Assembly (NCBI RefSeq): GCF_011082085.1
Contig: NZ_CP041063.1
Span: 2,604,001-2,668,000, forward strand
Direction: 5' to 3'
Origin: Bacillus sp. Cs-700
GTDB lineage: Bacteria; Bacillota; Bacilli; Bacillales; Guptibacillaceae
Length of the DNA: 64,000 bases
Made by a program: the position numbers and the translations under genes. Every line of letters begins with the position of its first letter. The first letter of the stretch is position 1. Positions 1-64,000 of the stretch are shown in pieces. Under the pieces are notes generated by a model. The model saw only the letters and a list, made by a program, of their open reading frames with translations. It searched no databases and had not been told where the DNA came from.

Positions 1-525
1 CTAGAGGATACGTACCACATATTGGATGATGCTACGATTGATCAGGCCGTTCAAATTTTATTAAAAGCAACACATATTGAATTTTACGGAAATGGTGGTT
101 CTGGAATTATTGCGATGGACGCACAGCATAAGTTTATTCGAACAGGATTACGCTCTACGTCATATAGCGATGCACATTTGCAAATCATGTCAGCCTCCCA
201 GCTATCAAGTAGCGATGTGGCCGTCTTGATTTCTCATTCTGGAACGAATAAAGATATGCTTCGCGTAGCTGACATCGCACGTGAAACTGGGGCAACCACG
301 ATCGCTATCACGAATTTGGCTACCTCGCCACTAAGTAAAAAAGTTGATATTCCTCTCTATACCGTTTCACAAGAAACAGACTTTCGCTCTGAAGCTCTCG
401 CATCTAGGATTGCACAGCTAAGTCTCGTTGATGCGCTTTATGTAAATATTATGATTGCGCGAAAAGAAAAATCAAAGCATTCACTGCAACTTATGCGTGA
501 AGCCATCTCTTCAAAGCGAATTTAA
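1..525 (+). CDS. RpiR/MurR-family transcriptional regulator, C-terminal SIS part (5' end outside window)
   Basis: The reading frame is open from the first base of the window, so the N-terminal helix-turn-helix of this regulator lies to the left. What remains is the end of the linker and a SIS sugar-phosphate-binding domain with the FYGNGGSG phosphate loop, the DAQHKF helix and the SHSGTNKD segment typical of RpiR/MurR proteins. These dimeric repressors or activators usually control a neighbouring sugar or amino-sugar operon. The target genes are not in this window; the next gene (an old yellow enzyme homologue) has its own leader and is separated by a terminator. The frame reads through a TTG at 22-24, which is internal and not the true start. 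Confidence 0.85.
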   Translation, partial: LEDTYHILDDATIDQAVQILLKATHIEFYGNGGSGIIAMDAQHKFIRTGLRSTSYSDAHLQIMSASQLSSSDVAVLISHSGTNKDMLRVADIARETGATTIAITNLATSPLSKKVDIPLYTVSQETDFRSEALASRIAQLSLVDALYVNIMIARKEKSKHSLQLMREAISSKRI

Positions 526-536
526 CTTAAACGATT

Positions 537-560
537 ACCGTCGATTCCGGCGGTTTTTTA
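537..560 (+). terminator. Rho-independent terminator of the RpiR-type gene
   Basis: A 7-bp stem (ACCGTCG / CGGCGGT with one G-T wobble) and a four-base loop are followed directly by six T residues. It starts 11 bases after the stop codon. Confidence 0.75.
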
Positions 561-677
561 ATTTGAATGTACCTTTTTTTCCAATTTAATCAAAGCACAT
601 CGTAAGACAAATTAAGAATCGTCGTGCTAAACTGTAAGAGTTAGAATTACAGTACGTGTACAAAAAGGAGGAACACA

Positions 678-1796
678 ATGACTTCAAATCGAAAAATGCT
701 ACAAACTTATACGCTACCTTCCGGGGTAGAATTAAAGAACCGTGTCATGCTTGCTCCAATGACCAATTTCTTATCAAATGATGATGGCACTGTATCCGCA
801 CAGGAGCTGGCTTATTATGAAAAGCGCTCTGGTGGTGTAGGTGCAGTTATTACCGCTTGTGCTTATGTGCTTCCGCACGGAAAAGGCTTCGCTGGTGAAA
901 TTGGAGCTAACCGCGATGAACAGATTCCAGGTCTCAAAAAATTAGCAGACACCATTCACTCTGAAGGGGCAAAAGCCATTCTACAAATCTTCCATGGCGG
1001 AAGAATGTGCCCTCCAGAGCTCGTTCCAGATGAAGAAATCCTTAGCGCAAGTGCTGTCCCAGCTGAGCGTGAAGGTTCACAAACACCTCGTGCTATGACA
1101 GAAGATGAAATTCAAGAAACCATTCAAGCTTTCGGTGAAGCAACGCGAAGAGCCATTGAAGCGGGGTTTGATGGAGTAGAACTTCATGGTGCAAATACGT
1201 ACCTTCTTCAACAGTTCTTTTCTCCTCATTCAAACCGAAGAGAAGATGGATGGGGTGGAAGCCTTGAAAATCGCATGAAATTCCCATTAGCCGTCTTAGA
1301 ATCTGTGCAAGCAGCAATCAAAAAACACGGTAGTGGTGCTTTCGTTCTTGGTTATCGCATCTCACCTGAAGAACGTGAAAATCCTGGCATCACAATGGAC
1401 GATACCCTTCAGCTTGTAGATGAGCTTGCCACACGCAATCTGGATTATGTTCACGTTTCACTATCCGATTTCTATCAAGGTTCGATGCGTGAGGAAGACC
1501 CTACATCACGCATGGAAATGATCAAAGAACGAATCGGTCACATTGTTCCAGTTATCGGTGTTGGCTCTCTTCATACTCCAGATGAAGTAGAAAAAGCACT
1601 TGATACAGGCGTACCTCTCATTGCCCTTGGGCGCGAAATGATTATGGAACCGAACTGGGTAGAGAAAGTTCAAAACGGAGACGAAGAAAACATTCGTGTA
1701 ACGTTACGGAAAGATGCACAGCAAGAACTTGTTTTACCTGATCCGCTTTGGAATGCGATATTCAGCGTACCTGGCTGGTTCCCAATCGAAGAATAA
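678..1796 (+). CDS. NADH-dependent flavin oxidoreductase, old yellow enzyme family (YqiG-like)
   Basis: A 372-residue FMN-binding TIM barrel of the old yellow enzyme family, expected to reduce activated C=C bonds of enones or xenobiotics with NAD(P)H in the cytoplasm. Visible family motifs are LAPMTN near residue 25, FHGGR near 105, H170-x-x-N173 with Y175 (substrate anchor and proton donor), and the GWGGSLENR stretch near 191-199. Length is normal for the class related to Bacillus YqiG and NamA. The start follows a strong AAGGAGG with good spacing. It is a single-gene unit between two terminators. The exact substrate cannot be read from the sequence. Confidence 0.88.
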   Translation: MTSNRKMLQTYTLPSGVELKNRVMLAPMTNFLSNDDGTVSAQELAYYEKRSGGVGAVITACAYVLPHGKGFAGEIGANRDEQIPGLKKLADTIHSEGAKAILQIFHGGRMCPPELVPDEEILSASAVPAEREGSQTPRAMTEDEIQETIQAFGEATRRAIEAGFDGVELHGANTYLLQQFFSPHSNRREDGWGGSLENRMKFPLAVLESVQAAIKKHGSGAFVLGYRISPEERENPGITMDDTLQLVDELATRNLDYVHVSLSDFYQGSMREEDPTSRMEMIKERIGHIVPVIGVGSLHTPDEVEKALDTGVPLIALGREMIMEPNWVEKVQNGDEENIRVTLRKDAQQELVLPDPLWNAIFSVPGWFPIEE

Positions 1797-1797
1797 A

Positions 1798-1839
1798 ATG
1801 AAGAAAGCCCCCACATTTTTTTGTGGGGGCTTTCTTCAT
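1798..1839. terminator. Bidirectional terminator between converging genes
   Basis: A perfect 18-bp inverted repeat (ATGAAGAAAGCCCCCACA and its complement) around a T-rich loop, flanked by A- and T-rich tracts. It serves the flavin oxidoreductase on the plus strand and the DUF1330 gene on the minus strand; the latter's stop codon lies within the right arm. Confidence 0.9.
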
Positions 1840-2153
1840 TTCAATACAGGGCGCAGATCTTCTAGCTTTTCAAACAAATGCCAAACAAAATCATCGACAC
1901 CAAGCTCACGATGTGGATGCAAATCTTCAAGATCAGGATCATTCACGTAGTTGTAAATGCCCTCTTTCGATTCCCATTCAACAAGCATCATCACCTGCCT
2001 CGGTGCAATGTCCCCTTCTGGAGAGGAATCGAGCTTCCCAATAGCCACAACTTTTCCACCATATTGACGTAGCGGTTCTTCTGCCCTTCTAGCATATGCA
2101 GCATATTCTTCCCCGTCTTTTACATTAAATAGATTCAGTGCGTACAGTGCCAT
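1836..2153 (-). CDS. DUF1330-like small protein
   Basis: About 105 residues beginning MALYALNLFNV, an alpha-beta ferredoxin-like fold of the DUF1330/dimeric barrel type (segments LFNVKDGEEYAAYARRAEEP and MMLVEWESKE). The frame could start at 2201, but the internal ATG at 2153 has GGGAGGGAG in front and matches the usual family start, so it is preferred. It overlaps the 3' end of the molybdopterin oxidoreductase by 29 bases, implying translational coupling and a shared transcript. Members of this family are poorly characterised; a stress or accessory role is only a guess. Confidence 0.75.
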   Translation of the reverse strand: MALYALNLFNVKDGEEYAAYARRAEEPLRQYGGKVVAIGKLDSSPEGDIAPRQVMMLVEWESKEGIYNYVNDPDLEDLHPHRELGVDDFVWHLFEKLEDLRPVLK

Positions 2154-4392
2154 GTTTCTCCCTCCCACTCTTTGTTTTACTAACTGATATTGGAATCCCA
2201 TTTAAAACAGCGGTTCCGGAGACAGCATCATGTCTTTTTTCATCGCTTAGTAGATTGGTATTCACGCCTTTGTTATCCTTTGCTACCGCCATTTTTACAC
2301 CGCTAAGACCATGCCCATATCCATGTGGAATGCTTCCTACTCCAGGCATAATGTCTTTTGTCAGCTCCACAATAACTTCAATACGCCCTACTTCTGATTC
2401 CACTACAGCGACATCGCCATCTTGAATCTTAAGCCTCTCTCCGTCTGATGGGTTAAGCCATAATGTACACCGATCTTTTCCTTTCATAAGCACAGGTAAG
2501 TTATGCATCCAAGAATTATTTGACCGCAAATTTCTTCGACCAATTAAGAGCATATCAGATCTGTTCGTCTCCTTCTTAAGTCTTGTTACGTCATCTACAA
2601 TCAATTTAGGAGCGAGCTCGATCTTTCCTGTATGAGTGAGCAATACTTCTGGAATTCGTGATTTTAACGCTCCCAAATCAATGCCATGTGGGTTCTCTTC
2701 AAGCTTCTTTAGACTTAAACCATCCTGCTGTTTAAAATGGTCTCCGTAAGGCCCTGAACGGAGCATATAATCTAGCATTCGCTCTGGACCTGTTCGTCCT
2801 TCTAACGCTTCCGATATGTCCTTTAGGTTGCGACCATAAATTGGTGACCGATCATTTCTAATGTCTTTTTTGATAAGAAAGTGTATCGATGCATCATCTA
2901 ATTTGCTTACAGCATCTTGATCTGGTTCTTCCTCTCCAACTAATGCTGCAAGCTTGAGAAGAATTTCCCACTCATCAAGCTGACCTTCATTCTTTTCAAA
3001 AACGGGTGGCGAGTAGTGAGAAATATTACGAACCGAAAGCTGGTAAAAGGAAAGGTCGTAGTGTGAACGTTCAAGGGGTGTTGGTGCCGGAAAGATGACG
3101 TTTGCGTTTCTAGTCGTTTCATTTAGATAACAGTCAACACTTACCATAAAATCAAGATCTTCCATCGCGTTTTGTAATCGCATACTATTCGGCGTTGATA
3201 AAACAGGGTTACCCGCAACCGTGACGAATGCACGAATTTGTCCTTCACCAGGGGTATCCATTTCTTCTGCAAGACACGCAACAGGAAGTTCACCTAATAC
3301 TTCAGGCATACGACTAACCCTGCTTCTAAAACGATCAAAACGATAGCCTTTCTTAGACGTTTTTCCACCGGCAGCAGGCGTTGTGAACATGACGCCGCCT
3401 TCACGATCCAAATTACCTGTCACATAATTTATCACGTCAATTAACCAACTATTTACTGTTCCGAATGCCTGTGTACATGTCCCCATTCGTCCATACACAG
3501 CAGCGCACGTGGCAGAAGAAATGTCTCTTGCGATCGTACGAATCGTTTCTGCATCAAGCCCGCATACGGTTGCCGTTTTTTCAGGAGGGAAATCTTTTGC
3601 CAGTTTCTTTACTTCCGAAAGACCGTTTACATGCTGAGCAAGATGCGTATCCTTCGTTAACTCCTCATCAAATAAGGTGTGAAGGATACTAAATAAGAAA
3701 TACCCATCTGTGCCAGGTTTAATAAAATGATGGTCATTCGCCAGTTTAGCGGTAGCGGTACGAACTGGATCAACAACAACCAGACGCCCACCTCTGTCCT
3801 GTAAAGCTTTCAGTCTCCCACGCATGTTAGGTCCCGTCATTAAACTTCCATTTGACACGATTGGGTTCGCGCCAATAACTAGAAAATACTGTGTCCGATC
3901 AATATCTGGGATCGGTATGCTAAAGTCGCTACCGTACATAAACTCTGCTGCTAACTGTTTGGGAATTTGGTCAACTGTGCTGGCAGAGTATTGATTACGG
4001 CTTCCAAGTGCACGAAGAAACAGAGGCAAATAGAGCATACCTGATAGGTTGTGTACATTTGGATTTCCAAGATAGACGCCTACAGCATCCCGTCCGTGCT
4101 TTTCAATCACCCCACGAAGGCCTTTCCTTACTTCCTTAAAAGCTTCTTCATAGCTCACTGTAAACCATTCCGTACCTTTTCGAATCATCGGTTCCCTTAT
4201 CCGGTCTGGATCGTGATGAAGTTCCTTTAAACTAAACCCTTTTGGACACAAATACCCTTTGCTAAAAGGATCTTGCTTATCTCCTTCAATATGCGTAACT
4301 TCTCCATTAACGGTGTGGATTTCTAACCCACACGTTGCTTCGCAAAGTGGACAGGTGCGGTAGTGAACGTTCTCTTTAACCGATTCCATCAT
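2125..4392 (-). CDS. Molybdopterin oxidoreductase (formate dehydrogenase/nitrate reductase-like catalytic subunit)
   Basis: A 755-residue member of the Mo/W-bisMGD oxidoreductase family. The N-terminus carries a [4Fe-4S] motif, C14-x2-C17-x3-C21-x27-C49 followed by PKG, then the large pterin-binding domains and a C-terminal molydopterin dinucleotide-binding domain (around SDMLLIGRRNLRSNNSWMHN and PHGYGHGLSG). No twin-arginine signal is seen, so a cytoplasmic enzyme is likely. No selenocysteine codon or extra ferredoxin domain is present, so it resembles the single-subunit assimilatory or orphan types. The start follows AGGAGG; two adjacent ATGs are possible. No dedicated electron-transfer subunit is nearby, so the substrate is open. 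Confidence 0.88.
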   Translation of the reverse strand: MMESVKENVHYRTCPLCEATCGLEIHTVNGEVTHIEGDKQDPFSKGYLCPKGFSLKELHHDPDRIREPMIRKGTEWFTVSYEEAFKEVRKGLRGVIEKHGRDAVGVYLGNPNVHNLSGMLYLPLFLRALGSRNQYSASTVDQIPKQLAAEFMYGSDFSIPIPDIDRTQYFLVIGANPIVSNGSLMTGPNMRGRLKALQDRGGRLVVVDPVRTATAKLANDHHFIKPGTDGYFLFSILHTLFDEELTKDTHLAQHVNGLSEVKKLAKDFPPEKTATVCGLDAETIRTIARDISSATCAAVYGRMGTCTQAFGTVNSWLIDVINYVTGNLDREGGVMFTTPAAGGKTSKKGYRFDRFRSRVSRMPEVLGELPVACLAEEMDTPGEGQIRAFVTVAGNPVLSTPNSMRLQNAMEDLDFMVSVDCYLNETTRNANVIFPAPTPLERSHYDLSFYQLSVRNISHYSPPVFEKNEGQLDEWEILLKLAALVGEEEPDQDAVSKLDDASIHFLIKKDIRNDRSPIYGRNLKDISEALEGRTGPERMLDYMLRSGPYGDHFKQQDGLSLKKLEENPHGIDLGALKSRIPEVLLTHTGKIELAPKLIVDDVTRLKKETNRSDMLLIGRRNLRSNNSWMHNLPVLMKGKDRCTLWLNPSDGERLKIQDGDVAVVESEVGRIEVIVELTKDIMPGVGSIPHGYGHGLSGVKMAVAKDNKGVNTNLLSDEKRHDAVSGTAVLNGIPISVSKTKSGREKHGTVRTESI

Positions 4393-4418
4393 AGAAACCT
4401 CCTTTATTCAACTCTAAT

Positions 4419-4436
4419 ATACCAACTGGTCAGTAT
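4419..4436. promoter_or_regulatory. TetR-type operator-like palindrome upstream of the molybdopterin oxidoreductase
   Basis: An 18-bp partly palindromic site, ATACCAACTGGTCAGTAT, whose symmetric positions (ATAC..AC..GT..GTAT) resemble operators bound by TetR-family repressors. It sits 27 bases upstream of the start codon of the minus-strand oxidoreductase, beside a TATATT that could be the -10 box. No TetR gene is present in the window, so the cognate protein would act in trans. Confidence 0.4.
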
Positions 4437-4494
4437 TTTAAGTTTACTGAAAATTCCATCATTATTCAAGAAAAAGAAAAAGCCTGATCAGCTG

Positions 4495-5190
4495 CTATAG
4501 AATCCATTTTTTTCGTAATGCGTTTGCAACCGCTTCTGCACGATGGTTCGCATTTACCTTTCGAATCGCTGAACTCATGTAATCTCGAGCTGTAAAATCA
4601 CTTATATGAAGATGCTGAGCCATTTCTTTTGTACTATAACCATCAGCAGCATATTGAAGCACTTCGGTTTCACGTTTGCTTAAAGGACTAGGGATTGTTG
4701 GAGTTGTTGGGAGCAAGTAAGCGAGTGCCTGTTGAAAATACAACATCACTTCTTCAATAAGACCTTGATGAATCGTCGCTCCTTCTTCTCTCTCGTCAAG
4801 AAGGACACAACCAATTGCAACACGTTCAATGCTTAGAGGAATAATTAAGACAGATGTTAAATCGTACGCTTCGATGTATTCTTCGGGGAAAAGCTGGTGA
4901 TGCTGATCCATCATTAAAAAAGCCGGTTTGTTCATAAGAAGGGCACGTTGAATGGGCGGTATCCGCCTTACGTCTTCACGAATAGCATTCATAGAGAAGA
5001 CGCCATGGCGATCCACGCGAAGGATTCCTTCTCCTATACTAGTAAAGTAGGAAAAAGTGAACATACTCGCACGCATGAATGGAAAATGAGCAAGGCACTG
5101 CTGAATCATGACTTCACAACGGTGGATTGGATCTTTGATCGAAAGCATTCGATGAAAAGAGCGCACCCACGTTTCCTCATGCATCGACAT
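4495..5190 (-). CDS. LuxR-type transcriptional regulator with GAF-like sensor domain
   Basis: A 231-residue protein with an N-terminal GAF-like ligand domain (about residues 15-160, including LTSVLIIPLSI and VAIGCVLLDE) and a C-terminal LuxR/GerE helix-turn-helix (about 168-230: LSKRETEVLQYAADGYSTKEMA followed by a recognition helix). It has no receiver domain, so it probably senses a small molecule directly. It is transcribed divergently from the R2lox-ALDH-ADH operon across a 131-bp intergenic region that holds a CcpA box, so it is the natural candidate regulator of that operon. Start ATG follows AGGGGGG. Confidence 0.82.
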   Translation of the reverse strand: MSMHEETWVRSFHRMLSIKDPIHRCEVMIQQCLAHFPFMRASMFTFSYFTSIGEGILRVDRHGVFSMNAIREDVRRIPPIQRALLMNKPAFLMMDQHHQLFPEEYIEAYDLTSVLIIPLSIERVAIGCVLLDEREEGATIHQGLIEEVMLYFQQALAYLLPTTPTIPSPLSKRETEVLQYAADGYSTKEMAQHLHISDFTARDYMSSAIRKVNANHRAEAVANALRKKWIL

Positions 5191-5247
5191 AATTCCCCCC
5201 TATCTTTTCAGGAATATAACCTTTGGACATCATTGGTTACACTAGTT

Positions 5248-5262
5248 ATGTAAGCGCTTTCT
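5248..5262 (+). promoter_or_regulatory. Catabolite-responsive element (CcpA box)
   Basis: ATGTAAGCGCTTTCT matches all constrained positions of the cre consensus WTGNAANCGNWNNCW. It lies 60 bp upstream of the R2lox start, in the divergent promoter region, a position suited to carbon catabolite repression of the operon. Binding is inferred. Confidence 0.7.
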
Positions 5263-5321
5263 ATGATCGCTCTTTTATTATAGAAGGTGCTCATTGAAAT
5301 CGCAAGGAAAGGCGGTCTATT

Positions 5322-6212
5322 ATGCGAAAGGAAATGATCACAACGAGTGTGCGTGGGCTTAACGAAGATTCACTACCATTTCGACTCTATCAAAAAGCTA
5401 AGAAATTTGGTGGATGGGACCCAAGGGAGATCGATTTTACTCAAGATGTGAAAGACTGGCAGTTTCTTACCGGTGATCAGCAGGAAGAAATTCTAAGACT
5501 CGTATCTCAATTTCAAGCTGGTGAGGAAGCTGTAACGCTAGATCTTCTTCCTTTAATCATGGTGATCGCAAAAGAAGGAAGATTGGAAGAAGAGATGTAT
5601 TTAACAACCTTTCTGTACGAAGAGGCCAAACATACGGAATTTTTTCGATTTTTTCTAAATGAGATTGGTCAAACTGGCGACCTTTCACGTTTTCACTCTG
5701 ACACCTATCGCACCATTTTTTACTCGATCTTGCCGGATGCGATGGAAAAGCTCCAGCACGATCACTCACCTGAAGCATTAGCGGAAGCATCTACCGTCTA
5801 CAACATGTTTGTGGAAGGTGTTCTTGCTGAAACCGGCTATTTCTCTTTCTATGAATCTCTTGCAAAAGCAAATGTGATGCCAGGATTAATGGAAGGCATC
5901 GGTTTACTTAAACGAGATGAATCGCGTCATATTGGCTACGGAACATTCCTGCTACAGCGACTGATCGCTGAACATCCCCACCTCTTTGACCTTGTTCAGA
6001 ACAAAATGAATCAACTCGCTCCTCTTGCCGCACAGCTTACACAAGAAGGAATCGGAGGAAGAACACATAGTGCATTCGGAAATACGCTTGATGCGACTAT
6101 GGCTTTTTCGATGAAACAACTTTCTGTTCGTATGGATATACTGGCACGTGCCAAAGGAAAAAGTATGAACGAGATTTATCGCACTACTGAATCAGATGTT
6201 GGCGTTCTTTAA
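5322..6212 (+). CDS. R2-like ligand-binding oxidase (R2lox), Mn/Fe ferritin-like protein
   Basis: A 296-residue ferritin-like four-helix protein of the R2lox family, homologous to ribonucleotide reductase R2 but not a reductase. All six predicted metal ligands are present: E68, E101, H104 (EEAKH), E165, E200 and H203 (DESRH). The pair that forms the Val-Tyr ether crosslink in characterised R2lox proteins is also kept (V71 and Y160, by alignment to V72 and Y162 of the Geobacillus enzyme). R2lox assembles a Mn/Fe cofactor, performs two-electron oxygen chemistry and binds a long-chain fatty-acid-like ligand; its physiological substrate is unknown. It is the first gene of an operon with ALDH (18-bp gap) and ADH. 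Confidence 0.88.
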   Translation: MRKEMITTSVRGLNEDSLPFRLYQKAKKFGGWDPREIDFTQDVKDWQFLTGDQQEEILRLVSQFQAGEEAVTLDLLPLIMVIAKEGRLEEEMYLTTFLYEEAKHTEFFRFFLNEIGQTGDLSRFHSDTYRTIFYSILPDAMEKLQHDHSPEALAEASTVYNMFVEGVLAETGYFSFYESLAKANVMPGLMEGIGLLKRDESRHIGYGTFLLQRLIAEHPHLFDLVQNKMNQLAPLAAQLTQEGIGGRTHSAFGNTLDATMAFSMKQLSVRMDILARAKGKSMNEIYRTTESDVGVL

Positions 6213-6230
6213 TGTAAAGGAGGAAAAAAG

Positions 6231-7760
6231 ATGTCAGTTAACGTAGAAATCAAATCATTTCCCCTCTTCATCAATGGCGAATGGACTCCCTCGAAAGGAG
6301 GTACGCTGTTTGATGTGACGAACCCTGCAACAGGCGATGTGATTGCGAAAGTAACAGGTGGTACAGCTGAAGATGTTGATCAAGCTGTTGAAGCTGCTAC
6401 TCAAGCTTTTGAAAGGGAAGAATGGCGGGAGATGCCCCCGAAAGAGCGATCTAAATTATTGTATACCATCGCTCAGAAAATCATGGAAAACGGAGAAGAG
6501 CTCGTCGCGTTAGAAGCACTTTCATCAGGCGGCACAGTAAGAAGGCTTGCATCAAATGACATTATTCAAATGGTCGACCTTTTCCAAACGCTCGGCAAAT
6601 TCGTGCTCGATTATACGTATGCAGAAACCCTCCCTTCTCCACCGTTTCCTGGCCCTGCCCATAACTTTATTTGGCGCGAACCAATTGGTGTATGTGCGGC
6701 CATTACGCCCTGGAACATGCCGATGCTGATTGCAACGTGGAAGATCGCTCCAGCACTTGCGATGGGAAACACCATTGTCATTAAGCCCGCAAGCTACACG
6801 CCACTTACTACGCTTCGCCTTGCTGAGATCATCTCAGAAGTCGTTCCTAAAGGCGTCATTAATGTTGTAACTGGTAACGGGAAAAACGTTGGTGAACCTC
6901 TTGTAACTCATCCTAAAGTTGACAAAATCGCATTCACTGGGTCCACAGAAGTAGGGCGGCACATTATGAGCCTCGCTTCTAGCACGGTTAAAAACACGAC
7001 ACTCGAACTCGGCGGGAAATCACCTTCCATTATTCTTGAAGATGCTGACCTCTCACTCGCTCTTCCTGGTAGCCTATTCGGCGTTTTTCTTCACTCAGGT
7101 CAGCTCTGTGAAAGCGGAACAAGGTTGTTTGTCCCAGATAAACTATATGATCACATCATTGATGGTCTTAAAGAACTTTCAGAAAAGCTTGTGCTTGGTA
7201 ACCCGATTGATCCAGCGACGGATATGGGGCCCGTGGTTTCTGCCACACAAAAAGAAGCCATTTTATCGTATATCGAGAAAGGAAAGCAGGAAGGTGCTCG
7301 TCTTATTTGCGGTGGTCATGAGGTAAACGTAAAAGGCTGTGAGAAAGGACATTTTATCGCTCCAACGATTTTTGCGGATGTAACAAACGACATGACCATT
7401 GCTCGAGAAGAAATTTTCGGACCCGTGCTATCCATTATTCGCTATAGTGACGTAGATGATGCGATTAAGATGGCGAATGATACCATTTACGGCCTTGCAG
7501 CGGGGGTTTGGACATCAGATGTGAATAAAGCCTATAAAGTAGTTCGCAAACTACGTGCAGGCGTTGTTTGGATTAATGACTGGCATATGCTAAGGAATGA
7601 TGCGCCATTTGGAGGATACAAGCAAAGCGGGATTGGTAGAGAAATGGGCAAGCATTGCCTTGATGCGTATACGCAGGTAAAACATGTGCATACGTCTATG
7701 GTACCAGAAGCTGAGCGGAGATCGTGGTACAGTCTTCTCTTTTCAAATCAATCTAAATAA
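6231..7760 (+). CDS. NAD(P)-dependent aldehyde dehydrogenase
   Basis: A 509-residue aldehyde dehydrogenase that oxidises an aldehyde to the acid with NAD(P)+. Catalytic C293 lies in SGQLCESGTR, general base E259 in TLELGGKSP, coenzyme-contacting K185 in VIKPAS, and the FTGSTEVG loop at 235-242. Length matches the classical ALDH superfamily. A strong AAAGGAGG precedes the start. It sits between R2lox and an iron alcohol dehydrogenase with gaps of 18 and 15 bp, so the three are co-transcribed. Substrate is unknown; context suggests an aldehyde made by the ADH or from an R2lox product. Confidence 0.92.
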   Translation: MSVNVEIKSFPLFINGEWTPSKGGTLFDVTNPATGDVIAKVTGGTAEDVDQAVEAATQAFEREEWREMPPKERSKLLYTIAQKIMENGEELVALEALSSGGTVRRLASNDIIQMVDLFQTLGKFVLDYTYAETLPSPPFPGPAHNFIWREPIGVCAAITPWNMPMLIATWKIAPALAMGNTIVIKPASYTPLTTLRLAEIISEVVPKGVINVVTGNGKNVGEPLVTHPKVDKIAFTGSTEVGRHIMSLASSTVKNTTLELGGKSPSIILEDADLSLALPGSLFGVFLHSGQLCESGTRLFVPDKLYDHIIDGLKELSEKLVLGNPIDPATDMGPVVSATQKEAILSYIEKGKQEGARLICGGHEVNVKGCEKGHFIAPTIFADVTNDMTIAREEIFGPVLSIIRYSDVDDAIKMANDTIYGLAAGVWTSDVNKAYKVVRKLRAGVVWINDWHMLRNDAPFGGYKQSGIGREMGKHCLDAYTQVKHVHTSMVPEAERRSWYSLLFSNQSK

Positions 7761-7775
7761 AGGAGGGCGAAACGT

Positions 7776-8990
7776 ATGTCTTTAACCTATTCACAATATA
7801 TGCTTCGAACTGCCATTCATAGTGGCGCCGGCACTCGCGCACTTGTTCCAGACCTTTTCAGAGGACTTGAAGCGAAGCGAGTGGTACTCTTCAGTGACCG
7901 TGGGCTTGAGCAGGCAGGAGTTGTTGAAAAGATCAAAGAAATTTTTGAGCTAACACCACATGGGACAGGTCCAGAACTTGCAGGAGTTTATCTTGATATT
8001 CATCAGGATGCAGGTAGCAATGATGTGAACGCTGCGCTTAAATTTGCTAGAGAAGTAAGTGCAGATGGGCTCCTCGCTGTTGGTGGCGGAAGCGTAATGG
8101 ACACCGTAAAAGGAGTTAAATATGCCCTTCATCACGGCTTAACCGATATTAAAGAAGCGATCCCAGGCGGACTGCTTTATTTATCATGGCCAGAAGCGTC
8201 CTACATGCCAATTCCTCATATATCCATTCCAACGACAGCTGGGACAGGATCAGAAGTATCGCCAATTGCCGTGATCTATAACGAAGAAATAAAGATGAAG
8301 ACAAATATCATTCATCCGTTCATTAATGCAGACATGGCCATTTTAGATCCCGAATTAACAACCGGTTTACCGGCTAAAATCACTGCATTTACTGGATTCG
8401 ACGCGTTAACTCATGCCATTGAAGCGCTGGCCTCACCAACAGCTACTGCTCTAACAGATGCGTATGCACTGCAGTCGATTCGCCTCATCGAATCCCATCT
8501 TCCCACCGCAGTGAAACATGGAGAAAATCTTCACGCGCGCATGGAAATGTTGCAGGCGAGCATGATGGGAATTACGGCATTTAGCTTTGCCCTTAACGCT
8601 ATTCCAGTGCACAATTTCGCACATGCATACGGTGCCCTATTTCGTATTCCGCATGGACTCGCCAATGCTGTGTTCTTACCCGTTGTGATGGAAGTACTTC
8701 CAGATCTTTACCTTCCGAAAAGTAAAGAGCTTGCTGAAGCTCTGCATTTAGAGACATCTGGGAAAGAGAAACAGACGTTATTAACAGCAGTGATTGAAAA
8801 AATCCGAAACATGCAGAAGGCCATTGGACTCCCTGCTAATTTTAAGGACTATTCAATTCCCCCTGAAGCATTAGAGGCAACTGTTGCCGCCGTTAAAATG
8901 GATCCAGCCGCTCTCAACTATCCGCTTCCTCCAGAATTGATTAAAGCAGTTGGAGAACGAGTCATTCATGCTAAGAAAGTAACAGTATAA
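7776..8990 (+). CDS. Iron-containing alcohol dehydrogenase (group III)
   Basis: A 404-residue member of the Fe-ADH family, interconverting alcohol and aldehyde with NAD(P)H. The four metal ligands are visible: D209 and H213 in GFDALTHAIEA, then H279 and H293 in the region ending RIPHG. The nucleotide site contains AVGGGSVMDT (101-110) and PTTAGTGSE (152-160). It is the last gene of the R2lox operon and ends at a strong terminator. With the preceding ALDH it would complete alcohol to acid oxidation of a common substrate. Confidence 0.9.
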   Translation: MSLTYSQYMLRTAIHSGAGTRALVPDLFRGLEAKRVVLFSDRGLEQAGVVEKIKEIFELTPHGTGPELAGVYLDIHQDAGSNDVNAALKFAREVSADGLLAVGGGSVMDTVKGVKYALHHGLTDIKEAIPGGLLYLSWPEASYMPIPHISIPTTAGTGSEVSPIAVIYNEEIKMKTNIIHPFINADMAILDPELTTGLPAKITAFTGFDALTHAIEALASPTATALTDAYALQSIRLIESHLPTAVKHGENLHARMEMLQASMMGITAFSFALNAIPVHNFAHAYGALFRIPHGLANAVFLPVVMEVLPDLYLPKSKELAEALHLETSGKEKQTLLTAVIEKIRNMQKAIGLPANFKDYSIPPEALEATVAAVKMDPAALNYPLPPELIKAVGERVIHAKKVTV

Positions 8991-8992
8991 TG

Positions 8993-9028
8993 AAAAGCAC
9001 CGTGAGGGTTCCCCTCACGGTGCTTTTT
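8993..9028. terminator. Bidirectional terminator after the R2lox-ALDH-ADH operon
   Basis: A perfect 16-bp stem (AAAAGCACCGTGAGGG and complement) with a TTCC loop and flanking A/T tracts; it also ends the converging NAD(P)-binding gene. Confidence 0.92.
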
Positions 9029-9645
9029 TAGTAAGCAAGCCCAATTGATTCTCGAAGATAAAGATGATTGCTTACCGTTTGAAGCAAAAAAGCAGCCACA
9101 TCTTCTCGTGATATTCGGCGTCCACCTTTTGGTACTCCCGTACGCGCCTTTCGATATTCCCCCGTCAATTCATCATTCGTTAATCCCATCGGCCGAGCGA
9201 TTGTCCACTCTACTTCACTTGCAACAAGCAGGTCAGCAGCTCTTCGGTGATCAGCCAAAACGTTTTGCAACAGCTTACCCGCAATGAACCCTGTTACACC
9301 CGGAATTTCTTTATTAATTCCTGCGGAAGCCATATACACAATGCGGTTCACCCCATGAATACTCATCGCATCGAGAATATTCGCGGTCATTGTCGAAAGT
9401 TCCGTTGTTTTTCCAAGTCCACTTGCCCCAAGGCAAGAAACAACCGCGTCAACATCAGAAGACATGGCTTGCTTCACATCAGCCGATTGCATTGCATCGC
9501 CAATTTCAACTGACAAATTCTTGTGAGACGTTTCAAGCTTTGAAGGTGTTCGAACAAATGCTGTTACGGTATGCCCTGCCGCAATCGCCTGCCTGACAAA
9601 TGCATTCCCAGTACCGCCAGTCGCTCCGAATACAAGTAGCTTCAT
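9028..9645 (-). CDS. NAD(P)H-binding SDR-like oxidoreductase (NmrA/YwnB type)
   Basis: About 205 residues of an atypical short-chain dehydrogenase fold. The glycine-rich NAD(P) loop GATGGTGNAFVRQA is at the N-terminus, with DVDAVVSCLG and a YMASAG segment after. The frame extends to 9669, but the ATG at 9645 (MKLLVFGATGG) is placed after GGGGAGAGG and matches the family start. Such proteins reduce flavins or quinones or act as redox sensors; the exact reaction is not evident. It is a single-gene unit. Confidence 0.82.
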   Translation of the reverse strand: MKLLVFGATGGTGNAFVRQAIAAGHTVTAFVRTPSKLETSHKNLSVEIGDAMQSADVKQAMSSDVDAVVSCLGASGLGKTTELSTMTANILDAMSIHGVNRIVYMASAGINKEIPGVTGFIAGKLLQNVLADHRRAADLLVASEVEWTIARPMGLTNDELTGEYRKARTGVPKGGRRISREDVAAFLLQTVSNHLYLRESIGLAY

Positions 9646-9717
9646 TGTATTGACCTCTCCCCTTCTCATGCGTTATATCTCTTTCATCCCTTTTTTTAAG
9701 GAATGTAAAACACCGAG

Positions 9718-10914
9718 CTACTTTACTTTTTTAATGAAAACGACTTTTAGATAATCCCCTTCTCTAAACTCTTTAATCGTTCGAAAATCTTCGGGAAGGG
9801 TAAATTCTTCAAGAAGCTGGTAACTTCCATTCGTTTCTTTAAAGGCTTGCTCAACGAACCCTTTAAATTTTTTCATATCGTAACCGCTATAGTTCGTAGA
9901 AGCAACAATTATCCCATTATCTTCTGTAATGGAAATCGCATCTTTCAAAAGATCTTTATAGTCTTTTGCTGCGCTAAACGTATGTTTCTTAGAACGCGCG
10001 AAGCTTGGAGGATCAAGAATCACCATATCGAACGATAGATTCTTTTTCACAGCGTATTTAAAGTACTTAAAGACATCCATGACAAGGATGTTCTGTTCTT
10101 CATAATCAATTCCATTCACGCTGAATTGCTCGATTGTCTTATTTAAGCTTCGATTGGCAAGGTCAACGCTTGTCGTGTGAACTGCTCCACCTTCAACTGC
10201 AAAAACAGAGAAAGCACCGGTATAAGAGAACGTATTTAGCACCGTTTTTCCCTTCGCATATTTATCTCGAATTAATTTACGAACCGGACGTTGATCAAGA
10301 AAAACGCCTACCATTGCTCCTTCGTTTAGATATACCGCAAAGTTCACACTGTTTTCTTTTACAATCAGCGGAAACTCCCCGCGTTCACCTGCGACAAAAT
10401 CATCGTCTTCCACATACTGCCCTTTAGCATCAAATCGCTTCTTCTCATAAATTCCTTTGAAATCAACAAGCTGCTTTAATGCCCCAATCACAGCGTTTTT
10501 AAACGAATAAACGCCTGCACTGTACCAATTTATGAGGTAGTACCCATCAAAATAATCAATCGTTAAACCTCCAAGGCCATCTCCTTCGCCATTCACAATG
10601 CGAAAAGCAGTGGTCGTCGGATCGTTAAAAAAAGATTCGCGGTGGTGAAGAGCTGTTTGAATTTTTCTAACAAAAAAATCAAGATCGATTTTTTCGTTTT
10701 CGTTTTGCGATAGGACCCAGCCAAAACCTTTGTTTTGTCGTCCATAATAGCCTGTTGCAAGAAATTGGCCCTTCTCATCTTCTAGCCTAAGAATAACCCC
10801 TTCTTCTTTTAGGCTGTCTGCATTCACAATCGCTTCTTTAAAAATAAGGGGATAGCCTTTTTCGAATTTTTTCTGATGCTTTGCTTGCACCTGCACGCTT
10901 CGTTCGTTCCTCAT
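9718..10914 (-). CDS. Class I SAM-dependent rRNA methyltransferase (RlmI/YwbD-like)
   Basis: A 398-residue protein with an N-terminal PUA-type RNA-binding domain (about 5-75), a connecting domain and a C-terminal Rossmann methyltransferase. The SAM-binding motif is in VLNTFSYTGAFSVFA and the catalytic PPSF-type motif in VILDPPSFARS. Close relatives methylate cytosine-5 in 23S rRNA (RlmI) or are uncharacterised YwbD-type proteins. Cytoplasmic. The ribosome binding site is weak (TTAGGATG). Function in rRNA modification is well supported by domains, the exact base is not. Confidence 0.85.
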   Translation of the reverse strand: MRNERSVQVQAKHQKKFEKGYPLIFKEAIVNADSLKEEGVILRLEDEKGQFLATGYYGRQNKGFGWVLSQNENEKIDLDFFVRKIQTALHHRESFFNDPTTTAFRIVNGEGDGLGGLTIDYFDGYYLINWYSAGVYSFKNAVIGALKQLVDFKGIYEKKRFDAKGQYVEDDDFVAGERGEFPLIVKENSVNFAVYLNEGAMVGVFLDQRPVRKLIRDKYAKGKTVLNTFSYTGAFSVFAVEGGAVHTTSVDLANRSLNKTIEQFSVNGIDYEEQNILVMDVFKYFKYAVKKNLSFDMVILDPPSFARSKKHTFSAAKDYKDLLKDAISITEDNGIIVASTNYSGYDMKKFKGFVEQAFKETNGSYQLLEEFTLPEDFRTIKEFREGDYLKVVFIKKVK

Positions 10915-11052
10915 CGTGTCATCCTAACTTTTCATGTTTTTTAATCTGTTTGCATTATATCACGTATTCTTTCTCCTCCATAAGTCAGTATTCTCAGGTG
11001 GATAAATCAATAGATCGGTTCAAAAACTAAGAGTGAAAGGTGGTGAACCATC

Positions 11053-11181
11053 GTGAAAACAAAATCAGGAACAGATATTGAGGAAGTAAAACGCCTTAAC
11101 GCAAATTCCGGTCTCAGCTATAATCAAGTCAAAGAAAAGTTAGCTAAAAAAATGATGAAGAAAAACAATGAGCTTCATTGA
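11053..11181 (+). CDS. Small gamma-SASP-like protein (42 aa)
   Basis: A 42-codon frame starting with GTG, seven bases after a near-consensus AAAGGTGGTGA. The product has SGTDIEEVKRLNANSG in the first half and a lysine-rich tail (KLAKKMMKKNN). The SGTxxxxVKxxNAxS pattern resembles the amino-end repeat of gamma-type small acid-soluble spore proteins, which store amino acids in spores. It is much shorter than the usual family member and has no glutamine-rich repeats. The assignment is tentative; codon use and the ribosome binding site support that it is translated. Confidence 0.55.
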   Translation: MKTKSGTDIEEVKRLNANSGLSYNQVKEKLAKKMMKKNNELH

Positions 11182-11258
11182 AACCCTGAAATGAGACGAA
11201 TCACGTCATTATCGTTTACAATAAGCTGGTGCTTTATTAACGCATCAGGAGGGTTTAA

Positions 11259-12587
11259 ATGAACGAAAAAACTACTTCAAGCTATTTCAAAACCATTCTT
11301 CTTTTAAGTGTGGCTGTCTGGCTTGTAGTCATGAATACAACTATGTTTAATGTAGCACTACCTAACGTATTAACTGAGTTTAATCTCTCACCTGCTGATG
11401 GCGCCTGGATCGTATCAGGTTACTCAATCATCCTCGCAATTTTTACGATTACGTACACGCGCTTATCGGATTACCTTCCGATCAGGCGGCTGTTAATTGC
11501 AGGGATTGTCATATTTGGAATAGGATCTGTTCTTGGTTTCTTTGCTACAACATTCCCTCTTCTTCTTGCTGCACGCCTTTTACAAGCGACAGGTGCAGCA
11601 GCCATTCCAGGATTGTCGATGGTATTCGCAGGACGGTTTATTCCATTTGCAAGACGTGGAAGAGCAATGGCGATGATTGCCTCTGCCTCATCACTTGGTT
11701 TCGGTCTTGGTCCGGTTGTAGGCGGAGTTGTGACGGAATATCTTAATTGGAATTACTTATTTACCGTAACGTTATTTGTCGTTTTGCTTATTCCGATTCT
11801 CTTTCGTCGTCTTCCTGAAGAAGAAGTGCGAAAAGGAACCTTTGATATTGTAGGTGGAATCTTAACTGGAGCCGCCGTCACAAGCTTCTTACTCTATATT
11901 TCAACATTTAACTGGTTATTTTTAGCGATTGGTATCATCGTAGGTGGACTGCTTTGGCTCCGAATCACTAGAACAAAGGCTCCTTTTATTCAGCCATCTC
12001 TTTTCAAAAACAAAGGATATCGAAAGCTTCTGTATATGAGCTATCTTGGCTTCACGACACACTTTGCCATCTTATTGCTAATGCCGCTCATGCTTCAGAA
12101 CGTTTACGAGAAGGGTCCATCTGTTGTTGGGTATATTATCTTCCCTGGAGCTATGCTTTCTGCTGTTGCCGCCATCTACGTTGGCAGACTGCTCGATCGA
12201 TATGGAAACATGAAAGTTATTTACCTTGCTCACGGACTGCTTCTCATTTCAACCGTGCTTTTCTATATCCTTTCTCCACTTAATGAGTACATGATTATGA
12301 TTGGCTATATGTTCACAAGTTTCGGTTTCTCTAGTCTTTCTTCAAGTACGACAAATGAAGTATCCCGCATTCTTCCTTCCGAAGAAATTGCGACTGGCAT
12401 TGGCATGAAGCAACTCATTCAATTCGTCGGCAGCGCGTCGGGATCTGTAGCCGGAGGAATACTATTAGAACTAAACGGATTAACATACAGCACACAATCC
12501 TTTCAGCTCACGTATGCCTTCTTGTTCGTCTTAATGGCTCTATCAGCAGTCATTATGATCGTTTATGCAAGAAAAGCGAAAGCGTAA
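11259..12587 (+). CDS. MFS drug:H+ antiporter, DHA2/Tet(L)-like
   Basis: A 442-residue integral membrane protein with about 12-14 hydrophobic segments. The N-terminal stretch VVMNTTMFNVALPNV is typical of the DHA2/Tet(K)-Tet(L) group, followed by the motif-A-like loop TRLSDYLPIRRLLI and the motif-C-like GFGLGPVVGGVV that marks antiporters. It is expected to export a lipophilic drug or metabolite in exchange for protons. AGGAGG precedes the start. It stands alone, followed by a strong terminator; no neighbouring regulator points to a substrate. Confidence 0.85.
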   Translation: MNEKTTSSYFKTILLLSVAVWLVVMNTTMFNVALPNVLTEFNLSPADGAWIVSGYSIILAIFTITYTRLSDYLPIRRLLIAGIVIFGIGSVLGFFATTFPLLLAARLLQATGAAAIPGLSMVFAGRFIPFARRGRAMAMIASASSLGFGLGPVVGGVVTEYLNWNYLFTVTLFVVLLIPILFRRLPEEEVRKGTFDIVGGILTGAAVTSFLLYISTFNWLFLAIGIIVGGLLWLRITRTKAPFIQPSLFKNKGYRKLLYMSYLGFTTHFAILLLMPLMLQNVYEKGPSVVGYIIFPGAMLSAVAAIYVGRLLDRYGNMKVIYLAHGLLLISTVLFYILSPLNEYMIMIGYMFTSFGFSSLSSSTTNEVSRILPSEEIATGIGMKQLIQFVGSASGSVAGGILLELNGLTYSTQSFQLTYAFLFVLMALSAVIMIVYARKAKA

Positions 12588-12620
12588 TTTAGTATTTAAA
12601 CAGAACACAATATGACCCAC

Positions 12621-12658
12621 ATGAAAACCCACCCTAAAACACTAGGGTGGGTTTTCAT
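12621..12658. terminator. Bidirectional terminator between converging transporter genes
   Basis: A perfect 16-bp stem ATGAAAACCCACCCTA and its complement with a six-base loop. Confidence 0.9.
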
Positions 12659-12681
12659 TCGACAAAAAGCGCGAGTGCCTG

Positions 12682-14304
12682 TCACCTCAAGCCCCTCTGC
12701 CATGTAAGCGGAACAATAAACAGTAGAAGCACGAGATAAATCCATATACCAAATGGAACAATTGTTAGTACAAAATGAAGGCCTCCAAATACAGGAATTA
12801 AAAGCGCAAAAGGAATCGTCTTCCAGCCATCACTCTGCCCAGCAGACTCGAAAGGCTGTGAGAAAGGAAGCTTTCCTTTCAACATTCGAAAGCAAATGAC
12901 GCTGTAAATCAAAGCAATTAAGAGCACGATAACCAAATCTGGTATGATCCGGATTCCAAATAAAAAACCATACAAGATACTAATGACAACAAATACAGGG
13001 GCAAAGAGGCGGATTAGGAATGCTTTTAACGTACCTTTAATGATCACTGCGTCACTTTGCAGGGGTGTAACGTGATAAATCCACGAGCCTTTGCTCTTGC
13101 TGGAATACTGAAGCATAATCACAATGCCTGGAATCATCATCATGCTTGCATAAATGGTTAAATACATTCGCCCAGAAGTGATACTGTCTAAAGATCCACC
13201 AGCAGAGTATCCATTGTAAAGGAAAACAAAAGGAAAGATGATAGCAAAGCCTAACGAGGGATAAATTTTAAGCTTTAAATCTCGCTCATTCTTCAACATT
13301 CTTTCTGCAAATTGATAAAAAGCATGTTCTTCTTTACTTGTTGTTAGAAGAGAAGCTAGGCGGTTCATTCCTTTCGTCGTTTTCTTTTTCGACGGTCCTG
13401 CCTGATCCATTAATTTCAGTAGATTTTTTTCAAAGGTAGGTAATAGCGAAAGGTAAATCCATAAAGCGATTAAAGGAACTAGAAGTGCAAAAGCCATAAA
13501 AACATAATAATAAGCTCCGCTAGCACCATTTAAAATAACGGCAAATGGCGCTCCAAACCAGACCGGCGGCAATAACACGTTCCACCATGCTGCTTCAAAG
13601 CTGGACTGTAACCCTTGAAACTCAAAGGCACGTGCAAGTACTTGGTAACCTATGACAATTGTAAAGGACAGCCCTATTTGCACATAGTTAATGATGTCTC
13701 GCAAACGTTCTCCACCAAAAAATTTTAGAATCACATAATAGAGTAACGCTGTGATGGCCACAATGAACAAGTCGCTAAACAAGACCGTTACACTAAATAG
13801 TAATGCAAAGATAACGCCAAACTGAACAATCCCAACGACAAGAGGAACACTCACAATCGCTGCTGTTAAAAAGAACAAGTAGACGGTCACATGAATCGCA
13901 CGTGCAGCACTGATGGTCCTGTGATCAACTGGCCTTGTCCCTATTACCGTCTGATCACGAACGTCCAACAGTACAGATGAGAAATCGGAAATCATTGCCG
14001 TCATAATTAAAAACATTAACACTCCAAAAATCAAACTCATCTTAAACATAAAATTGTCGCCAATAAACAAAAGGGGGATTAACGTTAATCCAATGAAAGC
14101 ATAAAACCAGAGCGATTTCAGAAACTGGTTTGCATCCTGCTTTTTCTCCCCGCCCCTATTTTGACTCATAATCGTGGTAGGTCGCCTACCATCCATCGTG
14201 AGCTTTACCTGAAGAATACGCCTCATTGTCGGATAATCAATTTCAAATCGCTCAAATATCACTCGAAACAAATCTAGTATTTTTAACGTAGTAAAATTCT
14301 TCAT
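12682..14304 (-). CDS. ABC-2 type exporter permease (YthQ-like)
   Basis: A 540-residue membrane protein with roughly ten to twelve hydrophobic segments and a polar cytoplasmic N-terminus of about 60 residues. It overlaps the upstream ATP-binding gene by four bases (ATGA), so both are made from one transcript and probably form one exporter. It resembles the Bacillus YthQ permeases paired with YthP. No substrate-binding protein is present, consistent with export. Substrate unknown. Confidence 0.78.
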   Translation of the reverse strand: MKNFTTLKILDLFRVIFERFEIDYPTMRRILQVKLTMDGRRPTTIMSQNRGGEKKQDANQFLKSLWFYAFIGLTLIPLLFIGDNFMFKMSLIFGVLMFLIMTAMISDFSSVLLDVRDQTVIGTRPVDHRTISAARAIHVTVYLFFLTAAIVSVPLVVGIVQFGVIFALLFSVTVLFSDLFIVAITALLYYVILKFFGGERLRDIINYVQIGLSFTIVIGYQVLARAFEFQGLQSSFEAAWWNVLLPPVWFGAPFAVILNGASGAYYYVFMAFALLVPLIALWIYLSLLPTFEKNLLKLMDQAGPSKKKTTKGMNRLASLLTTSKEEHAFYQFAERMLKNERDLKLKIYPSLGFAIIFPFVFLYNGYSAGGSLDSITSGRMYLTIYASMMMIPGIVIMLQYSSKSKGSWIYHVTPLQSDAVIIKGTLKAFLIRLFAPVFVVISILYGFLFGIRIIPDLVIVLLIALIYSVICFRMLKGKLPFSQPFESAGQSDGWKTIPFALLIPVFGGLHFVLTIVPFGIWIYLVLLLFIVPLTWQRGLR

Positions 14305-15095
14305 CTATGATCACGCTGAACGATCTGCACAAAATCCTCTGCAAGATTTTGGTGCTCATTAAATCCTGTCAACTGATTGAAAATTTCCTCTAAAGACCCT
14401 TCTTTGTTTTTCTGACGGAGCTGTTCAAAGCTTCCATCCGCTACGATTTTGCCATCGTTTAATAGAAGGATGCGACTGCTGATTTTTTGAACAACCTCCA
14501 TAATATGAGAAGAATAAAAAATCGTTTTTCCCTGTGATGCGAGCTGTGCAAGAATTTCCTTAAACACCATGACACTGTTCGCATCTAGCCCATTAATCGG
14601 TTCATCTAGGAACAGAATATCAGGATCATGCAGTAAGCTCGAAATCAATAAAACCTTCTGTTTCATTCCTTTTGAGTAAGAAGAAATGCGCGAATCATAA
14701 ACATCTTCAAGGTTAAATACACCCATAAGTAATCGCGCTTTGTAATCGGCTGAATCCGCGGTTAAGCCATAAAGCTCTCCTGTAAACGTTAAATATTCTC
14801 TCGCAGTTAAATTATCATAAAGGTCCGCAGCTTCTGGTACGTACCCTATTCTTTTCTTGTATGCTACCCCACTTTCCTTAATGTTCTGTCCAAAAATTTC
14901 TACTTCTCCCGAATAAGACGCTTCTAGTCCAAGCATGATTTTAACCGTCGTGCTTTTTCCTGCTCCATTCGGACCTATGTAACCAATGATCTGCCCCTCA
15001 TATACGTCAAGATCAATATCATCGAGAACAAGTTTCTCACCATACCATTTTGTTAATCCTTTTAAAGAAAGTATCTTGCCCGGTCCGTGGTCCAT
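14301..15095 (-). CDS. ABC transporter ATP-binding protein (YthP-like)
   Basis: A 264-residue ABC ATPase. Walker A is GPNGAGKST, the signature region is SYSKGMKQKV, Walker B is ILFLDEPINGLD, and the switch histidine lies in YSSHIMEVV. The signature is the KGMKQK variant common in ABC-2 exporters rather than LSGGQ. It is the first gene of a two-gene unit with the permease and follows GGAGGGG. Confidence 0.9.
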   Translation of the reverse strand: MDHGPGKILSLKGLTKWYGEKLVLDDIDLDVYEGQIIGYIGPNGAGKSTTVKIMLGLEASYSGEVEIFGQNIKESGVAYKKRIGYVPEAADLYDNLTAREYLTFTGELYGLTADSADYKARLLMGVFNLEDVYDSRISSYSKGMKQKVLLISSLLHDPDILFLDEPINGLDANSVMVFKEILAQLASQGKTIFYSSHIMEVVQKISSRILLLNDGKIVADGSFEQLRQKNKEGSLEEIFNQLTGFNEHQNLAEDFVQIVQRDHR

Positions 15096-15174
15096 GAAAT
15101 CCCCTCCGTGTGTAAGCTTCTACTTCTTTCTACGAAACTTACAAAAAAAGGTTTCACTCTAAATAGGAGCTTTA

Positions 15175-15203
15175 AAGAAAAGGCGATGCTCCACGCATCA
15201 CCT
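15175..15203 (-). terminator. Terminator of the RQC-like gene
   Basis: Read on the minus strand: AGGTGATGC, five-base loop, GCATCGCCT (one wobble), then TTTTCTTT. It lies 10 bases after the stop codon. Confidence 0.75.
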
Positions 15204-15212
15204 AGCCTCTTC

Positions 15213-16724
15213 TTATTGGCTCTCTCTACCTAATAATGTATTTGCCTTCTCTGTCAGCGCATAGCCTTTTGAAAGCTTTTCGAGCATGCCATCCTTCTCG
15301 ATCAATTTGATTGCGTTCACAACGTGTTTTTCTTCCCAATCGTTCAATAAACCATAATTTTCATCCTCATGCAATCCTTGTATTCGCAGGGCATTTGTTG
15401 TTTGTCCAGTTAATACTTTCGACATCACATGTAGCGGCTGATTCTCATGCATCGAAATGAACTGAAGTATACCTTTTAATTCCCCGAAAGTGAGCACATT
15501 TCCCTTTATCGCTACATACTGCTCCTCATTTCTTGGACTGTGCGTACTTAGCGAGATTAGGTTGTCTAAATAAGCACGTACACGCGTAAACTCCGTTTCA
15601 TTCACAACAGGCAATATCACCCTCGGTTTAAAAGGTTCAATGGTATCTGTAGAGATATTTGAAATCCATAGTAGCGGAGAACCTTCTCTCTCTTCAGGGA
15701 GACTCACCTTTCTTAACTGCTCATATAAAGTCACTGTATCCGGCGCCTCGTCTATTTCTAATCCATTTTTGAGGTCCAGCACATCGTTATAAAGGTCTAA
15801 AACTGGTTCAAACGACGAGAGTGCTTTTGCTACCTCCTCAATCTTTTCAACTAAGCGCGGTGTTTTTTCTACCATTTCATTAAATTGACGTTCAATTGTC
15901 GCAATACGTTTCTGCGCACGTTCCATATTGATCTCTTCTTTTAGACGCACCCGCGCTTCCGATACGTTATAATAAATCGAAAATCTGCACGAATCACAAC
16001 AATATTCAATCTCCGAGCTCGCAGCGTGAAAAATCATCTGCTTTTCATGTGAGCAAATGCTTTCGTCCCTCCATAACCACGCATCAGGAATTTCCCGATA
16101 AGGTCGCATGACAATTTCTACACGGTGTCGCCAAAAAGAAAGATCTTCAGGAGAGTTTAACAATGAAATTAACGGAGAATGATTGATTTTTTCTACTGAT
16201 TTCACAACTTCTTCCTTCTCTTTTGCTAGTTGAATAAAAGGATGCCGTTGAAAACCATCGACTATTTGATTTTCCAAATCATGTCGAGTCTGTTTTGCGA
16301 GATCAGCACAAAATAGATAATCGCGAAGCACCTGATCGAGATGATGATCAAGCTCTTCCGTTGAAAGATTTATGTACGATTCACGGTAGGTGGAAGAGCT
16401 ATGAATTGGTAGACCGTGCATCGGCGAAAAAGATTGCCAGATTAGTTGCTCAGGTTTAATCAAATGTGGATATAATTCATCTTCTTTATTTAAAGGAATC
16501 GGTAATACAGCCTTGGTATCTTGTTCGAGAAATGCCTGCAATTTCATGCGTTCTTCACTAGTAAAAGCCTCCATTTTTCGTTTCACATGATCATGAAGGC
16601 GATGAAGCAATCCTTTTTGTACTTTTTGTCCAACTGATCGAATTCGTTTGTTCTTCTTTCCCATTGGCACAAAAGCAAACATTGGATAAGCGTCAAAATG
16701 GTACGTATGTTGTTCCACAGACAT
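15213..16724 (-). CDS. RQC-minor-like winged-helix DNA-binding protein with Cys/His cluster (function unknown)
   Basis: A 503-residue soluble protein. The C-terminus (about 410-500) resembles the RQC winged helix of RecQ helicases, here of the stand-alone RQC-minor type: TNALRIQGLHEDENYGLL, then VVNAIKLIEKDGMLEKL and a wing. There is no helicase domain. A central cluster C224, H226, C242, C243, C246 could bind zinc, followed by a predicted coiled coil (about 254-305). A DNA-binding or repair role is inferred from the C-terminal domain; I recognise nothing in the N-terminal 200 residues. It is a monocistron divergent from the PLD gene. Confidence 0.6.
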   Translation of the reverse strand: MSVEQHTYHFDAYPMFAFVPMGKKNKRIRSVGQKVQKGLLHRLHDHVKRKMEAFTSEERMKLQAFLEQDTKAVLPIPLNKEDELYPHLIKPEQLIWQSFSPMHGLPIHSSSTYRESYINLSTEELDHHLDQVLRDYLFCADLAKQTRHDLENQIVDGFQRHPFIQLAKEKEEVVKSVEKINHSPLISLLNSPEDLSFWRHRVEIVMRPYREIPDAWLWRDESICSHEKQMIFHAASSEIEYCCDSCRFSIYYNVSEARVRLKEEINMERAQKRIATIERQFNEMVEKTPRLVEKIEEVAKALSSFEPVLDLYNDVLDLKNGLEIDEAPDTVTLYEQLRKVSLPEEREGSPLLWISNISTDTIEPFKPRVILPVVNETEFTRVRAYLDNLISLSTHSPRNEEQYVAIKGNVLTFGELKGILQFISMHENQPLHVMSKVLTGQTTNALRIQGLHEDENYGLLNDWEEKHVVNAIKLIEKDGMLEKLSKGYALTEKANTLLGRESQ

Positions 16725-16888
16725 TATGCAAAACCTTCTTTCTACCTTCCAGTTGATTATCCATCAGTATAAGCCTAAGCTTACATTTCGAACAACTATT
16801 CGACATGCAAAAAACACATTCAGGATTGGGATACTTTTGTACGACATAGGGTATATAAAAAGAAAATCGAAGTTAGGGAGCACGTCCT

Positions 16889-18337
16889 ATGAAGAAACGA
16901 TCATGGTACAGAAGAAAGCGTTGGATTTTATTCAGTATTGTTATTCTCATTTATGTCTCCGTTATTACATATCATCGTTTTAAGCCTTTACCAGAAGGAG
17001 TTTCTTATGCAAGTGAGGTTCATGAATTAAGCAGTGATGAAATCGAGTTCCTGTATGATTTAACGTATGATAAAGATGATGAAGAAGTGTATGACCATAG
17101 TATCTTTGACGAAGTCAACAAAACAATTAAAGAAGCGGATGAATTTCTCATTTTAGACCTCTTCTTATTTAATGGATATACAGATGGAAAACGTGATTAT
17201 CCGAAAATTAGCGAGGAATTGTCAAAAGCTGTTGTTGAAACGATGGAAAAGAAACCTGACCTAAATGTGATCCTCATAAGTGATGAAGTGAATACAACGT
17301 ACGGATCTCATGAAGCAAAACAAATCAAAAAAATTGAAGACATGGGGGCGGAAGTCATTTTTACAGATTTAGAACGACTTCGCGACCCTAGTTTGTTTTA
17401 TTCAGGGGTATGGAGAATGGCGTTTTCCTGGTTCGGACAAGATGGAAAAGGATGGCTTCCAAATCCAATGGCTCCTTCTGCACCAAAAGTGACGGCACGG
17501 TCCTACCTGGAACTCTTAAATGTAAAAGCTAATCATAGAAAAACGGTTATCACAGAAGATGCAGGAATGATCATGTCTGCCAATCCACATGATGCGAGTG
17601 GTTTTCATTCAAATATCGCTTTCAAGGTGAAAGGTACAATTTTAAATGAGCTCATCAAATCAGAGAAGGCTGTTGCCGCGTACTCTGGAGGGAATGTGTC
17701 AAAATTCCCTGACAAATCGACCTCTGATACAAAAGCTACCGACGATGTAAAAGCTCAAATCGTAACCGAGAGTAAAATTCAAGATAGCGTTGTAACCACG
17801 ATTGATGATGCGAAAGAAGACGATCTTATTTATATCGGTATGTTCTACCTCGCTGATCGAGATATTATCGATGCCATCGTTGACGCGACCGAACGAAAAG
17901 TTGATGTAAGATTGGTCCTCGATCCTAACCAAAATGCCTTCGGACAACAAAAAATAGGCTTACCTAATTTACCTATTACTGCGGAACTGACGAAACAAGG
18001 GAATAAGCACCTCTCTATCCGCTGGTATGATACGAACAAAGAGCAGTTTCATACAAAACTTCTCTATGTAAAAGGAAAAAAAGAAAGCACAATTGTAGGT
18101 GGATCAGGAAACTATACCTCTCGAAACATGGATGATTATAACATGGAAACAAATATCCATTTAAAAGCGTCAAACGACCAGAAAGTGATGAAAGACGTTG
18201 ATCACTATTTTGAAAGAATGTGGACGAACGAAGATGGTACGTATACAGTGGATTACGAAAAATATCAAAATTCCCTGTCATCTTATAAGTATGTCATGTA
18301 CATCTTACAGAAATTATTCCAGGTAACAACGTATTAA
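16889..18337 (+). CDS. Membrane-anchored phospholipase D/cardiolipin-synthase-like protein
   Basis: A 482-residue PLD-superfamily protein with an N-terminal membrane anchor (about residues 12-27) after a very basic leader (KKRSWYRRKR). Two HxK motifs are visible: NHRKTVIT followed by NPHD, and FHTKLLY followed by GGSGNYTSRN, the latter close to canonical. Such enzymes hydrolyse or transfer phosphodiester bonds in phospholipids. The spacer between halves is long, and it lacks the two N-terminal helices of ClsA, so it is an atypical member. The ribosome binding site is weak (TAGGGAG). Confidence 0.8.
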   Translation: MKKRSWYRRKRWILFSIVILIYVSVITYHRFKPLPEGVSYASEVHELSSDEIEFLYDLTYDKDDEEVYDHSIFDEVNKTIKEADEFLILDLFLFNGYTDGKRDYPKISEELSKAVVETMEKKPDLNVILISDEVNTTYGSHEAKQIKKIEDMGAEVIFTDLERLRDPSLFYSGVWRMAFSWFGQDGKGWLPNPMAPSAPKVTARSYLELLNVKANHRKTVITEDAGMIMSANPHDASGFHSNIAFKVKGTILNELIKSEKAVAAYSGGNVSKFPDKSTSDTKATDDVKAQIVTESKIQDSVVTTIDDAKEDDLIYIGMFYLADRDIIDAIVDATERKVDVRLVLDPNQNAFGQQKIGLPNLPITAELTKQGNKHLSIRWYDTNKEQFHTKLLYVKGKKESTIVGGSGNYTSRNMDDYNMETNIHLKASNDQKVMKDVDHYFERMWTNEDGTYTVDYEKYQNSLSSYKYVMYILQKLFQVTTY

Positions 18338-18345
18338 ACATAACT

Positions 18346-18372
18346 AAAAAAACCCCGGGGACCGGGGTTTTT
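18346..18372. terminator. Terminator after the PLD gene
   Basis: Stem AAACCCCGG / CCGGGGTTT with a three-base loop and flanking A/T runs. Confidence 0.88.
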
Positions 18373-18374
18373 CT

Positions 18375-18464
18375 TTACCTTGTTCTTCGTTTATTTCGCA
18401 TTTTTTTCACAATCGGATAAATAATTGGACCGTACTTCATCGCTTTTTTAATCAGGTTTCTCAT
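18375..18464 (-). CDS. Very small basic peptide (29 aa)
   Basis: A 29-codon frame with a strong GAGGAGGG ribosome binding site. The peptide starts MRNLIKKAMKYGPIIYPIV and ends in a cluster of lysines and arginines. It has a short hydrophobic centre (GPIIYPIV) between two basic ends, so it could be an amphipathic membrane or nucleic-acid associated peptide. I do not recognise a named family. It is convergent with the PLD gene, sharing its terminator. Confidence 0.6.
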   Translation of the reverse strand: MRNLIKKAMKYGPIIYPIVKKMRNKRRTR

Positions 18465-18595
18465 AAAAAGATACCCTCCTCTGTTACTTAAGACTATTCC
18501 CGTTTTCCTATGACATAAACGAAAAAATTAAAGGGATTTCATGTTATGTAGTAGAAATAGCAACTAAGCTTAAAACTAGGAGGAAAATCCCTTTT

Positions 18596-18964
18596 ATGAT
18601 CAAACAAGTGAGCCAGATTGCGATTCCCGTGAAAAAAATGGAACGAGCTGTCCAGTTTTACAAGGAAATGCTGGAGCTACAGTTATTATTTGAAACTGAT
18701 CAAATGGCCTTTTTTGATTGTAGCGGACTGCGTCTTCTTCTTAGCCTTCCGGATAAAGAAAAATTTGCTCACGCTAGCTCTATTGTTTATTTTGAAGTAA
18801 AGAACATTGAAAAAAGTTATGAGCGATTAAAAAAAGATGGCGTGCTATTTAAAAGTAAGCCTCATTTGGTTGCGAAAATGGATTATTCCGAAACCTGGAT
18901 GGCTTTTTTCGAGGATAGTGAGCAAAATACGCATGCCATTATGAGTGAAATTTCGACGAAGTAA
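18596..18964 (+). CDS. VOC/glyoxalase-superfamily protein
   Basis: A 122-residue vicinal-oxygen-chelate fold protein with paired beta-alpha-beta-beta-beta units: VSQIAIPVKKMERAVQFYKEMLEL at the N-terminus and the second unit from IVYFEVKNIEKSYERL. Potential metal ligands are few (the usual first His is replaced by Q7), so it may not be a glyoxalase. AGGAGG lies 12 bases upstream of the ATG, a long spacing. Single gene with its own terminator. Confidence 0.8.
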   Translation: MIKQVSQIAIPVKKMERAVQFYKEMLELQLLFETDQMAFFDCSGLRLLLSLPDKEKFAHASSIVYFEVKNIEKSYERLKKDGVLFKSKPHLVAKMDYSETWMAFFEDSEQNTHAIMSEISTK

Positions 18965-18994
18965 AGAAAGGATGCCAGTTGGCATCCTTTCTTT
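18963..18994. terminator. Terminator after the VOC gene
   Basis: Stem AAAGAAAGGATGCC and complement around an AGTT loop, shared with the converging excisionase-like gene. Confidence 0.88.
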
Positions 18995-19001
18995 ACTGTC
19001 A

Positions 19002-19232
19002 TTAATCTTCGTCTTTTACATCAGGATCTTCTGGAATTGGCTCATTCGCTTCCTCTTCTAATCGTAGCTTCATTTTCTCAAGCTGTTCAAAGTGAGTATT
19101 AAATTGCTCTTTATATAACAAATGCTGCTCACCATCATAAATGGTACGAACGCGGTTTTCACGAATGAGCGTTTCAATATAAGATTCAGGTAAAGATAAA
19201 TATTCTGCAGTCTCTTTAATTGTGAGGTACAT
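19002..19232 (-). CDS. Excisionase-type (MerR-like HTH) DNA-binding protein
   Basis: A 76-residue protein with the excisionase/AlpA-type winged helix: LTIKETAEYLSLPESYIETLIREN, and a wing RTIYDGEQHLLYKEQF. The C-terminal third is acidic (EEEANEPIPEDPDVKDED). GGAGG lies seven bases before the ATG. There is no integrase, att site or phage gene nearby, so it is probably a host regulator, not a mobile-element excisionase. Confidence 0.75.
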   Translation of the reverse strand: MYLTIKETAEYLSLPESYIETLIRENRVRTIYDGEQHLLYKEQFNTHFEQLEKMKLRLEEEANEPIPEDPDVKDED

Positions 19233-19353
19233 ACCGTGGCCTCCAATGCCATTATTTACGTCTTAAGTCTTAGTCCATTTACTGCTCTAGTTTCTACTTT
19301 AATGATCTTAACTACTATAAGATTACCATAGAGAATATACGGGAGGGAACGAC

Positions 19354-20205
19354 ATGAGAAGTGGATTTTATGTCATTGTTGGTTTGCTAGCTGTTGGAGC
19401 AGTACTATTAATTCTATATGAAAACACCTCACTTTTTGTAGGCGGAAGCGATAAGAATAGCATAAAAGTGACGGAGCGAACGGAGGAAATTAATATCATC
19501 ACACACAGTAGTGATATGAAAATCGTTCCTGAAGCTCGAAATGATGTAAAAGCAGCATTGAATGGGAATGGAGAATTATCTTTACGTAAACAAGGGGATA
19601 CGATTGAAGTAGAAGTGAAGCAGAAATGGTATCAATTTTTCAACTTTAATGGAGAATCAGATGTTACAGTCTACTTACCCGCAGACTTTAATCAAAACCT
19701 TAAGCTTGAAGTGGGTTCAGGAAATGTTGAATTAAAAGGAGCTAGTTCTCTCGTTTTAAATGAAGTCGATATTGAGATGAGCTCTGGAGATGTTGAACTA
19801 TCTAACTTGCAAACGAAAAGCTTTAAACATGATGGATCATCAGGAAGACTGATCATTGATCAGCTCTCAACCGAAAAAGGAAACTTTGATATTAGTTCTG
19901 GTGACGTAATCCTAACGAAATATTCAGGACCTCTAAAAGGAGAAATGTCATCCGGTGAAATGAAGGTTCAAATGGAACAGTTATCTGGAGATGTATCGTT
20001 TGATTTAAGTTCAGGCGATGTGGAATTAGACCTTCCCGATGATGCGAACTTTACACTCGATTCAGAAGCAAGCAGTGGTGATATCTCTACAACTTTCACG
20101 TTAAAAGACCAAATGATAACTAACAATCAAATTTCGGGTGTCCATGGTAGTGGAGAACACCAGGTAAATGTTTCGCTTTCAAGCGGAAACGCTCGAGTGT
20201 ATTAA
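19354..20205 (+). CDS. Membrane-anchored DUF4097 beta-repeat protein
   Basis: A 283-residue protein with one N-terminal transmembrane segment (about 5-22) and a long beta-helical domain rich in SSGDV/SGDVEL repeats (about 115-235), typical of DUF4097/YvlB or LiaG-like surface proteins. It probably extends outside the membrane; relatives are associated with cell-envelope stress. GGGAGGG precedes the start. No two-component system is adjacent to support a LiaG role. Confidence 0.78.
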   Translation: MRSGFYVIVGLLAVGAVLLILYENTSLFVGGSDKNSIKVTERTEEINIITHSSDMKIVPEARNDVKAALNGNGELSLRKQGDTIEVEVKQKWYQFFNFNGESDVTVYLPADFNQNLKLEVGSGNVELKGASSLVLNEVDIEMSSGDVELSNLQTKSFKHDGSSGRLIIDQLSTEKGNFDISSGDVILTKYSGPLKGEMSSGEMKVQMEQLSGDVSFDLSSGDVELDLPDDANFTLDSEASSGDISTTFTLKDQMITNNQISGVHGSGEHQVNVSLSSGNARVY

Positions 20206-20302
20206 TCGAAAAGGATAGTTTTACTAACAAAATCTCTTCCATTATTGCCGGGGGAATGATTGGCAGAAGGATGCGGGAAACCAAGTAATACGGCCCTAAC
20301 TA

Positions 20303-20331
20303 AAAAAGCTCTCCACGACGGGGAGCTTTTT
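20303..20331. terminator. Bidirectional terminator between the DUF4097 gene and the nag operon
   Basis: Twelve-base-pair stem AAAAAGCTCTCC / GGGGAGCTTTTT (one wobble) with loop ACGAC. Confidence 0.88.
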
Positions 20332-20333
20332 AA

Positions 20334-21083
20334 CTAGGAATGAGGTTTACTTTCAAGTAAAGGTATGCGTGATTTGTATTTCTTAATTAATGTTTGATTC
20401 CACTCATCTGATCCATCTACATTTCCACTTTTAAATACAGGAGGATGAATTCCTCGTTCAATTAACTGCTGAATGGCTTCTACTGTAATGCCGTTCATAA
20501 CGGCCATCCCGAGTATTGTTGAAGTCGAACCAAATGAGATTTGGTTCTTCTCATTATGCATCGTCGCATCGCCTGATGGAACTTGATGATCAATCACCAG
20601 ATCAACCATTTCAAACAAATACTTTCCTGAATGATGTCTGGAAGTTTGCCCAATTGAAGCTTTTCGAGAAGTCACTCCAATTACGTATGCTCCTCTTTCT
20701 TTGCTAAGAAGAGCTACATCGATTGGAACTGGATTACGGCCTGACGTCGATACAACAATAACGACGTCTCCTCGTTGGATATCTTGATGAGCCATAAACT
20801 CTTGGGCCAGGTCATTGGTTCTTTCTAACGCAGAAGAACGCAATCCACCCCTATGAAGCATTAGGTCTTCAATTAAAATTGGACGAATTGGAGCAAGTCC
20901 TCCTGCACGATAGAAAACTTCTTCTGCCATCATATGCGAGTGACCACAGCCAAAAACATGGACGATTTGTCCGTTTTCGATACTCGTTGCGACAGCAGAA
21001 CTAGCTCGCTTTATGGCGCTTACTTCTTGTTCTTCAATGACTTGAAGTGCTTGATTAATGTGATTGAAGTATTCGCTAAACAA
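20334..21083 (-). CDS. SIS-domain sugar-phosphate protein (UPF0309 family), fourth gene of the nag operon
   Basis: A 249-residue SIS-domain protein of the UPF0309 type. The phosphate loop appears as VFGCGHSHMMAEEVFYRAGG and the second SIS segment as VVIVVSTSGRNPVPIDVA. It starts with TTG eight bases after AAAGGAGG. It is 13 bp downstream of nagR in the same direction and ends at the operon terminator. Position in the GlcNAc operon suggests binding or isomerising an amino-sugar phosphate; no reaction has been assigned to the family to my knowledge. Confidence 0.8.
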   Translation of the reverse strand: MFSEYFNHINQALQVIEEQEVSAIKRASSAVATSIENGQIVHVFGCGHSHMMAEEVFYRAGGLAPIRPILIEDLMLHRGGLRSSALERTNDLAQEFMAHQDIQRGDVVIVVSTSGRNPVPIDVALLSKERGAYVIGVTSRKASIGQTSRHHSGKYLFEMVDLVIDHQVPSGDATMHNEKNQISFGSTSTILGMAVMNGITVEAIQQLIERGIHPPVFKSGNVDGSDEWNQTLIKKYKSRIPLLESKPHS

Positions 21084-21096
21084 GCGGCATCCTCCT

Positions 21097-21819
21097 TTAA
21101 CGTTTCAGTGTAATCATAAATTTATAACGATCTGCTCGATACGAAGACTTTACAACTTCTAGTGGTGTTTCGTCTGCAAGTTTCGTATTCCGCTGAATGA
21201 GCAGTATTGGTGCACCCTTTTGAATGTTGAGGTACTCGGCCTCTTGCTGCGTCGCTACAGACGACTCCAGCACCTGGGTAGCCTCATCGATCTTGATAGC
21301 GAGCTGATTTTCAATGTGATGATACAAGGAATGTTGAACAGTTTCTTCTGTTAGTCCTTTGACGAGGTTCGCTGAAATATACGTCTTCTCGAGAGCCATC
21401 GGAATACCATCTGCAAGTCTAATCCGTTTTATTTCGTATACTGGCGCGTGTTCTTGTATTTTTAACTGCTGCGAAATGTAAGAAGGAGCTGGTACGATTT
21501 CAAATCCAACAAGTTTACTGCTAGGCTCCATTCCACGAGATCTCATATCTTCTGTAAAACTGGTTAACCCCATCAACTGCTGCTCAATTTTTTTCTCGGC
21601 TACAAAAGTTCCAACGCCTTTTTGGCGATAAAGGTAACCGCCGTTCACAAGCTCTGTAATCGCCTGTCTTACTGTCATACGACTAATGCTAAATCGTTCA
21701 GCATATTCTCGCTCTGAGGGTAATGAATCACCTGGCTTTAATTCGCCACGTTCAATTAGCCCTTTTATCCACTCCACTAACTGATAATAAATCGGTAATG
21801 GGGATGTCTTATCGATCAT
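21097..21819 (-). CDS. nagR: GntR/HutC-family repressor of GlcNAc utilisation
   Basis: A 240-residue GntR/HutC repressor: winged helix (about 8-75, with LPSEREYAERFSISRMTVRQAI) followed by a UTRA effector domain (about 90-238). It matches B. subtilis NagR (YvoA) in length and in operon position after nagA-nagB. NagR binds GlcN6P or GlcNAc6P and releases dre operators; two such operators lie in the nagA-nagP divergent region, so this protein autoregulates its operon and nagP. Start ATG follows AAAGGAG. Confidence 0.92.
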   Translation of the reverse strand: MIDKTSPLPIYYQLVEWIKGLIERGELKPGDSLPSEREYAERFSISRMTVRQAITELVNGGYLYRQKGVGTFVAEKKIEQQLMGLTSFTEDMRSRGMEPSSKLVGFEIVPAPSYISQQLKIQEHAPVYEIKRIRLADGIPMALEKTYISANLVKGLTEETVQHSLYHHIENQLAIKIDEATQVLESSVATQQEAEYLNIQKGAPILLIQRNTKLADETPLEVVKSSYRADRYKFMITLKR

Positions 21820-21833
21820 CGAACAAACTCCTT

Positions 21834-22568
21834 TCAGCGCACACTTACGCCAGACAACGCTTCTTTATCAGCAATAATTGTAACATGAGAATGCTTGTTT
21901 AATATCGATGCAGGAAAAGACTCGTCTACCTCACCTTCCATCAATTTTTTCATCGCATCGCTTTTCGATTCACCCGATACAAGTAGTAAAATTTCTTTGC
22001 TTTTCATAATCGTTGCAATCCCCATCGTAATGGCCTGATATGGCACTTCCTTTATATCATCAAAAAATCGTGCGTTTGCTTTTCTTGTTGATTGAGCAAG
22101 TTCAACAATTTGCGTCGTTGCTTGAAAGGACGTTCCCGGCTCATTAAAGCCAATGTGACCGTTACTCCCCATGCCAAGAAGCTGTACATCTATCCCACCC
22201 GCTTCCTCAATACGCTCTTCATAGCCTTTACATTCTTCTACGAGATCATGGGCGGTTCCGCTCGGGAGGTGAACATTTATCGTAGGAATGTCGACTTTTC
22301 CAAAAAAATTGTCGTACATAAAGGCATGGTAACTATTTGGGTTTTCTGACGAAAAGCCCACATATTCATCAAGGTTGTATGTTGTCACCTTTTTATAGGA
22401 CGTGCCGTTTTGTTCATGGTCCTTAATCAGTCGCTTATATGTCCCAAGTGGCGTTCCTCCAGTCGCAAGGCCGAGTACAATCGACGGGTTTGTTTGCACT
22501 TTGTCTATTAGATAATTTGCTGCAAGTTCACTCATGTGTTGGTAATCATTCGCTTGAATAATTTTCAT
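21834..22568 (-). CDS. nagB: Glucosamine-6-phosphate deaminase
   Basis: About 244 residues converting GlcN6P to fructose-6-phosphate and ammonia. Family motifs are GLATGGTPLGTYK (phosphate site), YNLDEYVGF (with catalytic Asp) and GSNGHIGFNEPG (catalytic His and Glu). The frame opens at 22598, but the ATG at 22568 (MKIIQANDYQHM) has AAAGGAG at proper spacing and gives the normal length. The start overlaps the end of nagA by 23 bp, so translation is coupled. Confidence 0.94.
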   Translation of the reverse strand: MKIIQANDYQHMSELAANYLIDKVQTNPSIVLGLATGGTPLGTYKRLIKDHEQNGTSYKKVTTYNLDEYVGFSSENPNSYHAFMYDNFFGKVDIPTINVHLPSGTAHDLVEECKGYEERIEEAGGIDVQLLGMGSNGHIGFNEPGTSFQATTQIVELAQSTRKANARFFDDIKEVPYQAITMGIATIMKSKEILLLVSGESKSDAMKKLMEGEVDESFPASILNKHSHVTIIADKEALSGVSVR

Positions 22569-23760
22569 TCTCCCTACTCCTTTCATTTGAATATGCAAGA
22601 TGACCTTTACAGAAAGTCATCATGACTTCCCCGTCTTCAGATCGTACGAAAAGATCTGCCTCTTTTCCTACAGCCAGACTGCCCTTACGATCAAAAACTC
22701 CGAGTTGTTTAGCAGGGTTTTCTGAGGCCATTTTAATCGCACTTTCAAGGGAGCATTTTGTATACTCTTGAATATTAGTAAGGGCGTCTTTCATTTTTAA
22801 TACACTACCCGCTAAAGTGCCGTTTTCTAATAGCGCCTTACCATCTTTCACTTCTACTTCCTGTCCACCTAAATCGTAACGACCATTTTTAAGACATTTC
22901 GCTCGCATTGCATCCGTTATTAAAATCACACCTGCATCCGTTTTTTGCTGATAAGCTAATTGAATCATCTCCGGTCGAACATGATATCCGTCTGCAATTA
23001 CTTCTGTTTTTAGTTGTTCGTTTAATAATGCAGCTCCTACAACACCTGGCTCTCGATGATGTAGTCCTTTCATTCCGTTATAAAGATGCGTAATATGCGT
23101 AGCGCCACATTTTACTGCTTCCATCACTTGCTCATAAGTGGCATCAGAGTGACCAATTGATGCGATAACACCTCGATCAGTCAAATAACGAACAAGCTCC
23201 AAACCACCTTCTTTTTCAGGAGCAAGCGTCACGAGTTTAATCTTATTTTTTGCAAGCTTATTCCAACCTTCAAAAACTCGAATGTCCGGTCGCTGCATCG
23301 CGTGCAGCGGCTGCGCACCTGCTCTCTTACTATTTAAGAATGGTCCTTCTAAATGAATGCCAAGCACTTCAGCATGACCTGGCTTTTGGTTCTCCTCCAC
23401 ATACTCTCCTGCATTCTTCACAGCACGTTCGATTGCTTTTGCATCCTGGGTAATGGTCGTTGCTAAAAAGCTTGTTGTGCCTTCTGCAGGGAGTGCTTGA
23501 GTGATAGTATCTAGGGCTTCCGTCGTGGCATCCATCGTATCCGCTCCATTCACCCCGTGAATATGAACGTCAATCATACCTGGAAGCAAAGATACTTTCT
23601 CATGAAACGTATATACTTTTTCACCATCACTTTTATGACGTTGCTTTGCCGGCCCAATTTCAGTAATGATGCCATTCTCAACTTTAATGTAACCATTCTC
23701 AATCGTTTCTCGTTCGCTAAACACTGTTATCTGATCGATAACGAATCTTGTCTCAGCCAA
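22546..23760 (-). CDS. nagA: N-acetylglucosamine-6-phosphate deacetylase
   Basis: An amidohydrolase of about 404 residues that deacetylates GlcNAc6P to GlcN6P. Metal and catalytic motifs include PGMIDVHIHGVNG, the HLEGPF segment, GHSDA, HLYNGM and ITDAMRA (catalytic Asp). A GTG at 23769 is in frame, but it touches the AGGAG; the TTG at 23760 has GAGGAG eight bases upstream and is the better start. First gene of nagA-nagB-nagR-SIS, facing nagP across the operator region. Confidence 0.93.
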   Translation of the reverse strand: MAETRFVIDQITVFSERETIENGYIKVENGIITEIGPAKQRHKSDGEKVYTFHEKVSLLPGMIDVHIHGVNGADTMDATTEALDTITQALPAEGTTSFLATTITQDAKAIERAVKNAGEYVEENQKPGHAEVLGIHLEGPFLNSKRAGAQPLHAMQRPDIRVFEGWNKLAKNKIKLVTLAPEKEGGLELVRYLTDRGVIASIGHSDATYEQVMEAVKCGATHITHLYNGMKGLHHREPGVVGAALLNEQLKTEVIADGYHVRPEMIQLAYQQKTDAGVILITDAMRAKCLKNGRYDLGGQEVEVKDGKALLENGTLAGSVLKMKDALTNIQEYTKCSLESAIKMASENPAKQLGVFDRKGSLAVGKEADLFVRSEDGEVMMTFCKGHLAYSNERSRENENYSSE

Positions 23761-23818
23761 ACCAAACACTCCTCGCAGTTCTGTTATCTGTTAAATGAAT
23801 ACTAACACCATTAAGTAC

Positions 23819-23834
23819 AGTTGTCTATACCAGT
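23819..23834 (-). promoter_or_regulatory. NagR operator (dre-type) at the nagA promoter
   Basis: ACTGGTATAGACAACT on the minus strand, the GGTATAGACAACT core shared with the second site 46 bp away in opposite orientation. Its TAGACA is 17 bp from TAGTAT, a plausible -35/-10 pair for nagA, so bound repressor would cover the -35 box. Confidence 0.8.
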
Positions 23835-23864
23835 AATCGACTTGATGTTAGATCGGACGACACA

Positions 23865-23880
23865 ATTGGTATAGACAACT
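23865..23880 (+). promoter_or_regulatory. NagR operator (dre-type) at the nagP promoter
   Basis: ATTGGTATAGACAACT, matching the first site at 15 of 16 positions in inverted orientation. It overlaps the -35 box of the nagP promoter. Confidence 0.82.
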
Positions 23881-23900
23881 ATATTTAGTGCTGTTATGAT
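23872..23900 (+). promoter_or_regulatory. nagP: SigA-type promoter of nagP
   Basis: TAGACA, 17-bp spacer, TATGAT. The transcript would start near 23907. A weak cre-like sequence (two mismatches, 23910-23924) lies just after. Confidence 0.75.
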
Positions 23901-23948
23901 GAACAGGATAATAAAACGTTTTCAAATTTTGAAAGGGGTTGAACGTTT

Positions 23949-25808
23949 ATGCTCGGAGCTCTACAACGCATCGGTAAGTCATTGATGCTTCCAATTGCCG
24001 TACTTCCGGCTGCAGCCTTGTTACTAAGGCTTGGACATCCTGATTTTTTCGACTTACCCTTCGTAGCAGCAGCAGGAAAAGCGATATTTGATAATCTTGC
24101 TCTTATCTTTGCAATTGGGGTTGCAATCGGGTTTTCAAAAGATAGTAACGGTGCTGCTGGTTTAGCCGGTGCTATCGGTTATCTAGTCCTTACACAAGGA
24201 ACACTTGCGATTGATGAAAACATTAATATGGCTATTCTAGGAGGGATTCTCTCAGGTGTAGTAGCAGGATTACTTTATAACCGATTCCATGATATTAAAC
24301 TACCAACTTGGCTTGGATTTTTTGGTGGAAGGCGTTTTGTGCCAATTGTAACAGCTACTGCTATGATTTTGTTAGCTGGTATTTTTGGTTTTGTATGGCC
24401 ACCTATCCAAGATGCAATCAACGCTCTTGGAGAATGGATTATTGGTGCAGGAGCTTTAGGTGTCGGTGTATTTGGGTTCTTAAACAGACTTCTTATTCCA
24501 TTTGGCTTACATCACGTGTTAAATAGCTTTCTATGGTTCGTTTTCGGTGAGTATAACGGCGCAACAGGGGATCTAAATCGATTTTTTGCCGAGGATCCTT
24601 CAGCCGGAATTTTCATGGCTGGCTTCTTCCCGATCATGATGTTCGGGCTACCTGCAGCGTGTTTTGCGATGATTGCTGCGGCTAAAAAAGACAGAAGAGC
24701 TGAAGTAAGCGGAATGTTAATCGGTATTGCCTTTGCATCATTCTTAACAGGGATTACGGAACCGATTGAATTCGCCTTTATGTTCTTATCACCTTTATTA
24801 TATGGTATTCACGCTCTTTTAACAGCTAGCTCAATGGTTCTCGCTTACGTTCTGGACATCCACCATGGATTTGGCTTCTCTGCCGGTGCCATTGACTTTT
24901 TCCTTAATTATGGACTAGCACAGAAAGCAGGATTATTACTTGTTATTGGTTTGATTTACGGAGTCATATATTTTGTGGTCTTCTACTTCTTAATAAAAAA
25001 ATTAAATTTAAAAACACCTGGTCGAGAGGACGAAGATATGACCATAGAAGCGACTTCTCCTACTGAAGGTGACAAATACGATGTGATGGCTGGACATTTT
25101 ATTCGCAGCATTGGCGGCATTAATAACATTTCATCCATTGATAACTGTACAACAAGACTACGTTTACAAATGAATGATATGTCAAAAGTAGACGAAGCAG
25201 AATTAAAGCGTTATGGGGCTCGAGGCGTCGTCAAAGTGAATAATCGCAACCTACAAATTATTGTCGGAACAGATGTTGAATTTGTGGCGGATGCAATGCG
25301 AGGCACCCGCTCTAATCCATCTAAAGCGACTACTAACGCTGGAACATTAACAAAAACAATAGCAGATGAAGCGTTTATAATGCCAGTTAAAGGAAAGATC
25401 ATTCCATTGAACGAAGTGCCGGATGAAGTCTTTTCTACCGGAATGATGGGGGACGGTTTCGCTATTCTTCCTGAAGACGGCCATTTTGTATCGCCTGTTG
25501 ACGGCGAAGTCTTAAGCGTCTTCCCTACAAAGCATGCAGTCGGTATCAAATCTGAAAGTGGAGTCGAAATATTGATACATGTCGGCATCGATACGGTCAA
25601 TTTAAAAGGCGAAGGGTTTACGACTCATGTAAAAGAAGGAGATACAGTCAAGAGAGGGGATAATCTAATGACTGTTGATTTAAGTAGCGTGAGACGCGCT
25701 GTACCATCTCTTGCCAGTCCAGTCATTTTCACAAACTTACAAACGTTAAAAATTAAAAAGACAGGAAACATTCCTCAAGGCGATAGCGGAATCATCTCCA
25801 TTGATTAA
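23949..25808 (+). CDS. nagP: PTS N-acetylglucosamine transporter EIICBA
   Basis: A 619-residue fused PTS permease: membrane EIIC (about 1-350), EIIB with phospho-cysteine C400 in IDNCTTRLRL, and EIIA (about 475-619) with H544 in ILIHVGIDT and the partner H529. It imports and phosphorylates GlcNAc to GlcNAc6P, which feeds NagA and NagB from the divergent operon. The fused EIIA differs from B. subtilis NagP, which lacks that domain and borrows EIIA from elsewhere, so this protein is self-sufficient. Regulated by NagR through the overlapping operator. Confidence 0.92.
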   Translation: MLGALQRIGKSLMLPIAVLPAAALLLRLGHPDFFDLPFVAAAGKAIFDNLALIFAIGVAIGFSKDSNGAAGLAGAIGYLVLTQGTLAIDENINMAILGGILSGVVAGLLYNRFHDIKLPTWLGFFGGRRFVPIVTATAMILLAGIFGFVWPPIQDAINALGEWIIGAGALGVGVFGFLNRLLIPFGLHHVLNSFLWFVFGEYNGATGDLNRFFAEDPSAGIFMAGFFPIMMFGLPAACFAMIAAAKKDRRAEVSGMLIGIAFASFLTGITEPIEFAFMFLSPLLYGIHALLTASSMVLAYVLDIHHGFGFSAGAIDFFLNYGLAQKAGLLLVIGLIYGVIYFVVFYFLIKKLNLKTPGREDEDMTIEATSPTEGDKYDVMAGHFIRSIGGINNISSIDNCTTRLRLQMNDMSKVDEAELKRYGARGVVKVNNRNLQIIVGTDVEFVADAMRGTRSNPSKATTNAGTLTKTIADEAFIMPVKGKIIPLNEVPDEVFSTGMMGDGFAILPEDGHFVSPVDGEVLSVFPTKHAVGIKSESGVEILIHVGIDTVNLKGEGFTTHVKEGDTVKRGDNLMTVDLSSVRRAVPSLASPVIFTNLQTLKIKKTGNIPQGDSGIISID

Positions 25809-25823
25809 TCGCTCGAAAATGAA

Positions 25824-25856
25824 GAAAGGCAGCGGAAATTCCGCTGCCTTTCATTT
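25824..25856. terminator. Bidirectional terminator between nagP and the parMR-like operon
   Basis: Twelve-base-pair stem GAAAGGCAGCGG / CCGCTGCCTTTC with loop AAATT, then ATTTTATT. Confidence 0.9.
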
Positions 25857-26416
25857 TATTTATTCATTTTATCAAGAAATCCGCCGAGCAAATCATCTAC
25901 GCTCTCTTCTTCCTCTTCTTCAACCGCTGAGCTTTGCTCTTGTTTTGCCTGATCCCAATCAAAATTCATTAGATCATCATCAGACATCTGTGGTAAAGCC
26001 TCAACAGGTTCTGATACTTCTCTCTGGACTGCTCTTTCTTCCTGCAAATAAAGTGCCTGATCAATATCAATCGAGTTACTGTTAAATGATGCAAGAAGAG
26101 ATGCAGCGCGTACAGGATCTGATAAAATTTGGTAAACGATGTTTCCAAGAAGCGCTTCAGAATGCTCATGTTTTAACCAATCCCTTTGGGCTTTGCTTAA
26201 TCCCTTTGGCAAAGGTACAGTAATCGCATCATTATCGCGTCTGATCGTTTGCGTGACACCATCTAAAACATACTCCGCAATGCGGCTTGAGAAGTTCCGT
26301 TTTTCTTCCTCTTTTAACTTCTGCAGCTGCTTTAGAATATGATCAGGTGTATCAGAAGGAAGGCGAAAAGTAATCGCCTGTCCTCTCTGTAACCCCGTCA
26401 TCCCCGCCTTTTTCAT
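25856..26416 (-). CDS. ParR-like ribbon-helix-helix adaptor of a type II partition module
   Basis: About 186 residues. The N-terminal part (about 12-60: AITFRLPSDTPDHILKQLQK, then FSSRIAEYVLDGV) looks like a ribbon-helix-helix DNA-binding fold. The C-terminus is very acidic and ends in a short amphipathic peptide (VDDLLGGFLDKMNK), as in ParR proteins, which use a C-terminal peptide to cap the ParM filament. It is downstream of the ParM-like gene by 12 bp in the same operon, the classic parC-parM-parR order. Start ATG at 26416 follows AGGGTGA; a TTG precedes it by one codon. Confidence 0.68.
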   Translation of the reverse strand: MKKAGMTGLQRGQAITFRLPSDTPDHILKQLQKLKEEEKRNFSSRIAEYVLDGVTQTIRRDNDAITVPLPKGLSKAQRDWLKHEHSEALLGNIVYQILSDPVRAASLLASFNSNSIDIDQALYLQEERAVQREVSEPVEALPQMSDDDLMNFDWDQAKQEQSSAVEEEEEESVDDLLGGFLDKMNK

Positions 26417-26428
26417 CAAATCACCCTA

Positions 26429-27616
26429 CTAGTTTTTGACCTTGTTCTTTTCTTCTTTCTTATCCTGGTGCTGAGGTTTGCTATTTTTACGAGTGAAGTC
26501 AGAGATGAGCTTGTAGTAAGCATTCGACATCATCCAGATGCTTTCTTTTTCATCTTCAAAGAAGTCAATGTTGTACCCATCAAGGTTATTGTTCAACGTT
26601 TTTAGGTAATCTTTCAATACAATGGAACCACCGCCAACGAAATAGCAGATTTCAGATTGAGAGTTCTTCTGCCATACGTTACGAAGGTGACGATATTGTT
26701 TCTTCGCAAGCTCCAAGAGAATACGATCTGTAATATCATGAACACTTGTACGACTTCCGCGGACCATAATGTGATTACGATCGTTTTTCTTCGTAATAAT
26801 ATCTACAACATCACGACGGCTATCGAGTTCTACTCCGTGCTTCGAGCGAATTTCTTCACGAATGGCTTCAAGCGACTCAGCGACGCCAAGGTTAAAGCCC
26901 TGTGCCTTATCATCGTCAACATTACGGTTTTTAATAACCGCGATATCGGTAGATAGACCACCAATGTCTTGAATTAAAATTCGCTTGTCGATCAAATCTT
27001 TATTAATGATATTTAAGTCGCTATCCATAACAAGGTTAATGTAAGCTGCAAATCCTTCAGGATAAACTTTCACTTCATCAAATTTAATATTTACTTTCTT
27101 TCCTTGATATTTCGGTGTTACAAGAAACTCTACCTGGTGCACAGATCCAAGAAGTCTTGAACGATAACCAACATCTTTTCCTTCTTTTACTTCACGAAGC
27201 GGAAGACCTGTACCAAGTGTGTAATTGGCATCAATCACGCCGTTTTGGTTTTTGAAATTCGCTGAGTTTTTTGGATCAACTGCATCTAAAGCTAGAGAAG
27301 CAAACAGCATGACTAGTGTTTGGTCTTCTTCTGACTTTGCACTTCCAGGATCTAATTCAGTCGGGTTGTCACTCTTTGTTGCTAGATTACCAACTCGGTA
27401 GATCGCATTGTTATCCTTCAAAGCAGGAGAGTGAACGCGAATGTGAATACCGTCAAGCGGATCTTTCGTATCCAATTCTTCAATTCCAATAACCGGACGA
27501 TCTTCTATATCTCTTGCAATCACATTTGGTATGTATAGGTCAGATTCGATTTTTCCATAGATTCCTTTTAGTGAGTCGTTACCTACATCGACTGCTGCAA
27601 TTCTTGAATTACTCAT
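26429..27616 (-). CDS. ParM/StbA-family actin-like ATPase
   Basis: About 395 residues of the actin/Hsp70 ATPase fold: phosphate-1 loop AAVDVGNDSLKG, phosphate-2 loop IQDIGGLSTDIAVI and adenosine motif CYFVGGGSIVL. It is of the ParM/Alp type rather than MreB (no membrane helix, plasmid-like neighbours). ParM filaments push apart DNA molecules carrying the centromere bound by ParR. The start at 27616 (MSNSRIAAVDVGND) follows GAAAGGATGG; a frame extension to 27637 is less likely. The C-terminus is lysine-rich and disordered. Immediately upstream is a dense repeat region fit for a parC site. Confidence 0.85.
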   Translation of the reverse strand: MSNSRIAAVDVGNDSLKGIYGKIESDLYIPNVIARDIEDRPVIGIEELDTKDPLDGIHIRVHSPALKDNNAIYRVGNLATKSDNPTELDPGSAKSEEDQTLVMLFASLALDAVDPKNSANFKNQNGVIDANYTLGTGLPLREVKEGKDVGYRSRLLGSVHQVEFLVTPKYQGKKVNIKFDEVKVYPEGFAAYINLVMDSDLNIINKDLIDKRILIQDIGGLSTDIAVIKNRNVDDDKAQGFNLGVAESLEAIREEIRSKHGVELDSRRDVVDIITKKNDRNHIMVRGSRTSVHDITDRILLELAKKQYRHLRNVWQKNSQSEICYFVGGGSIVLKDYLKTLNNNLDGYNIDFFEDEKESIWMMSNAYYKLISDFTRKNSKPQHQDKKEEKNKVKN

Positions 27617-27721
27617 AAAAATAACCCATCCTTTCATATTTAAAATCTAGTATTTCTACTATTACTTTAAAATTTATAGAATTTTTCAACCGAAGTCAAT
27701 GAGCCATTCTATCTAGTTTAC

Positions 27722-27892
27722 AATTATGTTTACTTGTATACAAAACAGTGTACAAGTAAACATAATTTGTACACATGTACACTGTTTTGTACGCATGTTG
27801 ATATAAAGGCATGTGTACGCTTTTGTATACTTGTGTACATAAAAAGTTTACAAGTTTACAAAAATGTATTCTTGTAAACAAAACTTGTATAC
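27722..27892. repeat. Putative parC centromere: GTNNAC-type repeat cluster with a 20-bp-arm palindrome
   Basis: About 13 hexamers of the GTNNAC type (GTATAC, GTGTAC, GTACAC, GTTTAC, GTAAAC; also GTACGC) occur between 27728 and 27892, spaced about 8-12 bp. The left end is an inverted repeat with 20-bp arms (27722-27741 and 27748-27767, one mismatch) and a six-base centre; a further inverted copy of TACAAAACAGTGTACA appears at 27776-27791. The cluster lies about 100 bp upstream of the ParM-like gene, as parC does in type II partition loci. Centromere function is inferred. Confidence 0.7.
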
Positions 27893-28033
27893 ATGCGTTT
27901 TTCTATTCAAATTTTGTTTGAGCTACTTCCTTACATTCTTACTCTTCCTCTCTTGAAAAAAAGATTAAAAGGAGTGACCTATTAGAATAGAGAAAGAGTT
28001 AACTAGTTTATTAATTTGAAATCTATTGATAAG

Positions 28034-28062
28034 AAAAAGACTACACGAGAGGTAGTCTTTTT
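28034..28062. terminator. Terminator-like hairpin after the DUF4190 pseudogene
   Basis: Perfect 11-bp stem AAAAAGACTAC / GTAGTCTTTTT with a seven-base loop. On the minus strand it follows the pseudogene. Confidence 0.75.
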
Positions 28063-28084
28063 AAGAAGCTTATATAAAAGGAGT

Positions 28085-28352
28085 TTCATGAAAAAAACGA
28101 CTCCTGCCCAAAACCATATTTTCAAACCTAACGTCACAATGCCTGTTACACTGCTATAGCAAATCCTTTCTTAACCGGGTTTTTCTTGCCGATCACCCAA
28201 AAAATGATGGCCAGAATAGCCAAAGTATAAGGAATTAGAGGGATTTAAAAGAGGACAAGGCCAAAAATGCACAATACCATTGAGGATAAAGATAAAGCTA
28301 GACCATTACTGCTACTCTCTGGTTGAGGTGCTGTATTTACGTTACCTTCCAT
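28085..28352 (-). pseudogene. Broken DUF4190-type small membrane protein gene
   Basis: From the ATG at 28352 the minus strand reads a polar start (NTAPQPESSSNG) and a hydrophobic stretch LALSLSSMVLCIFGLVLF, then an in-frame TAA at 28245-28247. Reading resumes with IPLIPYTLAILAIIFWVIGKKNPVKKGFAIA and ends again at a TAA; shifting frame there continues VTGIVTLGLKIWFWAGVVFFM. Joined, these match the two-helix pattern of DUF4190 proteins. So at least one nonsense change and one frameshift have inactivated it. No clear ribosome binding site remains. Confidence 0.6.
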
Positions 28353-28473
28353 ATTGAACCTGTTTTTTTATAATTGAATGTATATGAATCATGAGCATTT
28401 TATTACAAAAAAGAAGCATGTAGCAGTTTCTTTCTGCCACACGCTCACATTTTTTCCTATATCTTAGCAGTGA

Positions 28474-29973
28474 TCAGCTATAAACAGGCTCGCCTTCATT
28501 AAGGCCAAGGGTCTGTGCAATTAAGTGGTTAATTTCCTTGAATAGCTCTGGATTGTCTTCTAAAGCATATCCATGTGATGGGATCATTTCTTTAATTTTA
28601 GGCTCCCATTCTTGTTGGTATTCAGGGAAACATCTTTCAAAAACCTCTAACATGACATGTACAGCAGTGGATGCACCTGGTGAAGCACCAAGCAACGCTG
28701 CAATTGAGCCATCTGAAGCTGTAACCACCTCTGTACCGAATTGAAGCGTTCCTTTGCCCTGTTCTTCCGTATCCTTAATAACTTGTACACGCTGTCCAGC
28801 TACAACAATATCCCAGTCTTCCTTTTGGGCTGTCGGAATAAATTCACGCAATTCTTCTATGCGCTTATCCTCGGACAACATTACTTGTTGGACAAGGTAT
28901 TTCGTTAACCCCATTTCCTTAACGCCAGCAGCCATCATCGTTAATACATTATTAGGCTTTACAGAACTAATTAAATCCATATTTGAACCAGTTTTAAGAA
29001 ATTTAGGTGAAAACCCTGCAAATGGACCAAATAATAAGCTCTTTTTATTATCAATGAACCTTGTATCAAGATGAGGAACAGACATTGGAGGCGCTCCCAC
29101 TTTCGCTTTGCCATAAACCTTACCATGATGTTTTTCAATCACTTCAGGATTATTGCAGACCATGAACAGTCCACTTACTGGAAAGCCGCCAATTTGTTTT
29201 GATTCGGGTATACCAGTTTTTTGGAGCAATGGAAGGCTACCGCCCCCTCCTCCAATAAAGACAAAGTCTGCGGTATGGAATTCTAAATTATCGTTAGCCA
29301 TATCTTTTACTTTTACTTCCCACTGGCCTTCTTTCGTACGTTTAATATCCTCTACGCTACTCTTATAGTGAATGTCTACATTCTCGCGTTCTAAGTGCTC
29401 AAACATAAGACGGGTTAATGCCCCAAAATTCACATCTGTACCAGAATCGATTTTTGTCGCAGCCATCGGTTCATCCGACGGACGGCCTTCCATAATAAGT
29501 GGAATCCATTCCTTAAGTTTTTCAGGGTCCTCAGAAAGTTCCATGCCCTGAAACAGAGGGTTTCCTGACAACGCTTCCAAACGCTTTTTCAAAAACTTCA
29601 CGTTATCTTCTCCAAAAACCAAACTCATATGGGGTAATGGTCTAATGAATTGTTGTGGATTGTGGATTAAGCCTTTGTTAACGAAATAAGACCAGAACTG
29701 TTTAGAGAGCTGGAACTGCTCGTTAATCTTGACAGCCTTGCTAATATCAATTGATCCGTCCGCTTTTTCAGACGTATAGTTTAGTTCGCATAGAGCAGAA
29801 TGACCTGTCCCTGCATTATTCCATTCGTTCGAGCTTTCTTCTCCTGCACTTCCAAGTTTCTCAAAGACTTTAACATTCCATTCAGGTGCTAATTCTTTTA
29901 ATAAAGATCCCAAAGTTGCACTCATGACTCCAGCACCAATTAAGATAATATCTTTTGTTTGATTCTTGCTCAT
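28474..29973 (-). CDS. mqo: Malate:quinone oxidoreductase
   Basis: About 499 residues of the FAD-dependent Mqo family: peripheral membrane enzyme that oxidises malate to oxaloacetate and passes electrons to quinone. The FAD loop is [14 protein letters not shown] at the N-terminus, with [18 protein letters not shown] and the C-terminal [13 protein letters not shown] segment typical of the family. The frame opens at 30063, but the ATG at 29973 (MSKNQTKD) follows AAGGAAGGG and gives the normal length. Single gene; a long leader region lies upstream. Confidence 0.94.
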
Positions 29974-30455
29974 GATACCCTTCCTTGTCTCATTTATTTG
30001 TAATAAAAAGAATAGGCGCTCATGCTCAGATGTCATAAAAAGCAAGGCGACACTTAGGTACACAACATGTTCTATCCTAATTATACCTTATCATAGACAA
30101 TTGTTATAATTGTAGAAAAAATAACAGATAATCTGATGCATTCTTACTAATTTTTACACATGATTAACTAGTAAAATGGTGAAAATAAAGATGGATAAGA
30201 AACCAAAGTAGAAATCAGACCAGTTAAATAGGATATTTTAGTATGCTTCCCCATCCACCTAGTGTATAGACACTTTTGTTTCGATATGAGGCTCTGTTAA
30301 CCTAAATCAACTCGTTCTCTTGCACTTTTCGTATAATACTATTAAAGTATATATCGGTTGAAACCGAGTCTAACTTGCGATAGATCAGACGGAAACTTTT
30401 TTACTTTTTAATTTTGGGAATTGTTTTTCCCTTAAGGAAAGGGTTTAGATATACA
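29974..30455. other. Divergent intergenic region between mqo and dus
   Basis: No convincing gene. It contains a 17-bp inverted repeat ACAATTGTTATAATTGT (30097-30113), about 40 bp from a TATAAT on the minus strand at the mqo side, and a 14-bp palindrome TCGGTTGAAACCGA (30354-30367) downstream of a TATAAT (30332-30337) on the dus side. Either repeat could be an operator; I recognise neither. Confidence 0.4.
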
Positions 30456-31454
30456 ATGAAAGAGAATTTTTGGAAAGAGTTGCCACGACCGTTTTTTGTT
30501 CTGGCTCCAATGGAAGCTGTGACAGATGTCGTTTTTAGACATGTCGTGAGCGAAGCTGCAAGACCTGACGTATTTTTTACAGAGTTTACAAATTCGGAAA
30601 GCTACTGCCATCCGAGAGGAAAAGACAGCTTACGAGGAAGACTGACGTTTACGGAAGATGAACAACCAATCGTCGCCCATATATGGGGAGACAAGCCCGA
30701 ATACTTCCGCGAAATGAGTATCGGAATGGCTGAAATGGGGTATCGTGGAGTCGATATTAATATGGGATGTCCTGCACCTAATGTTGCACCAAAAGGAAAA
30801 GGATGCGGACTGATTCGTCGTCCTGATGTTGCAGCAGAAATCATCCAGGCAGCAAAAGCAGGAGGGCTACCCGTGAGCGTAAAGACTCGTCTCGGTTACA
30901 CAGAAGTGGAAGAATGGCGCCACTGGCTGAGGCACCTTCTGGAACAGGATATTGTGAATCTCTCCATTCACCTCCGTACGAAGAAAGAAATGAGCGATGT
31001 TGATGCTCACTGGGAGCTCATTCCAGAGATCAAGAAACTTCGTGATGAAGTTGCCCCTGATACGCTGCTGACGATCAACGGAGATATTCCAGATCGTCAG
31101 AAGGGACTTGAACTTGTAGAGAAATATGGAGTAGATGGAGTTATGATCGGACGAGGAATCTTCCATAACCCGTTTGCTTTTGAAAAAGAGAAAAAAGAGC
31201 ATACGAGTGAGGAATTGCTTGATCTGCTGAGACTTCAGCTCGACCTTCATGATAAATATGATAAAGAACTCGAGCCACGCATCTACAAAGCGCTTCCCCG
31301 CTTCTTTAAAATTTACGTTCGCGGCTTTCGCGGAGCAAGTGAATTGAGAAATCAACTGATGAATACAAAATCTACTGATGAAGCACGTGCTCTTCTCGAT
31401 GAGTTTATAGAGAACAATGGTTTAAAGGGCCAGAATGGTTTTACGGTTTCTTAA
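30456..31454 (+). CDS. tRNA-dihydrouridine synthase
   Basis: A 332-residue flavin-dependent enzyme reducing uridine to dihydrouridine in tRNA. The TIM barrel starts [29 protein letters not shown] with KGKGCGL (catalytic Cys), VKTRLG and [12 protein letters not shown] follow, and a C-terminal helical RNA-binding domain ends the protein. The frame extends to a TTG at 30414, but the ATG at 30456 matches the family start; its AAGGAAAGGG is 15 bases away, a long spacing. Which D-loop position it modifies is not clear. Confidence 0.88.
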
Positions 31455-31486
31455 GTTAAATTGGTTCGTAAAAAATTAGGTTCTTT

Positions 31487-31527
31487 AAAAGAGAGAAAGG
31501 CCAATCGCGCTTTTCTCTCTTTTTTTA
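31487..31527 (+). terminator. Terminator of dus
   Basis: Twelve-base-pair stem AAAAGAGAGAAA / TTTCTCTCTTTT with a 13-base loop, then a T run. The rest of the 358-bp gap to rlmH holds no gene that I can see. Confidence 0.8.
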
Positions 31528-31702
31528 TCGTTATTTAAGCAAAAAAAGCATTGGTAAACAATTAAGCTTCCAAAGCCTTCATTATTTTGCCCCCTGGCGC
31601 TTCAGTAAAAGCTCCCTTAGTAGTTGTATAGAACGACTAGGGTAAGGACAAAGCCCCCTTCTTCTCTCAAGTATAATAACACCTTAAAAATAAGCGAGAA
31701 AA

Positions 31703-31737
31703 AGGACTGGGATCATAAAGAATATGATCCCAGTCCT
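31703..31737. terminator. Terminator downstream of rlmH
   Basis: Perfect 14-bp stem AGGACTGGGATCAT and complement with a seven-base loop; on the minus strand it is followed by TTTTTCTC. Confidence 0.88.
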
Positions 31738-31812
31738 CTAAAATATCTCTAACTAGTAGTTTTCTAGTCTATTTTCTTCATATTTGATATCTGATTTACA
31801 CTAATACCGCAT

Positions 31813-32292
31813 TTATTTGTGATACGGTTCCCCTCGATTAATCTTAAACGCTCGATACACCTGCTCCACCAAAATAAGCCGCATCAGCTGATGAGGAAAT
31901 GTCATTTTGGAAAAAGAAAGCGTATCGTTTGCTCGTTGAAGAACCTCATTGCTTAATCCAAGTGATCCACCAATGACGAAGGCAATTTTGCTTTTACCGT
32001 ATGTCGCTAACTGATCAAGATCTCGAGCAAGTTGCTCAGATGTTTTCATTTTTCCGTTTATAGCAAGAGCGATGACGTGTGCATCAGATGAAACCTTAGA
32101 TAAAATTCGGTCGCCTTCTGCTTTTTTCACCTGGATCATTTCCGTCTCACTTAAATTTTCTGGTGCTTTTTCATCAGGAACTTCAATCACTTCGATTTTA
32201 GCGAAAGGCCCTAATCGCTTTGTGTATTCTTCAATTCCCTGTTTCAAATATTTCTCTTTCAGCTTTCCTACCGTTACAATACTAATATTCAA
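31813..32292 (-). CDS. rlmH: 23S rRNA pseudouridine-1915 N3-methyltransferase
   Basis: A 159-residue SPOUT (trefoil-knot) methyltransferase acting on the assembled 70S ribosome. The knot region [15 protein letters not shown] and the C-terminal [28 protein letters not shown] are diagnostic. It begins with TTG six bases after GGTGGGGA. The locus htrA-CxxH-rlmH matches yyxA-yyzF-yydA of B. subtilis. Confidence 0.96.
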
Positions 32293-32295
32293 AAG

Positions 32296-32386
32296 TTATC
32301 CCCACCTGTGTATCATTTTGTAAGTCCACAGCAAATAAACAGGTTATCCACAGATTCTATCCACATATACACATTTTTCATCCACA
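32296..32386 (+). other. DnaA-box cluster upstream of rlmH
   Basis: Four 9-mers in one orientation: TTATCCCCA (32296), TTATCCACA (32344, perfect), CTATCCACA (32357) and TCATCCACA (32378). A fifth, TTGTCCACA, lies on the other strand at 32450-32458 within the next gene. B. subtilis has an oriC-proximal DnaA-box cluster at the same place (yydA), which titrates DnaA. Confidence 0.7.
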
Positions 32387-32401
32387 TATCGTGACCGAAT
32401 A

Positions 32402-32566
32402 TTAGTTCGACACCATATATGTTGCGTTATTTTTACAATACTCACATTCTGTGGACAACTTTTCTGTGTCTTTTTCCACTTTCTCTAGTACAGGAAACTG
32501 TCCTGTTTCATCTACAGCAACATCAAGAGCCAGCTCTACATGTTCTTCACAACAATAAATTTTCAT
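32402..32566 (-). CDS. CxxH/CxxC small protein (YyzF-like)
   Basis: A 54-residue protein with an N-terminal CCEEHVE (C6, H9) and a C-terminal CEYC (C41, C44), a predicted zinc-binding pair of knuckles. AGGAG precedes the ATG. It sits between htrA and rlmH exactly where B. subtilis has YyzF. Function unknown. Confidence 0.85.
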   Translation of the reverse strand: MKIYCCEEHVELALDVAVDETGQFPVLEKVEKDTEKLSTECEYCKNNATYMVSN

Positions 32567-32617
32567 ACAATCGCTCCTTTCTAACCATGTCGTTTCTAAG
32601 GGGTTTTTCCAAAAGGA

Positions 32618-32641
32618 AACAGGAGAGTTTCCTCCCCTGTT
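32618..32641 (-). terminator. Terminator-like hairpin at the end of htrA
   Basis: AACAGGGGAG / CTCTCCTGTT stem (one wobble) with a GAAA tetraloop, then TTTCCTTTT on the minus strand, five bases after the stop codon. Confidence 0.6.
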
Positions 32642-32645
32642 ATGA

Positions 32646-33854
32646 TTAAGAATGTTGCTGCTCAGCTAGCGTAACTTCAACCTCTTGCTTTGTTCCTTCA
32701 CGATAGATCGTTAATTTCACCCTATCGCCAATTTCTTTCTTCGTGTAAAGAAACTTACGTAGATCAATGGAATTCTTAATCTTATTCCCGTCCATCGCTG
32801 TAATCACATCTAACTCTTTTAGGCCCGCAATTTCTCCAGATGATGTTGGAAACACGCTCATCACGACAACCCCATAATCGACCTTATCAGGCAGCTTGAG
32901 AGACTCGCTCCAATGGTAAGTTGGAATTTCAGATAGTGATTTTGTTCCAATTCCTATCTCTGGTCTTCTTACTTCACCGTACGATTCAAGATCGTTGATA
33001 ATTGGTTCAGCAATATTGATTGGGATTGAAAATCCGATTCCTTCTACGCTTGATTGAGCAATCTTCATCGAGTTAATTCCTACAAGTTGACCTGAAATAT
33101 TAATTAACGCTCCACCACTATTACCGGGATTAATCGATGCATCTGTTTGAATAACATCTGCATTCCAATCAATCGTTCCGTTTTGATCTGTATCTACTGG
33201 AAAGGATCGCTCCGGATTACTAATTATCCCCTGCGTTACCGTTCCTTCTAAGAAGCCTAAAGGGTTACCGATCGCAATAGCTGGCTCACCTGGCTTTAAC
33301 GTATCAGAATCTCCGAACTCTGCAACCATTGTAACCGCCTCAGAAGGGATTTTAAGCACCGCTAGGTCCATTAGGGGGTCAGTGCCTACAAGCTCTGCTG
33401 AAACCCGTTTCTCGGCGTTTAAACTCACTTCAAGCTGACCCGCACCTTCTACCACGTGGTTATTGGTTACAACAAAGGCATCTTTACCCTCTTTCTTGTA
33501 TATAACACCTGATCCCGCTCCAGCTTCTCCGTAATCTTCTGCCCAGAAATCGGTTTTCTGTAGATTAATAACACCTACTACCGCTTCCCCTACATTCTGT
33601 ACCGCTGAGGTAATATCATTTGTTACATCAATGCTAAGGTTCTTCGTAATCGGTTGCTGTTCAGCTTCTGATTCCGCTTCTTCTTGAGGAGGAGCGATAT
33701 CAGGTAGCACCCCTACGTCGGATAGAGCAGGAACCGTAAATAGAATGAGCAGTGCACCGAGAATTGCACCAACTAATCCCGCCATAAATGCTCCGCCGCG
33801 GTTCCCTTTCTGCCGCATTGGTCGGTTGTTTTCATCGCCATCATAATAGCCCAA
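32646..33854 (-). CDS. HtrA-like membrane-anchored serine protease (YyxA/HtrC)
   Basis: About 402 residues: short cytoplasmic tail, one transmembrane helix (about 22-45), a trypsin-like protease domain and a C-terminal PDZ domain. The catalytic triad is visible as NNHVVEG (His), MDLAVLKI (Asp) and NPGNSGGALI (Ser). It degrades misfolded exported proteins outside the membrane. The frame extends to a TTG at 33875; I place the start at the TTG at 33854 (MGYYDGD), the common start of relatives, after GGTGA. It follows walJ in the wal operon, as in B. subtilis. Confidence 0.88.
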   Translation of the reverse strand: MGYYDGDENNRPMRQKGNRGGAFMAGLVGAILGALLILFTVPALSDVGVLPDIAPPQEEAESEAEQQPITKNLSIDVTNDITSAVQNVGEAVVGVINLQKTDFWAEDYGEAGAGSGVIYKKEGKDAFVVTNNHVVEGAGQLEVSLNAEKRVSAELVGTDPLMDLAVLKIPSEAVTMVAEFGDSDTLKPGEPAIAIGNPLGFLEGTVTQGIISNPERSFPVDTDQNGTIDWNADVIQTDASINPGNSGGALINISGQLVGINSMKIAQSSVEGIGFSIPINIAEPIINDLESYGEVRRPEIGIGTKSLSEIPTYHWSESLKLPDKVDYGVVVMSVFPTSSGEIAGLKELDVITAMDGNKIKNSIDLRKFLYTKKEIGDRVKLTIYREGTKQEVEVTLAEQQHS

Positions 33855-33930
33855 AGTGTTCACCAATCCCTTCAATTAAAAAAGGAGACCCTTAAGACCA
33901 ATTTCGTTCACTAAACTCTTCTCTACGAAT

Positions 33931-34725
33931 TTATAATTTTGTTAGAACTGTAGGGGAAGAAGGATCTGTATCATATAACGCAACCTGCTCTCCTACTGCA
34001 AAACCATTTTGTTCAAGAGTTTGTTGGACAGAAAGTCTTGCCAGGTCTTTCATGTTATTATCTTTACTTAAATGGGCTAAATAAATACGCTTTGTTTGAT
34101 CACCAATAATGTCCGATAAGGCTGCCGCAGCATCTTCATTTGAAACGTGCCCCATATCCCCTAGGATACGTCTCTTCACATTCCATGGATAACGCCCCAT
34201 CATTAACATGTTAATGTCATGATTTGACTCAAACACAAGCATATCTGAATTACGAATCGTTCCTTTAATCCGATCACTTACGTATCCAAGATCCGTTGCG
34301 ATACTTAACTTCTTGCCTTCGTGATGAAATGCATAAAACATTGGCTCAGCTGCATCATGCGACACACCAAATGATTCAACATCCAGATCATCAAACGTTT
34401 TGATTGTATCCATATCAAAATGAAACTTTTGCTCCACGGGTATTTCACCAATTAATCCTGACATCGCATTCCACGTTTTGGCATTGGCATAAATGGGAAG
34501 CTTGTAGCGTCTTGCGAAAATACCAAGTCCTTTAATATGATCACTATGCTCGTGCGTCACAAGCAACCCATCCAGATCCTTTGGATCGAGATGGGCTTTC
34601 GCGAACAGTTCTTCAAGTTTTTTTCCACTTAATCCGGCATCGACTAGAAGCTTGTGCTTCTCTGTACCAACATAAATGGCATTACCTGTGCTTCCACTTG
34701 CAAGCACACTAAATTCAAGAGACAT
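33931..34725 (-). CDS. walJ: Metallo-beta-lactamase-fold exonuclease-like protein of the wal operon
   Basis: A 264-residue MBL-fold protein (YycJ). Metal motifs are [20 protein letters not shown], the STD-type ATDLGYVSD and a C-terminal AHLSKDNN. The family has been linked to coordination of cell division with DNA replication and to nuclease activity. The ATG follows AGGAGAGG, and the gene is 14 bp after walI in the five-gene operon. Confidence 0.93.
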
Positions 34726-34739
34726 ATAACGTTCCTCTC

Positions 34740-35630
34740 CTACTCATCGCTTGTACCTGTCTTCGGCTGTGAAGGATCAGGCTGATCGCTGGCCTTCTCC
34801 TCCTGTTCACTTTCAATACTTTCTTCCGTATCACTAAACACTGTTTTTTCAATCGCATTAACATAATAATTTTTTTCTGGATCATCGTTCTTTTTATTCG
34901 AAACAACAACTTGCCACGTTGGAACAAAAACAAATGTATCTCGCTCATCTTCGTTTTCGACAGTTGTATAATAACCAATCGACATATTTTCAACTTCATC
35001 ATTTAAACCAATATCTTGTTGGTTTAGTAAAAGGCCGATCGTCTCAGAAGCAGGATCAATTTTACGTTCTTTGCCTATTTTCTGAAGGCTTAAATAAGTT
35101 TGTGTATATGAAACAACTTTATCGTCCTCAAGTGTTACAATCAACATGCCTGATTCTTGACTATATATCGGTCGATCCTCAAACGTTTCAACGAAATAAA
35201 CGATATTAGGATTATTCTCAGCAGGACCGTAATATTGATACTTTCCACCTTCATAAACATACGTTTCAAGAAAGATCGAGTATGCAGAAGCCACGGTCGG
35301 ATCACTGATTGGAAAAGGCTTCTTAAGTGTTGAAACTAATTTTTCTCCATCAAGTGTAATATCCTGACTCGTTCCTTCTTCTAACGTTTTTTCTTCTTCC
35401 TCTGTAAATTCATGAACATCTCCGCTAATAAAAGACATTTTCTCTGATTGCACAGGAAGGTTCTTTTCATACGTTACGTTGAGATTTTTTAGCTGATCTT
35501 CAATCGTAACCTGTTTCTGTTGTTCAATTTCACTTAATTCCGTTTGCTTTTTAAATAAATCACTTGCCAGAAAGATATTAAACACTAGGAAGGTTAAGAT
35601 TAATATCGTTTTCGTTCTATTCCAATCCAA
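34740..35630 (-). CDS. walI: WalK regulatory membrane protein WalI (YycI)
   Basis: A 296-residue protein with one N-terminal transmembrane helix ([21 protein letters not shown]) and an external two-lobed YycI domain; it forms a complex with WalH and WalK and restrains WalK. The frame runs upstream to 35684, but the TTG at 35630 ([10 protein letters not shown]) follows GGGAGGGG and matches YycI N-termini. It overlaps walH by 14 bp. The C-terminus is disordered and acidic. Confidence 0.9.
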
Positions 35631-37002
35631 CTTCTTCCCCTCCCAGTGCATTGCTAGTAGATTGCAGCGGTGTCCAGGTACCATTCAATTTCACAAACCA
35701 TTGGGGTATGAGCGAAAAGTCATATGGCTGATTTGCTGAACGATCAATTGTATAACCAACTGTCATGTTTTGTATCTCACTTGTTTTAAAGCTTCCTTCT
35801 TCAAGTAGGGCCTCAACCTCTTCATAACCTGGCAGCTGACGTTCACTAATTTCCTTCGTGTATTGAATAATTTTCAACATCCGCTTGTACGTACTAACGT
35901 CATTATTTTCTAATGTCACGTTAACTTCATCTAAATCTTCTGTAGAAGAACTATAAACCGGATAACCTTCTGTATAAAGACGGAAAGTGATTTGGTCTGT
36001 ATTTTTCTGAGAAGATGTAACCCATTCGCTCAGCACATACTTATCATCGTTTAAATCAGTTACACGAAAGCCAAAATGCTTGTTAATAAAGCCATACGCA
36101 TCAAGAATAGGTGATTCATTTGCGTCAAATTGACTTGACGTTGATGGTGGATTTTTAAAAACCATGTATTCATTGTCGTAATTAAACGTTAAATCACGGC
36201 TTCCATCTGTATAAAGATCTGAAATATTGTTAAACGTGTTCTTTTCAACCGTATCTTGTTCAGGGAAAAGCGCTTCTTTAAAATCTTCTTCATTTGCTAG
36301 TTCGTCTGTGCTTCCTCCAAATGAAGCAATCGACTGACCTTGAATCGGTAAATAGAAAACGGGAGATTTATCAGAAACTTGAAGTTCTTTAGCTCGCGCC
36401 ATCTCCATTTCCTCTGCTTCACTGCTCGAGATATCGAAGGAAGAGAAGACGTTTGCATACCATTCTTTCATTTTACTAGAAGCCTCAATCGTGGCACGCA
36501 TGCCAACTTGACTCGATGTGTCGAGAAGAATGATTTCGTTATTTTTACCAGAAGCAATGGAAGGAATAATAATACGATCAAACGTCGGAAGAGGAATGTC
36601 ATCTTTTGATATGCTCACTAATTTTTTTAACACATCATTGGAAAGCAATGTAGGGAAAATAAGCTCAACGCTATCTCCTCTTCCCTCTAAATCTTCCATA
36701 TCATTTTCCACCGTAAAGGATTTAATTTTAATTCCAGAAATAAATTCATTATAAAATTTATTAATGGCGTTGAAATTAAAGGAAGTAAAGTGCTGATTAT
36801 CAATATGATATACGAGCTGATTTGGCTTCACCACATCACTAATATTTACTTCCTGAATACCAACTGGACTTGCTTCTGTTGGTGCTGCTTCTTTCTCATA
36901 CTCAGGTTCGAACGTCCAGATCTGCCAGGTGAGAAATAAACTAGTTAGAACAAGGACGTTCAATAATATTGTTTTAAAATTCTCAAACTGCTTCTTTGTC
37001 AT
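35617..37002 (-). CDS. walH: WalK regulatory membrane protein WalH (YycH)
   Basis: About 461 residues: one N-terminal transmembrane segment (TILLNVLVLTSLFLTWQIW) and an extracytoplasmic YycH domain. It acts with WalI to inhibit the WalK sensor kinase. A GTG at 37008 overlaps the walK stop, but the ATG at 37002 has GAGG at better spacing and is preferred. Sequence of this family is poorly conserved, yet position and topology are clear. Confidence 0.9.
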   Translation of the reverse strand: MTKKQFENFKTILLNVLVLTSLFLTWQIWTFEPEYEKEAAPTEASPVGIQEVNISDVVKPNQLVYHIDNQHFTSFNFNAINKFYNEFISGIKIKSFTVENDMEDLEGRGDSVELIFPTLLSNDVLKKLVSISKDDIPLPTFDRIIIPSIASGKNNEIILLDTSSQVGMRATIEASSKMKEWYANVFSSFDISSSEAEEMEMARAKELQVSDKSPVFYLPIQGQSIASFGGSTDELANEEDFKEALFPEQDTVEKNTFNNISDLYTDGSRDLTFNYDNEYMVFKNPPSTSSQFDANESPILDAYGFINKHFGFRVTDLNDDKYVLSEWVTSSQKNTDQITFRLYTEGYPVYSSSTEDLDEVNVTLENNDVSTYKRMLKIIQYTKEISERQLPGYEEVEALLEEGSFKTSEIQNMTVGYTIDRSANQPYDFSLIPQWFVKLNGTWTPLQSTSNALGGEEVGLE

Positions 37003-37004
37003 TC

Positions 37005-38807
37005 TCACTTGTCCTCAACCTCCCTTATTCGTTTATAAGGGAGAGTAAAGTAGATCGTTGTGCCTTGTCCCCACTTACTCTCTGCCCAGATGTCCCCATG
37101 GTGTGCATGGATCATTTCCTTGGCAATAGCCAAACCAAGCCCAGTTCCCCCGATCTGCCTAGAGCGGGCTTTATCGACGCGGTAGAACCGATCAAAAATT
37201 TTCGAAAGATTATTCTTTGGAATCCCTACACCTTCATCACTAATGCTAATCCGAATCTTCTTACCAATCGTCCAGCATCGCGCCGTGATCGTACCGCCGT
37301 CAGGTGAATACTTAATCGCATTGGATAGGATGTTATCCAACACTTGTGTCATTTTATCTTGATCGACTTTCGTATAAATTGCGACGCGAGGAAGCTGTCT
37401 GACGATGTTAATATTATCTCGCTTTGACATTTCAAATCGGTCAAGGACATGATCAAACATTTCGACAAAATCAACTTCCGTAAACTCTAGACGATATTCC
37501 TTTTTATCCATTTTAGATAGTTGCAGAAGATCATTCACTAATCGAATCATTCGTTCCGTTTCATTTTGCGTCACACTTAAGAAGCGAGGTGCAATCTCAG
37601 GATCCTGAAGCGCCCCTTCTTGAAGAGCTTCGAGATAACTCCTCATCGTTGTAAGTGGCGTGCGTAGCTCGTGTGACACATTGACAACGAACTCACGACG
37701 CTCCTGTTCAAGCTGTTCTTGTTCAGTAATATCATGGAGAACAGCAATTAACCCGTTAATAGGACCATCTTCTTTATGGATAATTGAAAAATTAACGCGT
37801 AAGATAAACGTTTGATGGTCATCACTTAAATCAAGAATCATTGAATCTGGTCCGTTGTAGACATCATCCCACGTTTTTTCTTCTGAAAACTGGAGAATTT
37901 TATTCAACGATGTTCCAAGGACCGTTTCACGTGAAACGCTCATCATTTCTTCTGCACGATCATTCATTAAAATAATCATACCTTCTCGATCTGTAGCAAT
38001 AACGCCATCTGTCATATAAGCAAGAACAGATGTAAGCTTCCGACGCTCACCCTCCGTTATGGCATTAGCTTCTTGAAGTCTACGTGTTAAATCATTAAAA
38101 GCCAGAGCAAGTTGTCCGATCTCATCTTCGCCATATACTTTTACTTTTCGGGTAAAATCTCCACGTGCCATGACAAGCGCTTGTCTTCGCATATCCGAAA
38201 TTGGTCTTGTAATTGTACGAGAAATAATAATACCAAGTAGCCCAGTTAACACTAACGCGATCAGAGCGGATTGAGCCAATAAGCTATTCACTTCATCTGC
38301 CTGTTCAAAGACTTGATTCATATTTGCTTGAATGTAGACTGCTCCGACAGTTGTATTGGTTTCGCCCTTTATAGGATAGCTATAAGCAAAAAAACGTTCT
38401 CCTTCACTGTCGATCAAAATGTTTTCCTTTGATACGCCATTTAAAGCACTAGTCACATAATCGTTCGTTGCGCGTGTTCCTTCAAGACCGTCATCATTAA
38501 GCGTCCCGACTACCTGCCCTAATGAATTAACAACGAGAATTTGGCGAATTTCATTTTGCCTAAAATTTCTTATCAAGCTTGTGATCGTATTTTCTTCTTC
38601 GTCACTCTTACTATTCACCTGATCAGACACATTATCAGCCAGGAGCTCAGCACGGTCTCGAATTGAACTCATATAGTTCTGCTGAAACTGATCTTCTAAT
38701 TTGTCATTAAAATAAACAGAGATAAATTGAATCGCAACTAAAATGAGGAGAACATACACAATTGCAAACTTAAAATGGATGGACTTAAAAAAACCGACCT
38801 TTCCCAT
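37005..38807 (-). CDS. walK: Essential cell-wall sensor histidine kinase
   Basis: A 600-residue kinase. Two transmembrane helices (about 12-32 and 178-197) flank an extracellular Cache/PAS-type domain; then come HAMP (about 198-250), PAS (about 258-365), HisKA with phospho-acceptor H379 in NVSHELRTP, and HATPase_c with ISDEGVGIP and GGTGLGLAIAKE. It phosphorylates WalR in response to cell-wall state or lipid II. A parS-like palindrome is embedded in the coding sequence at 37923-37938. Confidence 0.97.
   Translation of the reverse strand: MGKVGFFKSIHFKFAIVYVLLILVAIQFISVYFNDKLEDQFQQNYMSSIRDRAELLADNVSDQVNSKSDEEENTITSLIRNFRQNEIRQILVVNSLGQVVGTLNDDGLEGTRATNDYVTSALNGVSKENILIDSEGERFFAYSYPIKGETNTTVGAVYIQANMNQVFEQADEVNSLLAQSALIALVLTGLLGIIISRTITRPISDMRRQALVMARGDFTRKVKVYGEDEIGQLALAFNDLTRRLQEANAITEGERRKLTSVLAYMTDGVIATDREGMIILMNDRAEEMMSVSRETVLGTSLNKILQFSEEKTWDDVYNGPDSMILDLSDDHQTFILRVNFSIIHKEDGPINGLIAVLHDITEQEQLEQERREFVVNVSHELRTPLTTMRSYLEALQEGALQDPEIAPRFLSVTQNETERMIRLVNDLLQLSKMDKKEYRLEFTEVDFVEMFDHVLDRFEMSKRDNINIVRQLPRVAIYTKVDQDKMTQVLDNILSNAIKYSPDGGTITARCWTIGKKIRISISDEGVGIPKNNLSKIFDRFYRVDKARSRQIGGTGLGLAIAKEMIHAHHGDIWAESKWGQGTTIYFTLPYKRIREVEDK
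37923..37938. other. parS-like site inside walK
   Basis: CGTTTCACGTGAAACG, a perfect 16-bp palindrome with the 14-bp core GTTTCACGTGAAAC; it differs from the TGTTNCACGTGAAACA consensus only at the two outermost bases. The core is identical to the parS inside spo0J in this window, and both encode the peptide VSRET. Confidence 0.75.
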
Positions 38808-38814
38808 CTAAAGT

Positions 38815-39522
38815 TTACTGCTCCTGTTCCGGTTCACGCATATAGTACCCCACACCACGTCTTGTAATAATCCATGTCGGGTGGCTTGGATTATCTTCTA
38901 CTTTCTCGCGCAAACGACGTACCGTTACGTCTACTGTTCTTACATCACCAAAATAATCATAACCCCATACGGTCTGTAATAAGTGTTCACGCGTCATCAC
39001 TTGTCCGATATGTTTCGATAAATAATGCAGAAGTTCAAACTCTCTGTGCGTCAATTCAATCGATTCCTCGCGCTTTGTAACAAGATAAGCATCTGGGTGA
39101 ATCGTTAGCGCACCTACCTTAATAAGAGAATTTGGAGAAGACTCTTTCTCAGGCTCCTGCTGACGACGACGCAAATTCGCCTTCACTCGAGCAATCAGTT
39201 CTCTTGTACTAAAAGGCTTCGTCACATAGTCATCCGCGCCAAGTTCAAGTCCTAACACCTTATCAATTTCGGAATCCTTTGCAGTTAGCATAATAATCGG
39301 CATTTCATATTTTTTGCGAACTTCTCGGCAAACTTCCATGCCGTCACGCTGAGGCAACATAATATCCAAAAGAATCATATCAGGATTCTCTTCCTCAACT
39401 TTAGCAATGGCCTCATCGCCATCGTAAGCGCAAACAACTGTAAAGCCTTCCTTCTCAAGGTTAAATTGCAGAATATCTGCAATTGGTTTTTCATCATCTA
39501 CAACAAGAATTTTCTTGTCCAT
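38815..39522 (-). CDS. walR: Essential cell-wall response regulator
   Basis: A 235-residue OmpR/PhoB-type regulator: receiver domain with D9, D10 and phospho-acceptor D53 (LLDIMLP), switch residues in TAKD and the K of VTKPF, then a C-terminal winged helix (about 132-232). It controls autolysins and cell-wall metabolism via TGTWAH-N5-TGTWAH boxes. First gene of walR-walK-walH-walI-walJ-htrA. GGAGCG precedes the ATG. Confidence 0.98.
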
Positions 39523-39538
39523 TATGAACGCTCCTTCT

Positions 39539-39570
39539 TTGATATGACAATATCAATTTACCGTTGATAT
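39539..39570. promoter_or_regulatory. Alternating inverted repeats in the walR leader
   Basis: Three seven-base copies alternate in orientation: TTGATAT (39539), ATATCAA (39550), TTGATAT (39564). The middle one can pair with either neighbour, giving two exclusive hairpins just upstream of the walR ribosome binding site, or tandem operator halves. Confidence 0.45.
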
Positions 39571-39708
39571 GAAACATGCATACTTTCGTCTATTTTATCA
39601 TATTATGTAGGTTTTATTACGATCTTCCCTACAGCTCTTCCCTTAACTTCTTTCAGAGAAACGCTTTGCCTTTTATAGATCGCTCAAAAACACTAGCTTA
39701 CCTATATA

Positions 39709-39735
39709 AAAGAAACCTTCAGCTCTCACTGAAGG
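39709..39735 (-). terminator. Terminator of the M23 peptidase gene
   Basis: Stem CCTTCAG / CTGAAGG with a six-base loop, followed on the minus strand by TTTCTTTT. Confidence 0.75.
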
Positions 39736-39744
39736 CTCATCTCT

Positions 39745-41151
39745 TTATTTCTTTAAGTAATCCATCGGATTTTCTAACTTACCATTTTTATAGACTTCAA
39801 AATGAAGGTGGATTCCAGTCGATTTCCCTGTTGTCCCCATCACACCAATTTTATCACCTTTTTGAACGGTATCACCTTTTGAGACAGAGATAGTTGCCAG
39901 ATGAGAATAGGTTGTCTTCATTCCATTGTTATGACTAACCGTTACTTGTTTTCCATAACCACTTCTCGTACCTGCTGCTGTAACCTTACCATTGTCAACG
40001 GTTTTAATGGTTTTATCTTTCACACCAGCAATATCGATTCCTTTGTGATAAGAACCCCAGCGTTCTCCCTGTTTACTAGTAATTGTACCTCCGACAGCTG
40101 GCCATCCAAATGTACCGGTTCCTTTAGAGGAAATTTTTTTCGTTCCGATCACAATTTCTTTAGGGGTGGGTTTTTTTGTTACATTCTCTTTCACAACATC
40201 TTCCTCAACTACCTGCCCATTCTCATATTCCTTGGAATATGTAACAAGCTTCTTTCCTTTTTCTCCATCTTGCTTTACTTTCTCTTTGCCTTTAAGAAGT
40301 TTACTGCTTTTTTGCTTAATCACTTCAAAATCGATTTCCTCTGATTTTTCGACTTCGATCGTTTCCAAAACAGTGGCAAACTCTTTTTCCTGAAGAACCT
40401 TCAGTTGATCGCCTTTCTCAATTTCATCATCATTCGAAAGATTATTTCGATCCAACAGTTCTTCTTTTTTCATTTTAAACTCTTCTGCAATTTCGTTAAG
40501 AGATTGATTTTTTTCTACTTCGTATTCCGTCTCTTCCTTATACCCATTAGCCAAGAGCGAAACACCTTTTTCTTCAGATACAATGTCATTCGGATGAACC
40601 TCTACCTTTTCAATTTCAAAAGGACTAGAGAAGTTTACCGCTTCAACAGGATGAAACTCTTCATCTGAATCTTCCATGTTTTTAACCGTCTTCTCGATTT
40701 CTTTTACTTTTTCATCAGAAAGAAAAGGTTTAGCATAGCTCCAAAGAGCATCCATGGCTTCTTTTTCACTCGAAAAGCTTCCAACCTGTTCGTCATTAAA
40801 CGAAAGGGAGTAGCCTTCACCAATAAAGTTGATTTCCTCTTCTAGTTGTTCAAGAGCTTCTTTGTTATCATAAGGCGGTTTAAAAAGTCGTTCGGTTACA
40901 ACTTCAACATCATTCTCAACTGAAATCTCAATACCATCGATATCTTTTTCATCCTTCAGTTTTTCTATGTTTTTGTCTAATACCGCTCGACTATCAACCG
41001 TTCCGATATTTTCTCCATCTATATAAACATGATAAACGGGTTTCATTAAATTATGAACAGACGCTCCGACTGGTTCGATCCAAAGAAGCGAACTGAAACT
41101 TGTAACAATAATGGAAAGTTGTAAGAAACGACGTACATTCATTCTTTTCAT
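39745..41151 (-). CDS. Secreted M23 peptidoglycan endopeptidase with LysM and G5 domains
   Basis: A 468-residue exported protein: signal peptide (about 1-30, ending PVGAS), a divergent N-terminal region, a LysM motif (about 205-255: EYEVEKNQSLNEIAEEF), a G5 domain (about 258-335) and a C-terminal LytM/M23 metallopeptidase. Zinc-site motifs are HKGIDIAG and HLHFEVYKNG. It should cut peptidoglycan cross-bridges in the wall. It lies upstream of walR in the same direction and a WalR-box-like sequence precedes it, so it is a likely member of the WalR regulon. GGAGG precedes the ATG. Confidence 0.92.
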   Translation of the reverse strand: MKRMNVRRFLQLSIIVTSFSSLLWIEPVGASVHNLMKPVYHVYIDGENIGTVDSRAVLDKNIEKLKDEKDIDGIEISVENDVEVVTERLFKPPYDNKEALEQLEEEINFIGEGYSLSFNDEQVGSFSSEKEAMDALWSYAKPFLSDEKVKEIEKTVKNMEDSDEEFHPVEAVNFSSPFEIEKVEVHPNDIVSEEKGVSLLANGYKEETEYEVEKNQSLNEIAEEFKMKKEELLDRNNLSNDDEIEKGDQLKVLQEKEFATVLETIEVEKSEEIDFEVIKQKSSKLLKGKEKVKQDGEKGKKLVTYSKEYENGQVVEEDVVKENVTKKPTPKEIVIGTKKISSKGTGTFGWPAVGGTITSKQGERWGSYHKGIDIAGVKDKTIKTVDNGKVTAAGTRSGYGKQVTVSHNNGMKTTYSHLATISVSKGDTVQKGDKIGVMGTTGKSTGIHLHFEVYKNGKLENPMDYLKK

Positions 41152-41245
41152 GCGACTTCCTCCTGCAATAGCTGAAACTATCTTTTTTACTCACGTTTCG
41201 CACTTTATCATAAATAGGAAGTCACATGGGTACAAGTACTCAACT

Positions 41246-41262
41246 TGTAATAAAAATGTAGT
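41246..41262 (+). promoter_or_regulatory. Candidate WalR box upstream of the M23 peptidase
   Basis: TGTAAT-AAAAA-TGTAGT fits the TGTWAH-N5-TGTWAH consensus at 11 of 12 constrained positions, about 95 bp upstream of the peptidase start. It is oriented opposite to the gene, which weakens the call. Confidence 0.45.
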
Positions 41263-41364
41263 CTTTTCGTCACGATCGTGGCAAGTGATGGTAATAAACT
41301 GGAAGGTTATTCATTTGTTACCACAAGAATTGATCAAGAGAGCAAATTATGAAAATTCCTCAAC

Positions 41365-41397
41365 AAAAAACGCATATCCCTCAAAGAGAGATATGCG
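41365..41397 (-). terminator. Terminator of the tRNA cluster
   Basis: Stem CGCATATC(T/C)CTC and partner around a TTT loop, followed on the minus strand by TTTTTTG. It lies 29 bases after tRNA-Phe. Confidence 0.85.
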
Positions 41398-41425
41398 ATA
41401 TATGTACGTTGTTAATTGAGAACTA

Positions 41426-41501
41426 TGGTGGCTCCGGACGGAATCGAACCGCCGACACGTGGATTTTCAGTCCACTGCTCTACCGACTGAGCTACAGAGC
41501 C
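41426..41501 (-). tRNA. tRNA-Phe (GAA)
   Basis: A 76-nt cloverleaf with encoded CCA. The acceptor stem begins GGCTCTG, the anticodon loop is CTGAAAA (GAA), and the T arm contains GGTTCGATTCC. Last tRNA of the Lys-fMet-Asp-Phe cluster. Confidence 0.95.
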
Positions 41502-41550
41502 ATTTAAATAATGTCTAGTAACGTTTGCTATTTCCATTTAATAGATTAAA

Positions 41551-41626
41551 TGGCGGTCTCGACGGGAATCGAACCCGCGATCTCCTGCGTGACAGGCAGG
41601 CATGTTAACCGCTACACCACGAGACC
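41551..41626 (-). tRNA. tRNA-Asp (GTC)
   Basis: A 76-nt cloverleaf with encoded CCA. Acceptor stem GGTCTCG / CGAGACC, anticodon GTC in CTGTCAC, T loop GGTTCGAATCC. Confidence 0.95.
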
Positions 41627-41735
41627 AAGTTATGATTGTGTTTAGCTCACTTATGTTAGAAAGAAGTTATATCTAGCTGTGAGTTTAGGTTGTCCCGAAA
41701 ACGTAGAAGTAAATTCGACGTAGTCAGAATTTAGT

Positions 41736-41814
<79 letters not shown>

Positions 41815-41941
41815 ACGATATGAGTGTAAATATGCTGCACATGCTTCATAAATGCTGTGCACTGTTTCTTCCTCTACAAGGTATGCTTCGATGCGTATCC
41901 GTCGAAACAACTCGATGTTGATTCTTAGATGTAACGCTCGT

Positions 41942-41972
41942 TGCTCCACCCCGCGACGATATGAGTGTAAAT
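41942..41972 (-). repeat. 31-bp direct duplicate of the 5' end of tRNA-fMet plus its leader
   Basis: An exact copy of 41801-41831. It repeats the first 14 nt of the initiator tRNA and 17 nt upstream, but the rest of the tRNA is missing; 110 bp of unrelated sequence separates the copies. It looks like the remnant of a second fMet gene or the scar of a rearrangement. Confidence 0.8.
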
Positions 41973-42008
41973 CACCCTTCATTTTCTTCTTCAATATGTA
42001 AAAGAAAA

Positions 42009-42084
42009 TGGTGAGCCATGAAGGACTCGAACCTTCGACCCTCTGATTAAAAGTCAGATGCTCTACCAACTGAGCTAATGGCTC
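42009..42084 (-). tRNA. tRNA-Lys (TTT)
   Basis: A 76-nt cloverleaf with encoded CCA. Acceptor stem GAGCCAT / ATGGCTC, anticodon loop CTTTTAA (TTT), T arm GGTTCGAGTCC. First tRNA of the cluster. Confidence 0.95.
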
Positions 42085-42116
42085 GTCATAAATATCTTGT
42101 AACGACGACAAGATTT

Positions 42117-42145
42117 ATCATATCATTGGAATTCATAAAAAGCAA
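42117..42145 (-). promoter_or_regulatory. SigA-type promoter of the tRNA cluster
   Basis: On the minus strand TTGCTT, 17-bp spacer, TATGAT. Transcription would start about 25 bp before tRNA-Lys. Confidence 0.75.
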
Positions 42146-42202
42146 GCGATCTTCAAAAGAAAATAAAAAAACAGTCATGGAGTAAGTTGATTTAATCTTA
42201 CT

Positions 42203-42640
42203 TTACCCCTTTGCCTGTTTATTTAATCGCTCTTTCATCATTTCACGGATTTCTTGTTTACGACGATGACGTTTAATCGCAAAACGATTAACCTCTTGAA
42301 AAATCAAAGATGACTCCTTTTCCGTTTTGAGATAAAATTTCACACCGAAGAAGTTACTTGCTCTCGTATTTGGGTCTTTAGGGTCGTTTGGTTTCCCCCA
42401 TAAGACTTCACCTCTAATTCGGAATGGTTCATCGTTTAATTTGATGGAGAACTCCATATCCGTATGCATTGGTACTTCTAGATCTACTGAAAAACCAATA
42501 CCTTCGAGTCCAATATCATGGATATAAATTTTATGATTAAATTCCGGAGCGACAGGTGATTCTTTTTCAATAACTCTCATTCTTGCGGCAAATGGAACGT
42601 CAAGTTGCTGACGAAAAACCTGCCTTTTATTACGACTCAT
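42203..42640 (-). CDS. PilZ-domain protein (c-di-GMP binding candidate)
   Basis: About 145 residues with a PilZ barrel. The RxxxR motif appears as RQVFR near residue 8 and the second motif as DIGLEGIGF (D/N-x-S/G-x-x-G) near 45. PilZ domains bind cyclic di-GMP and change a partner's activity. The final 40 residues are a basic helix (KRHRRKQEIREMMKERLNKQ). The ATG at 42640 after GAGGTG is preferred over a GTG two codons upstream. Alone between purA and the tRNA cluster; target unknown. Confidence 0.8.
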   Translation of the reverse strand: MSRNKRQVFRQQLDVPFAARMRVIEKESPVAPEFNHKIYIHDIGLEGIGFSVDLEVPMHTDMEFSIKLNDEPFRIRGEVLWGKPNDPKDPNTRASNFFGVKFYLKTEKESSLIFQEVNRFAIKRHRRKQEIREMMKERLNKQAKG

Positions 42641-42730
42641 ATGCACACCTCATCAAAGGTCACCGATTTTAATAGTTTAAGTTTATCATAAGATTTGTTT
42701 TTCTGCAGAATTTTCCAATATCTTAACACT

Positions 42731-42768
42731 AAAAAAAAGCTGACAGTTTTAAGCTGTCAGCTCTTTTT
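42731..42768. terminator. Terminator of purA
   Basis: Stem AGCTGACAG / CTGTCAGCT with flanking A and T runs. Confidence 0.85.
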
Positions 42769-42769
42769 A

Positions 42770-44056
42770 TTAAGCAAATACGCCACGAATCATATTTGTT
42801 TGATTGCGATCAGGTCCAACCGAGAAGATCGACAATGGAATGCCAGTAAGTTGTGATACGCGCTCAATATAGTGTCGTGCATTAGGAGGTAGCTCTCCTA
42901 AATTTTTAACACCCGTAATATCTTCTTTCCAGCCAGGCATTTCTTCATAAACTGGCTCACATTCAGCCAATACTTTAAGGCTGGCAGGAAATTCTTCAAT
43001 AATTTCGCCTTTGTACTTATAAGCTGTACAAATTTTAAGCGTTTCAATTCCAGTTAATACGTCAATTGAGTTCAGAGAAAGGTCTGTAATGCCACTCACG
43101 CGACGCGCATGACGAACAACAACGCTATCGAACCAACCAACACGACGAGGACGTCCCGTTGTTGTTCCATATTCATTTCCTACTTCACGGATTTGATCGC
43201 CAACTTCGTCATGAAGCTCCGTAGGGAAAGGGCCATCTCCTACTCTTGTTGTATAGGCTTTTGAAACACCCACTACATGATTGATTTTGCTAGGTCCTAC
43301 TCCAGATCCAATCGTAACGCCACCAGCGATTGGGTTAGATGATGTAACAAACGGATAAGTACCCTGATCAATATCGAGCATAACGCCCTGAGCGCCTTCG
43401 AAAAGAACACGACGTCCTTCATCAATGGCATCATTAAGGACGACTGAAGTATCTACAACATATTTTGCGATCTGTTGACCATACTCATAGTATTCTTCTA
43501 GAATATCCTCTTTTTTGAAACCTTCTACTTCATACATTTTTTCAAGAAGGCGGTTTTTATCTGTCAGGTTACGTTCTAATTTTTCTTCAAAAACTTCACG
43601 ATCAAGTAAATCACAAATACGGATACCAACTCGTGCTGCTTTGTCCATATATGCTGGACCGATTCCTTTTTTCGTCGTTCCAATTTTATTAGCACCTTTG
43701 TATTCTTCCTCAACGACATCAAGTTTTAAATGATAAGGGAGAATAACATGTGCGCGATTGCTTATACGCAAATTATCTGTATTGATATTACGTTCATGTA
43801 AGTATGAGAGTTCTTCTAGAACGGCTTTAGGATCGACAACCATTCCATTTCCAATAACACAAATCTTATCATCATAAAAAATTCCTGATGGAATCAGGTG
43901 AAGTTTGTACTTCGTATCATTAAATACAATGGTATGTCCAGCATTGTTTCCACCCTGATAGCGAGCGACAACCTCTGCATTTTCCGAAAGGTAATCCGTA
44001 ATCTTTCCTTTACCTTCATCGCCCCACTGTGTACCTACCACAACTACTGATGGCAT
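42770..44056 (-). CDS. purA: Adenylosuccinate synthetase
   Basis: A 428-residue enzyme converting IMP, aspartate and GTP to adenylosuccinate, the first committed step to AMP. Motifs: [14 protein letters not shown] phosphate loop, the NAGHT catalytic His, and the loop [21 protein letters not shown] precedes the ATG. It has its own promoter and a PurBox pair immediately upstream, so it is probably repressed by PurR, as in B. subtilis. Confidence 0.98.
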
Positions 44057-44126
44057 TTGAGCACCTCCAGATGCTTCCTAGAATTATTTGTCAGAAGCAT
44101 ACTACTTTTTTAAAAAACCCAGGCTA

Positions 44127-44155
44127 AGTGTACCAATTTGATGCTGATAAGTCAA
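44127..44155 (-). promoter_or_regulatory. purA: SigA-type promoter of purA
   Basis: On the minus strand TTGACT, 17-bp spacer, TACACT. The PurBox pair lies directly upstream of the -35 box. Confidence 0.78.
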
Positions 44156-44156
44156 C

Positions 44157-44200
44157 AAACCCGAACAATTATATAAACAAAACTAAATACGTTCGTTATT
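44157..44200. promoter_or_regulatory. PurBox pair (PurR site) of purA
   Basis: AAACCCGAACAAT (44157-44169) matches AWWWCCGAACWWT at 12 of 13 positions. An inverted, weaker box with core GTTCG (44188-44200) follows after 18 bp, near the 16-17 bp usual for PurBox pairs. Confidence 0.65.
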
Positions 44201-44306
44201 CAGTTTTGCTTCCCCATTATCATAAACAAATAACGCCCCTTTTATTATGCACAAGATTGGTCTTCATAATAATAGGTCGCCGCGCTACCACAGTCTCCCA
44301 ATAAAT

Positions 44307-44334
44307 AAAAAAGCCTCAAAAATGAGGCTTTTTT
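44307..44334. terminator. Terminator of the yybS-dnaC gene string
   Basis: Stem AAAAAGCCTCA / TGAGGCTTTTT with an AAAA loop; overlaps the dnaC stop codon by two bases. Confidence 0.88.
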
Positions 44335-45694
44335 AAGCACCTGGTGGCATGTCACCTTCATCGTGACGCCTCTCCAGATTAACGAACTTATTATATTCTT
44401 TCACAAATGCTAGCTCGACTGTTCCAACAGGACCATTCCGCTGCTTTGCAATAATAATTTCAATGATGTTTTTATTCTCTGATTCCTTATCATAATAATC
44501 ATCTCGATAAAGGAAGGCAACGATATCCGCATCCTGCTCAATACTTCCAGATTCACGAATATCAGACATCATTGGCCTTTTATCCTGTCTCGATTCAACT
44601 CCACGGGAGAGCTGTGACAGTGAAATCAGAGGGACTTCAAGCTCACGCGCAATACCTTTGAGAGAACGTGATATTTCGGAAACTTCCTGCTGTCTGTTTT
44701 CACCAGACCCATTTCCACGTATCAGCTGCATGTAGTCAATCAGAATCATACCCAGACCTTTTTCTTGCTTCAATCGCCTGCATTTGGCACGAATGTCACC
44801 AACACGAATACCTGGTGTATCATCGATATAGATTCCCGCATTTGAAAGACTTCCCATTGCCATCGTTAGCTTTTGCCAGTCATCACCTGTTAACCCACCT
44901 GTACGAAGACGCTGAGCATCTATATTACCTTCCGCACAAAGCATACGCATCACAAGCTGTTCCGCACCCATCTCTAGGCTAAAGATCGCGACATTCTCAT
45001 CGGTTTTCGTTGCAACGTTTTGAGCAATGTTAAGTGCGAATGCTGTTTTACCTACAGAAGGACGTGCAGCTACAATGATTAAATCGTTTCGCTGGAAACC
45101 CGCCGTCATACGATCAAGCTCAGAGAACCCTGTAGGGATCCCTGTGATGTCTTCTGTATTGTTCTGAAGGGTTTCAATATTATCATAAGCAGTGACAAGA
45201 ACATCTTTAATCGAGATAAAGGCTCCTGTATTCTTACGCTGAGATACTTCCATAATTGACTTCTCAGCTTCCGAAAGAAGGTTTTCAATTTCATTCTCTT
45301 TCGCATATCCATCAGATGCTATATCTGTTGCTGCACGAATTAATCTTCTTAAGATCGACTTCTCTTCAACAATTTTGGAATAATACTCAACGTTTGCAGC
45401 AGTTGGAACTGAATTAGCTAGATCACTTAAATAAGATACTCCGCCAATTTCCTCAAGAATCTTGAGATCCTGAAGCTCTGAAGTTACCGTGACAAGATCA
45501 ACAGGCTCTCCTTTTTCAGAGAGATCGATCATCACAGAGAAAATCTTCTGATGTGCCGCTCGGTAAAAGTCTTCCGGCTGCAGTACCTCTGTTGCTGTTG
45601 TGAGTGCATCGATTTCCAAGAAAACAGCACCGATTACCGCTTGTTCAGCTTCAATATTTTGAGGTGGCGTACGATCAGCAAATAAATCACTCAT
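44333..45694 (-). CDS. dnaC: Replicative DNA helicase
   Basis: A 453-residue DnaB-type hexameric helicase (called DnaC in Bacillus). N-terminal primase-interaction domain (about 8-110) starts PPQNIEAEQAVIGA; the RecA-like motor has Walker A ARPSVGKTAFA, Walker B ILIDYMQLI and the arginine-finger region near the C-terminus. It unwinds DNA at the fork after DnaB/DnaD/DnaI loading. It lies 48 bp after rplI, in the conserved rplI-dnaC order. Confidence 0.97.
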   Translation of the reverse strand: MSDLFADRTPPQNIEAEQAVIGAVFLEIDALTTATEVLQPEDFYRAAHQKIFSVMIDLSEKGEPVDLVTVTSELQDLKILEEIGGVSYLSDLANSVPTAANVEYYSKIVEEKSILRRLIRAATDIASDGYAKENEIENLLSEAEKSIMEVSQRKNTGAFISIKDVLVTAYDNIETLQNNTEDITGIPTGFSELDRMTAGFQRNDLIIVAARPSVGKTAFALNIAQNVATKTDENVAIFSLEMGAEQLVMRMLCAEGNIDAQRLRTGGLTGDDWQKLTMAMGSLSNAGIYIDDTPGIRVGDIRAKCRRLKQEKGLGMILIDYMQLIRGNGSGENRQQEVSEISRSLKGIARELEVPLISLSQLSRGVESRQDKRPMMSDIRESGSIEQDADIVAFLYRDDYYDKESENKNIIEIIIAKQRNGPVGTVELAFVKEYNKFVNLERRHDEGDMPPGA

Positions 45695-45742
45695 GTTGTT
45701 TTCCCCCTGAGCAGTTCGCTATTTTCCACCCGTAATCACCTA

Positions 45743-46186
45743 CTATTGCTCTACCACATGTACTTTAACAGTTGCTGTTACATCATGGTGCAATTTAAGG
45801 GGTACATTTGTGTAACCCAGGGAACGGATTGGTTCATCTAGTTCAATTTTGCGTTTATCAACTTTGATGTTGTGCTTTTTCAGTTCTTCAGCAATATTTT
45901 TGCTTGTAATGGAACCGAACAAACGGCCACCTTCTCCAGACTTCGTTTTTAATTCAACTTCAAGGCTTTCGATTGTTTTCTTCAACGCTTTCGCTTCATC
46001 AAGCTCTTCTTGAGCTTTCTTATCGTCGCTACGCTGTTTCGCCTTTAGGGTTTTCATATTTGCATTATTCGCTTCTAGAGCAAGATTATTCTTAAGTAGA
46101 TGGTTACGAGCATATCCATCTGCTACGTTTTTAACTTCACCTTTTTTACCTTTACCTTTTACATCTTCTAAGAAAATCACTTTCAT
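45743..46186 (-). CDS. rplI: 50S ribosomal protein L9
   Basis: A 147-residue L9: N-terminal RNA-binding domain ([30 protein letters not shown]), long connecting helix, and C-terminal domain ([19 protein letters not shown]). Its start overlaps the gdpP stop as ATGA, so the two are translationally coupled. Confidence 0.98.
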
Positions 46187-48159
46187 GATTCATCCTCGCT
46201 CCCTTCCAAATAATTATCAATTGTTTCCTTAAGCATTTCTTCGGCTTCTTCAATTGACCCTGAGTCAATCTGCGTCGCAGCATTCGTTAAATGTCCACCA
46301 CCATTAAGGCCTTCCATAATGATCTGAACATTCACTTCCCCTAGCGACCTAGCACTTATGCTAATTTTACCATCATTTCGTTTCGAAATAACAAAAGATG
46401 CAATTACGCCACTCATTGATAGAAGCGTATCTGCCGCTTGAGCAATTAATACTTGATCATAGGTCTGATCCTTTTCACCTAGTGCGATCGCAATCCCACT
46501 CCGATAAATGTGTGACTTCTCTATGATTTTGGCTCTTCTAATATACTGCGCAATGTCTTCACGAAGGAACTCTTGAACAAGGACAGTATCAGCACCATGC
46601 GCCCTCAAATAAGAAGCAGCGTCAAATGTTCTAGAACCGGTCCTAAGCGTAAAGCTTTTCGTATCCACAATAATACCGGCTAGAAGCGCAGTTGCCTCCA
46701 TGATGTCCATTTTAAGCCGTTTTGGCTGGTATTCAAAGAGTTCCGTAACAAGCTCCGCTGTGGAAGAAGCATAGGGCTCCATGTAGACAAGAACGGGATC
46801 TTCAATAAACTCTTCTCCACGTCTATGGTGATCAATGACAACGACATGATCGAGCTTTTGCAAAAGACGCTCTTCCATAACAAGTGAAGGTTTATGTGTA
46901 TCGACGACAACTAAAAGCGTGTTAGGCGTACAATTCTCAAGCGCATCTTCAGGATCGATAAAACGTGCCCAAAGTTGCTCATTCCCTTCAATCTCTTCGA
47001 TTAATCGCGAGACACCGCTAGTCCGTTGATTTTGATCAAAAACGATTGAACCTTCTTTTCCATTTGCCTGGGCTACTTTAAGGATACCAATAGAAGCGCC
47101 AATGGAATCCATATCAGGGTTTTTATGCCCCATGATAATCACTTGGTCACTATCAAGGACAAGCTCCCGTAATGCATGGGAAATGACTCGTGCTCTTACC
47201 CTCGTCCGCTTTTCAATAGGGTTTGTCTTCCCACCATAAAATTTCACTTTTCCTGTCGTCTGCTTAATAGCAACTTGATCACCACCGCGTCCAAGCGCAA
47301 GATCAAGGCTAGATTGAGCCAACTGACCAAGTTCGGTAAGCGTACTATGTCCGCTACCAACTCCAATACTTAATGTAATCGAAACATTTTCCTTAGAAGT
47401 CGCTTCACGAACTTCATCAAGAATCGAAAACTTATTTTTTTCTAAGTCTTGAAGAATTTTTTGATTTAAAACAGCAAAGAATTTCTCAGAAGAACTTCGC
47501 TTCAAGAAGATTCCCTGTTCATCTGCCCAGTTATTTAGAATCGATGTGACGGAGCTGTTTAAGTTACTGCGCACTTGGTCACCAAGACCCTGGGTGACTT
47601 CTTCATAGTTATCAAGATAAATAATCCCAACAACTGTTTTTTCTTCATTATAAAGACGCTGAATTTCTACTTTTTCACTCACATCAAAGAAATAGAGCAA
47701 TCTTTCTTCTTGCTTAAAATATGTTTTGTATTTTCGATCATGAATCGTTAAAGTCTCTTCATTCGCCTCTGATTTTAGAAAGGGAATAATTTGTTCGGAA
47801 ATATCATTCAAAGAAAGTCCTATCAATTGCTCTTTCTCCATCATGATAGGCAAATAAGGATTCGTCCATTCGATGTGATATTCCTCATCATACAGCAAGA
47901 TTCCAAATGGCATTTCCATTAGAGCCTCGTCTCCCACCTTCTTCACGCGGTGAGACAGAGTCGAAACGTAGTCTCTGAGAGCAGCTTGGAATAAAGACTC
48001 AGCTCGAATCGCTGTGTAAACAAGAAGCGTCATTACTATTACGCTCCCAATTCCTAATATCCAGTTGTAATAGGTGATGATGCCGATAAACAGGATGGAA
48101 ATGACGAACAAGGCTACCACATGATAACCATGCCACCGTTTCGTTAAAAACTTTGGCAT
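46183..48159 (-). CDS. gdpP: Cyclic-di-AMP phosphodiesterase
   Basis: A 658-residue membrane protein (YybT). Two N-terminal transmembrane helices (about 13-50), a PAS domain (about 80-150), a degenerate GGDEF domain (about 170-300) and C-terminal DHH-DHHA1 phosphodiesterase: [31 protein letters not shown] and the [10 protein letters not shown] motif. It hydrolyses c-di-AMP to pApA. Neighbours are yybS (15 bp upstream) and rplI (overlap). Confidence 0.97.
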
Positions 48160-48174
48160 ACTTTCAGCTCCTAC

Positions 48175-49101
48175 CTATGATTTCATTCTCCTTCGCAATT
48201 CGAAACCAAGATCAATGATTCCAATAATAACAACAAATGATGTTAGTGCGAAGCCAAGAAACGTTAACAGAATTGGCACGACGAGGGGCCATCCTTTATG
48301 ATGACTAAAAAAGTAAATGACAGCAAGACCCTGAACAAATATCAGAGCATTGAGTATAGAGTACACATTAATGGCTGCCACAAATACAGCCGATCCTTCT
48401 TCTAATCCTACCATCATAACAATAGTAACAACTAAATAATACCATAAAAAACTCTTCGGGAATGTCCATTCTCTGATTGGCTGAAAGACGGGTGGCTGAA
48501 AGTTGCCTACTCTTCTTAAAATTGGAATGGAAAGTAGCTGTGAAATCAGTGCAATCACTACACCCATGAGCACTAAACCTGTCGGAATTAAATAGCGCAA
48601 TAAACTAATTTGCTCTTTAAGTTGATTAAACTGGCTAGTGTCCAAACCTAACGAACGATATATCGATTCTGCTTGTTGAAAGGATTGATTCATCATTTCC
48701 ACAACAAGGTCAGCTGGATTTTGACCGATCACTAGAATACTCGATACAAAAGCAAGCACAAGGCCGACTACATACGCTAACCCGCTTCCTACCAATACAG
48801 CAAGTGCAGACTTACGAATTGCGTATAAATACCCAGCAGTTATCCCTCCAAGCCCTACCGTAAACGTCATAACGAGAGAAGGAAGACCTGCCGTTAACAC
48901 CCCAAGCACTATCGTCACAGCCCACATCACTAGCCCACTCTTCATACCATTGCGCACAACCATCAGTATAAACGGGATAGGAAGAGCCCAGAGCGTAAGA
49001 GAGCCTAAAAGTGGTACATAAATCGTAATCAGAAACAATACAGCAAACACGGCCGCAAGAGCAGCCCCTTCAACTAACTGCCTAACACCTTGATTCTTCA
49101 A
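48175..49101 (-). CDS. yybS: YybS/DUF2232 family membrane protein
   Basis: About 308 residues with eight or so hydrophobic helices, DUF2232 family, an ECF S-component-like fold of unknown substrate. The frame continues upstream into the tandem-repeat array, but the TTG at 49101 (MKNQGVRQLVEGAALAAV) has AAAGGAG seven bases before it and fits YybS N-termini. First gene of yybS-gdpP-rplI; the 120-bp repeat array ends 17 bases upstream of this start, so it lies in the leader. Confidence 0.88.
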   Translation of the reverse strand: MKNQGVRQLVEGAALAAVFAVLFLITIYVPLLGSLTLWALPIPFILMVVRNGMKSGLVMWAVTIVLGVLTAGLPSLVMTFTVGLGGITAGYLYAIRKSALAVLVGSGLAYVVGLVLAFVSSILVIGQNPADLVVEMMNQSFQQAESIYRSLGLDTSQFNQLKEQISLLRYLIPTGLVLMGVVIALISQLLSIPILRRVGNFQPPVFQPIREWTFPKSFLWYYLVVTIVMMVGLEEGSAVFVAAINVYSILNALIFVQGLAVIYFFSHHKGWPLVVPILLTFLGFALTSFVVIIGIIDLGFELRRRMKS

Positions 49102-49117
49102 TAGTCTTCTCCTTTTT

Positions 49118-49623
49118 GTAAAGCGGAAGTGGGCGGTTAGACCCGTCAGGCACTGGAGCCTTGCAAATTGAACACGATCTTTGTGTTCGAGTTGCAAGGT
49201 GAAGTGACAGAGGGTCTGCCCACTGCAGCTGGATCATGTAAAGCGGAGCGGGCCAGCTTAAATCCGGAGGGTGTTGGAGCCCATGAGACTGAGACGCTTT
49301 TTGTCTCATTCAATTGGACGAAACAGCCGAAGGATTTGGCCCGCGCAGCTGGATCAGTAAAGCGGAAGTGGGCGTTTAGGTCCGACAAGCGCTGGAAACA
49401 TTTCATTTGAACACGGTCTTTGTATTCGAATAAAAGGGTGAAGCGACTCGAGGACCTGCCCACTGCAGCTAGATCAGTAAAGCGGAAGTGACCGTTTAGG
49501 CTCGACAAGCACTGGAACCTTTACATTTGAACACGTTCTTTGTGTTCAGAGGGAAAGGTGAAGTGATCGAGAGACTGATCACTGCAGCTGGATCATGTAA
49601 AGCGGAAGTGACCGATAAAACAC
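49118..49623. repeat. Tandem array of 120-bp self-complementary units (4.2 copies)
   Basis: Units begin GTAAAGCGGA at 49118, 49238, 49357, 49477 and 49597 (last one partial), so the period is 119-120 bp. Each ends with GCAGCT(G/A)GATCA. Within a unit the ends pair as a long stem with an internal hairpin, and the paired bases co-vary: GTGGGC/GCCCAC with AGACCC/GGGTCT (unit 1), GCGGGCC/GGCCCGC with AAATCC/GGATTT (unit 2), GTGGGC/GCCCAC with AGGTCC/GGACCT (unit 3), GTGA/TCAC (unit 4). The apical hairpin is GAACAC/GTGTTC in units 1 and 4 and GAGAC/GTCTC in unit 2. No protein gene is supported here. Confidence 0.85.
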
Positions 49624-49707
49624 AATAATCAACCGAAGCCTTCCAGTCACTTAAATCCTATCCATACAGTATATCCATTCATTTTATCAACCCGCTTAGT
49701 AGAAATA

Positions 49708-49759
49708 CAAAAAACGGGTCGAAATCCCCTTACTACATTGTAAGAATTTCTGCCCGTTT
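49708..49759 (-). terminator. Large terminator-like hairpin between the HPr-like gene and the array
   Basis: Outer stem AAACGGG / CCCGTTT, middle GAAAT / ATTTC, inner CTTAC / GTAAG; on the minus strand it is followed by TTTTTTG. Confidence 0.65.
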
Positions 49760-49797
49760 CAGCAAATGTTTCATTAATTTGAATAGTGAGCATTAAG

Positions 49798-49824
49798 AAA
49801 AGGCTGTATCGTTAACAGCCTTTT
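49798..49824. terminator. Terminator of the HPr-like gene
   Basis: Perfect 10-bp stem AAAAGGCTGT / ACAGCCTTTT with a seven-base loop, six bases after the stop codon. Confidence 0.85.
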
Positions 49825-49829
49825 GTGTA

Positions 49830-50126
49830 CTACATAAGAGATAGTGTATCTTCCCTTGCACCATCCATCTCTTTTTGAAGCCACTCGACTAATTGCACAG
49901 ATGCTGTTTGCGCATCTTCGCCGTCAGCAATAAGTAGAATCGAATCGCTTTCTTTCACGGTGAGATTAAACGTAATAACGCTCGTTAAATTCTTTCCGTT
50001 AATGCTATGCCCATTTCGATAGAGAGACACGTGACTATCAAACGTTTTCGCTTTTTTGACGAATGCCATAAGAGAATTCATACTAAGCGGAGCGGTAAGT
50101 GTTACTGTTGAAGTTTCAACGTTCAT
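49830..50126 (-). CDS. HPr-like protein lacking both phosphorylation sites
   Basis: A 98-residue protein with the HPr fold order (beta-alpha-beta-beta-alpha-beta-beta): VTLTAPLSMNSLMAFVKKAK, VSLYRNGHSINGKNLTSVITFNL, and DSILLIADGEDAQTASVQLVEWL. Aligned with HPr, the GIHARPA segment with catalytic His15 is replaced by LSMNSLMA, and Ser46 falls on Asn. So it can be neither phosphorylated by enzyme I nor by HPr kinase in the usual way. Monocistron between rpsR and yybS with its own terminator. A regulatory or structural role is possible. Confidence 0.65.
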   Translation of the reverse strand: MNVETSTVTLTAPLSMNSLMAFVKKAKTFDSHVSLYRNGHSINGKNLTSVITFNLTVKESDSILLIADGEDAQTASVQLVEWLQKEMDGAREDTLSLM

Positions 50127-50240
50127 TATTGTGGTTCCTCCTTACAGGATTCTTGTAAGGGTTGTATTCCCTCATCATGCAGGAGTGTAAACCACTTATT
50201 CCAAAATCGCGTTATCATCTTAGAATAACGTTGTATAGAA

Positions 50241-50271
50241 AAAAGCAGTAGGACATCATCCTACTGCTTTT
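50241..50271. terminator. Terminator of the rpsF-ssb-rpsR operon
   Basis: Perfect 13-bp stem AAAAGCAGTAGGA / TCCTACTGCTTTT with loop CATCA. Confidence 0.9.
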
Positions 50272-50276
50272 CATCC

Positions 50277-50513
50277 TTACTCACCAAGTACGTATGGTAG
50301 TAAAGCCATTTGACGAGCACGTTTAACTGCGCGAGTCAATTGACGTTGGTATTTAGCGCTAGTACCTGTTACACGACGTGGAAGAATTTTTCCACGCTCA
50401 GATACGAAGCGTTTAAGAAGATCTACATCTTTATAGTCGATGTAAGTGATTTTGTTTACTGTGAAGAAACAAACCTTTTTACGACGACCTCTGCGTCCAC
50501 CTGGTCTTGCCAT
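50277..50513 (-). CDS. rpsR: 30S ribosomal protein S18
   Basis: A 78-residue basic protein with the S18 pattern [21 protein letters not shown] and [19 protein letters not shown]. It binds S6 and 16S rRNA in the platform. Last gene of rpsF-ssb-rpsR. AAAGGAGG precedes the ATG. Confidence 0.98.
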
Positions 50514-50576
50514 GGGTAGTTACCTCCTTTGCATTTAAAATTCGTTCTCTGTTTTCACCGCTCGAAACAGAGAGTA

Positions 50577-51080
50577 TTAGAACGGCAAGTCATCATCTGA
50601 AATGTCGATCGGCTTGCCATCGCTCGCAAACGGGTCATCTCCAAAATTGGAGTGATCACGGTTGTTATCACGATTTTGGTTCTGATTCCCGTAACCGCCG
50701 GTTTCTCTGTTTTGGTTGCCGCCACCGTAGTTGCCGCTTCCGCTACCGCCTTGGTTAGAACCTTTAGGCTCGAGAAATTGGACGCTTTCAGCCATCACTT
50801 CTGTCACAAACACACGCTGTCCCTGGCTATTATCATAAGAGCGAGTCTGAACTCGTCCATCTACACCAGCAAGGCTGCCTTTTTTCAAGAAATTGGCTGC
50901 ATTTTCTGCCTGTCTGCGCCATACAACAATGTTGATAAAATCAGCTTCGCGGTCTCCCTGCTGATTCGTAAACGGGCGATTCACAGCAAGTGTGAAGTTC
51001 GCAACCGCTACGCCACTAGGGGTATAACGCAATTCAGGGTCTTTTGTTAAACGTCCAACTAATACGACGCGATTCAGCAT
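50577..51080 (-). CDS. ssb: Single-stranded DNA-binding protein
   Basis: A 167-residue SSB: N-terminal OB fold (1-105, [23 protein letters not shown]), a glycine/asparagine-rich linker (about 112-150) and the acidic C-terminal tip ISDDDLPF that recruits replication and repair proteins. It is encoded between the two ribosomal genes, as usual. Confidence 0.98.
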
Positions 51081-51106
51081 CAGAACCCCTCCTATTTATA
51101 AAACAA

Positions 51107-51403
51107 TTACTTTTTAGCTTCTTCTAGGTTGATCGTCATGAAACGAAGAACATCGTCGTTGATTTTCATCAAACGGCTGAATTCATCAATCGCTTCAGTG
51201 TTACTGTTAATGTTAAGAAGCATGTAGATCCCGCTGTTGAAATTCTCGATTTCATAAGCAAGACGCTTCTTACCCATTTCTTTAGTTTCATTAATTTCCG
51301 CACCATTGTCAGTAAGGATTCCGTTGAAACGCTCGACAAGAGCTTTCTGTGCATCCTCTTCAATGTTTGGACGGATAATGTACATAATTTCGTAGTTACG
51401 CAT
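51107..51403 (-). CDS. rpsF: 30S ribosomal protein S6
   Basis: A 98-residue S6 beginning [13 protein letters not shown], with the typical [14 protein letters not shown] and [10 protein letters not shown] strands. A GTG three codons upstream is in frame, but the ATG at 51403 follows AAGGAGGTGA. First gene of the operon, with a hairpin leader that may bind S6:S18. Confidence 0.97.
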
Positions 51404-51427
51404 TCCGTTCACCTCCTTTTGGTCTAA

Positions 51428-51451
51428 CGGCTCTTAACTGGAATTAAGAGC
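51428..51451 (-). promoter_or_regulatory. Putative S6:S18-binding leader hairpin of rpsF
   Basis: On the minus strand GCTCTTAA, six-base loop, TTAAGAGC (perfect 8 bp), then CCGTTAGACC just before the ribosome binding site. A hairpin with a CCG element is the feature known from S6:S18 autoregulatory leaders. Confidence 0.45.
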
Positions 51452-51490
51452 AAGGAGTAAGTATACAAAGATAATTACTCACAGCTTTAG

Positions 51491-51519
51491 ATTATACCAA
51501 ATTAATTCTTTATTAGCAA
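51491..51519 (-). promoter_or_regulatory. SigA-type promoter of rpsF-ssb-rpsR
   Basis: On the minus strand TTGCTA, 17-bp spacer, TATAAT with an upstream TGG (extended -10). Confidence 0.85.
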
Positions 51520-51533
51520 GTTCGATTTAAATC

Positions 51534-52634
51534 TTATACGTTAAAACGGAAATGGATTACGTCTCCGTCTTTTACAATGTACTCTTTTCCTTCAAGACGA
51601 ACTTTTCCTTTTTCTTTCGCGATCGCCATTGTCCCAGCTTCAACCAGGTCATCATAAGCGACAATTTCAGCGCGAATAAAGCCACGTTCAAAGTCGGTAT
51701 GGATAATACCAGCTGCCTGAGGAGCTTTCATACCAAGACGGAATGTCCACGCACGAACTTCTTGCTCACCTGCAGTGAAATACGTTGCTAATCCAAGAAG
51801 GTCATAAGAAGCGCGAATTAATTTGTTCAAACCAGGCTCTGAAATACCAATATCTTCAAGGAAAGCATCTTTCTCTTCCCCATCAAGCTCAGCAAGTTCA
51901 GACTCGATTTTCGCACAAACAACAATGACTTCAGCGCCTTCTTTTGAAGCATATTCACGAACTTTAGCAACATATTCGTTATCTGAAGGATCTAGTAGAT
52001 CATCTTCATCAACGTTTGCTACGTAAAGAACAGGCTTTTTCGTTAGTAGGTGATACCCATATACGATTTTCTCTTCTTCTTCTGTTAGTTCTACACTTCG
52101 AGCAGGCTGCTCTTCTTCAAACGCTTCTTTCAACTTTGTAAGAACGTTAAACTCAGCCAGTGCTTCTTTGTCTTTTTGTTTCGCCATTTTTTGAACGCGC
52201 GCAATCCGCTTATCAACTGATTCAAGATCGGCAAGAATAAGCTCAAGGTTAATCGTTTCAATATCTGAAATTGGATCTACTTTACCGGACACGTGTGTAA
52301 TGTTCTCATCATCAAAACAACGAACAACTTGAGAGATTGCGTCTACTTGGCGAATATGAGAAAGAAACTTGTTTCCTAGTCCTTCTCCTTTACTTGCCCC
52401 TTTTACAATTCCAGCAATATCGGTAAATTCAAATGCTGTTGGAATGGTTTTCTTTGGCTTTACTAGTTCAGTAAGCTTTTGAAGGCGCTCATCAGGAACC
52501 TCTACAATCCCAACGTTCGGATCGATTGTACAGAACGGATAGTTCGCTGACTCTGCTCCAGCCTGTGTAATTGCATTAAATAACGTTGACTTCCCAACAT
52601 TTGGAAGCCCTACTATACCGGTGGTTAATGCCAT
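51534..52634 (-). CDS. ychF: Redox-/ribosome-associated GTPase-like ATPase YchF
   Basis: A 366-residue Obg-family protein: GIVGLPNVGKSTLFNAIT P loop, an NxxE-type specificity region instead of NKxD (binds ATP), coiled-coil insert and C-terminal TGS domain (FTAGEQEVRAWTFRLG). The frame extends to 52697, but the ATG at 52634 (MALTTGIVG) follows AAAGGAG and is the standard start. In B. subtilis this is YyaF, upstream of rpsF, as here. Confidence 0.96.
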   Translation of the reverse strand: MALTTGIVGLPNVGKSTLFNAITQAGAESANYPFCTIDPNVGIVEVPDERLQKLTELVKPKKTIPTAFEFTDIAGIVKGASKGEGLGNKFLSHIRQVDAISQVVRCFDDENITHVSGKVDPISDIETINLELILADLESVDKRIARVQKMAKQKDKEALAEFNVLTKLKEAFEEEQPARSVELTEEEEKIVYGYHLLTKKPVLYVANVDEDDLLDPSDNEYVAKVREYASKEGAEVIVVCAKIESELAELDGEEKDAFLEDIGISEPGLNKLIRASYDLLGLATYFTAGEQEVRAWTFRLGMKAPQAAGIIHTDFERGFIRAEIVAYDDLVEAGTMAIAKEKGKVRLEGKEYIVKDGDVIHFRFNV

Positions 52635-52806
52635 CTCGGTCACTCCTTTAAAGTATCTGCCTAAACAGGCGATTTTTATAAAAAGACGGCTAAACAAGCC
52701 ATTTCTAGACTATTTTTTTCAATTTGGTACACAAACGACATACCTTACTAATTATAGAGATGAGAACGTAAAAAAACAAGCGTCCTCCATTTCTGTGTAA
52801 GTAAAA

Positions 52807-52829
52807 TGACCGCCCAAAATGGACGGTCA
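52807..52829 (-). terminator. Terminator of yyzM
   Basis: TGACCGTCC / GGGCGGTCA stem (one wobble) with an ATTTT loop, followed on the minus strand by TTTTAC; it overlaps the stop codon. Confidence 0.7.
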
Positions 52830-53024
52830 AGATTCTGCATGCTCGAGGACTTTCTTCAGCTTTTTAGAAAACTCTTTTCGTGGAAGCATTACACTGTGGT
52901 CACAACCAAGACATTTAATTCGAATATCCGCTCCCATTCGAATCACTTTCCATCGGTTCTCCCCACACGGATGAGCTTTCTTCATTTCAACAACGTCATT
53001 TAAGCCAAATTCTTTACCGGACAT
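52827..53024 (-). CDS. yyzM: DUF951 small protein (YyzM-like)
   Basis: A 65-residue protein of DUF951 with HPCGENRWKVIRMGADIRIKC and GCDHSVMLPRKEFSKKLKKV; the cysteines (C20, C38, C41) may bind metal. GGGGGA precedes the ATG. It is 13 bp after the MscS gene in a ykvI-mscS-yyzM string. Function unknown. Confidence 0.88.
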   Translation of the reverse strand: MSGKEFGLNDVVEMKKAHPCGENRWKVIRMGADIRIKCLGCDHSVMLPRKEFSKKLKKVLEHAES

Positions 53025-53037
53025 AAGGATTCCCCCT

Positions 53038-53922
53038 TTATGCTTTTTCCTTCACTTCACCCTGTTCATCACGTTGATACATCACAACACGCGGAAGAGC
53101 AATTTCAATCCCTATTTCATCAAAACGTTGCTTAACCGCTTTTCTAATTTCTCGACCAATGACCCAGTGCTCCATTGGCTGCACTTCCGAGATGATTCTG
53201 AGAACCACTTCTGAAGGTCCTAAATTCTGCACGCCAAGATATTCTGGTTTTACAATCATAGCATCGAACTGTTCATATAGCTCGTCCAATAAGTGAATGA
53301 TCACTTTTTCAGCTTCTAGTATATGTTCTTCATACGCAATGTTCACATCCACTACAGCAATACTATTATGAATGGAGTAATTCGTCACTTGATTTATGTT
53401 ACCATTCGGCAGAATATGAAGCTCTCCTGTCCAACTTTTAATTTTTGTAACACGTAATCCTATTTCTTCGACAAAACCTTCCACTCCAGAAATTCGTACA
53501 TAATCTCCGACGGAAAACTGTTTCTCAAAAATAATAAAAAAGCCTGTAATGACGTCGCGAACGAGGTTCTGAGCACCGAAACCAACTGCCAAACCAACGA
53601 CACCAGCTCCGGCGATAAGCGTTCGAACATCGATCTCAAACTCGCTCAAGATCATGACAAGCGCAATAAAATAGGTGACGTAGGTTAAAATATTTTCAAT
53701 TAAGCGTATAAGCGTCGCTTCTCTCCGTTCTGATAAACGAAGCGGGCTTTTCAATCGGATCGCGAAAATTTGCGCAAGGGCCGATTTTGCGATACGAAGA
53801 AAAATCCACGTTCCAATGATAATTGCAAGAATCGTAAACCCTCTTTTGACAACATTCCCCCAAAGATCACGATTGGATAAATAATCGTAAGCAGAATTCC
53901 ACATTGGCTCGAACCAATCCAA
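53038..53922 (-). CDS. Small-conductance mechanosensitive channel (MscS family)
   Basis: A 294-residue MscS channel: three transmembrane helices (about 25-45, 75-95, 98-120), the pore helix GAGVVGLAVGFGAQNLVRDVI, and the cytoplasmic beta domain (VGDYVRISGVEGFVEEIGLR, LPNGNINQVTNYS). It opens under membrane tension to release osmolytes. It starts with TTG after GGGAGGGATG. Cotranscribed with the YkvI-like gene (25-bp gap). Confidence 0.92.
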   Translation of the reverse strand: MDWFEPMWNSAYDYLSNRDLWGNVVKRGFTILAIIIGTWIFLRIAKSALAQIFAIRLKSPLRLSERREATLIRLIENILTYVTYFIALVMILSEFEIDVRTLIAGAGVVGLAVGFGAQNLVRDVITGFFIIFEKQFSVGDYVRISGVEGFVEEIGLRVTKIKSWTGELHILPNGNINQVTNYSIHNSIAVVDVNIAYEEHILEAEKVIIHLLDELYEQFDAMIVKPEYLGVQNLGPSEVVLRIISEVQPMEHWVIGREIRKAVKQRFDEIGIEIALPRVVMYQRDEQGEVKEKA

Positions 53923-53947
53923 GCATCATCCCTCCCAGTTTTTTGTA

Positions 53948-54970
53948 CTATGATAACAAATCATACCGTTTTAGAACTGGGAAAATCAAGATAGATGCCA
54001 AAATATAGAGATTGAGCACACCATAGAGAGGGTATAAAAAAGCAACTAGTGTGGAAAAACCAAACGAAGTAAAAGGAATCATCGTCAAAACAATGAGAAA
54101 GGCAACGAACCATAAAGGAAGTCCTAATACACCGCGAAAACGTGACGTAAGACCAAACACACCGCTAACAGCAGTCGTGTAAATGGCTAACCATAGTAAG
54201 ACAGACATAATCAAGATCATATAGTATGGGTAACTTTTCAAAATCGCAAACAGTGGGATTTCATATACAAGTAAGTCATGAGCAACTTGGATCAACGATT
54301 GATTGTATAGAAATGAAACACCACCCAAAATAACCCCGCTTCCAACGCTCGCAATCCAAATCTCTCCCCGATGCTTAATTTGATGGCCAACAGCCGAAAG
54401 AACAGCAACGAGCGGTAAAATATTAAGTGCAGTAAAGGTGAATGCGGCGGGCCAATTTGACTGTTTTGTCCAATTAAACAACATCGTTGATGGATTAGCA
54501 TTAATAAACAATGTAAGAACAGAAAGTAGTAGAATAATAAGAAGAGGAAGAATAATAGCATTCATTGATAACATGCCATTAATATCCCAAAAGAATAAAA
54601 TAACAACGAGCACTGCGAGAATACCAATACCTAACGCATAAGGAAGATGAACAACTTCCATCGTTGCCCCGCCACCTGCCAACATCACAATCGTCGTCGT
54701 AAACAAATACAGGATAATTAACAAATCATATATACCCGTCAACTTTTTCCCAACAAGTCGCTCTAAAATAGGAATATAGTGCGTTGATTTCGTTTCATAA
54801 CTAATTTTCATAACCACATAACAACAAATTGAAAACATTACCGTAAACAACAAAATGGCAAGTACACTTTCATGACCAAAAAACTGCCACAGTTCACGGC
54901 CAGAAGCGTAACCAGCGCCAATCATCGTACCTAATATAAGAAACAACCATTTCAATCCACCGCTTAACAT
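53948..54970 (-). CDS. YkvI-family membrane protein
   Basis: A 340-residue protein with about ten transmembrane helices. The start GGLKWLFLILGTMIGAGYASGRELWQFFG is characteristic of YkvI-type proteins, an LeuT/APC-like transporter fold with the substrate-site GAGYASG. Substrate unknown. AAGGAGG precedes the ATG. First gene of the ykvI-mscS-yyzM string, divergent from yyaC. Confidence 0.85.
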   Translation of the reverse strand: MLSGGLKWLFLILGTMIGAGYASGRELWQFFGHESVLAILLFTVMFSICCYVVMKISYETKSTHYIPILERLVGKKLTGIYDLLIILYLFTTTIVMLAGGGATMEVVHLPYALGIGILAVLVVILFFWDINGMLSMNAIILPLLIILLLSVLTLFINANPSTMLFNWTKQSNWPAAFTFTALNILPLVAVLSAVGHQIKHRGEIWIASVGSGVILGGVSFLYNQSLIQVAHDLLVYEIPLFAILKSYPYYMILIMSVLLWLAIYTTAVSGVFGLTSRFRGVLGLPLWFVAFLIVLTMIPFTSFGFSTLVAFLYPLYGVLNLYILASILIFPVLKRYDLLS

Positions 54971-55095
54971 GGCATTCCCTCCTTGGACTTCTCGTTATAC
55001 GATCGCAGTGAAATACATTGTAAAAATCATCTTATATGTATAGATCACGTCAGATTTCCGTATACTGTTACTACTATTACAAAGGAGAGAATCCT

Positions 55096-55722
55096 ATGAA
55101 TCTTCGAGACAAGTTTTTTCAAAAAAAGCCTGCTGCGTATCGAATCCATCATGAGGATACTCTTGCTAGTAAAACGCTTAGTGAGAGGCTTGCCTTACTT
55201 TTACCAGCACGAAGAACGGATTCAATCGTAATTGTTTGTATTGGCACTGACCGCTCAACAGGAGATGCACTCGGTCCGCTTGTTGGCACCAAACTGCAAC
55301 AATTAAAACCTAAAGCTACAATATACGGAACACTTGAATCACCTGTGCATGCTGTCAATTTAAATGAGGTTATGGAATCAATCGCAGAGCGGCACCCTCG
55401 TCCATTTATTATTGGAATTGATGCTTGTCTTGGACGACTTCATTCAGTCGGTATTATTACTGCTGGAGAAGGACCAGTTAAGCCAGGAGCAGGTGTGAAA
55501 AAAGAGCTTCCGGAAGTAGGCGATATTCACTTAACTGGTATTGTGAATGTAAGTGGGTTTATGGAATACTTTGTCTTGCAAAATACGAGGCTAAATCTTG
55601 TGATGAAAATGGCTGATGTGATGGCCATCAGTCTTCACGAATCGATTGAAGCATATGGAAGAGAGTTTCCAATTGAAAAACATAAACCAAATTGGGGAGA
55701 TGACCTGATCCAACTTCCATAG
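55096..55722 (+). CDS. yyaC: Spore protease YyaC (GPR-like fold)
   Basis: A 208-residue homologue of YyaC, a relative of the germination protease. Core motifs are VIVCIGTDRSTGDALGPLVG and IIGIDACLGRLHSVGII. The frame opens at 55036, but the ATG at 55096 follows AAAGGAG. A GTATA about 15 bp from CGTATACTG upstream (55038-55063) resembles a forespore sigma promoter, tentative. It is the only plus-strand core gene in this part of the window. Confidence 0.92.
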   Translation: MNLRDKFFQKKPAAYRIHHEDTLASKTLSERLALLLPARRTDSIVIVCIGTDRSTGDALGPLVGTKLQQLKPKATIYGTLESPVHAVNLNEVMESIAERHPRPFIIGIDACLGRLHSVGIITAGEGPVKPGAGVKKELPEVGDIHLTGIVNVSGFMEYFVLQNTRLNLVMKMADVMAISLHESIEAYGREFPIEKHKPNWGDDLIQLP

Positions 55723-55723
55723 C

Positions 55724-55768
55724 AAAAAGCTCATGCTTCGGCTACAAAGCCAAAACATGAGCTTTTTT
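55724..55768. terminator. Bidirectional terminator between yyaC and the DUF554 gene
   Basis: Twelve-base-pair stem AAAAAGCTCATG / CATGAGCTTTTT with an inner GGCT/AGCC pairing. Confidence 0.85.
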
Positions 55769-55775
55769 AATCTAC

Positions 55776-56492
55776 TTAATTAAAGAAAAGCGGGAAAAGA
55801 TACAAGGACGTTACAAGAACCGCAGCAACTAATAAAGCAGGAAGAAAATTAGCCACACGAATTTTTATGATACCAAGCAAGTTTAAGCCAATCGCCATTA
55901 TCATTATGCCTCCAGCTGATGTCACTTCTGCAATAAAAGCATCAAGGAGGAACTGAGGGACGACTTGATTAATTTGAGAAGCAAACAAAGCGATTAATCC
56001 TTGGTAAATCATAACCGGAATTGCTGAAAATAACACCCCATAACCAAGCGTGGCGGTAAACATAATTGCGGTAAAACCATCAATTAGTGACTTCGTAAAT
56101 AAAATCGAATGATCATTTCGCAGTCCGCTATCAAGGGCCCCAAGAATCGCCATCGCGCCAACTACATAAACGAGAGTAGCTGTGACAAAAGCCTGGGCAA
56201 CGCTACCCTCAGAAGTAGCGCCTGTTTTCTTTTCAATCCACTTACCCAATGTTGCAAGTTTCCCTTCAAGATCCCAGAACTCTCCTAGCATCCCACCAAT
56301 AACAAGACTGCCAATCACAATGAGGAATTGCTCGCTTTTCATAGCCATTTGAAGGCCAATTACCGTAATAACGAGGGCAAGCCCTTGCATGATGGTCGTT
56401 TTCATTCTGTCTGGAATTCGACTGCTAACTGTTCCGATTAAAGCACCAACCATAATGGCTAATCCATTTACAACCGTACCTAAAAACACCAT
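55776..56492 (-). CDS. DUF554 family membrane protein
   Basis: A 238-residue protein with about seven hydrophobic helices; GTVVNGLAIMVGALIG at the N-terminus and GLALVITVIGLQMAMKS, GGMLGEFWDLE and GGIMIMAIGLNLLGI are family features (YqgA-like). Transport role unknown. GAGGAG precedes the ATG; 13 bp after the class V aminotransferase gene. Confidence 0.88.
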   Translation of the reverse strand: MVFLGTVVNGLAIMVGALIGTVSSRIPDRMKTTIMQGLALVITVIGLQMAMKSEQFLIVIGSLVIGGMLGEFWDLEGKLATLGKWIEKKTGATSEGSVAQAFVTATLVYVVGAMAILGALDSGLRNDHSILFTKSLIDGFTAIMFTATLGYGVLFSAIPVMIYQGLIALFASQINQVVPQFLLDAFIAEVTSAGGIMIMAIGLNLLGIIKIRVANFLPALLVAAVLVTSLYLFPLFFN

Positions 56493-56505
56493 TCCCTACA
56501 TCTCC

Positions 56506-57651
56506 TCAGCCGAAGTACCCCTCAACTATTTCTTCTACTGCTTCAATTACTTTATAAACCTCATCTTCTGTATTATAAGGCCCTACACTTAAACGAACAG
56601 TTCCCGTTCTGCTCGTACCAATCGTCTCATGACCGAGCGGAGTACAATGTAACCCAGCTCTGACCGCTATTTCATAATGCTGATCTAGGATAATTGCAAT
56701 CTCCTGAGCATCTATTCCTTCAATTGTAAATGGAATAACAGCAAGTCGTTGTTCTGGTCCGTAAACGTGAACGTGATCGATTTGATTCAACCCATTAACG
56801 AGAATCTCCGTTAGCTTTTGTTCATGCTTTCTTATTTCAGGAAGACCCATCTTTTTTACCGCGTTTAATCCAGCTAGTAACCCTGCAATTCCAGGCGTAT
56901 TTAGTGTACCGCTCTCAAGACGCTCCGGCAGTTGATTTGGTTGATCAATTAATTCTGAGCTACCACCTGTTCCCCCATGATAAAGAGGATTTAGTTCGAC
57001 TCCTTCACTAACCATGAGCACACCAGTCCCTTGAGGGCCTAACAAGCCTTTATGACCAGGAAACGCTAATAGATCAATACTCATATCACTCATATGGATA
57101 GGAACGATACCAGCGGTTTGAGAGGCATCAACTAAAAAGGTGATTTCTTTTTCTCTTGCAATCTCACCTACAACATCGATTGGAACAATGTTACCGGTTA
57201 AATTCGATCCGTGTGAAACGATAATCATTTTTGTATTTGGTTGAATCGCCTGGCGAAATGCATCGCTATCAAATTCATTGGATTCCCCTATGTTAACGTA
57301 ATCGACTTCAATTCCCACAGTTTTTTTCATATATTCAAGAGGACGGCGAACAGAGTTATGCTCAAATGAGGTCGTTAGAACATGGTCTCCTTCATGAAAA
57401 TGAAAACCTTTAATCGCCTGATTTAGAGCCGCAGTTGCATTAGCTGTAAAACAAACGCGTTCCGAATGGTTAAAACCAAAAAAATCCGCCAGTTGTTCAC
57501 GTGCACGAATAACCGTATCATTAGCACGTCTAGATAAGGCGTGTCCACCACGGCCTGGATTTGCTGCATACTCTGTCATCACCTCTGTCATAGCTTGGAC
57601 AACTTCCGGCGGTTTAGGAAAAGATGTAGCCGCTTGATCGAAATAAATCAC
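56506..57651 (-). CDS. PLP-dependent class V aminotransferase, cysteine-desulfurase family
   Basis: A 381-residue fold-type I PLP enzyme. The cofactor lysine is in FPGHKGLLGPQGTG, the PLP Asp/Gln in VDASQTAG, and a C-terminal cysteine in RAGLHCTPL could accept sulfur. It resembles the CsdB/SufS-like group found next to spo0J in Bacillales. It starts with GTG after GGGGTGG. Reaction on cysteine is likely but not certain. Confidence 0.88.
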   Translation of the reverse strand: MIYFDQAATSFPKPPEVVQAMTEVMTEYAANPGRGGHALSRRANDTVIRAREQLADFFGFNHSERVCFTANATAALNQAIKGFHFHEGDHVLTTSFEHNSVRRPLEYMKKTVGIEVDYVNIGESNEFDSDAFRQAIQPNTKMIIVSHGSNLTGNIVPIDVVGEIAREKEITFLVDASQTAGIVPIHMSDMSIDLLAFPGHKGLLGPQGTGVLMVSEGVELNPLYHGGTGGSSELIDQPNQLPERLESGTLNTPGIAGLLAGLNAVKKMGLPEIRKHEQKLTEILVNGLNQIDHVHVYGPEQRLAVIPFTIEGIDAQEIAIILDQHYEIAVRAGLHCTPLGHETIGTSRTGTVRLSVGPYNTEDEVYKVIEAVEEIVEGYFG

Positions 57652-57676
57652 GTTACCACCCCATCATTTTCGTTAG

Positions 57677-57709
57677 AATAAGAGCATGAACTAAGCTCAT
57701 GCTCTTATT
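57677..57709. terminator. Hairpin at the end of spo0J
   Basis: Perfect 13-bp inverted repeat AATAAGAGCATGA and complement with a seven-base loop; it includes the spo0J stop codon. The T tract is poor, so termination may be partial. Confidence 0.55.
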
Positions 57710-58550
57710 CGGTACCTTCTTCTAAAACTTCTAAAATACGATTAAGATCTTCCTCTGAAAAGAATTCAATTTCTATTTTACCTTTTTTCTTTGACCGTTT
57801 AATTGAAACAGATGTTCCGAACTTCTCACGAAGGGAACTTTCTTTTTCCTTCAAAAACGGGTCAGACTTCTCACCTTTCTTTGTTTCACGTGAAACGCTC
57901 TGATTCAATTGCGTAATTAACTTTTCAAGCTGCCGAACGTTTAATTTTTCTTCCAATGCTCGATCAGCTAACGTTTTTCGAGCTTCTTTTTTCTTTAATC
58001 CAAGTATCGCTCTTCCGTGTCCCATTGAAAGTTTTCCATCAGAAATATACTCCTGCACCTCAGGTGGTAATTGCAGTAAACGTAAAAAGTTAGCCAAATG
58101 CGGCCTGCTTTTTCCTAGGCGCTTTGACAACTCTTCTTGGGTAACGTCTGTTTCTTTCATCAATTTCTGATAAGCAAGAGCTTCTTCAATTGGATTTAAA
58201 TTTTCTCGCTGTAGATTTTCAATTAATGCGATTTCCATCATTTTTCGATCCGTTAACTTTTTCACAACAGCAGGAATTGTTGTAAGACCTGCTTCTTTTG
58301 AAGCGCGATATCTTCGTTCCCCTACAACAATTTCATAACCCTTAATACTTTGTCGAACGATTAATGGTTGAAGAACACCGAAAGATTCAATCGAAGCGCG
58401 CAATTCTTCAATTGCCTCATCACTAAACTTCTTTCTTGGTTGATAGGGGTTAGGACGCAGTTCATTGAGCGGTATTTCTTTCACAACCTCGTCCTCTTTT
58501 TGAGAAGGAAATAAAGCATTGATTCCCTTTCCCAAACCACGATTAGCCAT
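57705..58550 (-). CDS. spo0J: Chromosome-partitioning protein ParB/Spo0J
   Basis: A 281-residue ParB-CTPase: LGKGINALFPSQ N-terminus (contact with Soj), CTP-binding GERRYRAS motif, helix-turn-helix (TQEELSKRLGKSRPHLANFLRLL) and C-terminal dimer domain. It loads on parS, slides and recruits SMC. It overlaps soj by eight bases. A parS site lies within its own coding sequence. Confidence 0.97.
   Translation of the reverse strand: MANRGLGKGINALFPSQKEDEVVKEIPLNELRPNPYQPRKKFSDEAIEELRASIESFGVLQPLIVRQSIKGYEIVVGERRYRASKEAGLTTIPAVVKKLTDRKMMEIALIENLQRENLNPIEEALAYQKLMKETDVTQEELSKRLGKSRPHLANFLRLLQLPPEVQEYISDGKLSMGHGRAILGLKKKEARKTLADRALEEKLNVRQLEKLITQLNQSVSRETKKGEKSDPFLKEKESSLREKFGTSVSIKRSKKKGKIEIEFFSEEDLNRILEVLEEGTE
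57882..57897. other. parS site inside spo0J
   Basis: TGTTTCACGTGAAACG on the plus strand: 15 of 16 matches to TGTTNCACGTGAAACA. B. subtilis also carries parS within spo0J. Confidence 0.9.
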
Positions 58551-59304
58551 TGTCTAACACTTCCTTCGCAAGTTCTAAATAAGTTTCAGCTCCTCGAGAT
58601 TTTGGATCATATACAATGACTGGCTTACCATGACTTGGCGCTTCACTCAAACGTACATTCCTTGGAATAATTACTCGATACACTTTTTCTTGAAAATATT
58701 TCTTCACCTCTTCAATGACTTGAATACCAAGATTTGTTCTGGCATCGAGCATTGTTAAGAGCACTCCTTCAATTTCTAATTCTGTATTTAAATGCTTTTG
58801 AACAAGTCGCACTGTGTTCAATAACTGACTTAATCCTTCTAATGCATAGTACTCACACTGCACAGGGATAAGCACTGCATTCGCAGCGGTTAGAGCGTTT
58901 ATTGTTAATAATCCTAATGATGGAGGACAATCTATTATAATATAATCATACTTTTTTTCAACTTTATTGAGAGCCCTCTTTAATCTTACTTCCCGGGAAA
59001 TGGTTGGAACTAGTTCGATTTCTGCACCTGCAAGCTGAATTGTCGAAGGAATCACATCCAAGTTCTCGACGATTGTCTGCTGGATAACCTCTTCCGCTTC
59101 CACATCATCGACAAGAACATTATATACACAAGTTTCAATGTCTCCTTTTTCAATTCCTACACCGCTGGTTGCGTTGCCTTGAGGATCAATATCCACAAGT
59201 AGAACTTTCTTTCCAAGATAAGCAAGACATGCGCTCATGTTAACTGAAGTCGTCGTCTTTCCAACTCCACCTTTTTGATTCGTAATCGCTACAATATTCG
59301 CCAA
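58543..59304 (-). CDS. soj: Chromosome-partitioning ATPase ParA/Soj
   Basis: A 253-residue ParA ATPase with deviant Walker A KGGVGKTTTS, DIDPQGNATSG and Walker B IIDCPPSLG. It controls Spo0J position and DnaA activity. It begins with TTG shortly after GGGGTGG. A Noc-binding-site-like palindrome is inside the gene. Confidence 0.97.
   Translation of the reverse strand: MANIVAITNQKGGVGKTTTSVNMSACLAYLGKKVLLVDIDPQGNATSGVGIEKGDIETCVYNVLVDDVEAEEVIQQTIVENLDVIPSTIQLAGAEIELVPTISREVRLKRALNKVEKKYDYIIIDCPPSLGLLTINALTAANAVLIPVQCEYYALEGLSQLLNTVRLVQKHLNTELEIEGVLLTMLDARTNLGIQVIEEVKKYFQEKVYRVIIPRNVRLSEAPSHGKPVIVYDPKSRGAETYLELAKEVLDNG
58988..59001. other. Noc-binding site inside soj
   Basis: ACTTCCCGGGAAAT matches the ATTTCCCGGGAAAT consensus at 13 of 14 positions. 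The noc gene is adjacent. Confidence 0.65.
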
Positions 59305-59431
59305 GACGCCACCCCACTCCCATTCCCAACTTTACTGTCTTTAGTTTATCATGTTTCCAATTTTCCGGATCTCTTTTTCATTTTCTAACAAGTTCCCACC
59401 TTCACATGGGCAGGGATTTTTGATAAGAAAA

Positions 59432-59455
59432 AAACTCATCCGCCTGGATGAGTTT
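59432..59455. terminator. Terminator of noc
   Basis: Stem AAACTCATCC / GGATGAGTTT with a GCCT loop and TTTTTTTC on the minus strand; overlaps the noc stop. Confidence 0.8.
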
Positions 59456-60293
59456 ACTTCTTTTTTGGTATTCGAATGGTAAATTGATAGTATTCGTCGT
59501 GGTCTTCTTCATCTGTGTCAATCATTAAACCAGTCTCTGTAACCATATCAAGCGATTGGCGGATGGTATTTACTGCCAATCTCATATCCTTACTAACCGA
59601 TTTTTTCCTCGGCTTCGGTTTTTGAATCGTGCCTTCTAACATACGAGCCACGCGTTCTTCCGTCTGCTTTACATTCCACTGTCGTTCTAGAACTTCACTC
59701 AGAACTTTCACCTGATTCTCAGGATTCTTAAGTGGAATTAATGCTCGAGCGTGCCTCTCCGTAATTTTCTTCTGTAAAAGAGCTTGTTGAACAGGTTCAG
59801 GCAATTTCAATAACCTTAGTTTATTCGCTATGGTAGATTGCCCTTTGCCAAGCCGCTGAGCAAGACTCTCCTGTGTTAAATCATGTAGCTCGATTAATTG
59901 AGCGTAAGCCATCGCTTCTTCGACAGCAGTTAATTCCTCACGCTGCAAATTTTCAATAAGAGCGATTGAGGCTGTTTGAGAATCATTAAATTCCTTAACA
60001 ATAGCAGGAATTCGTTCCCAACCAAGCTTCTTGACTGCTCTCCAGCGTCTTTCCCCGGCAATAATTTCATACTTGCCTTCACGTTCTCTAACCACGATCG
60101 GCTGAATAACTCCATGAGTCTTTATCGTTTGAGATAATTCAGTAATTCTCTCATCTATAAAAATTGTTCGAGGCTGGAAGCGGTTCGGAATAATATCCTC
60201 AACAAGAAGTTGCTTCACTTCCTCTTGTTCTACTTCCATCGTCTCGCTTTTTTCATCGTTCAAACCGAAAAGACGTGAAAACGTATGCTTCAT
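59454..60293 (-). CDS. noc: Nucleoid occlusion protein
   Basis: A 279-residue ParB paralogue. The N-terminus [12 protein letters not shown] is the amphipathic membrane-targeting helix typical of Noc; then come the CTP-binding GERRWRAVK, a helix-turn-helix ([23 protein letters not shown]) and C-terminal dimerisation domain. It binds NBS sites and blocks FtsZ assembly over DNA. AAAGGTGGTG precedes the ATG. Confidence 0.96.
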
Positions 60294-60365
60294 CGCCTAA
60301 CACCACCTTTAATCGACTCCTTAACTGATTCGCTGCCTAAAAACAAATTCCTTCCATAGGAGCAG

Positions 60366-60381
60366 CGTTCCATGTGAAACA
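60366..60381. other. Degenerate parS-like sequence between noc and rsmG
   Basis: CGTTCCATGTGAAACA matches the parS consensus at 14 of 16 positions, but one mismatch is in the central CACGTG, so ParB binding may be weak. Confidence 0.35.
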
Positions 60382-60410
60382 CTTAACCGTTCATATGCAG
60401 TCTATCTTCA

Positions 60411-61124
60411 TTATAAAGGATTTTTATTTGGCGTGCCTGGCTTTCTTGGATATTTTTTAGGAGTCGTTTTGATTTTTTTAATCGTTACGATATTTCGCTC
60501 ACTTTTTTCAGCTGGTAGTGTTAGCGTATCTCGCTTAACGACTTCCCCACCAAGAAGCTTAATTGCTTGCTTTCCTGTATCCAGCTCATCCTCTACATTT
60601 GGACCTTTCAACGCCACAAAGTAACCGTTAGTTTTAACCAGAGGTAGACATAATTCACCAAGAACAGACAGTCGCGCAACAGCTCTTGCCGTAACAACAT
60701 CATACTTTTCCCGATGATCTTTGTTTTTACCAAATAATTCTGCACGATCATGATGAAAAGAGACATTTTCCAATTGAAGTTTAGAAGAAAGATGCTCCAG
60801 GAAACCAATTCGTTTGTTAAGTGAATCGACAATCGTGATGTTTAAATGAGGAAAACAAATTTTAATAGGCAAACTTGGAAATCCAGCTCCTGCTCCCACA
60901 TCACAAATATGGTAGTCAGAAGAAAAGTCAAATGAGAATGCGGCCATGATGGAATCAAAGAAGTGCTTTTCGTACACTTCTTCCTTATCAGTAATAGCCG
61001 TCAGATTCATTTTCTCATTCCATTCAACAAGAATCTCATAGTAGGTTTGAAATTGTTGAAGCTGCTTAGAAGAAAGATTAATCCCTTTCTCCTCTAACAA
61101 CTCCTGAAACTGTTGCTCGTTCAT
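60411..61124 (-). CDS. rsmG: 16S rRNA (guanine-527-N7)-methyltransferase
   Basis: A 237-residue RsmG (GidB): SAM site [26 protein letters not shown] and [11 protein letters not shown]. It modifies G527 of 16S rRNA; loss gives low-level streptomycin resistance. GGAGGGG precedes the ATG; 18 bp after mnmG. Confidence 0.97.
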
Positions 61125-61142
61125 AGCCCCTCCACTTGTACG

Positions 61143-63026
61143 TTATTTTGCAATTTTAGCGATTTTACCTTGTTCGATATACACAAGTAAGATCGATACA
61201 TCAGCTGGATTAACTCCTGAAACGCGGGAAGCTTGACCAATTGATAGAGGACGAACTTCGTCAAGTTTCTGCTTCGCTTCCGTCGCAAGGCCACCAATCG
61301 CATAATAATCAATACCATCAGGAATTTTTTTCTCATCCATCTTCTTCATGCGCTCAACCTGTTGCAGACTTTTATTAATATAGCCGCTGTATTTCACTTG
61401 GATTTCAACTTGTTCTGCAACATCCTCGGGAATATCATAATCAGCTGGAGCAAGTTGATGAATCTCTTGATACGTTATTTCTGGTCGCTTCAATAGATTA
61501 GCGGCATGCATGGCTTCTTTTAATTCTGTACTTTTCTCTGGAAGCACTGCATTCACATGTTCACTCGGCTTAATGACAACTTTCTCGAGACGCTTCATTT
61601 CTTGCTCAATCATTTCTTTCTTAGCTATGAAACGATCATAACGTTCTTGTGGGATCATGCCGATCTCATAACCTAGCTCTGTTAATCTTAAATCAGCATT
61701 ATCATGACGAAGAAGAAGACGGTATTCTGCACGTGAAGTTAACAGACGGTACGGCTCGTTCGTTCCTTTTGTCACAAGATCATCGATCATAACCCCAATG
61801 TATCCTTGTGAGCGATCCAAAATCACCGCTTCACGCTCCTGTGCATTCCTTGCAGCATTAATACCAGACATAATCCCTTGTCCTGCAGCCTCTTCGTAAC
61901 CTGAAGTTCCGTTTAACTGTCCTGCAGTAAAGAGATTTTTAACTGTCTTCGTTTCAAGTGAAGGCCATAATTGCGTTGGAACAACTACATCATATTCAAT
62001 AGCATAGCCTGCACGCATCATTTCAACATTCTCGAGTCCAGGTACGGTTTTAAGAATTTTCTGCTGCAAGTCTTCTGGGAGACTTGTGGATAGACCCTGC
62101 ACATAAACTTCCTTAGTGTTGCGTCCTTCTGGTTCAAGGAAGATCTGGTGTCGCGGTTTATCATTAAAGCGAACAATTTTATCTTCAATCGATGGACAGT
62201 AGCGTGGTCCTGTTCCTTCAATCATACCTGAGTACATTGGAGAACGATGAAGGTTATCGTTAATCAGCTTATGCGTCTCTTCTCCTGTATACGTTAACCA
62301 ACACGGTAGCTGGTCTGTAATAAATTCAGTCGTTTCATATGAAAAAGCACGAGGTTTTTCATCTCCAGGCTGAATTTCAGTTTTACTATAATCAATTGAT
62401 TTATTATTAACACGCGGCGGAGTTCCTGTCTTAAACCGAACCATTTCAAAGCCTAACTCTTCTAAATGGTGAGACAAGTTAACGGATGGCTGCATGTTAT
62501 TTGGCCCACTTTCATAAGAAAGATCACCAATAATGACGCGACCACGCATGAACGTACCTGTTGTTAACACAACAGATTTCGCTTCATACTCTGCACCAGT
62601 TTTCGTAATAACGCCTTTACAAATCCCATCTTCCACGATCAGTTTCTCAACCATTCCTTGCAGAAGAGTGAGATTATCTTGCTCTTCAATTGTTCTTTTC
62701 ATTTCACTTTGATAGAGCACTTTATCAGCCTGAGCACGCAGTGCGCGTACAGCAGGTCCTTTACCCGTGTTTAACATACGCATTTGTATATGCGTTTTAT
62801 CAATATTACGGCCCATTTCTCCACCAAGTGCATCGATTTCCCTTACAACAATTCCTTTTGCAGGGCCTCCTACACTCGGATTACATGGCATGAAAGCGAC
62901 AGAATCTAAGTTAAGTGTAAGCATGAGTGTTTTGGCACCCATTCTAGCTGAAGCAAGTCCTGCTTCCACACCTGCATGGCCTGCGCCAACGACAATAACA
63001 TCATAAGAATCGGCTTTGTAACCCAT
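61143..63026 (-). CDS. mnmG: tRNA uridine-34 cmnm5 modification enzyme MnmG
   Basis: A 627-residue FAD protein (GidA) that with MnmE installs carboxymethylaminomethyl at U34. FAD loop [14 protein letters not shown], the [11 protein letters not shown] motif with catalytic Cys, and the C-terminal helical domain binding MnmE ([19 protein letters not shown]). AAAGGAGG precedes the ATG. Operon mnmE-mnmG-rsmG. Confidence 0.98.
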
Positions 63027-63050
63027 TGCCGTATTCCTCCTTTAATCTTC

Positions 63051-64000
63051 TTATTTCCCAAGACAAAACTGTGAAAATAACTGATCGATCAAACTATCAG
63101 AAACGGTATCACCAATAATTTCTCCAAGAATCTCCCAGGTACGCGTAATATCAATCTGCACCATATCAACCGGCATTCCTGCCTCAACTGCTTCTAACGC
63201 GTCTTCAAGCGTTCTTCGGGACTGCTCCAGTAAAGCGATGTGACGAGAATTTGATACATATGTTAAATCCTGCGACTCAACTTCACCTGCAAAAAACAGT
63301 TCTGAAATGGACTGCTCTAGTTCATCCACGCCCTGTTCATGTTTAAGAGAAGTTGTAATCATTGGATGTTCTTCTGCTAACTCTTTCACTTTGTCTAAAT
63401 CAAGTTTCTTATCAAGATCTGTTTTATTAATAATAACGATGACATCCATACCTTTAACAGCTTCGAATAGCTTCTCATCTTCATGGGTTAGCTCATCATT
63501 ATAATTTAGTACAAGTAGAATAAGATCAGCTTGTTTCAAACGCTCCCTTGAACGTTCAACACCAATTCGTTCAACAAGATCTTCTGTTTCTCGAATCCCC
63601 GCTGTATCGACGAGTCGTAACGGAACGCCTCTTACATTAACATATTCTTCAATAACGTCCCGCGTCGTTCCGGGAACATCTGTTACAATCGCTTTATTTT
63701 CATGAACGAGACTATTTAACAAAGAAGACTTTCCAACATTCGGTCGTCCAATAATAACGGTTGAGAGACCTTCACGCAAAATCTTCCCCTGCCTTGCAGT
63801 TACGAGAATCCCTGCAATCTCCTTTTCTACTTCTTTTAATTGAGTCGAGAGAAGATCCTTCGTCATTTCTTCTGCATCATATTCAGGGTAGTCGATGTTT
63901 ACCTCAACATGTGCAACCGTCTCGAGCAATTGCTGTCTCAAAGAGGCAATTAATGTCGACAAACGTCCTTCCATCTGATTCAAAGCAACGTTCATCGCAC
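63051..64000 (-). CDS. mnmE: tRNA modification GTPase MnmE (5' end outside window)
   Basis: The C-terminal two-thirds of MnmE (TrmE/ThdF); the frame is open past the right edge. Visible are part of the helical domain, the inserted G domain ([33 protein letters not shown]) and the C-terminal FCLGK motif with the catalytic Cys that is diagnostic. It partners MnmG, 24 bp downstream. The N-terminal tetrahydrofolate-binding domain is missing from the window. Confidence 0.97.

Follow-up and report, generated by a model that had tools for sequence, protein, structure and literature searches.

A tandem hairpin array upstream of yybS in Bacillus sp. Cs-700 belongs to a dispersed, structured and very probably mobile repeat family of the Bacillales

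Introduction

Directly before the yybS-gdpP-rplI operon of Bacillus sp. Cs-700 lies a tandem array of hairpin-forming units of about 120 nt. Is this array a regulator of the operon that it adjoins, or is it a local copy of an element that spreads through genomes? We addressed this question starting from a 64,000-nt stretch of the genome (positions 2,604,001 to 2,668,000 of NZ_CP041063.1; hereafter the window), and combined the analysis of the array with searches of the whole genome, of related genomes and of wider samples of the order and phylum. An initial inspection of the letters (the sequence-only reading) had proposed that the units reflect either selection on structure or the spread of a self-complementary element.

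The array and its position

The features of the locus, in window coordinates, are as follows.

45743..46186, minus strand: open reading frame that we take to be rplI
46183..48159, minus strand: open reading frame that we take to be gdpP, coding for the c-di-AMP phosphodiesterase
48175..49101, minus strand: yybS, open reading frame with a TTG start; related proteins occur in nine loci of named genomes
49109..49113, minus strand: AGGAG, ribosome-binding site of yybS, 4 nt from unit 1; the arrangement is repeated in four relatives (L033-L036)
49118..49236, plus strand: repeat unit 1, 119 nt; helices GTGGGC/GCCCAC, AGACCC/GGGTCT and GAACAC/GTGTTC
49238..49356, plus strand: repeat unit 2, 119 nt, a divergent subtype; helices GCGGGCC/GGCCCGC, AAATCC/GGATTT and GAGAC/GTCTC
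49357..49476, plus strand: repeat unit 3, 120 nt, ending in GCAGCTAGATCA
49477..49595, plus strand: repeat unit 4, 119 nt
49597..49613, plus strand: 3'-truncated fifth unit, 17 nt, GTAAAGCGGAAGTGACC, with the same helix-1 allele as unit 4
49737..49765, minus strand: promoter-like block TTGCTG-N17-TACAAT, identical in L033-L036

The sequence-only reading had described four full units and a partial fifth before yybS, spaced at 119-120 nt, and this holds for an array spanning 49118-49613. Two of its measurements needed correction: the recognisable array stops at 49613 rather than at 49623, and the gap to the TTG start of yybS (first base 49101) is 16 nt rather than 17. At the unit boundaries that it called constant, unit 3 differs by one change (GCAGCTAGATCA). 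Unit 1 corresponds to a covariance-model match at 2653120-2653233 of the same genome (G000), and units 2-4 are also backed by the covariance-model search of that genome. The array runs antisense to the operon and is situated between a 98-codon open reading frame (49830-50126, minus strand) and yybS (minus strand). This small frame, between rpsR and yybS, gives the impression of an HPr-family protein.

Folding predicted a long imperfect hairpin for each of units 1-4 on either strand, and the stems named in the sequence-only reading pair in the computed folds. Compared with 200 shuffles, the z-scores of units 1-4 were -6.9, -3.9, -3.1 and -3.4 on the plus strand and -6.5, -4.7, -6.0 and -3.7 on the minus strand, and a shuffle equalled the real fold solely for unit 3 on the plus strand (1/200).

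The block TTGCTG-N17-TACAAT is considered promoter-like because of its conservation, and it falls below the threshold of a consensus scanner. At the matching place upstream of yybS in P. caeni (L037) we found TTGCTG-N17-TAAAAT with no array. Since the conserved block is upstream of the array, the array would be inside the 5' leader of yybS, a leader that is probably ~630 nt long. The consensus scan returned one weak site, at the array edge (49122-49093, minus strand), with 0.8 expected by chance. The surroundings of the promoter-like block (49707-49790) are near-invariant among four relatives whose yybS genes are 86-97.5% identical, and also hold an ACGGG/CCCGT inverted repeat with a T tract.

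The array in relatives

The YybS protein shares 98% identity with its counterpart in Pseudalkalibacillus hwajinpoensis AmN0-1. Arrays lie directly at the yybS ribosome-binding site in the four relatives, with 7 units in L033, 2 in L034, 6 in L035 and 6 in L036 (one partial); the window has 4 units and P. caeni none. This variation from 2 to 7 units, and the absence from P. caeni, argues that the array is no fixed regulator. Three neighbouring units in L035 are identical, which points to recent tandem duplication.

The best matches of the window units were to units at the same locus in relatives (94.8-96.5% identity), above any other unit of their own genome, in a comparison that covered own-genome units and the relatives' yybS loci. 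The subtypes thus look orthologous, even though their order and number differ among relatives. Window unit 1 shares 96.5% identity with units in L035 and L036, against 86% for the yybS gene of these relatives, which indicates constraint on the unit sequence. In L033, by contrast, the gene is 97.5% identical and the best units 94.8-96.5%, and units are therefore not uniformly more conserved than the gene. Among the relatives at this locus, the 52 unpaired columns carry 34 distinct changes and the 62 paired columns 20 events that alter a pair; of the one-sided events, 13 keep a standard pair in the relative and 6 destroy one, and 1 event is a double change. The retention of the array in four relatives possibly reflects selection for its upkeep, a point that counts against the explanation we favour below.

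A dispersed and covarying family

BLAST detected 60 matches in the genome of Bacillus sp. Cs-700, a single contig of 4.30 Mb. With an iterated profile applied to the fetched loci, we identified 102 units, 93 of them near full length, in 37 tandem arrays of 1-6 units each. The genome-wide covariance-model search that the sequence-only reading had proposed, using a model built from 82 distinct units, gave 99 matches at E 0.01. Within the genus all 14 of 14 genomes (own included) carry matches, at 46-102 per genome, and in a sample of the order matches were found in 172 of 249 genomes and 76 of 105 genera (E 0.001), where copy numbers are lower bounds because no more than 15 candidates per genome were scored, under stricter filters. 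Tandem arrays are present in other families as well. As a negative control, a sample of the phylum yielded matches in 2 of 199 genomes, namely our own and G052, both from the order; among the 20 negatives itemised, out of 197, 1 belongs to the order. The suggested spread of a self-complementary element is thus supported by a family dispersed across the order, and with its discovery genome-wide the idea of a riboregulator specific to yybS was weakened.

We found no copy by blastn in 72,556 plasmid records (two queries) or in 50,697 phage records (one query), and carriage by plasmids or phages was rejected on these grounds. Such a lack is unusual for an active mobile element and also counts against our favoured explanation. 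Membership in a known Rfam family was rejected too, with no match at the gathering score to the units in the window or to those at eight loci drawn from seven genomes outside the genus; at E 10 the sole match was MAT2A_B, with 18.9 bits against a cut-off of 45. Our literature search, which covered CC-licensed PMC papers, found no description of the family.

Analysis of the alignment of 82 genomic units with RNAalifold gave a consensus structure of 31 pairs, 26 of which show changes on both sides. Pairing was kept in 94.8% of 2531 cells, compared with 75.4% in shuffles and 34-49% in slid versions, and the covariation score was 0.572, compared with 0.212 and at most 0.124, respectively; a structure taken from its own alignment tends to outscore slid versions. 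None of 500 shuffles reached any of five covariation measures, a test in which shuffles overstate significance when sequences are related. The covariation is nonetheless convincing because the difference is large and pairs of many types contribute to it, and a chance origin is excluded. Selection on structure, as suggested by the sequence-only reading, is therefore borne out, and the compensatory changes on whose presence in other genomic copies that reading had made its claim depend are abundant.

The alignment begins with AAAGCGGA and finishes with GCAGCTGGA. In parts of these ends and of the internal loop (TGGA opposite TGAA), most positions are either invariant or conserved to 90% or more. 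Folding favours the unit strand over its complement in 79 of 82 copies with RNA parameters and in 81 of 82 with DNA parameters. The asymmetry between G-U and A-C as a test of which strand is folded was 207 to 25 when four pairs with frequent wobbles were kept and 37 to 23 without them, and is not decisive.

Turnover, nesting and array growth

We followed array sites among relatives of Bacillus sp. Cs-700, choosing 18 arrays as stop-abutting (16 by codon-score call and two by eye); their flanks were searched in five relatives and followed in four (G008 left out). Filled sites made up 17 of the 18 sites found in G009, 11 of 16 in G006, 10 of 16 in G003 and 3 of 14 in G012, so that the filled share falls roughly with the distance of the relative. 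At many empty sites the stop codon leads, by eye, straight to a terminator-like hairpin, while one site counted as empty (2392175 in G006) still holds a unit start. Unit counts at shared sites are often unequal between relatives. Site 2406253 is empty in the near relative G009 and filled in three others, which indicates either loss or independent gain.

Units also nest. In genome G249 we found 12 matches in which a unit (ATCGAAAAG and variants) comes after GGACCGAA; 8 of the 12 also show the right junction, where the sequence returns to GCG. The un-nested counterpart, an intact GGACCGAAG, is found in units of four genomes. The nested insertions permit a target duplication of AA (2 nt) at most. 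A single event, whose product later spread as a composite, may lie behind the 12 matches. In the composite (L163, L166, L168, L173, L181, L190 and others), the internal loop of one unit holds a second unit, always at one position; as it occurs at many places, the composite may spread as one unit, and it could fold as a three-way junction. Elsewhere in this genome (L179, L186, L191, L196), several units have behind them a small second hairpin of the CAATTCTCGAAGTTG type and AT-rich sequence, which may mark a longer subfamily.

Arrays show polarity. They begin with an intact 5' end, 24 of the 33 non-rRNA arrays end with an incomplete unit, and in none of the 33 did we find a unit tail ahead of the array; the control gave 10 of 1386 windows. 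Taken together, copies appear to come, go and nest as mobile DNA does.

Placement at gene ends

Genes around the loci were called by codon score in our genome (34 loci) and in G249 (53 of 72 loci), leaving rRNA-operon loci aside, with a crude caller trained on the window. Of the 87 loci, 27 start between -2 and +7 nt from the end of a stop codon in the same sense (16/34 in our genome and 11/53 in G249). Another 43 lie antisense to the genes on either side, 6 have the same sense as their two neighbours and do not abut a stop, and 11 are mixed or have one side uncalled.

Copies also follow stable RNA genes. Our genome has six in rRNA operons, five of which were seen by eye between the 23S end and 5S; the sixth (3181092) was placed by a score identical to that of 2965062. 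The spacers contain two clearly different versions of the element (L051 1574-1687 and L075 1763-1875), in about four and about two operons. Outside our genome, copies after 23S rRNA were found in three genomes of two other genera, in G212 and G094 between 23S and 5S, and in G056 before 5S where a contig ends, with Rfam confirming 23S and 5S for G094 and 5S for G056. In G152 a copy lies 6 nt after a tRNA.

Orientation relative to replication

At its right end the window carries genes that, by protein sequence and order, we take to be parB, soj, noc, rsmG, mnmG and mnmE, which puts the replication origin just beyond; it was set at 2.672 Mb. The origins of five genomes were fixed by dnaA or gene order. 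In these genomes, 168 of 209 loci (168:41) are oriented opposite to the leading strand (p 2e-19, treating loci as independent), that is, with the strong orientation relative to the replication fork that is sought in IS200/IS605-type elements. The ratios of opposite to leading were 25:8 in our genome, omitting the rRNA copies, which run with the leading strand, 62:10 in G249, 39:8 in G113, 31:11 in G022 and 11:4 in G112, the last not significant alone (p 0.12).

A preference for antisense positions could by itself yield such ratios, since 76.6% of the flanking genes (called genes of our genome and G249) are leading. However, stop-abutting loci are leading in 12 of 27 cases (p 3e-4 against the gene background), and of the 43 loci that are antisense to both neighbours 1 has the leading orientation (p 2e-4). 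As both classes deviate from this background, the direction of replication seems to have an influence of its own, beyond gene direction. In most copies the better-folding strand is the one that is not exposed on the lagging-strand template. This is hard to reconcile with a simple IS608-like model; copies in the other orientation could instead be lost by deletion at a higher rate.

Candidate mobilising enzymes

The sequence-only reading had pointed to REP-like transposase (TnpA-REP) genes. Our genome has two Y1_Tnp genes, with no units within ~1.5 kb on either side of either one, an inspection of flanks that covered this genome. Across the order, a Y1_Tnp match, which pools RAYT with IS200 TnpA, was found in 141 of 172 element-positive and 46 of 77 element-negative genomes. 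The association is positive (141/31/46/31; Fisher p 4e-4, uncorrected for kinship), yet 31 of the 172 positive genomes have no match. TnpA-REP as the cause thus found no support, and RAYT was set aside as the mover, being unlinked to units in our genome and apparently dispensable for their presence despite the association. In L031, one Y1_Tnp gene (1246-1863) has by eye a different palindrome nearby, of the GGGGTCAGGCTCGAGCCTGACCCC type, perhaps a REP family of its own.

A reverse transcriptase as obligatory partner was also rejected, since RVT_1 is missing from 10 of 14 genomes of the genus, our own included. Neither a GTAG nor a CGTC tetranucleotide foot was found at the unit ends in the 82-unit alignment, and a search that covered Y1_Tnp and RVT_1 found no parent insertion sequence. 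That these searches yielded no mobilising enzyme also speaks against our favoured explanation.

Discussion

Our combined findings make it very probable that the units form a family that is dispersed, structured and mobile. What kind of element this is can be said with less confidence. We lean towards a non-autonomous mobile element of ~115-120 nt whose content is the structured hairpin alone, and with similarly modest confidence consider that handling of single strands at the replication fork by an enzyme acting in trans explains the family. The hairpin would be the substrate recognised by this enzyme, in single-stranded DNA or else in an RNA intermediate, and movement would be coupled to the fork. 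The gap between stop codon and terminator would be the site that the element prefers or that best tolerates it, and arrays would expand and contract through repeated insertion and unequal recombination. The yybS array may then be an old insertion, probably in the yybS-gdpP-rplI leader, antisense and adjoining the ribosome-binding site, and any effect on the mRNA of this operon would be a by-product until shown otherwise. More tentatively, the family might represent an undescribed, order-wide class of hairpin-only mobile elements, moved in trans by a putative enzyme that reads fork direction and gene 3' ends (stop codon, 23S, tRNA) and growing directional head-to-tail arrays with a truncated last unit; this fuller picture we hold to be doubtful as a whole.

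Could the units instead be functional RNA, that is, a structured 3'UTR or spacer module such as a processing or stabilising hairpin cut by an RNase III-type enzyme, which has spread and been selected at gene ends? The strong covariation, the better folding of the unit strand, the abutment of stops at 16/34 and 11/53 loci, the copies after 23S rRNA and tRNA, the rarity of sense loci without stop abutment (6/87) and the preference of changes at the yybS locus for unpaired columns (34 over 52, against 20 events over 62 paired) all fit this idea. However, neighbouring genes do not transcribe the better-folding sense at 43/87 loci and at the window array, which are antisense, orientation tracks replication beyond gene direction, and sites and copy number turn over within the genus, so that we regard it as unlikely. 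An account based on survivorship, which we rate as rather improbable, holds that insertion is unbiased and that copies with the better-folding strand on the lagging template are deleted by slippage, save where a stop-abutting position protects or selects them. It draws on two observations, namely that the unit strand is the better-folding one in 79-81 of 82 copies and that this strand is under-represented on the lagging template, but both strands of the four window units fold far above chance, so that the difference between strands may be too small for the purpose, and the spread of the element would be left unexplained.

Two further explanations are less probable still. A true REP/REPIN family driven by RAYT would share hairpin repeats, tandem clusters, location at gene 3' ends and single-strand logic with our units (PMC3116915, PMC3733652), and would agree with the above-chance co-occurrence of Y1_Tnp. 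Against it, and making it improbable, are the unit ends without the foot, the 31 positive genomes without a Y1_Tnp match, the two Y1_Tnp loci of our genome without units and the different palindrome seen by eye in L031. Least credible of all is a dedicated attenuator or structured leader controlling yybS-gdpP. The array does lie in a probable 5' leader beside the ribosome-binding site, as in L033-L036, yet the family occupies more than 30 other sites in the same genome, the number (2-7) and order of units vary among relatives, P. caeni lacks the array but has both yybS and the promoter-like block, and the array runs antisense. Given the turnover seen, a local regulatory role would not be the main explanation.

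How, then, does the family compare with known repeats? REPs and REPINs are described as small non-autonomous hairpin elements that are intergenic, often downstream of genes and in some cases in tandem clusters, with single-strand logic (PMC3116915, PMC3733652, PMC6006769), and are like our family in these respects. The unit is, however, about three to six times longer than a REP of 20-40 bp, and differs in its missing GTAG/CGTC foot, its head-to-tail arrays with an incomplete last unit, the absence of units near the Y1 genes of our genome and the 31/172 positive genomes without Y1_Tnp. The best reading is of a family that is REPIN-like in behaviour, with ends and Y1 linkage that differ from REP. 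The bcr1-bcr18 repeats of the Bacillus cereus group (~100-400 bp) are described as similarly from Bacillales, intergenic, often in UTRs and with mobile features (PMC3446304, PMC6542083). By the same description they are set apart by the restriction of bcr1 to the B. cereus group, compared with 76/105 genera here, and by mobility tied to a TTTAT motif, in contrast to our family. The stem-loop repeats Bhal-1, Bhal-2 and Bant-1 of Bacillus genomes are set apart by their described length of 72-76 nt (PMC2267715), compared with ~115 nt. NEMIS, ERIC and YPAL are bacterial MITEs (PMC3733652). Like our family, MITEs are non-coding inverted-repeat elements that lie beside genes and are transcribed with them; unlike them, our family has no clear terminal inverted repeats beyond the hairpin and a target duplication of 2 nt at most in nested copies. 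NEMIS elements are also subject to RNA cleavage. The family is best placed as a variant among the hairpin repeats (REPIN, MITE, bcr), with two unusual placement rules.

As far as the literature searched goes, the family is a common and apparently uncatalogued part of Bacillales genomes, with insertions in rRNA and tRNA operons among its copies. Such arrays should not each be taken as a local riboregulator. With tens of sites per genome, both empty and filled, it provides a natural system for studying how insertion is steered by replication direction and gene ends, and which enzyme moves an element consisting of a hairpin only.
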